From Chloroflexota bacterium (lineage in GTDB: Bacteria; Chloroflexota; Chloroflexia; Chloroheliales; Chloroheliaceae): a DNA stretch of 35,271 nt. Location: assembly GCA_902812345.1 (NCBI GenBank), contig CADDZM010000020.1:1-35271 (forward strand), given 5' to 3'. Position numbers and translations under genes: made by a program. Positions 1-35,271 of the stretch are shown piece after piece. The stretch's first letter is position 1; every line of letters begins with the position of its first letter. A model generated the notes under the pieces. It did no database searches, was not told the DNA's origin, and was given only the letters and a program-made list of their open reading frames with translations.

Positions 1-1418
1 TCGCCGGTCTTCTGGCGGCTTGCGGTGACAACACGGCCACAACTGCTCCGACCGCGACGACTGCTGCCGCGGCAGCGACCACTGCCGCAACTGCAACCAC
101 GGCTGCGGCGGCTACTACGGCTGCGGCGGCTACTACGGCTGCCGCGACCACCGCTGCGGCAGCGACCACTGCCGCTACCGCGACCACCGCTGCGGCAGCA
201 ACCACTGCCGCTACCGCGACCACTGCCGCTACCGCGACCACCGCTGCGGCAGCAACCACCGGCGCCAGCACCGGCGCTACCAGTGGCACCATCCGCATCT
301 ATTCCAGCTTGCCGGCGACCGGCAGCAGTAAAAAGCAAATTGATACGCTTGTCAACGCTATGAAGATGGCGATTGCCGATTTCACAGGTGGTACCGGCAA
401 AATTGGTAACTTCACCATTGATTACCAGCCGCTGGACGATGCTACCGCCGCTAAAGGCCAGTGGGACGCCGATACCGAAAAAAGCAACGCTAACAAAGCC
501 GTCAACGACCCTGACGCGATGGTTTACCTGGGTACCTTTAACTCCGGCGCGGCCGCCGTTTCCATCCCGATTTTGAACCAAGCTTCCCTGGCGATGGTAA
601 GCCCGGCCAATACTTACACCGGCCTTACCCGCGCCGCTGAAGGCATTACCGCCCAGGGTGAGCCGGATGTCTACTACCCAACTAAAGTCCGCAATTACTT
701 CCGCGTAGTTACCGCTGATGACGTGCAGGGCGCTGCCGCGATTGAATTTATGAAGAGCCTCAACGCCAAGAAAATATTCTTGATTGATGACTCCCAGTCA
801 TACGGTAAAGGTCTGGCCGATGCGGTCGCCCTCTACTGCAAGAAGGCTTCCATGGATTGCTCACAGCGCCTCTCCATAAACGGCAAGGAGTCCGACTACA
901 AGTCAGTTGCCACCCAGATTAAGTCGGCCAACCCTGACGCTATTTACTACGCTGGCATCACCCAGAATAATGCCGGTAAACTCGTTGCCGACATCCGGGC
1001 CGCCAGTGTCACCAAGCCGTTCATGGGCGCTGATGGTATCTTCGAGCAGGCTTTCATTGATGCTGCCGGCGCTGCTGCTGAAGGCGTCTATGTAACCGGG
1101 GCCGGTCTTCCGGTGGAGCAGATGCCCGCCAAAGGCCAGGACTTCGTGAAACGTTACCAGGCTCAATTCGGCGAAGTCGAGCAGTACACTATTTATGGTT
1201 ACGAATCGATGAACGTCGCCCTGAATGCCATCAAGACGGCCGGCGTCAAAGACCGCAAAGCCATCTTGCAGGCTCTGGCTAACACCAAGAACTTTGAAGG
1301 CGTGCTGGGCACCTGGGGCTTCACCCCTAACGGTGATACCACCCTCACCACCTATAAGGTTGACCAGATTAAGGACGGCAAATTTACCTTCGTCACCGGA
1401 GTTAAACCTACTGTCTAA
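1..1418 (+). CDS. livK: Branched-chain amino acid type ABC transporter substrate-binding lipoprotein (5' partial)
   Basis: The gene is open to the left edge; the first complete codon is at position 3. The visible start reads AGLLAACGD, the end of a lipoprotein signal peptide with its lipidated Cys at 21-23, so the true start is a few tens of bases outside the window. A linker of about 85 residues made almost only of Ala and Thr follows. The mature domain starts near IRIYSSLPATG and runs to the stop. It has the type I periplasmic-binding fold of LivK/LivJ proteins, with segments such as DPDAMVYLGTFNSGAA, FLIDDSQSYGKGLADA and YAGITQNNAGKL. It would capture substrate outside the membrane and hand it to the LivHM permeases encoded next. 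Substrate cannot be read from sequence; amino acids are usual, but the family also binds urea, amides and aromatic acids. Family assignment is firm. Confidence 0.93.
   Translation, partial: AGLLAACGDNTATTAPTATTAAAAATTAATATTAAAATTAAAATTAAATTAAAATTAATATTAAAATTAATATTAATATTAAAATTGASTGATSGTIRIYSSLPATGSSKKQIDTLVNAMKMAIADFTGGTGKIGNFTIDYQPLDDATAAKGQWDADTEKSNANKAVNDPDAMVYLGTFNSGAAAVSIPILNQASLAMVSPANTYTGLTRAAEGITAQGEPDVYYPTKVRNYFRVVTADDVQGAAAIEFMKSLNAKKIFLIDDSQSYGKGLADAVALYCKKASMDCSQRLSINGKESDYKSVATQIKSANPDAIYYAGITQNNAGKLVADIRAASVTKPFMGADGIFEQAFIDAAGAAAEGVYVTGAGLPVEQMPAKGQDFVKRYQAQFGEVEQYTIYGYESMNVALNAIKTAGVKDRKAILQALANTKNFEGVLGTWGFTPNGDTTLTTYKVDQIKDGKFTFVTGVKPTV
104..270 (+). repeat. 18-bp-based tandem repeats coding the Ala/Thr linker
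   Basis: Two copies of GGCTGCGGCGGCTACTAC are followed by alternating 18-bp units of the type GCGACCACCGCTGCGGCA and GCGACCACTGCCGCTACC. All are in frame and encode Ala/Thr runs between the lipidated Cys and the binding domain. Such repeats can change length by slippage without breaking the frame. Confidence 0.75.
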
Positions 1419-1433
1419 ATCAGGCTAAAAGTT

Positions 1434-1461
1434 AAGGGCCAGACCGCTGGGTTTGGCCCTT
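1434..1461 (+). terminator. Hairpin terminator or attenuator after livK
   Basis: AAGGGCCAGACC and GGTTTGGCCCTT form a 12-bp stem with one G-U pair and a GCTG tetraloop, 15 nt after the livK stop. The tail GCTTTCTAAATT is only weakly T-rich, so termination may be partial, or the hairpin may protect the abundant binding-protein mRNA from decay. Confidence 0.65.
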
Positions 1462-1671
1462 GCTTTCTAAATTAAGCTTTAGGACTTGTTTTAAAACGAG
1501 GCCAAAAATTCTGCATTTTAAGTCACTTTTAAAACAGTCTTCTTACCAGCTAAATTTGTCACTCGGGTTTTGACATAATTACCACTGACCGGGCAAAAGC
1601 TGCTCCGAAAGATTCCCAGAGTATTTCGCCGTCCTTAATCAAAGCTGATTTTCCGTTAGTCGTAGTAATGC

Positions 1672-1700
1672 TTGCCTTATTATTGCTCACCGGTGAGAAT
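1672..1700 (+). promoter_or_regulatory. livH: Possible livH promoter with overlapping palindromic operator
   Basis: TTGCCT (1672-1677) and GAGAAT (1695-1700) lie 17 nt apart, each matching 4 of 6 consensus bases. The perfect 12-bp palindrome CTCACCGGTGAG (1686-1697) sits in the spacer and overlaps the -10, the position of a repressor operator. The first base of the message would fall close to the livH ribosome-binding site AAGGAAA. No cognate regulator is visible nearby. Confidence 0.4.
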
Positions 1701-1724
1701 ATAGAAAAAGGAAATTGTAGATAA

Positions 1725-3173
1725 ATGAACAGCTTACCAGTTCAGCTTGTTCTGTTAATTGTATGGCTTGGCCTGGGAGCCTATGGCACCTTTATGCTGC
1801 TACAAAAGGGCTACAGGGTTAACAGCTTGAAAAGCTTAGCTTATTATGTTGCTCCGGTTGTGGCAATACTTTATCTGATAATAAATCAAATCCAGCCGCT
1901 CAACGCGTCCTGGCCCGGCAATCTACCAGGGGTGGTAATAAATATTGCCCTGGGCATAATTTTGCTGATAGTAAGCCCGGCCCTCTTAATCGCGGCTTTT
2001 TTGGTGCCGACTCAGAAAAACCTGGATGTTTCCGCCCGCGCTCTACAAAGAGACGCTTTCGTGCGTATGCGCTCGCGGATACTCTTGATTGGGGCAATCT
2101 TCCTGGCTCTGATGATGCCGCTATTAGCCCTTTCGCTCTTCAGGACTGCCGCGCCTTCCGAACTTCGCTACGATAGTGTCATAAGCGTAATGATAAACGG
2201 GTTACTCAGCGGTTCCCTTTTTGCCCTGATTGCCCTGGGCTACACTCTGGTCTACGGAATTATCGAACTTATTAACTTCGCGCACGGCGATGTCTTTATG
2301 ATGGGTTCGCTGGTAGGCTTTACAGTAATTAATATTATGCTGGGGACCCAATCGGGCCGTCCGGTCAAGGCCGGTACTCCGCTCTTTATGGTTATCTTAG
2401 CCATCGTCCTGGCCCTGATAATTTCAATGGTCTTCTGCGGATTTCTCAATTACCTGATTAACCGCATCGCTTACAAAAGATTGCGCAACGCTCCCCGCCT
2501 GGCTCCCCTGATTTCAGCCATCGGCGTCTCCTTTATTTTGCAAAACATCGGGCTTTACCTGATTAGCTCGGCTCCCCAGGGCTACCCGGTGATGTTTCCG
2601 AATGCGACGCGGGTCGCCAACACCGACGTGGTGAGCGACATTCTGGACAATCACGACTCGCTGATTACCATTCCGGTAACGGGCATTCTGGTGATAGTCG
2701 GCGTCAGCATTTTGCTCCTCGGGCTAAGTTACCTGATTAACCAGACTAAAACCGGCAAGGCTATGAGGGCAGTAGCCCAGAACCGGGAAGCGGCAGCCTT
2801 GATGGGCATCAGTATCGAGCGCACAATCAGTTTTGCCTTCATCATTGGCGGCGCCCTGGCCGGGGCGGCCGGGGTTATTTACGGGGTTTATCAGGTCCAG
2901 GGTACCGTCCGCTACGACCTGGGCTTTCAAAACGGCCTGTTCGCTTTTACGGCGGCAGTGCTGGGGGGCATCGGCAACGTGAATGGGGCGGTATTGGGCG
3001 GCTTATTCATCGGGTTAATTTACTCGCTCAGCCAGTCCAGTTTTTTCGGCTTGAGCGCCAGCTTCCTGGATTTATCTATCTGGGCGCCCGTGGCGGTCTT
3101 TGGTGTCCTGGTGCTGGTAATGATTTTCCGGCCTACCGGGATTTTAGGCGAAAATGTGCAAGAGAAGGTTTAA
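1725..3173 (+). CDS. livH: Branched-chain amino acid ABC transporter permease LivH, with N-terminal extension
   Basis: Integral membrane permease, half of the channel that LivM completes. The family core starts near residue 150 with INGLLSGSLFALIALGYTLVYGI and INFAHGDVFM, the hallmark first segments of LivH. The conserved cytoplasmic coupling region follows (GKAMRAVAQNREAAALMGI, then GALAGAAGVIYG). At 482 residues it is far longer than the usual ~290. The first ~145 residues are extra and contain about four hydrophobic segments (near 5-25, 37-55, 68-95, 118-138). The ATG is preceded by AAGGAAA. Next comes livM after a 3-nt gap, so the two are translated from one message. Role is certain; the purpose of the extension is unknown. 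Confidence 0.94.
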   Translation: MNSLPVQLVLLIVWLGLGAYGTFMLLQKGYRVNSLKSLAYYVAPVVAILYLIINQIQPLNASWPGNLPGVVINIALGIILLIVSPALLIAAFLVPTQKNLDVSARALQRDAFVRMRSRILLIGAIFLALMMPLLALSLFRTAAPSELRYDSVISVMINGLLSGSLFALIALGYTLVYGIIELINFAHGDVFMMGSLVGFTVINIMLGTQSGRPVKAGTPLFMVILAIVLALIISMVFCGFLNYLINRIAYKRLRNAPRLAPLISAIGVSFILQNIGLYLISSAPQGYPVMFPNATRVANTDVVSDILDNHDSLITIPVTGILVIVGVSILLLGLSYLINQTKTGKAMRAVAQNREAAALMGISIERTISFAFIIGGALAGAAGVIYGVYQVQGTVRYDLGFQNGLFAFTAAVLGGIGNVNGAVLGGLFIGLIYSLSQSSFFGLSASFLDLSIWAPVAVFGVLVLVMIFRPTGILGENVQEKV

Positions 3174-3176
3174 ACT

Positions 3177-4520
3177 ATGGCCCAAGTTAAAATAAATCCG
3201 GCTGCCCAGGCAGGCGCTCCCAAAGGTTCTCGCCCTTTTAACCGGGCCAACCTGGATCGAAACAAAATTATTTTGTGGCTAGTCCTGGCAATTGTTCTTC
3301 TCATTTTACCCTTTGCCAGCAAGCCGTTTTTTGAGCTATTTGGCCCGACCGTTTTCAGTTCGACAGTCTCAGCAGTCAACAGCACCCTGCTTTTTGTGTT
3401 GTTGGCCCTGGGCCTCAACATCGTAGTAGGTTACGCCGGTCTATTGGACTTAGGTTATGCGGCCTTCTTTGCCATTGGAGCCTACACCATGGGCTTCTTA
3501 ACCGCCCGTGGTAGCAAGCTTTTCGATTTATTGCACACCAACCCCCTAACAGAAGTGTTGACCAATTTCTGGGTAGCTCTTATCCTGAGCTTCTTGATGG
3601 CAGCGTTGTTCGGGGTATTATTGGGCGCTCCTACCCTCGGTCTGCGCGGTGACTATCTCGCTATCGTTACGTTGGGGTTTGGCGAAATCGTCCCGATTAC
3701 CATCAACAACCTGACTCAGGTTACCGGCGGTGATACCGGGCTATCCGGCCTGACCCAACCGGACCTCTTCGGCTACCAGTTTTCAGCCTCAAGCCTGGAA
3801 GGTTGGTACCTGGTCACCTTGCTTGTAGTTTTCTTCTCCATATTTATGATACGCCGGTTGGTAAACTCGCGTATAGGCCGGGCCTGGATGGCGATGCGCG
3901 AGGATGAAATAGCGGCGGCGGCTATGGGTATCAACCTGGTCAAGACCAAGCTGTTGGCTTTCGGCCTGGGCGCTTCTTTCGCCGGGTTTTCAGGCGCTAT
4001 TTTTGCCAACAGTCTTGGTTCGGCTAACCCTTCCCAGTTCAAGTTCGACGTTTCGGTTTTAATTTTGTCTATGATTATTCTCGGCGGTATGGGCAACCTG
4101 TGGGGCGTTATTGCAGGAGCGGTAGTCCTTTCAATGAGCGACCGCTACATTATCCCGTTCTTAACTGAGCAGGTCCGGCATTTCGCCGATAGCATTCAGC
4201 TTCAAACCAGTATTGTAAACGGCACCCGCGTTACTGAACCTAGCGCTATCAAGGATATTCTCACTAATGTCGGCACCAACTCCCGTTTGTTGATATTCGG
4301 TGTCATCCTGGTGGTTATGATGCTGGTCAGGCCGGAAGGCTTATTCCCGAACAGCCGCCGTAAGATGGAGTTGCGCGCCGCCCCGGCTGACGACCCGCAG
4401 GCTCTTATCCCTACAGACCCGATGACCCAGGCCGATGAATTCCGTTCGATAAACTACAATCCCTCCGACGTTACAGATCAATCCGGCAACCCCGATGGCG
4501 ATAAAGACATTAAGGCTTAG
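3177..4520 (+). CDS. livM: Branched-chain amino acid ABC transporter permease LivM
   Basis: Second permease of the importer, 447 residues. After a ~30-residue polar N-terminus come multiple membrane segments with family motifs: LALGLNIVVGYAGLLDLGYA, GLRGDYLAIVTLGFGEI, TGGDTGLSGL, the coupling stretch GRAWMAMREDEIAAAAMGI, and FAGFSGAIFA. A polar tail of about 70 residues after the last helix (from SRRKMELRAAPADD) is longer than normal and rich in Asp and Pro; its role is unknown. The ATG follows the livH stop by 3 nt, with an AGAAGG ribosome site inside the end of livH, which suggests coupled translation. A 29-nt gap separates it from livG. Confidence 0.94.
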   Translation: MAQVKINPAAQAGAPKGSRPFNRANLDRNKIILWLVLAIVLLILPFASKPFFELFGPTVFSSTVSAVNSTLLFVLLALGLNIVVGYAGLLDLGYAAFFAIGAYTMGFLTARGSKLFDLLHTNPLTEVLTNFWVALILSFLMAALFGVLLGAPTLGLRGDYLAIVTLGFGEIVPITINNLTQVTGGDTGLSGLTQPDLFGYQFSASSLEGWYLVTLLVVFFSIFMIRRLVNSRIGRAWMAMREDEIAAAAMGINLVKTKLLAFGLGASFAGFSGAIFANSLGSANPSQFKFDVSVLILSMIILGGMGNLWGVIAGAVVLSMSDRYIIPFLTEQVRHFADSIQLQTSIVNGTRVTEPSAIKDILTNVGTNSRLLIFGVILVVMMLVRPEGLFPNSRRKMELRAAPADDPQALIPTDPMTQADEFRSINYNPSDVTDQSGNPDGDKDIKA

Positions 4521-4549
4521 CCCTCGCTAAAGTCAGGACGAAAGTTAAA

Positions 4550-5371
4550 ATGAGTGATAACCTTAATTTAGGTGATAACCTGCTGGTAGCGAAAGATATT
4601 TCCAAAAACTTTGGGGGTATCGTAGCGGTCCAGAAAGTTGATTTTGTTATTCCGCGCCGGAGCATCATCAGCCTGATTGGCCCGAACGGCGCGGGCAAAA
4701 CAACCTTCTTCAACCTGATAACGGGTATTTATGGCCCCTCTACCGGCCAGATTGTTTTCGATGGCAAGCCGCTGGGCCGCCTTAAACCCCACGAAGTTAC
4801 CCAGCGCGGCATCGCCCGGACTTTCCAGAATATCCGGCTGTTTTCCAATATGACAGCCCTGGAAAACGTGATGGTCGGCGAACATGCACGGCTAAAGGCC
4901 GGGCTATTCGGGGCGATCTTTCGCCCGTCGCGAGTAACATCCGAGGAAAACAACGCTCGCCAGCGGGCCCTGGATTTGTTAACATATGTCGGGTTAAAAG
5001 GGAAGGGGGACGAGTTTGCCAAAAATTTGTCTTATGGCGACCAGCGCCGCCTGGAAATCGCCAGGGCGCTTGGTACCGACCCTAAACTGTTGTTGTTGGA
5101 CGAACCAACCGCCGGGATGAACCCGAACGAGTCGGCCAGTCTGACCAAACTGGTGGACCGCCTCCGCAACGACCTGGGCCTGACCGTGCTGCTGATTGAA
5201 CACGACATGAAAGTAGTTATGGAAGTCAGCGACCGTATAACAGTCCTAAACTTTGGCCGCAAAATTGCCGAAGGTCCACCGGCGGACATCCGGGCCAATA
5301 CCGAAGTTATCGAGGCTTACCTGGGCAAAGAGTACGCCAAAACTGTAGCCGAAGATAAGGGGAAAATTTAA
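4550..5371 (+). CDS. livG: Branched-chain amino acid ABC transporter ATP-binding protein LivG
   Basis: One of two cytoplasmic ATPases that drive the Liv importer. All ABC motifs are intact: Walker A GPNGAGKTT (44-52), the LivG-typical TFQNIRLFSNMTALENVMVG, signature LSYGDQRRLEIARAL, Walker B LLLLDEPTAGMN, and the switch His in LIEHDM. Length (273) is normal for LivG, which carries a longer helical region after the Q-loop than LivF. It is followed by livF after 4 nt, so these genes form the distal part of the same operon. No anomalies. Confidence 0.96.
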   Translation: MSDNLNLGDNLLVAKDISKNFGGIVAVQKVDFVIPRRSIISLIGPNGAGKTTFFNLITGIYGPSTGQIVFDGKPLGRLKPHEVTQRGIARTFQNIRLFSNMTALENVMVGEHARLKAGLFGAIFRPSRVTSEENNARQRALDLLTYVGLKGKGDEFAKNLSYGDQRRLEIARALGTDPKLLLLDEPTAGMNPNESASLTKLVDRLRNDLGLTVLLIEHDMKVVMEVSDRITVLNFGRKIAEGPPADIRANTEVIEAYLGKEYAKTVAEDKGKI

Positions 5372-5375
5372 ATCA

Positions 5376-6152
5376 ATGACTACGGCCAATCAACCCAATG
5401 GCGCAAGCGCGGCCAACACCAGTACTCAACCCGTACTGGCATTGGATAAAGTTTCGTCGTTTTACGGCAACATCCAGGCTTTGCGAAATATCAGCCTGCA
5501 AGTCTTTCCGGGCGAAATCGTGACCCTTATCGGCTCGAATGGGGCCGGTAAAACTACCACCCTCAAGACTATTTCGGGTCTTATCCGGCCCCGCACCGGC
5601 ACAATTACGCTGAACGGTGAGCGCATTGACGGCATTTCACCGGAAACTGTTGTCGCCAGGGGCATCTCGCAGTCGCCGGAAGGCCGCCAAATTTTTCCGC
5701 GTATGACCGTGCTGGAAAATCTTGAAATGGGCGCTTTTTTACGCAAGGACAAGGCCGAAATTGCCAGGGACATGGAAAGTGTCTTCAAGCTGTTCCCGCG
5801 CCTCAAAGAGCGCGTAAAGCAGCGGGCCGGGACGATGTCCGGCGGCGAGCAGCAAATGCTGGCGATGGGCCGGGCTCTCATGGCCAGGCCGAAAGTGTTG
5901 CTGCTGGACGAGCCGAGCATGGGCCTTTCGCCGCTGCTGGTGGAAACCATTTTCCAGATTATTATAAACATTAACCGGGAAGGAACCACTATTTTGCTGG
6001 TGGAGCAGAACGCTCTCGCCGCCCTGAGTATCGCCAACCGGGGCTACGTCTTGCAGACCGGCTCAATCGTCCTCGAAGACAAAGGCCGGAACCTGCTCGA
6101 AAATGAGAACGTGCGCCGGACCTACCTCGGCGAGACTGTCGGCGTCGAGTAG
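5376..6152 (+). CDS. livF: Branched-chain amino acid ABC transporter ATP-binding protein LivF
   Basis: Second ATPase of the importer, 258 residues, pairing with LivG. Motifs: Walker A GSNGAGKTT (53-61), SPEGRQIFPRMTVLENLEMG (the LivF hallmark after the Q-loop), signature MSGGEQQMLAMGRAL, Walker B LLLDEPSMGLSP, and LVEQNA in place of the more common EH switch, as is normal for LivF. The first ~20 residues are a polar, low-complexity extension absent from most homologues. It is the last gene of the operon and is followed by a strong convergent terminator. Confidence 0.96.
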   Translation: MTTANQPNGASAANTSTQPVLALDKVSSFYGNIQALRNISLQVFPGEIVTLIGSNGAGKTTTLKTISGLIRPRTGTITLNGERIDGISPETVVARGISQSPEGRQIFPRMTVLENLEMGAFLRKDKAEIARDMESVFKLFPRLKERVKQRAGTMSGGEQQMLAMGRALMARPKVLLLDEPSMGLSPLLVETIFQIIININREGTTILLVEQNALAALSIANRGYVLQTGSIVLEDKGRNLLENENVRRTYLGETVGVE

Positions 6153-6173
6153 CCTTTTATTTAAGGGAAAAAG

Positions 6174-6236
6174 AAAAACACCACTTCTCTTTAAATCGGC
6201 TGGGTCACAGCGTTTCTAAAAGGAGTGGTGTTTTTT
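6174..6236. terminator. Bidirectional intrinsic terminator between livF and the minus-strand genes
   Basis: AAAAACACCACT (6174-6185) pairs perfectly with AGTGGTGTTTTT (6224-6235), and the stem extends inward by about three pairs including a wobble. It has A and T runs on both sides, so it can stop transcription from either direction. Confidence 0.85.
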
Positions 6237-6250
6237 AGCGGGTAAAATTT

Positions 6251-6553
6251 CTAAAAGTCTTCTTCGTCGGAAGCCTCAAGCTGGCTGTTAAGCTGTTCGA
6301 TTTCGGCTTCCACTTCGTCCAGGCCGACCAGTCCCAGTTCGAGCAAATCGCCCCGGATTGAGACAAGCAGCTCGCGTTTTTCGTCGGTGGCAGGGTCAGT
6401 TCCCGGTACGGTCAGGGCCAGGGCTGATTCTACCTGGGAGAGCGAGTCGAAACCCGCCTCCTGCATATCCTCGCGCAGGCTTTCCAGTTGCTCCAACCGC
6501 ACCATCAAATCATAGGTATCGTCCCCTTGCGGGATATTATCTTCTTCGCTCAT
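6251..6553 (-). CDS. Small acidic helical protein of unknown function
   Basis: A 100-residue protein that I do not recognise. It is strongly acidic, with Asp/Glu-rich ends (MSEEDN at the start, EASDEEDF at the end) and two predicted amphipathic helical stretches, near 14-45 (LMVRLEQLESLREDMQEAG) and 60-92 (LVSIRGDLLELG and EVEAEIEQLNSQLEA), with heptad-like Leu/Ile spacing that suggests a coiled coil. There are no Cys residues and no signal or membrane segment. It is the last gene of the minus-strand group, 79 nt after the membrane protein gene, next to the shared terminator. A role as a small binding partner or scaffold is speculation. Coding status is supported by the clean frame and amino acid pattern. 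Confidence 0.6.
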   Translation of the reverse strand: MSEEDNIPQGDDTYDLMVRLEQLESLREDMQEAGFDSLSQVESALALTVPGTDPATDEKRELLVSIRGDLLELGLVGLDEVEAEIEQLNSQLEASDEEDF

Positions 6554-6632
6554 AACTCTATTTATTCTCGTTCTTCCAGGTAGTTTAAGTTAAATGAGTA
6601 AATGTTTGAATTTACCCATACCCCACCGACTA

Positions 6633-7484
6633 CTAACTTGTAATCTGCGGATTTGTAATAATTGAGTAAACAATCAGCAACAGGCTTACCAGCGACACAA
6701 TCAAATACTCGCGTAACACGGCCCGGTTGAGATTATTGGTCAGGTAAGCCTGCAAAATCCCAGCGACCACATAAAAAATCAGCAGCAGCATTACCCCACC
6801 GATGAGGACCGGCAGCAGCCAGTAGTTGAGCGCCCAGGTCACTTCAGCCAGGATAAACGCGCCCACCAGCGAGTAAATTAACAGCCGGCTGTTGTTGGCT
6901 TTGGACTGCCGCAAAATTTCGTAGGTCAGAAAGAACGTCACCAGCCCGACCAGGGGCGCGCTTATCAAAGCCCGCCACTTGTTTACATAAATCGCGCTAA
7001 AGATGAGAAAGCCCGCGATATAGGTCGCCAGGTTAAGGCCGATGTTAGCCCAGCCGTAAAGCCGTTCCTGCCGCCCGATGGTGTAATACTGGGCGATAAT
7101 CACCACCAGCAGGACGAAGGACGAGATAATGGTCCCGACCACCTGGACTGGCGGGCTGTCGAACAACCGCAGGAAAAGATAGGTGCCGATTACCAGCATC
7201 GAAGGCAAAATCCAGGAGAACGGGGCAAACTCGAACTTCTGACCGCCGCGCGTCCGTATAACGGGCAGCTTTAGCAGGTAAATCTGGGGATGAGAGCGCA
7301 CGGTCGCATCGGCGATGCCGGAAGTAATCGTGACCAGGGCTGCCAGGAGGACAACGGTCAGGGGAAACTGGTAATCCTGGGAGACCAACTGGGAGAAGGG
7401 GCCGCTGGTAGGGTCGATTACCAGCAAGAAGCCCTGGGTAAGGGCGATCAGGATAGCCAGGACGATAATACGGTCAACTCGCAT
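6633..7484 (-). CDS. Polytopic membrane protein (possibly DUF5656-like)
   Basis: 283 residues with about eight hydrophobic segments and few charged residues between them. It starts MRVDRIIVLAILIALTQGFL, followed by a loop with the conserved-looking stretch QDYQFPLTVVLLAALVT, and a polar loop near 70-85 (LKLPVIRTRGGQKFEFAP). The pattern recalls membrane proteins of unknown function found in Chloroflexota (DUF5656), but I cannot confirm this by eye. No catalytic motif is seen. The start codon lies 3 nt after the tsaC stop, so the two are almost certainly translated from the same mRNA. Whether they are functionally linked is unknown. Confidence 0.75.
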   Translation of the reverse strand: MRVDRIIVLAILIALTQGFLLVIDPTSGPFSQLVSQDYQFPLTVVLLAALVTITSGIADATVRSHPQIYLLKLPVIRTRGGQKFEFAPFSWILPSMLVIGTYLFLRLFDSPPVQVVGTIISSFVLLVVIIAQYYTIGRQERLYGWANIGLNLATYIAGFLIFSAIYVNKWRALISAPLVGLVTFFLTYEILRQSKANNSRLLIYSLVGAFILAEVTWALNYWLLPVLIGGVMLLLIFYVVAGILQAYLTNNLNRAVLREYLIVSLVSLLLIVYSIITNPQITS

Positions 7485-7487
7485 GGT

Positions 7488-8051
7488 TTATTTCAAAGCC
7501 TCTTTAATTTGCCGGGCCGGGATAGCGGTTTCCCGCAAGACCCGGATAGTATCGCCGGTAGCATCCACCACGGTCGAGTCGATGCCGCCGGGGCAGGGAC
7601 CGCCATCGAGAATGAGTTCGATGCGGCCATTCAGATTTATAAGGGTCTGCTGAGCGTCCAGAGGACTGTGGCGGCCGCTGCGGTTAGCGCTGGTGGTTGC
7701 CAGGGGCGAACCCACTTCCCTGAGCAAAGCCAATGTCATAACATGGCCGGGCATGCGGACGGCGATAGTGCCGTCGCTGGCCTGGACGGCCTTTGGTAGG
7801 TCGGGATGCGGGAGCAAGACCAGGGTAAGAGCGCCCGGCCAGAATTGTTCAATCAGCCGCCGGGCGAGAGGTGTTATTTCTCGCGTTACCAGGGCCAGTT
7901 GCTCCGGTCCCGAAACTAAAATAGGGATAGGTTTGTTCCGGTCGCGCTGCTTCACCTCGTAGAGCCGTTCTACCGCCTCGCCATCGTACGCCAGGCAACC
8001 CACCCCGTAGACCGTATCGGTCGGGAAAGCGGCCAACCGCCCGGCCCGCAA
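7488..8051 (-). CDS. tsaC: Threonylcarbamoyl-AMP synthase (TsaC/YrdC/Sua5 family), start uncertain
   Basis: Makes threonylcarbamoyl-AMP from threonine, bicarbonate and ATP, the first step of the universal t6A37 tRNA modification. YrdC-domain motifs are clear: AAFPTDTVYGVG at the N-terminus, the basic KQRDRNKPIPILV, FWPGALTLVL, TIAVRMPGH, and TTSANRSG. It is the short TsaC form without the Sua5 C-terminal domain. The start is a problem. TTG at 8051 is the only ATG/GTG/TTG in frame, but homology-like sequence (TRLLPADQPDALSSTAAEL) continues upstream to a stop at 8142-8144. The better start may be ATC at 8129, which has GAGG 5 nt upstream; the coordinates given are the conservative ones. It is downstream of uvrC but has its own promoter. 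Confidence 0.9.
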   Translation of the reverse strand: MRAGRLAAFPTDTVYGVGCLAYDGEAVERLYEVKQRDRNKPIPILVSGPEQLALVTREITPLARRLIEQFWPGALTLVLLPHPDLPKAVQASDGTIAVRMPGHVMTLALLREVGSPLATTSANRSGRHSPLDAQQTLINLNGRIELILDGGPCPGGIDSTVVDATGDTIRVLRETAIPARQIKEALK

Positions 8052-8180
8052 CTCCGCCGCCGTACTCGAAAGGGCATCGGGTTGGTCTGCCGGAAGCAGC
8101 CGGGTTTTTAGTCTGGATGGCGAAGTGATAACTTCCTCTTTCTAGTTGATTTCGCGTTTAACAAACAATTATTTCGCGCT

Positions 8181-8189
8181 ATTATAACA
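8181..8189 (-). promoter_or_regulatory. tsaC: Extended -10 promoter of tsaC
   Basis: Read on the minus strand, TGTTATAAT is a perfect extended -10 (TG-N-TATAAT). No good -35 is seen, as is usual for this promoter type. Transcription would begin near 8174, giving a leader of about 45 nt if translation starts at 8129. The leader repeats CGCGAAAT twice. Confidence 0.65.
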
Positions 8190-8221
8190 TACTACTTTTT
8201 ACTGGAAAATCTATAAAGTCC

Positions 8222-10270
8222 TTATAAATATTCGCGGATTTTGTTGAGGGCGGCTTTGTTCATGCCGGGGACGGCCAGCAAATCTTCGTCTTTTGCGGCC
8301 TTGATTTTGGCAGCGGTGCCGAAATTCTTTATCAGGGCTTGTTTGCGTTTGGGTCCAATGCCCGGCACGCTGTCGAGCGGCGAGGCGAAAGTGTTCTTGC
8401 TGCGTAACTGGCGGTGGAAGGTAATCGCGAAACGGTGGGCCTCATCGCGCAGGCGCTGGACCAGGTAAAAAGCTTCGCTGGTGCGCGGCACGTAAAGCGG
8501 CAAATCCTGGAACGCCTTGACGATTTCGTCATGGCTGCGGCCCGGCCCCTTGGTCATGCCAAAGAGCGGAATGTCACCCAGGTCAAGCTCATTGAGGACT
8601 TCGGCCACCGCCCGCAACTGCGGTTGACCGCCGTCAATAATCAGGAGGTCGGGCATGGACTGCCAGGAGTAGTCTACCTTTTTCCTGACCGCCAGGTCCG
8701 GTTTGGCCCGCTTGCCCTGGCCTTTTTCGGCTCCCAAACCCGGGTGGCCGCGCACGCCCCACTGCTGGTCGTGAGGGTCTTGCACTTCCATACCTTCGTC
8801 AAGTTCAAGTTCCTGCTCTTCGGCTTCCAGTTCCAGGGCTGCTTCCTCGATATTTTCCTCGATGTCCTCGCGAGCGTTCAGGTCGGCTTCCTCCACCGTT
8901 TTGGCCCGTTTGAAGCGGCGGCGGATAACCTCTTGCAACGAGCCGAAGTCGTTCGCGCCCTCGAAACCCTTGATTTTAAAGCGGCGGTAGTCCGATTTCT
9001 TGGGGCTGCCGTTCTCGAACACAACCATGCTGGCGACATTGTTCGTCCCCATCGTGTTTGAAATATCGTAGCACTCGATACGGCGGGGCAGTTCGGGCAG
9101 CTTCAGGAAGTTTTGCAGTTCAAGCAGGGCTTTGGTGGTCTTTTGCTCGTCGTTAAGCCAGCGCAGGCGGTTCTGTTCGAGCGTTTCCTGGGCGTTCTGG
9201 GCGACCATCTGGACTAAATCATACTTGTCGCCCGACTTTGGCACGTTGATTTCAACCTCCATCCCGGCCTTTTTGGAGAGCCACTTGGTGATGGTCTTAA
9301 GCTCCTTAATCGGGAACTGGACCTGCAAACGGGGCGGCACAAAGGTTGCCTCGCTATAGTATTGCTTCACAAAGCTGGCCAACACGTCGCGATCGGTTTC
9401 GTCCTCGACGCCCTGCAGCATGAAGTTCTCGCGGCCAATCAGCTTGCCGCGCCGGATAAAGAAGACCTGGACCGAGGCTTCGCCTTCCGAACGGGCCAGG
9501 GCAATCACATCCTCGTCAAAAGACGAACTGCTTACCACCTTTTGCTGCTCGACCACACCCCGGACCGCGCCAAGCTGGTCGCGCAGGTGGGCCGCTCGCT
9601 CGAATTGCAAGTCTTCGGCGGCCTGCGACATTTGTTCTTCAAGGCGCACGATAACATCATCGGATTTGCCTTCCAGGAACATTATCACCTGGTTGACCGC
9701 TTCGTCGTATTCGCCTTTATCGGCCAGACCCGCGCACGGCCCCAGGCAGCGATGAATGAAATATTCCAGGCAGGGGCGGGGTTCTTTCTCGGTGATTTTC
9801 AGGTCGCAGTTGCGGAACGGGAAAAGCTTGTCGAGGGTTTTGATGGTGCGAGAAGCAGTGCTATTTCCGGCGAAGGGGCCAAAGTAGCGCGCTCCGTCGT
9901 CCAGCACCTTGCGCACGATAAAGACGCGCGGCCACTTTTCGTTGGTAGTTACCTTGATGTAGGGGTAAGTCTTATCATCGCGGAGCAGGATGTTATAGCG
10001 GGGCCGGTATTCCTTGATGAGAGTATTTTCCAGGTTCAGAGCTTCGGCTTCGGTATCCACCACGTAATACTCGAAGTCCGCGATATTCGAAACCATCAGC
10101 CGGACTTTAGGAGCCTGCCCGGTTAAAGAGCCGAAGTAGTTGGAAACCCGATTGCGCAGCGAGACAGCCTTGCCCACGTAAATAATCTGATTGTCTTTAT
10201 CTTTCATGATATAGACGCCGGGGCGGTGGGGCAGGGATTTTACTTTTTCATCAAGATAGGCGCGGTCCAT
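8222..10270 (-). CDS. uvrC: UvrABC excinuclease subunit C
   Basis: Nuclease of nucleotide excision repair, cutting DNA on both sides of a UvrAB-marked lesion. Domains in order: GIY-YIG nuclease (RPGVYIMKDKDNQIIYVGKA, 16-35); Cys-containing region (CLEYFIHRCLGPCAG); UVR motif (near 205-240); RNase H-like nuclease with the expected Asp-Asp-His set at D402 (YDIS), D546 (LIIDGG) and H612 (DEAHRFA); and tandem helix-hairpin-helix (VPGIGPKRKQAL and VPGMNKAAL). At 682 residues it is about 70-80 longer than usual, because of a Glu-rich, low-complexity insertion at about 458-535 inside the RNase H-like domain. The ATG at 10270 has only a weak GGAAA ribosome site. Identity is certain. Confidence 0.97.
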   Translation of the reverse strand: MDRAYLDEKVKSLPHRPGVYIMKDKDNQIIYVGKAVSLRNRVSNYFGSLTGQAPKVRLMVSNIADFEYYVVDTEAEALNLENTLIKEYRPRYNILLRDDKTYPYIKVTTNEKWPRVFIVRKVLDDGARYFGPFAGNSTASRTIKTLDKLFPFRNCDLKITEKEPRPCLEYFIHRCLGPCAGLADKGEYDEAVNQVIMFLEGKSDDVIVRLEEQMSQAAEDLQFERAAHLRDQLGAVRGVVEQQKVVSSSSFDEDVIALARSEGEASVQVFFIRRGKLIGRENFMLQGVEDETDRDVLASFVKQYYSEATFVPPRLQVQFPIKELKTITKWLSKKAGMEVEINVPKSGDKYDLVQMVAQNAQETLEQNRLRWLNDEQKTTKALLELQNFLKLPELPRRIECYDISNTMGTNNVASMVVFENGSPKKSDYRRFKIKGFEGANDFGSLQEVIRRRFKRAKTVEEADLNAREDIEENIEEAALELEAEEQELELDEGMEVQDPHDQQWGVRGHPGLGAEKGQGKRAKPDLAVRKKVDYSWQSMPDLLIIDGGQPQLRAVAEVLNELDLGDIPLFGMTKGPGRSHDEIVKAFQDLPLYVPRTSEAFYLVQRLRDEAHRFAITFHRQLRSKNTFASPLDSVPGIGPKRKQALIKNFGTAAKIKAAKDEDLLAVPGMNKAALNKIREYL

Positions 10271-10302
10271 TGCTTTAAGAAATTTCCAGTGTTTTTTACA
10301 AA

Positions 10303-10341
10303 CAGGGTAAAAGACGATTATTAAGACCGCCTTTTACCCTG
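10303..10341 (-). terminator. Hairpin terminator between the cyclophilin gene and uvrC
   Basis: CAGGGTAAAAG and CTTTTACCCTG form a perfect 11-bp stem with a 17-nt loop. On the minus strand it lies 22 nt after the cyclophilin stop and is followed by TTTGTAAAAAA, an imperfect T-tract. It separates the cyclophilin transcript from uvrC, at least partly. Confidence 0.65.
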
Positions 10342-10363
10342 GATTTTGGGTTAATAGGCCGGA

Positions 10364-10813
10364 CTATTCGTCAACGACCTTAACCGACTTCATTTTATCG
10401 CCCTTACGAATCTTCTGAACTAAATCCTGGCCTTCGACGACCTGGCCGAAGACGGTATAGTTTTTGTCCAGGAACGGGGCCGGGGCCAGGCAGATATAGA
10501 ACTGGCTGCCCGCACTATCCGGGTGTTGCGAACGGGCCATCGCAACGGTCCCGGTCAGGTGCTTGCGGTCGTTGAACTCGGCTTTAATCTTGTAACCGGG
10601 GCCGCCCGTGCCGTTGCCGCTGGGGTCGCCGCCTTGCACCACGAAGCCCGGTTCGACCCGGTGAAAGGTCAGACTGTTGTAGAAGCCGCTGTTCGCCAGC
10701 TTTTCAAAGTTTTTAACAGTTTCGGGGGCGACATCGGGATAGAACTCAATTTTGATGGTCCCACCGTTTTCAAGTTCAATATAACCAGTCTTTTTGCCGG
10801 TTGGCTGTGTCAT
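10364..10813 (-). CDS. Cyclophilin-type peptidyl-prolyl cis-trans isomerase (cytosolic)
   Basis: Catalyses cis-trans isomerisation of X-Pro bonds, assisting protein folding. The 149-residue protein is essentially a bare bacterial cyclophilin domain: TIKIEFYPDVAPETVKNFEKLA, FHRVEPGFVVQGGDP (with the catalytic Arg in FHR and the Gln of the active site), GTGGPGYKIKAEF, GTVAMARSQHPDSAGSQFYI, and FGQVVEGQDLVQKI. There is no signal peptide, so it acts in the cytoplasm. AAGGAG 6 nt before the ATG fixes the start. Its neighbour upstream encodes a lipoprotein with a very similar C-terminal domain, which suggests a local duplication. A terminator lies on each side. Confidence 0.95.
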   Translation of the reverse strand: MTQPTGKKTGYIELENGGTIKIEFYPDVAPETVKNFEKLANSGFYNSLTFHRVEPGFVVQGGDPSGNGTGGPGYKIKAEFNDRKHLTGTVAMARSQHPDSAGSQFYICLAPAPFLDKNYTVFGQVVEGQDLVQKIRKGDKMKSVKVVDE

Positions 10814-10854
10814 TTTAATCTCCTTATGCTCATTTTCTCAATAAAGAGCCAAAA

Positions 10855-10907
10855 AAGCTGTTACAACGCTTTCTGGCCTGAAAACCATGCTTGCATTGTA
10901 ACAGCTT
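10855..10907 (-). terminator. Intrinsic terminator after the cyclophilin lipoprotein gene
   Basis: On the minus strand AAGCTGTTACAA pairs perfectly with TTGTAACAGCTT (12 bp) and the stem runs straight into a six-base T run. The 29-nt loop contains a further short dyad (ATGCTTGCAT). Confidence 0.8.
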
Positions 10908-10931
10908 GATTGGTGAAAATAAAGATTCCGG

Positions 10932-12281
10932 TTATTTGACGGTGATGGTCACCGATTTCATCTTGTCACCGACCGCGATATTATCTACCACGTCCATACC
11001 CTCAACGACCTGCCCGAAGATGGCATAACTGCCGTCCAGGTGGGGCGCGTCGGCCAGACAAATATAGAACTGACTGCCCGCGCTGTTCGGGGCCGAACTG
11101 TGAGCCATGGCGACGGTGCCGCGCGCGTGCTTTTTGAGCGTGGTGAACTCATCCGGGATGCTATAGCCGGGACCGCCCGTGCCATCGCCTTTAGGGTCAC
11201 CGCCCTGGACCACGAACGGGGCCGGGCTTTTCTCGACCCGGTGGAAGGTCAGGCCGTTGTAGAAGTTAGATAAGGCTAACTTCTCAAAGTTTTCGACAGT
11301 CTTAGGAGCCAGGTTCGGGCAAAGCTGAATGACAATCTTGCCGCCCTTTTCCATTTCAATGTTGGCGAACGCATTCTGGCCGGGTCCTACAGCCGGGGTT
11401 GGACTGCCCGGAATGGCGAACGGGGTGGCGGCAGCAGTCTGGCCGACCTTGCCGGAGGCAATCAGAATGAGGGTGTCGCCCTGTTTGATATTGCTCTGAA
11501 ATTCGGTCGGGTAGCCGGTAACATCGGTAATGCTTTCCAGGCTGGCGACCACTTTGCTGCCGCCTTTCTGGTAGACCAGTAGCGATTGTTTGTTGGTAAG
11601 GTCACTCTCGACGCGGAACTGAACCCAGCCATTGGACTCAAGGGTCTGGCGCAAGAAGGCGTCAACCTTGTCGAAACTGTCCGGTGTATCGGCAAAACTT
11701 ACCTTATCCGGGGTGAAGCTGCCAAAGATGGTGGCAAACTGAGCGTCAGCCAGGTTAGCAATAACCCCCTGGGAAGTCGCGTCCCCCGCCGGGAGGTCTT
11801 TCTGCCCGCTATAGCTAAGATTGGGCAGGGTCGCCAGGTCAGTTACAGTCGTGGTTGGTTTGGGGGCGCTGGCGGCGGGGGAGGCACTGGCGGCTACCGT
11901 GTCAAGGCAGGGATTAGCCGAAACAGCCGTCCCGCCGGTGCCGGGCGTAGCACTCGAGCCGCCGGAAGCAGCGGCAGTGGTCCCAGGAATAGCGGTAGTT
12001 CCCGCGCCGGGCGTGGGAGCTGCGGTGATAGCGCCTGCCGCCGTAGTGCCGGCCACCGCACCCGTTCCAGCGGAGGTAGTAGCGGCAGCGGCAGTCGTGG
12101 CCGAACCGGCAGGCGTATTTAATATGGGAGCCGAAGTTGTTCCACCGAGGGATGCCGCTTTGGTGGCGCTGCTGGTGGTGGCAGGAACGGCGGTCGGATT
12201 ATCGCCGCAAGCAAGCAGCGTCATGCACAGCAGCAAAGCAACCAGCGCAAAGCCGGTGTATTTAAACTTCAAAATAGACAA
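10932..12281 (-). CDS. Cyclophilin-type peptidyl-prolyl isomerase, surface lipoprotein
   Basis: A 449-residue lipoprotein. A short signal peptide ends in the lipobox LLAC with Cys25. Residues ~30-150 are a low-complexity Ala/Thr/Ser/Gly/Pro linker. Residues ~155-285 form a separate domain that I do not recognise (NLADAQFATIFGSFTPD, then LRQTLESNGWVQFRVESD). The last ~150 are a complete cyclophilin domain (IVIQLCPNLAPKTVENFEKLA, FHRVEKSPAPFVVQGGDP, SAPNSAGSQFYICLA). It would fold secreted proteins on the outer face of the membrane. The start is TTG with AAGGAG 9 nt upstream; no in-frame ATG lies before the signal peptide. The cyclophilin part closely resembles the protein encoded next to it. 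Confidence 0.92.
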   Translation of the reverse strand: MSILKFKYTGFALVALLLCMTLLACGDNPTAVPATTSSATKAASLGGTTSAPILNTPAGSATTAAAATTSAGTGAVAGTTAAGAITAAPTPGAGTTAIPGTTAAASGGSSATPGTGGTAVSANPCLDTVAASASPAASAPKPTTTVTDLATLPNLSYSGQKDLPAGDATSQGVIANLADAQFATIFGSFTPDKVSFADTPDSFDKVDAFLRQTLESNGWVQFRVESDLTNKQSLLVYQKGGSKVVASLESITDVTGYPTEFQSNIKQGDTLILIASGKVGQTAAATPFAIPGSPTPAVGPGQNAFANIEMEKGGKIVIQLCPNLAPKTVENFEKLALSNFYNGLTFHRVEKSPAPFVVQGGDPKGDGTGGPGYSIPDEFTTLKKHARGTVAMAHSSAPNSAGSQFYICLADAPHLDGSYAIFGQVVEGMDVVDNIAVGDKMKSVTITVK

Positions 12282-12306
12282 CGTGTGAAACTCCTTCTGA
12301 ATTTGG

Positions 12307-12335
12307 ATTATGCCAGGCGACCGATGAGCAGTCTA
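12307..12335 (-). promoter_or_regulatory. Candidate sigma-70 type promoter of the lipoprotein cyclophilin gene
   Basis: On the minus strand TAGACT (-35) and CATAAT (-10) are separated by 17 nt. The -10 lies about 25 nt before the TTG start, which leaves room for the AAGGAG ribosome site. Confidence 0.5.
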
Positions 12336-12363
12336 ACCCTTATTTTAACATATTGGTGTTTAG

Positions 12364-12391
12364 TTTTTAGTTTTCAGTTTTTAGTTTTCAG
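12364..12391. repeat. Heptamer tandem repeat, four units of TTTTYAG
   Basis: Four successive 7-bp units alternate TTTTTAG and TTTTCAG, preceded by a partial unit. It lies in the gap between two minus-strand genes. Heptameric short tandem repeats of this kind are known from intergenic regions of cyanobacteria and some other bacteria; no function is evident here. Confidence 0.7.
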
Positions 12392-12439
12392 CTAGCTTTA
12401 ATCCTAGTCTAACAAAGGCATACCCAAAAATACTGGCAA

Positions 12440-14650
12440 TTAAACACTAAAAACTATCGTCCCGTAGCTAACCGGAGTATCGTTTTTAAGGGTCAGGTCA
12501 TTGAGGCCGGGCCGCAGTGTCAGGCTTAATTCCACCGGTTGCAAGCCCGTATTCACCTGCTGAGCGGGTAGGGTCTGGCCGTTAAGGGTGGGCGTCAGGT
12601 TGGCCGGGCTTTTTACAGCCTGGGTGTTGCTGAACCGTAGTTTGACCGACATGGGTTGCTGGTAGGGGTTGAAAAGTTCTAGCCGCGCCGAGGCCGCGAC
12701 TGACCGGACCGGCCCGTTGGCCGTATCCTCGCGGTTGCCCCAGCCGTCGCCAAGTTGGGCCAGGACTTTGGAAGGGTCGGCCTGGCTGCCGTTTTCGATA
12801 AAAGCGGGGGTTTTCCAGACCTGAATTTCCTGGTCCTGGTAGACCGGCCTTGTATCTTTGCCGAAAACCGTTTGCAGCACTTCGTTCGCATTAAACCGGC
12901 TGTCCGGGGTTTTGAGCAGGCCGGGATGGACGATTACATAGCGAATTTTGTAATACTCAAGTACACTCTGGGCGTTTTTCAGGCTTGCCCGGTCCAGGAT
13001 GTCGCGCCCGTAAAGGCATTGTCGGGGGTTCGGGCAAAAATCAAGCTGGAGCAGGTCGCGGATACCCGGATAGGTTGCAAAAGGATAGTCGGGTTCGCGG
13101 GAGAGGTAGCCGCCCACCATCGGGTGCTGCGAAACCGTCTGGAAGTACATGGCCTTGCTGATGATTGAGGCGCCCGAAGAGTCGGGCGTTTCGAGGACCG
13201 CGAAGTCGTTCCGGGGATCTTCTTTAGCAATCTGGGAGTAAAAAGCCGGGACCGAGGTAGCGGCGGTCGGGCGCGGGCCGGGAAAGAATTCCAAAAAGAC
13301 CAGCAATCCGGCCAGGGCCGGTAAAATCCAGTCCTGGCCGCGCCTTATTCTGGAATTCTTCATGCGAGTGCGGGCAAAATTCACCAGCCAGCCAAGCCCG
13401 TAAGCGGCCAGGACGGCCAGGCAGAGCGTCGTTACCAGGGTATAGCGCAGGGGCACACGGGCGATATTGCCAAAGGGCAGCTTGAACATGAAGCCGCCGG
13501 GCAGGGGCAAGCCGTTTTCGATATTGACAGGGGTCCAGTTCGGGTCGAAACTTACGTGTAAGACCAGGCCCAGGGCCAGCACCAGGAAAATCAGGGCCAC
13601 GCCTCCCCAGAACCAGTTTTTCTTGAAACCCACGACCAGGCCCAGGAGCGCCAATCCAAGCGCGAAAAAGCCCAGGAAATTGCCCCGGTATTCCGGGTTA
13701 TCGCTCGACCCAAAAATCCCCCACAGGGCTGATGGGCCGGTGGTGAACAATCCTTTAAGAGTGGCCGAGTTGTAAATTACCGTAAAGCGGGGCTGGGTCG
13801 CACCGCTCGAACCGGCCTCGCGCAGGGTCGGCAGCAGAATGGGTAGCACCAGCACTCCGTACACAGCCATCACTCCGACCGCCAGGGCTAACGTGCGCGG
13901 CCAGGTTTGCCGCCACTCTTTGCGCTCCTGCCAGAGCTTATAGAGGGTGAAAAGGCCGCTAAAAATGACGGCATACAGCAGGTAATACCAGGTGTCCAGC
14001 GACAAAACCAGCAAGAAAACCACGCTCAAAACCCGCCAGAGCCAGGGACGGGCCTCGCGGTTGAGGGTCTTCAGGAAGCATAAAATGTACAGGGGCAGCC
14101 ACTCGATTGAGGTCAGTTCCAGCTGGCCCAGGTTCAAAAGGCGCGACTCAAGCGGCGAACAGGCATAGATTAACCCGGCCACCACCGAAGCCGCCGGGTT
14201 GCCGGTCAGGTAGCGGGCCAGCAGATAAACGCCCCACCCGGCCACGGTCAACTGGAACAGGATAACCAGGTTAAACGACGCTACCAGGCCGAACAGCAGT
14301 TGCAACGGCGTGGAGATATAGCCGTCCATCGGGTCCAGGGCATGAAAGAAAAGGTTTGCCCCGACCGGGTGCAGCAGCATGGGGGTTGTGTAAGGATGGG
14401 TATGCAAATCGAGCAGCGAAAAGCGCATCCACCAGTTGTTCCAGAGGTGCTGCCAGACATCGCCGCTTTCACTTAAAACCACCCGGTCGCCCAGGTGCAG
14501 GGCCAGCGGCCAGCTAAAGACAATTGCCACCACCAGGTAAAAGGCCAACGGCAGCCAGGTGGCGGTCCTGGGGCTGGCCCAGAAATATTGCCCGCCGGAC
14601 CGGGGAGCGGCCAGAGAAGATTTTTCGGATTGTTGTTCCAGGTTGTTCAT
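12440..14650 (-). CDS. Large polytopic membrane protein, probable GT-C type glycosyltransferase
   Basis: 736 residues. A short polar N-terminus (MNNLEQQSEKSS) precedes about twelve hydrophobic segments up to roughly residue 460, then a soluble C-terminal part of ~270 residues that should face outward. The first extracytoplasmic loop has SESGDVWQHLWNNWWMRF and HPVGANLFFHALDPMDGYIS; acidic residues in this loop are where GT-C and YfhO-like enzymes place their catalytic Asp. Such enzymes transfer sugars from polyprenyl-phosphate donors. The substrate cannot be predicted. The C-terminal region ends in a beta-rich stretch (SLTLRPGLNDLTLKND). It is downstream of another large membrane protein with a 28-nt gap, so they are probably one transcript. 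Membrane topology is certain, enzymatic role tentative. Confidence 0.7.
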   Translation of the reverse strand: MNNLEQQSEKSSLAAPRSGGQYFWASPRTATWLPLAFYLVVAIVFSWPLALHLGDRVVLSESGDVWQHLWNNWWMRFSLLDLHTHPYTTPMLLHPVGANLFFHALDPMDGYISTPLQLLFGLVASFNLVILFQLTVAGWGVYLLARYLTGNPAASVVAGLIYACSPLESRLLNLGQLELTSIEWLPLYILCFLKTLNREARPWLWRVLSVVFLLVLSLDTWYYLLYAVIFSGLFTLYKLWQERKEWRQTWPRTLALAVGVMAVYGVLVLPILLPTLREAGSSGATQPRFTVIYNSATLKGLFTTGPSALWGIFGSSDNPEYRGNFLGFFALGLALLGLVVGFKKNWFWGGVALIFLVLALGLVLHVSFDPNWTPVNIENGLPLPGGFMFKLPFGNIARVPLRYTLVTTLCLAVLAAYGLGWLVNFARTRMKNSRIRRGQDWILPALAGLLVFLEFFPGPRPTAATSVPAFYSQIAKEDPRNDFAVLETPDSSGASIISKAMYFQTVSQHPMVGGYLSREPDYPFATYPGIRDLLQLDFCPNPRQCLYGRDILDRASLKNAQSVLEYYKIRYVIVHPGLLKTPDSRFNANEVLQTVFGKDTRPVYQDQEIQVWKTPAFIENGSQADPSKVLAQLGDGWGNREDTANGPVRSVAASARLELFNPYQQPMSVKLRFSNTQAVKSPANLTPTLNGQTLPAQQVNTGLQPVELSLTLRPGLNDLTLKNDTPVSYGTIVFSV

Positions 14651-14678
14651 AAAAAAGTTATAAAGAGCAATAAAAGGG

Positions 14679-17210
14679 CTACAAGAAGTAGCAATTATAA
14701 AGAATCCAACCGGCCTGCAAAGCCAGGGCGCAAGCCAGCAATCCCACTACCGTCCGGCCAAAGCCGTTATACCGGCCCAGCGCTTTCAAGACCAGGTATC
14801 CAGCCAGCAGGGTTGTAAAAACGCCGTTTAGCGAAAGTAAGTCCCAGTCGTTTGAACCTAAATCGGGGTTCCAGACGAGCGAAAAAAGCCAGGTGTAAAC
14901 AGCCAGGCTGCCCAACAAAAAGCCTACCGGGTCAAGCGCCTGCCGGCGCAGCAGCCACAGCCCGGCCAACTGTACTACCAGACCAAGAATTGCCAGCGAA
15001 ATGATAGCCTGGCTGCCAACCCAGACCAACCCCAGGACGAAGCAGAGCAGGCCCGCTCCGATTACTCCCCACCCGGCGTAACCCTTTTTCGGTTTCGCGT
15101 GGGCCAGGAGCCAGCCGCCGCAAAGGACGATTAAGGGCAGGGCCAGCGGAGCCAGCCGCATTTGCAAATTGAACTGGTAAACCAGCCAGTCCCAGGAAAT
15201 AATCGGGTAAAACTCGCGCGAACCGGGCCGCACGCCACTCGCCAGCAGCGGTTTGAATGAGCCGTTGTCGTTGCCGCCGAACTGGAGCCGGGCTACCCCC
15301 CACTGCTGCCAGCTATAATTGTACATTATAAACAGTAAACCGAAAGCCGCCACTCCACTGACCCCTACCAGCCCGGCTAGCAGGGCATCTTTCAATAAAT
15401 GGGACCGGTTCAGCCCGGCGCGGCTGAAAAACCCGGCCCGCCACAGCAGCAAAAAGACGAAAGACGGTCCCAGGAAAAGCGCCTGGGGATGGAGCATGAC
15501 CGCTACCGCCAGCGTTCCCGCGGGCCAGGCAATATTTATTTTGCCTTTTAACGCCAGCACGCTTAGCCAGGCGTAGACCAGCGCCGCCAGCGTTACGAAA
15601 GTATAGCTTTCGATATACCCGAAAAAGAGCAGTAAGGTCGCCGGGCTTAACAGCAGACCCACCAACAACCAGCGCCCTGCTCGCAGCCGGGTCAGGTTTG
15701 CCGCCAGCAGGGTGGTGACGGCCACGAAGACCCCCCCGGCTAAAACGCTGGTAAAGATGTAAGTGTATTCAGGCCGCCACCAGTCGAAGTTAAGCAGGCC
15801 GCGCCAGAGTACGAAGTGCAGGGCAAAGTCGAGCGGTTCGCGTTCCCGCCAGATAAGAAAGTCGTCCCGGCCTGTTTCGAGGCGGTATTGCAGGAACAGC
15901 TTTAGCTTGCTGACAAGCTCAGCGCTATCGCCATAGCGGTCCTGGGCGCGCAACAGGTAAAAAACCAGACTTGCCGCTATTCCGCCCAGCGCCAGCCACC
16001 AGTAAGGATTCAGCCGGGGCAGCTTTTTGAGTAAAAAGGACGGTTTCCAGGTGTAACCTGCAAAAGAAAGTAGGGCCAGGCTGCCCCCAATCGCTACAAC
16101 AAGCAGGCTCAGCCACCAGGGAATATCCCCAAACCGTTTAAAACCCCAGCCGTTCGCGGCCAGGTCCGTAAAGACGAGCGGCACGACATAGTTTAATAGA
16201 AGAATGGCTAAAGCCGTCCCCACCAGAACGCGGCTCAGAAGGCGCAGCGATTTTGAAGGTTGCCCGGACGCCTGTGGGGTTGCCACCGGGGGCGGGAACA
16301 GGCCATTTTTTACATAAAACCGCGCCCGGCTTAAATCAGCCAGCGCCAGCGGAGCCACCAGGCGGGCCGTGAAAAGGGCGGCCACAGTTGCCAGGACCAT
16401 AAAAAGGGCAAACTCGATTTTCCCGGCCAGGCCCACCCGCTCGAATGCCACGAAACCCAGCCATGCCACTACCGGCAGCAGCGAAACGGCGGTCACGACC
16501 AACGGGCGCAACCGGAAGGTCATCAGCAGGCCCCACCCGCCGAGGGCGATAACCAGCGTGACCAGGATTTCCAGCAGAGTTGGCACGCCTAATTTTCCAG
16601 CCGCCGCGCCCGACTGCACCTGGACCGAGTGGACGAGAAGGCCCAACTCCCGGCGGTCGCCCGGCGGTGAATAAGCAGTGGTATCAATTTGCAGGGTGGG
16701 ACCGAACCAGATATTGGTCAGGAAGCCGTCCTTATAAGTCGAGAAGCCGCCGGGTAGAAATGCGGCCAGCCGAGAGGTTTCGCCGCAATACTGCTGCCTT
16801 CCCTTGTTAAGGGAAAAGCTTTGAAAGGCCGGGACCGGCTTGCCGCCGGAAACCAGGGTCAGGCTGGCCGCGCGCTGGACCGGAAAGATTTCTTCCACGT
16901 CCAGGCAAACCCGCAAATGGCTGTCAACCGGTAACAGTTGGACCTGGGCCTGGGGTTGGGCCCAGCGATAAGCGCCGTTCTCGTTTTTCTCAAGAGCATA
17001 AAAATTATTGAGGTTTGTAGGGTCCTGGGCCCGGGTAATATCAAGCGTATAGCTGGCTGGAAATTGCTGGGCGGCGAAAAGGCCACCGCCGGCTAAAACA
17101 AGGAGAATTAAAAGGCTGGCCAGGTGAAAAATACCCTGCCGCCTGGAAAATTTTACAAATTCCCGGTTACTTTTGTTGTCCTCGGCAAGGTTTGCAAAAC
17201 CCTGGGCCAA
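14679..17210 (-). CDS. Very large polytopic membrane protein of unknown function
   Basis: About 843 residues. After a polar N-terminus and one membrane segment (IFHLASLLILLVLAGGGLFAAQQF) comes an extracytoplasmic domain of ~150 residues with two Cys (VCLDVEEIF and YCGETSRL), then some 16-18 hydrophobic segments to the end. Loops contain acidic stretches such as LRAQDRYGDSAELVSKLK and ETGRDDFLIWREREPLDFALH, compatible with a GT-C style enzyme, but no defining motif is clear. The frame is open to TTG at 17243, but I prefer TTG at 17210: AGGAG lies 9 nt upstream of it, while the promoter at 17255-17283 would leave only about 5 nt before 17243. It is followed closely by the 736-residue membrane protein. 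I cannot name the family. Confidence 0.72.
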   Translation of the reverse strand: MAQGFANLAEDNKSNREFVKFSRRQGIFHLASLLILLVLAGGGLFAAQQFPASYTLDITRAQDPTNLNNFYALEKNENGAYRWAQPQAQVQLLPVDSHLRVCLDVEEIFPVQRAASLTLVSGGKPVPAFQSFSLNKGRQQYCGETSRLAAFLPGGFSTYKDGFLTNIWFGPTLQIDTTAYSPPGDRRELGLLVHSVQVQSGAAAGKLGVPTLLEILVTLVIALGGWGLLMTFRLRPLVVTAVSLLPVVAWLGFVAFERVGLAGKIEFALFMVLATVAALFTARLVAPLALADLSRARFYVKNGLFPPPVATPQASGQPSKSLRLLSRVLVGTALAILLLNYVVPLVFTDLAANGWGFKRFGDIPWWLSLLVVAIGGSLALLSFAGYTWKPSFLLKKLPRLNPYWWLALGGIAASLVFYLLRAQDRYGDSAELVSKLKLFLQYRLETGRDDFLIWREREPLDFALHFVLWRGLLNFDWWRPEYTYIFTSVLAGGVFVAVTTLLAANLTRLRAGRWLLVGLLLSPATLLLFFGYIESYTFVTLAALVYAWLSVLALKGKINIAWPAGTLAVAVMLHPQALFLGPSFVFLLLWRAGFFSRAGLNRSHLLKDALLAGLVGVSGVAAFGLLFIMYNYSWQQWGVARLQFGGNDNGSFKPLLASGVRPGSREFYPIISWDWLVYQFNLQMRLAPLALPLIVLCGGWLLAHAKPKKGYAGWGVIGAGLLCFVLGLVWVGSQAIISLAILGLVVQLAGLWLLRRQALDPVGFLLGSLAVYTWLFSLVWNPDLGSNDWDLLSLNGVFTTLLAGYLVLKALGRYNGFGRTVVGLLACALALQAGWILYNCYFL

Positions 17211-17254
17211 ACCTGTATTCTCCTGGTCCAAATTAAGAGGCAAAAATCAGCCGG

Positions 17255-17283
17255 ATTGTAGCTTAAAAACCAAAGCTGGTCAA
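17255..17283 (-). promoter_or_regulatory. Sigma-70 type promoter for the large membrane protein genes
   Basis: On the minus strand TTGACC and TACAAT are separated by exactly 17 nt, each matching 5 of 6 consensus bases. Transcription would start near 17248. This points away from the LysR-type gene at 17422, so the intergenic region is divergent. Confidence 0.7.
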
Positions 17284-17421
17284 TTTCTTGCTAATGCTTA
17301 ATTAAAGGCTAACTATGACCTTATGGATTTCTTTGTTTGATTTTATAGGCTATTTCATACGGCACTACCGCGCGACCCAAAATGTTAACAGAAAATCTGT
17401 TGCTTGTAGCAGGAGACACTA

Positions 17422-17712
17422 ATGAACCTGAGTCAAATGCGGATGTTTCTGGAAGTCGTCCGCCACGGTAGTTTAAGCGAAGCCGCTCGCCGGCATCAAT
17501 TAACGCAACCGGCCGTAACCCGGAAAATGCAGCGCCTGGAGAAAGAACTTGGCACGGAGCTTTTTGAGCGTGGTGAAGGCCACCAGGTTAAATTAACTGC
17601 CAGGGGGCAGGATTTCCACTGCTTTGCCGAAAAAGTCCTGGAAGACTATTCTCACCTGCAGGAACACTGGAACCTTTTACCTCAGGCTAAGGATATACAC
17701 CGCCTGAGCTAA
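17422..17712 (+). CDS. LysR-type DNA-binding domain protein (HTH only, short)
   Basis: 96 residues. The first ~60 are a typical LysR winged helix-turn-helix: MNLSQMRMFLEVVRHGSLSEAA, then LTQPAVTRKMQRLEKELGTELFER. The linker helix follows (LTARGQDFHCFAEKVLEDYSHLQEH). The protein then stops; the ~200-residue effector-binding domain of normal LysR regulators is missing. Either it is a truncated gene or a genuine stand-alone regulator, as in ModE, whose N-terminal domain is also LysR-like. I see no convincing continuation of a LysR effector domain in the 264 nt downstream. A GGAG motif lies close before the ATG. Its position ahead of the molybdenum hydroxylase genes makes control of that cluster plausible but unproven. 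Confidence 0.8.
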   Translation: MNLSQMRMFLEVVRHGSLSEAARRHQLTQPAVTRKMQRLEKELGTELFERGEGHQVKLTARGQDFHCFAEKVLEDYSHLQEHWNLLPQAKDIHRLS

Positions 17713-17788
17713 GTTCAAAGATTGCTATCGCCGAATTATACCGGCACGCCTGGATTGGGTGACGGCAATCGAGCAAGACGCGCGGCTA

Positions 17789-17817
17789 TTTACAAATTGA
17801 GGCTATACTGCTAAAAT
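17789..17817 (+). promoter_or_regulatory. Sigma-70 type promoter for the molybdenum hydroxylase cluster
   Basis: TTTACA (17789-17794) and TAAAAT (17812-17817) are 17 nt apart, each matching 5 of 6 consensus bases. Transcription would start near 17824, about 150 nt before the molybdopterin-binding gene. Confidence 0.65.
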
Positions 17818-17823
17818 CGAAAC

Positions 17824-17976
17824 CATTCCATCGAGCCGAACTGGATGGAAGTTGCCAGATTCAACCGCTTTTAAAATGATAAAAAGTTTATCCCGCCCCA
17901 GTGAAGGCGGTCAGTACAACCTTGGTTCTGGTTCTGGCAGGGTTAGCAGTATTTCCCGTAGAATTCTGGTGTAAGC
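17824..17976 (+). promoter_or_regulatory. Structured leader ahead of the molybdopterin-binding gene
   Basis: This leader holds several possible hairpins: TTCCATC with GATGGAA (7 bp), GTTG with CAAC, and CCGCC with GGCGG. It has no ORF with a ribosome site. The length and position would suit a riboswitch or regulator-binding leader, but I cannot match it to a known class by eye. Confidence 0.3.
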
Positions 17977-19044
17977 GTGAATCCAATTGCTTTGCGAATT
18001 GAACAACTTAAGGCTAATCCCTCCCTGGTGTTAGGTAAAGTCAGCGCGACAAACGTGCCGGACTTTGGCAGGGGTAAGGGCTACCTTTTTCGCAAAGGCG
18101 ACCTCTTATCTCTGGCGGACCGGTCCGAGGTTCTTGCTAAACTGGCTTTATTGGTCGAACATGCTCCGCCCGGCTATACCCTACACCTTATCGAAATGAC
18201 CGAGGGCGAGGTGAGCGAGGATGACGCCGGGATGCGCCTGGCTCGACTCGTGGGCGGCCCGGGTGTAGACTACAGCGGCCCTGTCGAAAGCCGGGTCAAT
18301 CTGGTCTCTAACCGGCGCGGCCTTTTGCGGATTGACCTGGACCGGCTCAATCACCTCAACGAGTTGCCCGGCATCGCTGTCTTTACCCTTTACGACGCGA
18401 TGGCGGTTAACGCCGGGACCGAGGTAGCCGGGGCTAAGGTTATTCCCCTGGTTTTTCCTCTGAGTTTGCTAACGCAGGTCGAGCCGCTCACCAGGGATAA
18501 GCCGGTCATAGACGTAATTCCGTTCAAGCGGCTCAAAGTCGGGGTAATCGTCCGCGAGCAGCTTGCGCCAGAACCCCAGGCCCGCTTTATGGAAGCGGTC
18601 AAGCACAAACTGGACTGGTTTGGGGCGGATTTGCTGGGCGTAACTGTCGCTGAAAACGACCCGCGCAGCCTGGTAGAGCGGTTTTCGGAGTTCAAAGCCC
18701 AAAAAGCGGATTTAATTTTACATGTTGGCGGCCATGCCAGCGACCCGCTCGACCCGGTTTTCCCGGCCCTTGACCAACTTAATATTCAAATGGACCGGCT
18801 GGGCGCTCCAGCCCATCCCGGTACGCTTTTCTGGCTGGCCTACTGGCAAAACACCGCCATTTTCGGCCTGGCCTCGTGCGGCATGTTCTCGCGGACTACG
18901 CTCGGCGACCTTTTCCTGTCCCGGCTTATGGCAGGCGAACACCTGACCTCGGCGGCGATTGCGCGGGTGGGTTACGGCGGCCTTTTCACCCGTGAAATGG
19001 CTTTCCGCTTCCCGCCTTACGGACTCAAGAACCATGACGATTAA
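17977..19044 (+). CDS. MoeA/MogA-like molybdopterin-binding domain protein
   Basis: 355 residues. The C-terminal half (about 185-340) resembles the molybdopterin-binding domain shared by MoeA, MogA and CinA: VGVIVREQL at the first strand, DLILHVGGHASDPLDPV (GG at 251-252, matching the GG-x(n)-D region that binds molybdopterin), the PGTLFWLAYWQNTAIFGLAS region matching the MPGxP and FGLPGNP segments of MoeA, and LGDLFLSRLMAGE near the end. The first ~180 residues lack an obvious match. It is one of the putative molybdopterin-binding proteins that accompany molybdenum hydroxylases and may help deliver or modify the cofactor; it is not a standard MoeA. The start is GTG with a weak ribosome site, so it could be wrong by a few codons. 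It opens the cluster behind the promoter at 17789. Confidence 0.75.
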   Translation: MNPIALRIEQLKANPSLVLGKVSATNVPDFGRGKGYLFRKGDLLSLADRSEVLAKLALLVEHAPPGYTLHLIEMTEGEVSEDDAGMRLARLVGGPGVDYSGPVESRVNLVSNRRGLLRIDLDRLNHLNELPGIAVFTLYDAMAVNAGTEVAGAKVIPLVFPLSLLTQVEPLTRDKPVIDVIPFKRLKVGVIVREQLAPEPQARFMEAVKHKLDWFGADLLGVTVAENDPRSLVERFSEFKAQKADLILHVGGHASDPLDPVFPALDQLNIQMDRLGAPAHPGTLFWLAYWQNTAIFGLASCGMFSRTTLGDLFLSRLMAGEHLTSAAIARVGYGGLFTREMAFRFPPYGLKNHDD

Positions 19045-19113
19045 CTTTTGGGAATTGGATCGTGTTTATTTACAGGGATAATTTCATTAAAATAGCAAAA
19101 AGGAATGCAAATA

Positions 19114-19590
19114 ATGGACATCAGTGGTAATGTAGCAACCGGGGCCGATAAAGAAAAACTTTATGATTACCTCCTCGACTTCGCCAACTGGAAAAAAGAA
19201 GTGCCGGATATGGTCAGCTATGAAAAGGTCGGCGATAATAGCTACGAAATGACCGTTAAGGTCAACCTGGGTCCGGTTAAGGGCGACCAGAAGATAAGAG
19301 TTGATTTCACCAGCCTGGACCGGCCTAATTCGGCCAATTTCGCCGTCCAGAACTCGATGATTAAATCGGCTAAAGGCAACTTCGTGCTGCACGACCTTAC
19401 CGAACTGAACGGCCAGATGCCCGGCGGCGGTGAAATCCCGGAAGGCATTAAATCGGTTATCCTCTACAGCTTGCAGTTAGACTCTGGTAATCCTTTCTTT
19501 AATACTGTGCTGGAAGGGTTCAAAGGCCAGGTCAAAAGCGGGTTTGAAGAACTTCTCCAGCAATTCGGCGCCTCCGCTTCGGCGGTTTAA
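19114..19590 (+). CDS. SRPBCC (CoxG-like) protein, first of two
   Basis: 158 residues. The sequence starts MDISGNV and contains the DNSYEMTVKVNLGPVKGDQKIRV pattern typical of the CoxG branch of the SRPBCC (START-like) fold, a family of hydrophobic-pocket ligand binders. The C-terminus (FKSGFEEL-like helix) is the long helix closing the pocket. There is no C-terminal membrane helix as in some CoxG proteins. An ATG at 19105 abuts the AAAGGA ribosome site, so the ATG at 19114, about 9 nt after it, is preferred; this also aligns the protein with the MEISG start of its neighbour. It is clearly more divergent from CoxG than the next protein. Family members serve carbon monoxide dehydrogenase-type enzymes; the ligand here is unknown. 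Confidence 0.8.
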   Translation: MDISGNVATGADKEKLYDYLLDFANWKKEVPDMVSYEKVGDNSYEMTVKVNLGPVKGDQKIRVDFTSLDRPNSANFAVQNSMIKSAKGNFVLHDLTELNGQMPGGGEIPEGIKSVILYSLQLDSGNPFFNTVLEGFKGQVKSGFEELLQQFGASASAV

Positions 19591-19743
19591 CCAGATAATA
19601 AGACTTTTTCCTGAAATAATTGTTTCTGGTTGGATTTTCTCAAATGTTGAAGGTTTCTCAGGTTAAAGCGAAAGTAATAACTTACTTTAACAAGGTTGTT
19701 AAACTTCTCTGGGAGAGTATTGTAAAAAGGAAAGGCGTAACCT

Positions 19744-20199
19744 ATGGAGATAAGCGGCGACTACACGTTTAAAGCGCCGGTGGAAAAGGTCTGGGCCATT
19801 CTGATGAACTCGGAAGCCCTCAAAAACTCCCTGCCGGGCTGTGAAAAGTTTGAGGAGATCGGGCCGGATAGCTACGATATGACCATGAAAGTCGGCGTAG
19901 GGCCAATCAAGGGAACCTATACCGGGCGCATCAGCATGGCCGACAAAGACGAGCTAAAACACTACAAACTGCTGGTTAGCGGGCAAGGCTCCGCCGGTTT
20001 TCTTAACGGCGAGGGCTTATTCGACCTGACCAGTAAAGGCCCCGAAGAAACCGTGGTCAACTACAAAGGCAGAGCCAATGTAGGCGGCACCCTGGCGGGA
20101 CTGGGAGCGCGCATGCTGGCCCCGGTCGCCAAAAAGATGGGGAACGATTTCTTCAAAAGCATGGACAAACAACTCCAGGCTGAAACCGAATCGGTTTAG
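19744..20199 (+). CDS. SRPBCC family protein, CoxG type, second of two
   Basis: 151 residues with a textbook CoxG pattern: MEISGDYTFKAPVEKVWAIL, then LKNSLPGCEKFEEIG, DSYDMTMKVGVGPIKGTYTG, LNGEGLFDL and VNYKGRANVGGTLAGLGARML. In the CO dehydrogenase operon of Oligotropha, CoxG is an accessory protein linked to membrane attachment of the enzyme, and related mycobacterial proteins have been linked to quinone transfer. Here it would probably assist the hydroxylase encoded just downstream. It ends in an amphipathic helix and not a membrane segment. The ribosome site AAGGAAAGG precedes the ATG. A short dyad (AAAGTAA-TAAC-TTACTTT) lies about 60 nt upstream. Confidence 0.87.
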   Translation: MEISGDYTFKAPVEKVWAILMNSEALKNSLPGCEKFEEIGPDSYDMTMKVGVGPIKGTYTGRISMADKDELKHYKLLVSGQGSAGFLNGEGLFDLTSKGPEETVVNYKGRANVGGTLAGLGARMLAPVAKKMGNDFFKSMDKQLQAETESV

Positions 20200-20306
20200 A
20201 GCGCAGCCTGTTTCTAGCCTTTAAGATTGCTTAGTGTTAAATTGAGCCGGAAAAGCCGGGAAACCTGGCCGGACCGCTTAATTGGGCCTTTTTTAGCCGG
20301 CGTTTG

Positions 20307-20389
20307 TTGCCTCTTGGGAGGCAATTCTATTCAGTCCTATTGAGAGCAGAAGCTAACATTACCGGAGCGCCCGTTCAGAGTTGAACGGG
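20307..20389 (+). promoter_or_regulatory. Two hairpins in front of the iron-sulfur subunit gene
   Basis: TTGCCTC-TTGG-GAGGCAA (20307-20324) and CCCGTTCA-GAGT-TGAACGGG (20370-20389) are perfect 7- and 8-bp stems with four-base loops. They lie in the 225-nt gap after the SRPBCC gene; the second ends 36 nt before the start codon. They could set subunit stoichiometry, block or protect the mRNA, or act as a weak terminator. Confidence 0.5.
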
Positions 20390-20424
20390 TGCCAGTGATA
20401 AGTAGAAAAGAGGAGCGTGAACCA

Positions 20425-20961
20425 GTGAAAAAAACTGTTAAACTCACTGTGAACGGAACAACTTACGAGCGAGATGTCGAGCCGCGAACCCTGCTGGTGC
20501 ATTTCCTGCGGGATAACCTGGGCTTGACCGGCACGCATATCGGCTGCGATACCAGCCAGTGTGGCGCCTGCACCGTGTTGGTGAACGGGCAAAGCCTTAA
20601 GAGTTGTACCGCTTTCGCCGTCCAGATGCAGGGCGCGGAAATTACCACTATCGAAGGTCTGGCTAAAGAAGGTGAACTGCACCCGATCCAGCAGGGCTTC
20701 TGGGAGATGCACGGGTTACAGTGCGGCTATTGCACTCCCGGTATGATTATGCAGTCCGTCCAATTGCTTGACCGCAACGCGAACCCCAGCGAAGAAGAAA
20801 TCCGGCACGGTATCGAAGGCAACCTCTGCCGCTGCACCGGCTACCAGAATATCGTGAAATCAATCCAGTGGGCCGCTCAACATAAGAACCAGGGAGCAAC
20901 CGAGGTTCCCGAAGCGGATGCGCCCCAGGTGGACCCCAAGCCTATCTCGCCGGTCCCGTAA
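20425..20961 (+). CDS. Molybdenum hydroxylase small subunit, two [2Fe-2S] clusters (CoxS-like)
   Basis: Electron-transfer subunit of a xanthine oxidase family enzyme, carrying electrons from the molybdenum centre to FAD. From the preferred start (178 residues), the plant-ferredoxin cluster is bound by C41, C46, C49 and C61 ([15 protein letters not shown]), and the second by C100, C103, C135 and C137 (CGYCTPGM and CRCTGY). All eight ligands are present. I chose GTG at 20425 because GAGGAG lies 9 nt before it; the frame is open to GTG 20389, which would add 12 residues. The tail after residue ~150 is Pro/Asp/Glu-rich and longer than usual. The large subunit gene follows after about 100 nt. Confidence 0.95.
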
Positions 20962-21067
20962 GCTATCCAACCTGATCCGCTAATATTCCTGTTTCAGTTT
21001 TTGTACTTCATACCTAGTCCGGTGTCGTTGCCGAAAAACTAGTTTTTCTGAAAAGGAGATGGAACTT

Positions 21068-23473
21068 ATGCTAACTGCTAATCCTACCGGTTACGTAGGC
21101 TCGCGCATTAAACGCCGCGAAGACCCCCGCCTTGTTACCGGGAATGGTAATTTCACTGACGATCTTACGCCTGTTGGAACAGTTTACCTCCACATGCTGC
21201 GGAGCCCTTACGCTCACGCCAAAATTGGCAGCATCAATACCGCAGCCGCCAAAGCCATGCCGGGCGTCCTGGCCGTTTTCACCGGCGAAGACCTGAAAAA
21301 AGACCTGGCCGGGCCGATTCCCGGCGTTCCCTATGGTACTGTCCAGACCGTTCCCGCTTATTACCCGATTGCGACTGATAAGGTCCGTTTCGTGGGTAAT
21401 ATCGTGGCGGCGGTAGTCGCCGAAACGCGCGGTCAGGCGCGGGATGCCGCCGAAGCGATTGAAGTTCAGTACGATGTTTTGCCGGTCGTTCTCGACATGG
21501 AAAAGGCTGTCAAGGATGGTTCACCGCTTCTTCACGACGAAATTGCCAACAACATCTGCACCGAAATCGAGCTTGGCAACGATGTGACCGAAGCCTTTAA
21601 CACGGCGGAAGTTACCGTCGAGCATCGTTTTGTCAACCAGCGCCTGGTGCCGAACGCGCTCGAAAACCGGGTAGCGTTAGCTGAATTCCACCAGGGCGAC
21701 GAGTCGGTTACCCTGACTGTCACCAGCCAGAACCCGCACATCTTGCGGACGCTTCTATCGGGTGAAATCGGTATCGCCGAGCATAAAATCCGGGTGGTTG
21801 CGCCTGATGTCGGCGGCGGTTTTGGCAGCAAGATTGCAACCTACGCCGAGGAAGTCATTGCATGTATCGCTTCCCGGAAGGTCAAAAAGCCGGTTAAATG
21901 GACCGAAACCCGCAGCGAAAGCTTTGTGGCCACTATTCACGGTCGCGATAACATTGACTATATCCGCATGTCCGCCACCAAAGACGGCAAGATTACCGGG
22001 CTGGATATTACCGCTTACGCCAACATGGGCGCTTACATGTCGTTGCTCGGCCCCACCGTCCCGGTGCTGTGCGGCGTAATCGTACCCGGCCCCTATGCCA
22101 TTCCGAACGTCCATTTCAAAGCAATCTGCGTCTACACCAACACCACCCCGACCGACGCTTATCGCGGGGCGGGCCGCCCGGAAGCAACTTACATGTTGGA
22201 GCGCACCATGAACATGATGGCCGAAAAGCTGGGTATGGACCCGATGGAACTGCGCCGCAAGAACTTTATCCAGCCGGACCAGTTCCCCTACTTCAACATC
22301 GTCGCCCTTAACTATGACAGCGGCAATTACGAAGCGGCTATGGATAAGGCTTTGGAAATTTTCGGTTACAACGAGATGCGCAAGACCCAGGAAGAGGCTC
22401 GTAAGAACGGCAAGTACATCGGTATCGGTCAGAGCACTTACGTGGAAGTCTGCGGTCTGGGACCGGGTTCGGGCATGACCATCTCTCGTGGCTACGATTG
22501 CGCGGTAGTCCGGGCTGAACTGACCGGCAAAGTGACCGTCTTTACGGGGGTCGCCCCGCACGGGCAGGGCCAGGAAACCACCTTCGCCCAGATTGTCGCG
22601 GACGAGTTCAATGTCCCGATAGAGGACGTGACCATCAAGCACGGCGATACTGAAATGACGCCTTACGGTATGGGCACTTACGGCAGTCGCGGTACCGCGG
22701 TTGGCGGCGGCGCTTTGATGCTGGCAATTGGCTCGGTCAAGGACAAAGCCAAAAAAATCGCGGCGTTCCAGATGGAAGCCAACGAGGAGGACATTGTCTT
22801 TGAGGGCGGCAAATTCAGCGTTAAAGGCGCGAGCGGCGGCAAGAGCATTTCTTTCCAGGAAGTCTGCCTCAAAGCCTACATTGACCCGAAGATGGCTCCG
22901 GTGATTGAACCAGGCCTGGAAGCGACCCGCTACTTCGAGCCGGGCAACTTTGTCTATCCGTTCGGCACTCACCTGGCGGCAGTCGAAGTTGACGCCGAAA
23001 CCGGGAATGTGAAAATCCTCAAGTATGTCTGCGTGGACGATTGCGGCAAGCAACTCAACCCGATGATTGTGGAAGGCCAGATTCACGGCGGCCTGACCCA
23101 GGGTATCGCGCAGGCTCTTTACGAGGAAGCGGTCTATGACGATAACGGCCAGCTTGTCAGTGGCACCCTTATGGATTATGCCCTGCCTACCGCCGCCGAA
23201 CTGCCGCATTACACGCTCGACCATACCGTTACGCCGACCACGGTCAACCCGCTGGGCGTGAAAGGTATCGGCGAGGCCGGAACTATCGCCAGCACCCCGG
23301 TTATCGTCAACGCCGTAGTAGACGCGCTCAAGCCGCTGGGGGTAAAGGATATCCAGATGCCCCTGCGACCTGAGAAAGTCTGGAAGATAATCCACAACGG
23401 CGCAAGCGCCAACGGTTCAGCCGGGGCGGACGCATCCGTAGTCGAACAGCATTTTGGAGAGGACAACAAGTAA
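21068..23473 (+). CDS. Molybdenum hydroxylase large subunit (form II CoxL-like, molybdopterin-binding)
   Basis: Catalytic subunit of the xanthine oxidase family, 801 residues, hydroxylating a substrate with oxygen from water. Motifs: GSRIKRREDPRLVTGNG at the start, VGGGFGSK near 248-255 (cofactor binding), the active-site loop AYRGAGR at 364-370, and the catalytic Glu in GIGEAG (E736). AYRGAGR is the form II signature; true form I CO dehydrogenases carry AYxCSFR with the Cys that binds copper. That Cys is absent, so CO as substrate is doubtful; aldehydes, aromatics or heterocycles are alternatives. An ATG at 21059 overlaps the AGGAG site, so ATG 21068, 9 nt after it, is preferred. The gene order S-L-M also matches form II operons. 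Confidence 0.96.
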   Translation: MLTANPTGYVGSRIKRREDPRLVTGNGNFTDDLTPVGTVYLHMLRSPYAHAKIGSINTAAAKAMPGVLAVFTGEDLKKDLAGPIPGVPYGTVQTVPAYYPIATDKVRFVGNIVAAVVAETRGQARDAAEAIEVQYDVLPVVLDMEKAVKDGSPLLHDEIANNICTEIELGNDVTEAFNTAEVTVEHRFVNQRLVPNALENRVALAEFHQGDESVTLTVTSQNPHILRTLLSGEIGIAEHKIRVVAPDVGGGFGSKIATYAEEVIACIASRKVKKPVKWTETRSESFVATIHGRDNIDYIRMSATKDGKITGLDITAYANMGAYMSLLGPTVPVLCGVIVPGPYAIPNVHFKAICVYTNTTPTDAYRGAGRPEATYMLERTMNMMAEKLGMDPMELRRKNFIQPDQFPYFNIVALNYDSGNYEAAMDKALEIFGYNEMRKTQEEARKNGKYIGIGQSTYVEVCGLGPGSGMTISRGYDCAVVRAELTGKVTVFTGVAPHGQGQETTFAQIVADEFNVPIEDVTIKHGDTEMTPYGMGTYGSRGTAVGGGALMLAIGSVKDKAKKIAAFQMEANEEDIVFEGGKFSVKGASGGKSISFQEVCLKAYIDPKMAPVIEPGLEATRYFEPGNFVYPFGTHLAAVEVDAETGNVKILKYVCVDDCGKQLNPMIVEGQIHGGLTQGIAQALYEEAVYDDNGQLVSGTLMDYALPTAAELPHYTLDHTVTPTTVNPLGVKGIGEAGTIASTPVIVNAVVDALKPLGVKDIQMPLRPEKVWKIIHNGASANGSAGADASVVEQHFGEDNK

Positions 23474-23483
23474 AATGCTAAAT

Positions 23484-23522
23484 GGTGAGCGGGCGGCAGG
23501 CTTCAAACCTCGCCCCCTCACC
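23484..23522 (+). promoter_or_regulatory. Intercistronic hairpin between large and medium subunit genes
   Basis: GGTGAGCGGGCG and CGCCCCCTCACC form a 12-bp stem with one mismatch and a 15-nt loop that can itself pair (AGG with CCT). There is no T-tract, so it is more likely an mRNA stability or translation element than a terminator. Confidence 0.5.
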
Positions 23523-23544
23523 GCTTAGAGGGAGATAAACGAAG

Positions 23545-24402
23545 ATGATACCGAGCGCGTTTGACTATAGCACTCCGGCCAACCTCGACGAAGTGCTCAA
23601 ACTGTTGGCCGAAGATGGCGACAACAGTAAAGTGCTGGCAGGCGGCCACAGCCTGATTCCGGCCATGCGCCTTCGCCTGGCCCAGCCGGAAAAAATAATT
23701 GATATCCAGGCGCTGCGCCCTCAGCTTTCCTACATCAAAGAGGAAGGCGACATTATCAAAATCGGCGCAATGACGACCTATTACGAGATTGAATCCAGCG
23801 ACCTCCTGAAGGAGAAAGCCCCGATTTTGCCTGAAGCAGCCTCGGTTATCGGGGATGTGCAGGTGCGCAACTGGGGCACGGTGGGCGGAAGTATGGTCCA
23901 CGCTGACCCTTCAAGCGACCTTCCTTCGGTCATGCTGGCCCTGGACGCTGAAATGGTCCTGAAAAGCGCCAAAGGCGAGCGGGTCGAACCGGCCTCAACC
24001 TTTTTTGCGGGCATCTTGCAGACCACTATCGAGCCGGACGAGCTTCTAACCGAAATCCGGTTTAAGACGCCCACCGGTAAAAAGAGCAGCTATAAGAAAC
24101 TGCCCAACAAAGCCTCGCACTATTCGGTAGTCGGCGCGGCGGCGGTAGTTGGCGTGGCAGACGGCAAAATTACCGATGCGGCGGTCGGCTTTAGCGGTCT
24201 GGCTGAAATCCCGATGCGCTTTGACGAACTGGAGAAAAACCTGGTCGGAGTTAGTACGGACGAAGCTTCCATCGAGAAAGCCTGCCAGGGATTTGCCAGT
24301 GGCGTTGATGCCCTGGAAGATTTGCACGGTTCCCAGGAGTATCGCCGGGCTATGGCCGAAGTTTTTGCCAAGCGGGCTATCCTGGCTGCTCTGAGCAAGT
24401 AG
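23545..24402 (+). CDS. Molybdenum hydroxylase medium subunit, FAD-binding (CoxM-like)
   Basis: 285-residue flavoprotein that passes electrons from the iron-sulfur subunit to the final acceptor. The FAD-binding PCMH-type domain is clear: AGGHSLIPAMRLRLAQPEKIIDI (the first pyrophosphate-contact motif, near residues 32-54), then VRNWGTVGGSMVHADPSSDLP (the second). The C-terminal CO-deh-flav domain continues through GFSGLAEIPMRFDELE. Length is normal for the family. GAGGGAG about 11 nt before the ATG serves as ribosome site. It is the last gene of the cluster. No CoxD/E/F, XdhC or cytidylyltransferase gene follows, so cofactor maturation must be encoded elsewhere. Confidence 0.95.
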   Translation: MIPSAFDYSTPANLDEVLKLLAEDGDNSKVLAGGHSLIPAMRLRLAQPEKIIDIQALRPQLSYIKEEGDIIKIGAMTTYYEIESSDLLKEKAPILPEAASVIGDVQVRNWGTVGGSMVHADPSSDLPSVMLALDAEMVLKSAKGERVEPASTFFAGILQTTIEPDELLTEIRFKTPTGKKSSYKKLPNKASHYSVVGAAAVVGVADGKITDAAVGFSGLAEIPMRFDELEKNLVGVSTDEASIEKACQGFASGVDALEDLHGSQEYRRAMAEVFAKRAILAALSK

Positions 24403-24454
24403 CTAAAACAGTCAGGCTTCAAGGCACCTTTTGAACCTGGCTTTACCATTTAGT

Positions 24455-24495
24455 GTGAAATAAAAATCGAGGCCCCGCCTCGATTTTTATTTCAC
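24455..24495. terminator. Strong bidirectional terminator after the hydroxylase cluster
   Basis: A perfect inverted repeat: 24455-24472 pairs with 24478-24495 (18 bp, GTGAAATAAAAATCGAGG and its complement), with a further C-G pair inside the loop. It separates the plus-strand cluster from the convergent zinc-ribbon gene. Confidence 0.85.
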
Positions 24496-24552
24496 ATTTT
24501 ATTCATACCCTGGCAGGGGTGGGGGAAACCAAACCCCATCAGGAAAGCAAAA

Positions 24553-24576
24553 AGGCTCTTGCCGGCGCAAGAACCT
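24553..24576 (-). terminator. Intrinsic terminator of the zinc-ribbon gene
   Basis: On the minus strand AGGTTCTTGC and GCAAGAGCCT form a 10-bp stem (one wobble) with a four-base loop, followed by TTTTTTGC. A second hairpin, GCGTGA-TCGT-TCACGC (24589-24604), lies between it and the stop codon. Confidence 0.8.
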
Positions 24577-24618
24577 TTTCTCCTGAGAGCGTGATCGTTC
24601 ACGCGGTAACTGGCTAAC

Positions 24619-24972
24619 CTATTGGGCTGCGCCAGCGCCAGTGGTAACACGCTGTTGCTCAAAGCAATCGCTGCAATAAACGGGCCGGTCGTATTTCGGC
24701 ACGAAAGGTACAGTCGTTTCCTTACCACAGGCAGCGCATTGGACCGGGTGCTGAATGCGATTTTCGCTGGTGCGCGGTCCCCGTTCGCGGCTGTGACCTC
24801 CACCGCTATAGCTTCCGCCAGCCTGCTGCTGCTTGCGCTGCTGGCGGCATTCCGGGCAGCGGCTGGGGTTGTTCATCAACCCTTTTTCAGCGTAAAAACT
24901 TTGTTCACCGGCAGTAAACGCAAACGGTTTACCACAATCGCGGCACGTTAAAGATTTGTCCTCAAAGCTCAC
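24619..24972 (-). CDS. Double zinc-ribbon protein with CxxC-x17-CxxC domain
   Basis: 117 residues with two zinc-binding modules. The first has C10/C13 (CRDC) and C39/C42 (CPEC) and matches the probable zinc-ribbon family found at the N-terminus of such proteins (LTCRDCGKPFAFTAGEQSFYAEKG). The second has C79/C82 and C100/C103 with exactly 17 residues between the pairs (CAACGKETTVPFVPKYDRPVYC), the pattern of the CxxC-x17-CxxC domain family. A Gly/Ser/Gln/Arg-rich linker joins them. The role of these proteins is unknown; binding nucleic acid or ribosomes has been a common guess. The start is GTG with a near-perfect AAGGAGG site 7 nt upstream, so expression is probably high. Confidence 0.85.
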   Translation of the reverse strand: MSFEDKSLTCRDCGKPFAFTAGEQSFYAEKGLMNNPSRCPECRQQRKQQQAGGSYSGGGHSRERGPRTSENRIQHPVQCAACGKETTVPFVPKYDRPVYCSDCFEQQRVTTGAGAAQ

Positions 24973-25450
24973 CTTGGGGCCTCCTTAGAGAAAAGAAACT
25001 AGGGTTTGTTGTCCAATTTGGATTGCAGAAAAAGATAAAGCGGCTACTAAAAAGATAGCAACTCCTCTTCATGCTTTGAGTCAGGTCTAGCCCATATCGC
25101 ATTATTTTGCTAAATAGTCTTCAGTACGGGTTCGCCAGCCCTGATTTGCGAGCTAAACCAGGGACGGAAATATTTACTCGGAGTGAGTCATGGGGTTGGG
25201 GTAGGCTCTTGCCGGGTAGAGGGTGCCACCATTTCCCTTGATACTTACCGATTGGCTTGAAGAACAATTAAAGCTATCGTTCTCTCGGACCAAAAACTCC
25301 GCGCTTCGATTAACTGCATGCAGATAGGAGAAAAGTCCTATTTACAATAATTTGGCGGACTAAAACAAGTCTCAACCGTAAGTCTACCAAAGCTATCCAA
25401 TAAATGCAATAGGTTAATGTACAAATATTAAACGAATTTTGAATTAAAAC
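24973..25450. other. Long intergenic region without a recognised gene
   Basis: No credible ORF, tRNA or known RNA is visible between the zinc-ribbon gene and the mdh terminator. It holds small dyads: CCCTG...CAGGG near 25150-25175, the palindrome CTGCATGCAG (25314-25323), and ATAGGA...TCCTAT (25324-25341). The 13-mer AGGCTCTTGCCGG (25203-25215) also occurs in the terminator at 24553. The left part must contain the promoter of the zinc-ribbon gene; no clear pair was found. Confidence 0.5.
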
Positions 25451-25481
25451 AAAAACTGCCCCTGCAAAACGGGCAGTTTTT
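25451..25481. terminator. Intrinsic terminator after mdh
   Basis: AAAAACTGCCC and GGGCAGTTTTT form a perfect 11-bp stem with a 9-nt loop, A/T runs on both sides, 24 nt beyond the mdh stop. Confidence 0.9.
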
Positions 25482-25504
25482 GCTGTTTCAGGCTTAAAAT
25501 AGGC

Positions 25505-26503
<999 letters not shown>

Positions 26504-26510
26504 TCAAAAA

Positions 26511-26539
26511 ATTTTAGTCCGAGGCAGCTACTTTGACAA
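26511..26539 (-). promoter_or_regulatory. mdh: Sigma-70 type promoter of mdh
   Basis: On the minus strand TTGTCA and TAAAAT are separated by 17 nt, each matching 5 of 6 consensus bases. The -10 lies about 47 nt before the start codon. Confidence 0.7.
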
Positions 26540-26650
26540 TAAATTCACAATTCAGGCAGTATTTTAAACCAGGCGGGATTTTTTGGCAAATCTCAAAGAA
26601 TTGGAGTTGTCTATTGAAATTATAGAAAGTGGAAAGCCAGGCCCCGCAGG

Positions 26651-27481
26651 TTACTCTTCAAGCCCGCCAAACTCTTCCTCGTCCTCGTCAGTGCCCTGGC
26701 CTTTTAGCTCGGCCCAGACTTGCCGGGTGACTTTGCCGGTTATATCAAAGCCGTAGCCCCGGCGTTGCAAGAAACCGCCCAACTTGCGGTAGAAGTCGGG
26801 CCAGGCTTCGGCGGCATAACTTTTAGCCTTTTTGCGGGCTTGTTCCAGCGCCTGGGCTTCCTCGACCGGTTGGCCGTCGTTTTCACCGTTCTGATCGGCT
26901 TCTTCCTGCAAGGCTTCCAGATGTTCGGTGATAACGGTATCTATAATTTCTCGCGAAACCCGCTTTTGCAGCAACTCTTGTTTCAAAAGATTGCGCCCGC
27001 GTGGGGAGAATGCCAGGCGGTTCTCGACCCAGAACTTGGCAAAGGTCGTATCGTTGAGATAATTAAGGTCTTTGAGGCGGTCTAGCACCCTGGTCAGGGT
27101 TTCGGGAGTCGCGTCCGGGTAACGCCGCCGCAGGGCATCGCGCAATTCGGCTTCGCTGCGGGGTCGCAGAGCCAGCAATTGCAAACCCGCCGCCAGTCCC
27201 CGGTTGTAAAGGTCGGCGGACTGAATTTCGTCGGTATCTTCCGCGCTCAGGAACATTCCGGCCCGCAATTTACGCTCGGCGGCTAGAATCGCCGTAATGC
27301 TGAAGGCGTATTCGTCGTCAATGTGGATATTTACGCGGTCGGGATGGGTCTTCTGATATTCGACCAGGGTAATTTTACCCTCACCGGTAAACCGCTTGCG
27401 CATCCGTTTTTCGGCAGCAGTTTCTTTCTGTTCGAGCGGCTTTTTGGTGTTTTTTCTAAAGTTATTGTTGCTTCTAAACAT
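26651..27481 (-). CDS. recX: Regulatory protein RecX
   Basis: Inhibitor and modulator of RecA filaments. 276 residues, longer than the ~150-residue E. coli protein but similar to long RecX forms. The N-terminus is basic (KKPLEQKETAAEKRMRKRF), followed by a segment like ITLVEYQKTHPDRVNIHIDDEYAF seen in long RecX. The three-helix repeats follow: LRPRSEAELRDALRRR, VLDRLKDLNYLNDTTFAKFW, and RGRNLLKQELLQKRVSREII. The C-terminal third includes an acidic insert (EEADQNGENDG) and an acidic tail. It lies downstream of recA but is separated from it by a VOC-family gene and a terminator. Confidence 0.93.
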   Translation of the reverse strand: MFRSNNNFRKNTKKPLEQKETAAEKRMRKRFTGEGKITLVEYQKTHPDRVNIHIDDEYAFSITAILAAERKLRAGMFLSAEDTDEIQSADLYNRGLAAGLQLLALRPRSEAELRDALRRRYPDATPETLTRVLDRLKDLNYLNDTTFAKFWVENRLAFSPRGRNLLKQELLQKRVSREIIDTVITEHLEALQEEADQNGENDGQPVEEAQALEQARKKAKSYAAEAWPDFYRKLGGFLQRRGYGFDITGKVTRQVWAELKGQGTDEDEEEFGGLEE

Positions 27482-27553
27482 TTTTACTTCTTTACTTCCA
27501 GTTCATTTTTTCCATAGCTACGGCGTTTATTACAACTGTTTCAAGGAAGAGGT

Positions 27554-27937
27554 TCATAAGCCGGATTGCTTTCTATAACTGTCCAGGTTTTCACCAACTA
27601 CGCAAAACTCATTGCCTTCCGGGTCGGTCAGGACCAGGAAATCGGAGTCAGGCTCGTAGAACTCCCAGGGAATAATTGTCGCACCAAGCGTCTTTAGCCG
27701 TTCCACTTCGGCGGGCGCATCCTCGGCTACCAGGTCGAAATGCAACCGGTTTAATTCTTTCTTGGGCTTGTCGGTAAGTTGTAGACCCAGGCGCGCCCAT
27801 TCTCTGGCAGGGTCTTCCAGCAGCACCCAATCCCAGTTTTCGGTCCGCACCTTGAAGCCCAGGGCAGCCGACCAGAAATCCCTGGCCCTTTTAATGTCCT
27901 GCACATTCAGTACCGTAGAGAAGAACTGTAAGCTCAT
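27554..27937 (-). CDS. VOC (glyoxalase/bleomycin-resistance fold) family protein
   Basis: 127 residues, one VOC domain of two beta-alpha-beta-beta-beta modules: FFSTVLNVQDIKRARDFWSAALGFKV at the start, RLHFDLVAEDAPAEVERLKTLGA in the middle, and DPEGNEFCVVGE at the end. Candidate metal ligands are H in RLHFDL and E in GNEFCV; the metal is not certain. Function cannot be predicted: members include glyoxalases, dioxygenases and antibiotic-binding proteins. AAGGGGG 7 nt before the ATG is a strong ribosome site. It sits between recA and recX on the same strand, an uncommon arrangement. Confidence 0.88.
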   Translation of the reverse strand: MSLQFFSTVLNVQDIKRARDFWSAALGFKVRTENWDWVLLEDPAREWARLGLQLTDKPKKELNRLHFDLVAEDAPAEVERLKTLGATIIPWEFYEPDSDFLVLTDPEGNEFCVVGENLDSYRKQSGL

Positions 27938-28028
27938 TTCTTTACCCCCTTGAAGTATATTTTAATTGCTTTTTGGACTGGGTCTTATAGTAGGCCGCGA
28001 CCAGCGCCTGTTGACCGGGAATTAAAAA

Positions 28029-28049
28029 GGCCGACTTTTGAGGTCGGCC
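28029..28049 (-). terminator. Intrinsic terminator of recA
   Basis: On the minus strand GGCCGAC-CTCAAAA-GTCGGCC (7-bp GC-rich stem, 7-nt loop) is followed by TTTTT, 20 nt after the recA stop. Confidence 0.9.
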
Positions 28050-28068
28050 AATTTTCAAACTATTCGGT

Positions 28069-29223
28069 TTAGAATTCGTCTACCAATTCATCGTCAAGGT
28101 CCGGTTCCGGCTCGATAATCGAGATCGGCACGCCATCCCCGGCGGGTAGACCTTTGTCAACGTTGTTTTGCTGGCGAATCAGACCTTCGATTTCCTCGGC
28201 GTAGTCAGGGTTTTCCTTCAGAAAGTCTTTCGCGTTCTCGCGGCCCTGGCCCAGGCGCTGCTCGTTCAGGTAGAAGAACGCGCCGCTCTTGCGTACGATG
28301 CCCATCTGGACACCCACGTCAATCAGGTCGCCTTCTTTGCTGATGCCGCTACCGAACATGATGTCGAACTCGGCCTTGCGGAAAGGCGGCGCGACTTTGT
28401 TCTTGATAACCTTCACGCGGACGTGGTTGCCGACTTCGTCCTGGCCGGTCTTAATCGCTTCTACCTTGCGGATGTCGAGGCGGACCGAAGCGTAGAACTT
28501 AAGGGCGTTACCGCCGGTCGTCGTTTCCGGGTTGCCGAACATTACGCCGATTTTCATACGCAACTGGTTAATGAAGATAAGGCAGGTCCGGCTTTTGCTG
28601 ACCGCGCCGGCCAACTTGCGGAGAGCCTGGCTCATCAAACGAGCCTGTAAACCGACGTGAGCATCGCCCATGTCGCCTTCAATTTCAGCCCTCGGCACCA
28701 GGGCCGCCACGCTATCCACCACAATCACGTCAATCGCTCCGCTGCGGACCAGCGTTTCGGCGATTTCCAGGGCTTGCTCGCCCGTGTCCGGTTGCGAGAT
28801 GAGCAGGTTATCCAGGTCCACGCCGCAATGGTTGGCGTAAATGGGGTCAACCGCGTGTTCAACGTCAATATAAGCCGCCACACCGCCCATTTTCTGGGCT
28901 TCGGCGATAATGTGCTGAGCCAGAGTAGTCTTACCGGAAGACTCCGGTCCATAAATTTCAATGATACGGCCTCTGGGTATACCGCCTACGCCCAGCGCCA
29001 GGTCCAGGGAAATAGCCCCGGTCGGGATGGCTTCAACCGCCATTCTCTGGCTGGCGTCGCCCATCTTCATAATCGCGCCTTTACCGAAAGCGCGTTCAAT
29101 CTGCGACATAGCCGACTCAAGCGCCTTTTCGCGCTCACCTTCGCGGCCAGCACCCCTCAGATCGCTATATCCTTTTTCGTCTTTTTCTACTCCGTTTGAG
29201 GAGCCTTTGGAGGATCTTGCCAT
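28069..29223 (-). CDS. recA: Recombinase RecA
   Basis: ATP-dependent strand-exchange protein and SOS co-protease. Motifs: [15 protein letters not shown], Walker [23 protein letters not shown], the Walker B region [19 protein letters not shown]2/DNA-binding part [22 protein letters not shown], and an acidic tail ending [11 protein letters not shown] start at ATG 29223, giving 384 residues, because AAAGAGAAG precedes it in a context nearly the same as the mdh ribosome site. ATG 29268 would add 15 residues and lacks a ribosome site. The N-terminus is a Ser/Lys/Glu-rich extension of ~30 residues over E. coli RecA. It has a strong promoter and its own terminator; recX lies farther downstream. Confidence 0.97.
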
Positions 29224-29285
29224 TGCTGGTTTTCTTCTCTTTCTGCCTGTTGCGCCCTGCGAGGGCATGGCTGCTGTTAATTTTT

Positions 29286-29349
29286 CGAAAGAAAGTTCTA
29301 AAAGTTATTGCTATTGTACCCAAAACGGTATACAAAGTCAATATATTGA
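29286..29349 (-). promoter_or_regulatory. recA: recA promoter with palindrome and LexA-box-like element
   Basis: On the minus strand TTGACT (29336-29341) and TACAAT (29313-29318) lie 17 nt apart and match 5 of 6 consensus bases each. The perfect 12-bp palindrome TCAATATATTGA (29338-29349) overlaps the -35. Just after the expected start site, 29286-29299 reads CGAAAGAAAGTTCT on the plus strand, two mismatches from the Gram-positive LexA box CGAAC-N4-GTTCG. Confidence 0.65.
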
Positions 29350-29409
29350 TCTCTACCGAAAAGTTTTAGAGCCACTTTTTAGGGGATTTAATCCACATTT
29401 TTAAACGAA

Positions 29410-30240
29410 TTATTCCACCGAGTTATCCACAACATCGAAAGAAAGAGAGACAAGCGGGAGCCGGACGATATCGCCCCGGCGGCTGACCGAGGTAAAACTG
29501 CCTTTGGTCTGGTCCTGCTTACTGAAAAAATCCGGCACCAGTTTGCTAAAGAGCGCGGCGGCTCGCTCGGTAATCCGCTGGCTCTTATCCATGCTTGTAA
29601 GGACCACAAATTCGGCCCCTCCGACATGCCCCAGAAAATCATCGCTGTTGCCCGTTTCTTCAAGGGCTTTAACCAGACAGGCGGCCGCCCGCTGGGCCAG
29701 CTTGTTGCCCTGGGCGAAAGAGTATGCCTGATTGTAAGCCCGGAAGTTTTCAATATCGGCATAGATAATAGCCCAGTCGCCATTAGGGTCGGCGGTTCGC
29801 TCGCGGATAGCCGCTTCGATTTGCTGGGCGCCTGGCAGTTTAGTCAGGGGAGATTCGCCTTCCGTCTGGAGATGTTGAAGCTGAGTACGGACCCGCAAGA
29901 GAAGTTCGTCCGGGTCGAAAGGCTTGGTTATATAGTCATCCGCCCCTTTCTGGTAGCCGGTCTTGCGGTCGTAGGTAGCCGTCTTGGCGGTCAGCATAAT
30001 AATGGGGATGTGATTGAGGCGGGCATCCTGCTGCATCTGGCGGCTGACTTCGAGGCCGTCCATGCCGGGCAGCATCAGGTCGAGCAGGACCAGGTCGGGC
30101 GGTTCCTGCTCCTGCGTAAGGAATTGCATGGCCGCTTCGCCGCTATAAGCTTTTTGAATCTGATGACCTTCCGGGGAGAGAGTTTCAGAAATTATTTCGA
30201 CGATTAACGGTTCGTCGTCTACAACCAGTATTCTACTCAT
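29410..30240 (-). CDS. Response regulator, REC plus degenerate GGDEF domain
   Basis: 276 residues. The N-terminal receiver domain is intact: D8/D9 (VVDDEP), phosphoacceptor D54 (VLLDLMLPGMDG), Thr in IIMLTAKT and Lys in YITKPFDP. A helical linker leads to a GGDEF-type domain from ~135 (TKLPGAQQIEAAI, then IIYADIENFRAYNQAYSFAQGN). The signature is GGAEF where diguanylate cyclases need GGDEF or GGEEF, so the catalytic metal-binding acid is missing, and no RxxD inhibitory site is present five residues before it. It is probably not a cyclase; it may be a binding or output module. AAAGG precedes the ATG. It lies 94 nt downstream of the NtrC-type regulator gene and is probably co-transcribed with it. 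Confidence 0.9.
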   Translation of the reverse strand: MSRILVVDDEPLIVEIISETLSPEGHQIQKAYSGEAAMQFLTQEQEPPDLVLLDLMLPGMDGLEVSRQMQQDARLNHIPIIMLTAKTATYDRKTGYQKGADDYITKPFDPDELLLRVRTQLQHLQTEGESPLTKLPGAQQIEAAIRERTADPNGDWAIIYADIENFRAYNQAYSFAQGNKLAQRAAACLVKALEETGNSDDFLGHVGGAEFVVLTSMDKSQRITERAAALFSKLVPDFFSKQDQTKGSFTSVSRRGDIVRLPLVSLSFDVVDNSVE

Positions 30241-30334
30241 CGGCAGCCTTTACTTTTCTAATAACTTGTAATGCTTTGACAAGGAGACCCGGTTTGGCGC
30301 TAGCCTTGAAAACTTTGGCCGTCGCGCCCAGCGA

Positions 30335-31723
30335 CTAACGGTGCCGCCGGATGCGCTGCTGCAAATCCCGCAGGGTAATGCCCAGAATCTCGGCGGCGGC
30401 TTCCTCGTCATCGGCGGACTGGCGCAGCGCTTCCATCAGCAGCATTTTCTCGAAGCTGGACATGGCCTGCTCCAGTTTTACCCGCGAGTTCACAAGCTGG
30501 TCCACATAGAAAGCGTTGTTGCTGCCGATGTTAACCCGCTCGCGCTTGCCGGAAAGATTGAAGTTGCGGCTGGTAAGAGTGCCGCCTCGCGCGTCTACCA
30601 CGGCCCGCTGGATGCTATTTTCCAGTTCGCGAACGTTACCCGGCCAATCGTAATCAAGCAGGGCTTCCATAGCCTCGCGGCTGATATGGGCAGGCGGGCT
30701 GCTCTGGGTGTAGCGGTGCTTATCCAAAAAGTGCTCCACCAGCAGCGGAATATCGTCCTTGCGCTCGCGCAGCGGCGGCATGTGGATCGAGATAACGTTC
30801 AGGCGGAAGAACAGGTCGGGGCGGAACTTCCCGGCCTCGATTTCCTGCTCCAGGTCGCGGTTAGTGGCCGAAATCACCCGCACATCAATTTTAATCGGAA
30901 TAGTGCCGCCCAGCCGGTCAATCATGCGTTCTTGCAGCACCCGCAACAACTTGCGCTGGGTACTGAGCGTCATTTCACCGACTTCGTCGAGGAAAATCGA
31001 ACCCTTATCGGCCATTTCAAAGCGGCCCTTACGCATCTTGGCGGCCCCGGTAAAAGCGCCCATTTCGTGCCCGAATAGTTCGCTTTCCAGGAGCGTTTCC
31101 GGCAGCGCGGCGCAGTTTACCTTGATTAGAGGGCCTCGTGAATAACGCGAGGTCGAGTGCAACACGTTCGCAATCAGTTCTTTGCCGGTTCCGGTCTCGC
31201 CGCTTATAAGAACGGTTGCGTCGCTGCTGGCAACCTTCCCGATTTGCTTGTAGATTTCCTGCATGGGTCCGCTGTTTCCGATGATTTTCTCACCGGGTTC
31301 GGCGGTCAGCTTGCTTTTGAGGTCGGCCACCTCTTTGGTCAGGTTGCGGTGCTCGAATATCCGGTTGACCTTGTGGACAACCGCGTCAGGGTCGTCAAAC
31401 GGCTTGGTCAAAAAGTCTTCCGCGCCCTGCTGCATGGCTTTGATAGTCACGCCGCTGGAGCCGTAAGCGGTCATAATCAGCACCGGAATATCGCCGCTAC
31501 CGCTATCCTTCAATTGTTTGAGGACCGTCAGGCCGTCCATATCCGGCATGCGGACATCCATCATGATTAAATCCAGGTCTTTACCGGTTTTTTTCACTTC
31601 GGCCAGCACTTCCGCGCCGTTTTTAGCCTGGCTTACTCGGAAGCCTTCTTCTTCAAAAAGGGAGGCTAACATCTCCCGAATGTCGGTCTCATCGTCCGCA
31701 ATCAAAATGTGTTGATCAGGCAT
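30335..31723 (-). CDS. NtrC-family sigma-54 dependent response regulator
   Basis: 462 residues in the classic three-domain order. Receiver (1-120): DD at 10-11, phosphoacceptor D56 (MMDVRMPDMDG), Thr in VLIMTAYGS, Lys in FLTKPFDD. AAA+ ATPase (about 145-375): Walker A GETGTGKE, the sigma-54-contacting loop GAFTGA, Walker B GSIFLDEVGEM, and arginine-finger region FRPDLFFRLNV. C-terminal Fis-type helix-turn-helix (EEAAAEILGITLRDLQQRI). With GAFTGA present it should activate sigma-54 promoters. No kinase gene is adjacent, so the input signal is unknown. ATG 31723 is plausible. Confidence 0.94.
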   Translation of the reverse strand: MPDQHILIADDETDIREMLASLFEEEGFRVSQAKNGAEVLAEVKKTGKDLDLIMMDVRMPDMDGLTVLKQLKDSGSGDIPVLIMTAYGSSGVTIKAMQQGAEDFLTKPFDDPDAVVHKVNRIFEHRNLTKEVADLKSKLTAEPGEKIIGNSGPMQEIYKQIGKVASSDATVLISGETGTGKELIANVLHSTSRYSRGPLIKVNCAALPETLLESELFGHEMGAFTGAAKMRKGRFEMADKGSIFLDEVGEMTLSTQRKLLRVLQERMIDRLGGTIPIKIDVRVISATNRDLEQEIEAGKFRPDLFFRLNVISIHMPPLRERKDDIPLLVEHFLDKHRYTQSSPPAHISREAMEALLDYDWPGNVRELENSIQRAVVDARGGTLTSRNFNLSGKRERVNIGSNNAFYVDQLVNSRVKLEQAMSSFEKMLLMEALRQSADDEEAAAEILGITLRDLQQRIRRHR

Positions 31724-31957
31724 TTTGTACTCAGCTTTCCCTTTGTCCCGTGCGTTGTTCCGTCTTCATTCCCGGTTCAAAACTTCTAAATTAAATTGAT
31801 CTAAATATTAAACAGGCTGGCAACCTGAATGTTGGGCCATAAATAAATAAAAGACTACTTCTAACCTTACCGACAATAAGTTTTCTCCACAAATAGACTA
31901 TATTAATGATAACCCGAACCCACCCTTTTGTCTACTATTATTGGTTTGTGGTGAGGT

Positions 31958-33550
31958 TTACCCGGCTACTGCCTCTTTGACAGCCCCGGCCATGAGCAAC
32001 CCAAGTTCATTACGCAAAGCTTCATATTCCTCGTCGGTCCTGGCCTTATTTTCCACAACTGCCAGGATTTGACCCTTGTAAATAACCGCAATCCGGTCAC
32101 TCAACGACATAATCTCGTCCAGTTCACTCGATACCAGCAACACGGCTACCCCGGCGTCGCGCTGGGAGATAATATTCTGGTGGATAAACTCGATAGAGCC
32201 AACATCAAGGCCGCGGGTCGGTTGGACCGCAATCAGCAGCTTATTATCCCGGCTGAACTCGCGGGCGACCACGGCTTTTTGCTGGTTGCCGCCGGAAAGT
32301 TTACCGGCCTGGGTCTCCACGTTGGGTGTTCTGATGTCGAACTTTTTCACCAGCCCCTGGGCATAGCGGTCAATCGCCTTCGTATTAATCATCAGTCCTT
32401 TAGTGAAAGGCTGGCGGTAATAGCTCGATAGCACCAGGTTTATATCAACCCCGTAGCCCAGCACCAGCCCGAAACGCTGGCGGTCCTGCGGTACATAGCC
32501 AATCCCGGCTTCGGTGCATTCGCGAGGCGTTTCACCGTTTAACTGTTTATTCTCCAGGAAGATTTCGCCGCCCTGGGCTTGCCGCAACCCGGTCATAACT
32601 TCCACCAGTTCGGTTTGTCCGTTGCCTTCAACCCCGGCAATCCCGACAACTTCCCCGGCCCGGACCTGGAAAGTCGCCCCGTTCAGGTTCATCACGCCCC
32701 GGTCGTCGAGCGCTCTAAGGTTGTTGACGGTCAGAACAACATCTTTCGGGTGGGCCTCACCCTTGTTGACCCGCAGCACGACCGTACGGCCTACCATCAG
32801 GGCGGCCAGGCTGGCTTCCGTGGCGGCGCTAACATCTTCAACCTTGCCTACAATTTTACCCAGCCGCAGCACTTCCACCCGGTCAGCGATAGCCAGCACC
32901 TCGCGCAGCTTGTGACTGATAAAGATAATTGACTTGCCTTGCGCGGTCAGGTTGCGCATAATTATTACCAGTTCGTCGGCTTCCTGGGGCGTGAGGACGG
33001 CGGTCGGCTCATCCAGAATAAGGATATTGGCGTTGCGGAAGAAGGCTTTAACGATTTCCACGCGCTGCTGCATACCGACCGAGAGGTCGCCCACCAGGGC
33101 CATGGGGTCCAGGGCCAGGCCGTATTGCCTGGAAAGATCCCGAATGCGGCGGTTGGCCTGGCGCAGGTTTAATTTCGCGATGCCATTGGAGCCTTCGTTG
33201 CCCAGGATGATATTCTCGGCGACGGTGAGGGTCGGCACCAGCATAAAGTGCTGGTGGACCATGCCTATCCCGGCGGCAATGGCGTCGTGAGGTCCGTTGA
33301 AGTGGACGGATCGCCCGTTAAGCAGAATCTCGCCCTGGTCGGGCTGGTAGAGGCCGTACAGGATATTCATCAGGGTAGATTTCCCGGCCCCGTTCTCACC
33401 GAGGAAGGCCAGCACTTCGCCCTTTTTCAAATTAAAACTAATCGAGTCGTTGGCGACTACCCCAGGGAAATTTTTGTTAATGTTGCGGACCTCAAGCACC
33501 GGATCGGTCGCTTCCGGCTGGGAGGCAGGCTGGTTGTTCAGATTTCCCAC
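31958..33550 (-). CDS. ABC transporter ATP-binding protein, nucleoside/simple sugar (BMP-type) importer, tandem NBDs
   Basis: 530 residues with two ABC ATPase halves. The first has a canonical Walker A (GENGAGKST), GMVHQHFMLVPTLTVAENIILG (the hallmark of the YufO/NupO-type ATPases of BMP-dependent importers), signature LSVGMQQRVEIVKAF and Walker B ILILDEPTAVLTP. The second has the degenerate Walker A GVEGNGQTEL normal for the family, then LSGGNQQKAVVAREF and VQPTRGLDVGS. It would power uptake of nucleosides or similar compounds. Unusually, neither the BMP binding lipoprotein nor the two permeases lie next to it; the flanking genes are unrelated. The start is GTG with AAGGA 10 nt upstream. Confidence 0.93.
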   Translation of the reverse strand: MGNLNNQPASQPEATDPVLEVRNINKNFPGVVANDSISFNLKKGEVLAFLGENGAGKSTLMNILYGLYQPDQGEILLNGRSVHFNGPHDAIAAGIGMVHQHFMLVPTLTVAENIILGNEGSNGIAKLNLRQANRRIRDLSRQYGLALDPMALVGDLSVGMQQRVEIVKAFFRNANILILDEPTAVLTPQEADELVIIMRNLTAQGKSIIFISHKLREVLAIADRVEVLRLGKIVGKVEDVSAATEASLAALMVGRTVVLRVNKGEAHPKDVVLTVNNLRALDDRGVMNLNGATFQVRAGEVVGIAGVEGNGQTELVEVMTGLRQAQGGEIFLENKQLNGETPRECTEAGIGYVPQDRQRFGLVLGYGVDINLVLSSYYRQPFTKGLMINTKAIDRYAQGLVKKFDIRTPNVETQAGKLSGGNQQKAVVAREFSRDNKLLIAVQPTRGLDVGSIEFIHQNIISQRDAGVAVLLVSSELDEIMSLSDRIAVIYKGQILAVVENKARTDEEYEALRNELGLLMAGAVKEAVAG

Positions 33551-33643
33551 GAGATTTTAATCCTTATTCTTCCTCTTAAAAACTCACCCGCCGGTGGCTT
33601 TTCTGGTTTGGGCAAGTCCGCTTTTAAGCAGCCGGAACTTATG

Positions 33644-33677
33644 CTGTTATTTTAACAGAAATGAGGTTGATGCTCAA
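33644..33677 (-). promoter_or_regulatory. Promoter of the BMP-type ABC ATPase gene with dyad over the -10
   Basis: On the minus strand TTGAGC (33672-33677) and extended -10 TGTTAAAAT (TAAAAT at 33649-33654) are separated by 17 nt. The inverted repeat CTGTTA-TTT-TAACAG (33644-33658) covers the -10, as a repressor site might. Confidence 0.6.
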
Positions 33678-33731
33678 TTTTGCTGTGTTAAAGTTGTGTT
33701 TGAAAAGTAAGAAAAGTAAAAGAAGCCGGAA

Positions 33732-35271
33732 TTATTTCTTGTTGGCAGAACTGTTCCTGATATAAATGTCCAAGTTAGTACTGCCAAATTCTTGATTCGG
33801 CCAGCTTTTAAGCAAAGTATAGTCATTTAGGAATTCGGGGGATTTTAAGAGGCTATTCTTCATGAAAGCGTCCAGACTGATTACATAGTCGGGCGAATAT
33901 TTCATAATTAATTTTGTTGGAATAGTATTATTAGTCCACCGTTCATTTTCGGGTACAGGGTAAAAATTTAAAGCTTCCGGGGATACTAGACCAACTGTAT
34001 CAATAATTCGGGCATGAGAGAAGTAACCAAGTTCACCTATTTCAGCAGCGGCGATTACATCACCTTTTTTCAGATAAGGCTGAAGGAAATTTACTGCTTG
34101 CTCATAGTAACCGCGTGATGTCATATAGCTGCGCCCGTTATTATATCCATGAAGTTGATTTATTACCGCAATTATAATAAAAAGAACAACCAAGACATGA
34201 ACTATTTTGCCAGTAAACTTTGGTAATTTCTGGTGTTGTTTCCAGATTCCAGCCAAACCAAAGTTTAAGAGTAATAACAACCACGGTACAACTGGGCCAG
34301 TATACCAGGGAAAAAGGAAAGCCGGAGTTTTATAAATTGATAGAGCGTAAATACCAATAAATGCGAAGGCAAAACCCGGAATTAAAAGGTATTTTCTATC
34401 TATAAGCTTAAAAAGCGTCAAGGTTCCATATACGAATAGGGGGATATTTATAACCGTCAAAAAGACTAAAACTGTGCCTTTCCCATTCGGAAAGTAATAG
34501 ATACCGATTAAATGCCCAATGGGGTTATCAATAAGCAGTTCTAGAAAATAGGAAAAATTGTCAAAAAAGTTGTTCTCAACTACATAAATTGCTGAGGTTT
34601 TGGCAAGGACAGATTGAGGAATAGGATTTCCAAAATAGAAAGTCGCAAAAAGCAACCATGGCGCAATTACAATAATGGCTGCCAATAAGGCTCGAATGAA
34701 TTTCTTTTTTTGAAACACCAGGATGTAACCCAGGACCAAACCAAGTAGAACGATTCCTTCAGGTCTACAAAGAAAGGCTAAACCGGCTGCTACGGTTGCA
34801 AAAACCTCCTTATTTCTCAGGGTTAAAAAATAAAGCCCTGAAATTAATATTAAACTAAAAACGGAGGTTTCCATGCCTCCAATACACCAATTTGTGCTAA
34901 GGACAGCCATTGAAAACAGCAAAGATGGCGCAAATTCAAAACCCTTGGGAACCTTAAGCCTGGCTAACAGTTGGTTGCTAATTCGCCAGAGCAGTACAAT
35001 AGTTACAGCATCGGCCAGGGTATTGATAATTAAAGATAGCCAGGGGAGGTCGATTCTAATAATAAAATATAATAAAGAGAGTAAGATTGTATAGAGAGGC
35101 GTAGTAGTTCCCAGAACGTGTTCCCCGGCGTTATAAACGAAGCCGTTACCATTAACAATATTTTCTACGTACCGGTAAGTAATGTAAGCGTCATCAATTG
35201 TGCGGGGTCCATTTATCAGGCGAAAAAGGCAGCCTAAAAAAACAATAAAGCCTAATACAATTGCCTCTAAG
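33732..35271 (-). CDS. GT-C family membrane glycosyltransferase-like protein (5' partial)
   Basis: The frame is open to the right edge, so the N-terminus lies outside; about 513 residues are visible. The frame upstream of the internal TTG (34922) reads RTIDDAYITYRYVENIVNG, then GFVYNAGEHVLGTTTPLYT. This is the conserved first extracytoplasmic loop of polyprenyl-phosphate-dependent GT-C enzymes (PMT/ArnT/mannosyltransferase-like), with the catalytic Asp pair DD. About ten hydrophobic segments follow, then a soluble C-terminal domain (VIAAAEIGELGYFSHARIIDTVGLVSPEAL). It probably transfers a sugar to a lipid, glycan or protein at the outer face of the membrane. The DNA here is visibly richer in A+T than the rest of the window, which suggests a different origin. 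No terminator is seen after the stop. Confidence 0.82.
   Translation of the reverse strand, partial: LEAIVLGFIVFLGCLFRLINGPRTIDDAYITYRYVENIVNGNGFVYNAGEHVLGTTTPLYTILLSLLYFIIRIDLPWLSLIINTLADAVTIVLLWRISNQLLARLKVPKGFEFAPSLLFSMAVLSTNWCIGGMETSVFSLILISGLYFLTLRNKEVFATVAAGLAFLCRPEGIVLLGLVLGYILVFQKKKFIRALLAAIIVIAPWLLFATFYFGNPIPQSVLAKTSAIYVVENNFFDNFSYFLELLIDNPIGHLIGIYYFPNGKGTVLVFLTVINIPLFVYGTLTLFKLIDRKYLLIPGFAFAFIGIYALSIYKTPAFLFPWYTGPVVPWLLLLLNFGLAGIWKQHQKLPKFTGKIVHVLVVLFIIIAVINQLHGYNNGRSYMTSRGYYEQAVNFLQPYLKKGDVIAAAEIGELGYFSHARIIDTVGLVSPEALNFYPVPENERWTNNTIPTKLIMKYSPDYVISLDAFMKNSLLKSPEFLNDYTLLKSWPNQEFGSTNLDIYIRNSSANKK

Follow-up and report, generated by a model that had tools for sequence, protein, structure and literature searches.

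The tsaC gene in one genus of 'Ca. Chloroheliales' very probably begins at AUC or AUU

The tsaC gene described here, from one genus that we place in the order 'Ca. Chloroheliales' (the name given in PMC10972752 in place of '54-19'), very probably begins at AUC or AUU, without a normal start codon; starts of this rare kind are otherwise familiar mainly from infC, which encodes initiation factor IF3. It was found in a window of 35,271 nucleotides, the whole stretch of DNA that was analysed. Comparison with related genomes makes it very likely that the AUC start is genuine and holds throughout the genus, and AUC behind a conserved Shine-Dalgarno (SD) sequence most likely replaced an ancestral AUG in this genus. 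Translation of the gene is probably held at a low level, and IF3 may influence it.

Results

The start region of tsaC

On the minus strand of the window, a TAG stop (8144-8142) is followed by AAA GAG GAA GTT, by ATC (8129-8127) and then by ACT TCG CCA TCC AGA. From this ATC, the putative start codon, the frame is open for 213 codons to the stop at 7488-7490, the predicted coding sequence with its stop thus occupying 7488..8129. Between the TAG and the TTG at 8049..8051, the first canonical codon of the frame, there is no in-frame ATG, GTG or TTG, and the minus-strand reading agrees with the original prediction that the frame is open back to the stop at 8142-8144. The coordinates that it gave for two upstream elements also hold: the core GAGG (8138-8135) of the SD region AAAGAGGA (8134..8141) lies 5 nt (8134-8130) before ATC 8129, and an extended -10 promoter-like site TGTTATAAT (TG-T-TATAAT, by sequence reading) occupies 8189-8181. 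The N-terminal peptide that it quoted is in the right frame but begins eight codons after the ATC; the translation of the open stretch is KEEVITSPSRLKTRLLPADQPDALSSTAAEL. Next to tsaC on its upstream side, and on the same strand, lies uvrC (8222..10270), and the ATG of a gene for a DUF5656 membrane protein (6633..7484, minus strand) directly follows the tsaC stop. Entry by frameshifting from another frame was considered and rejected: no overlapping same-strand frame of the window has an ATG, GTG or TTG ahead of tsaC, and uvrC ends before the promoter-like site.

The codon at the start in related genomes

Five genomes of the order were compared. Three of them, that of the window (G000), G001 and G002, form the sample of the genus, and G003 and G004 represent two other genera of the same family. 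In all three congeners TAG-AAAGAGGA is conserved, and the leader CTAGAAAGAGGA is followed by AGTT-ATC in G000, TTCTTCT-ATT in G001 and AGTT-ATC in G002, with the conserved protein start coming next. The 11 nt CTAGAAAGAGG(A) before this AUY codon are identical in the three genomes. Among codons that differ from ATG by one base and lie in frame ahead of the domain, AUY forms the only column present in 3/3 congeners; together with the identical 11 nt, this goes beyond chance. Their first canonical codons (TTG, TTG and GTG) stand 9, 4 and 3 residues before the motif PTDTVY, at positions that do not correspond to each other.

In the two sister genera, tsaC has an ATG near the same spot, 36 residues before PTDTVY, the AUY of the genus being 35 residues before it. 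A search for tsaC covered 61 genomes, all of which gave matches, and the best 30 loci were used; 27 of these (L004-L030), two of them those of the sister genera, lie outside the genus. In each of these 27 Chloroflexia loci the motif is preceded, at a distance of 27-40 residues, by a canonical codon, a count of presence and not of use. The protein of the window is 91% and 85% identical to the tsaC proteins of its two congeners, and the three genes differ from one another at 14%, 22% and 23% of nucleotides, none having returned to AUG. The orthologue alignment proposed with the original prediction has thereby been made: at the start codon the relatives from the same genus have ATC or ATT, and the ATG that would have pointed to a sequencing error is found in none of them. 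The rare AUC start that it listed among its possibilities gains from this conservation of AUC or AUU behind an SD sequence in three separate assemblies. A literature search found no paper linking Chloroflexi with an AUU start codon.

The leader

The duplex of AGAAAGAGGA with CACCUCCUUUCU has a predicted energy of -9.1 kcal/mol in all three congeners; the 16S 3' tail itself was found in G003 and G004 only. The spacing from GAGG to AUY is 5 nt in two congeners and 8 nt in the third. The core consists of just GAGG, and in the three tsaC genes 10, 4 and 1 of the 212 remaining codons have an SD score that is equal or better, so that the SD is evidence for the site but no proof of it. In the sister genera the tsaC SD is weaker, with -7.5 and +3.6 as against -9.1 in the genus. 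The sequence TGYTATAAT can be read upstream of tsaC in all five genomes of the order. In G001, three ORFs (L031:3320-4882) that are absent from the window and from L032 lie between uvrC and tsaC; despite them, the promoter-like site, the SD and AUY remain with tsaC. No unusually stable RNA fold over the leader was found in the three congeners (85-nt z scores of 0.35, 0.82 and 0.81).

The tsaC protein

The product scores 185.7 bits against TIGR00057 (L-threonylcarbamoyladenylate synthase; cut-off 123.2) and 192.2 bits against PF01300, the only Pfam domain seen in the 217-codon frame; a Sua5 C-terminal domain after the YrdC domain was not found in this frame. The AlphaFold model, for which 24 of the 30 tsaC loci were used (mean pLDDT 93.7), matches Pyrococcus abyssi Sua5 (6f89_B) with Z 30.6 and rmsd 1.8 over 206 aligned residues, as for a YrdC/Sua5 fold. 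By profile and by model, the product is a predicted L-threonylcarbamoyladenylate synthase of the short YrdC-domain form, for which TC-AMP synthesis is expected. It thus resembles the known TC-AMP synthases TsaC/YrdC and Sua5 in profile and fold, but differs from Sua5 in lacking the C-terminal domain and from E. coli-type TsaC in scoring 80.9 against the equivalog NF007919, below the cut-off of 175. Each of the five order genomes also encodes a second TsaC paralogue of Sua5 size (314-339 codons; L036-L040), and in every one an ATG precedes the domain of this paralogue.

In the model, a strand (residues 10-13) and a helix (residues 19-28) are predicted with pLDDT of about 97. TTG 8051 corresponds to residue 27, and a start there would therefore delete the strand and nearly the whole helix. 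The residues upstream of TTG 8051 are conserved in alignment with the sister genera and with the class. Over the 213 codons from AUY, differences between congeners at first, second and third codon positions number 20/7/63, 29/20/91 and 23/20/103, third positions leading; the first 40 codons give 3/3/12, 8/5/15 and 7/4/21. Such differences appear as in a protein-coding gene under constraint.

Weighing the alternatives

Genome comparison thus points to a conserved AUY, a conserved SD, the lack of a usable canonical start and constraint on the residues that precede TTG 8051. Because AUY is shared, the canonical codons of the congeners are unmatched, the relatives have canonical codons and part of the fold lies upstream of TTG 8051, the AUC behind the conserved SD is the most likely start. 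An N-terminally trimmed protein starting at TTG 8051, another possibility of the original prediction, has in its favour that this is the first canonical codon of the window frame and has an SD-like duplex of -5.0. However, the two congeners have CTG and CTT in its place, and their own first canonical codons (TTG and GTG) are 4 and 3 residues before PTDTVY, so that a common start of all orthologues at this position finds no support, and the conserved upstream residues with their predicted strand and helix would be lost; such a start is very improbable. About as improbable is initiation at some other non-canonical codon, for example the CTG ten codons downstream of the ATC: it is in frame in G000 and G002, but the position is CTA in G001, and no near-cognate codon other than AUY is found in 3/3 congeners or lies just behind the conserved SD. 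The third possibility raised at the outset, a base or assembly error in an ATG, can in practice be set aside. Although the two named congeners are metagenome assemblies, this one codon would have to be wrong in each of three separate assemblies, which read ATC, ATT and ATC. Decay of an untranslated tsaC is given equally little credence: the missing canonical start and the redundancy with Sua5 would suit it, but the frame is intact in 3/3 congeners, changes are gathered at third positions and no gaps interrupt the alignment of its sequence to the family's conserved blocks.

More weight, though somewhat less than even, is given to the view that translation does start at AUY, but that the codon arose by accident, has no regulatory role and was tolerated because, with a stronger SD and another enzyme of the Sua5 type, losing AUG was nearly neutral. 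The Sua5-sized paralogue with its own ATG in every genome of the order, the weaker SD of the sister genera and the alternation of the third position between C and U all favour it. On the other side, AUY has persisted without return to AUG in three species that have diverged considerably in tsaC, and infC in the same genomes retains AUY.

Other non-canonical starts in the order

Non-canonical starts were also sought by comparing G001 (1.17 Mb) with G002 (1.04 Mb), the contigs carrying tsaC, infC and the Sua5-sized paralogue being chosen on purpose. Removal of overlapping or third-position-unbiased pairs left 170 of 596 reciprocal ORF pairs. In 17 of these the alignment extends 8 or more codons upstream of the first canonical codon in both genomes; six have at least 55% identity in that stretch and the other 11 fell below this threshold. 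We regard four of the six as convincing: tsaC and infC, together with two genes whose products Pfam assigns as a GT2-family glycosyltransferase and a phosphoribosyltransferase-domain protein. The remaining two, one of them presumably SecA-like, have ordinary starts 11-15 codons further on. The untargeted yield is 2/168, for G001 against G002 alone and without a control lineage. Earlier scans, run without the shadow-frame filter on 84 G001-G002 and 30 G001-G000 pairs, gave 31 and 20 alignments starting upstream of the first canonical codon, which, tsaC apart, were read as short runs of leader codons, as incorrect frames or as genes with an ordinary start, and rejected. When the 170 pairs were rescanned with the SD taken into account, a conserved canonical codon with an SD was present in 134 and absent in 36. 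Conspicuous in the group of 36 were the tsaC and glycosyltransferase genes. The infC and phosphoribosyltransferase genes were placed in the group of 134, by our reading on account of an ATG further downstream, so that the rescan is not a clean counter of such starts.

The likely start of the glycosyltransferase gene (L174, G001:C42:4136-4405; L175-L178) is ATC, ATC, ATC, ATA and ATA in G000 to G004, behind AGGAGG; in-frame TTG and ATG codons occur further upstream in G000, and in-frame TTGs in G003. The phosphoribosyltransferase-domain gene (L189-L193) has a candidate CTG start behind an SD (-9.1 to -12.9) in all five genomes of the order, and an in-frame ATG with a weaker SD 13 codons after it. 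In 12/12 homologues outside the order (L199-L210) a canonical codon is found 33-42 residues before the RGG motif, which argues that the stretch after the CTG is translated elsewhere. Within the window, a lipoprotein gene at 10932-12281, conserved in G001 and which we take to encode a cyclophilin-like protein, apparently starts at a TTG 9 nt after GGAG.

Discussion

A proposed mechanism

We propose that tsaC has a promoter to itself, of the extended -10 type and some 50 nt upstream, from which it would be transcribed, and that ribosomes would start at AUC (AUU in one species), positioned by the conserved AGAAAGAGGA. The initiator tRNA would read AUC or AUU with a third-position mismatch, giving the full-length product M-TSPSRLKTRLL..., and the genus would have switched from the AUG that the sister genera retain. 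Taken as a whole, this account, from promoter to full-length protein, is held with good confidence. We infer both that initiation does take place at AUY and that it is weak. IF3 would discriminate against AUY as at infC, limiting the output of TsaC and tying it to the level of IF3.

The infC genes of the order (L041-L045) have ATC at the start in G000, G001 and G002 and ATT in G003 and G004, in each case behind GAAAGGAG, with duplex energies of -11.9 to -12.4 kcal/mol; such a start is the classical mark of autoregulation by IF3. IF3 is described as discriminating against starts other than AUG, GUG and UUG (PMC4611024) and as regulating its own synthesis via AUU, infC and pcnB being, according to that source, alone among E. 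coli genes in having this start (PMC9410913). In Staphylococcus aureus, AUU and AUA starts, conserved for cvfC1 and ccpN, are reported to yield about 10% of the output obtained with AUG, ccpN reaching as much as 30% when cells grow in rich medium (PMC13009471). Since infC in the order uses AUY and the literature documents both IF3 discrimination and low AUU/AUA output, weak and IF3-sensitive translation of tsaC is favoured by analogy. As a counterpoint, the second Sua5-sized enzyme in all five genomes means that AUY could have drifted. A rule of AUH starts for the t6A pathway was considered and rejected: tsaD has ATG in all five genomes, and the Sua5-sized paralogue has one ahead of its domain in all five.

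Known AUH starts

With a frame conserved in 3/3 congeners without a canonical N-terminal start, an AUH codon at the homologous position and GAGG 5 or 8 nt upstream, tsaC has the features of the infC and pcnB kind and on this sequence evidence joins the known natural AUH-start genes (infC, pcnB, S. aureus cvfC1 and ccpN) as a predicted member. It resembles infC (AUU, AUC or AUA) in an AUH start that stands behind a strong SD and is conserved over species. However, infC autoregulates its own factor, whereas control of tsaC would act in trans, and the tsaC SD is weaker (-9.1 compared with about -12). Like pcnB of E. coli, it would be a gene other than infC kept low by its start codon, AUU in pcnB (PMC9410913, PMC1780047); the two differ in function and lineage, and low translation was measured for pcnB but is deduced for tsaC. 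The S. aureus genes cvfC1 (AUU), ccpN (AUA) and citZ (AUA) likewise have non-canonical starts, with reporter output at roughly 10-30% of that of AUG; an extended SD is predicted in that species for infC, cvfC1 and ccpN (PMC13009471). Unlike these cases, the gene here is tsaC and the codon is AUC in two of three species.

A wider pattern of non-canonical starts in the order is possible. It seems rather unlikely, though worth considering, that codons outside AUG, GUG and UUG form a regular start class in 'Ca. Chloroheliales' (order-wide for infC, the GT2 gene and the phosphoribosyltransferase gene, and in one genus for tsaC), constituting a regulon whose translation would follow the level of IF3 and would link initiation fidelity to t6A modification of tRNA.

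Gene callers limited to ATG, GTG and TTG would truncate the tsaC enzyme differently in each species. The family offers a natural switch from AUG to AUY in which both states are known, so that one can test directly how the start codon affects the level of TsaC. If IF3 does control the gene, cells would have more or less of a tRNA-modifying enzyme depending on the level of an initiation factor.
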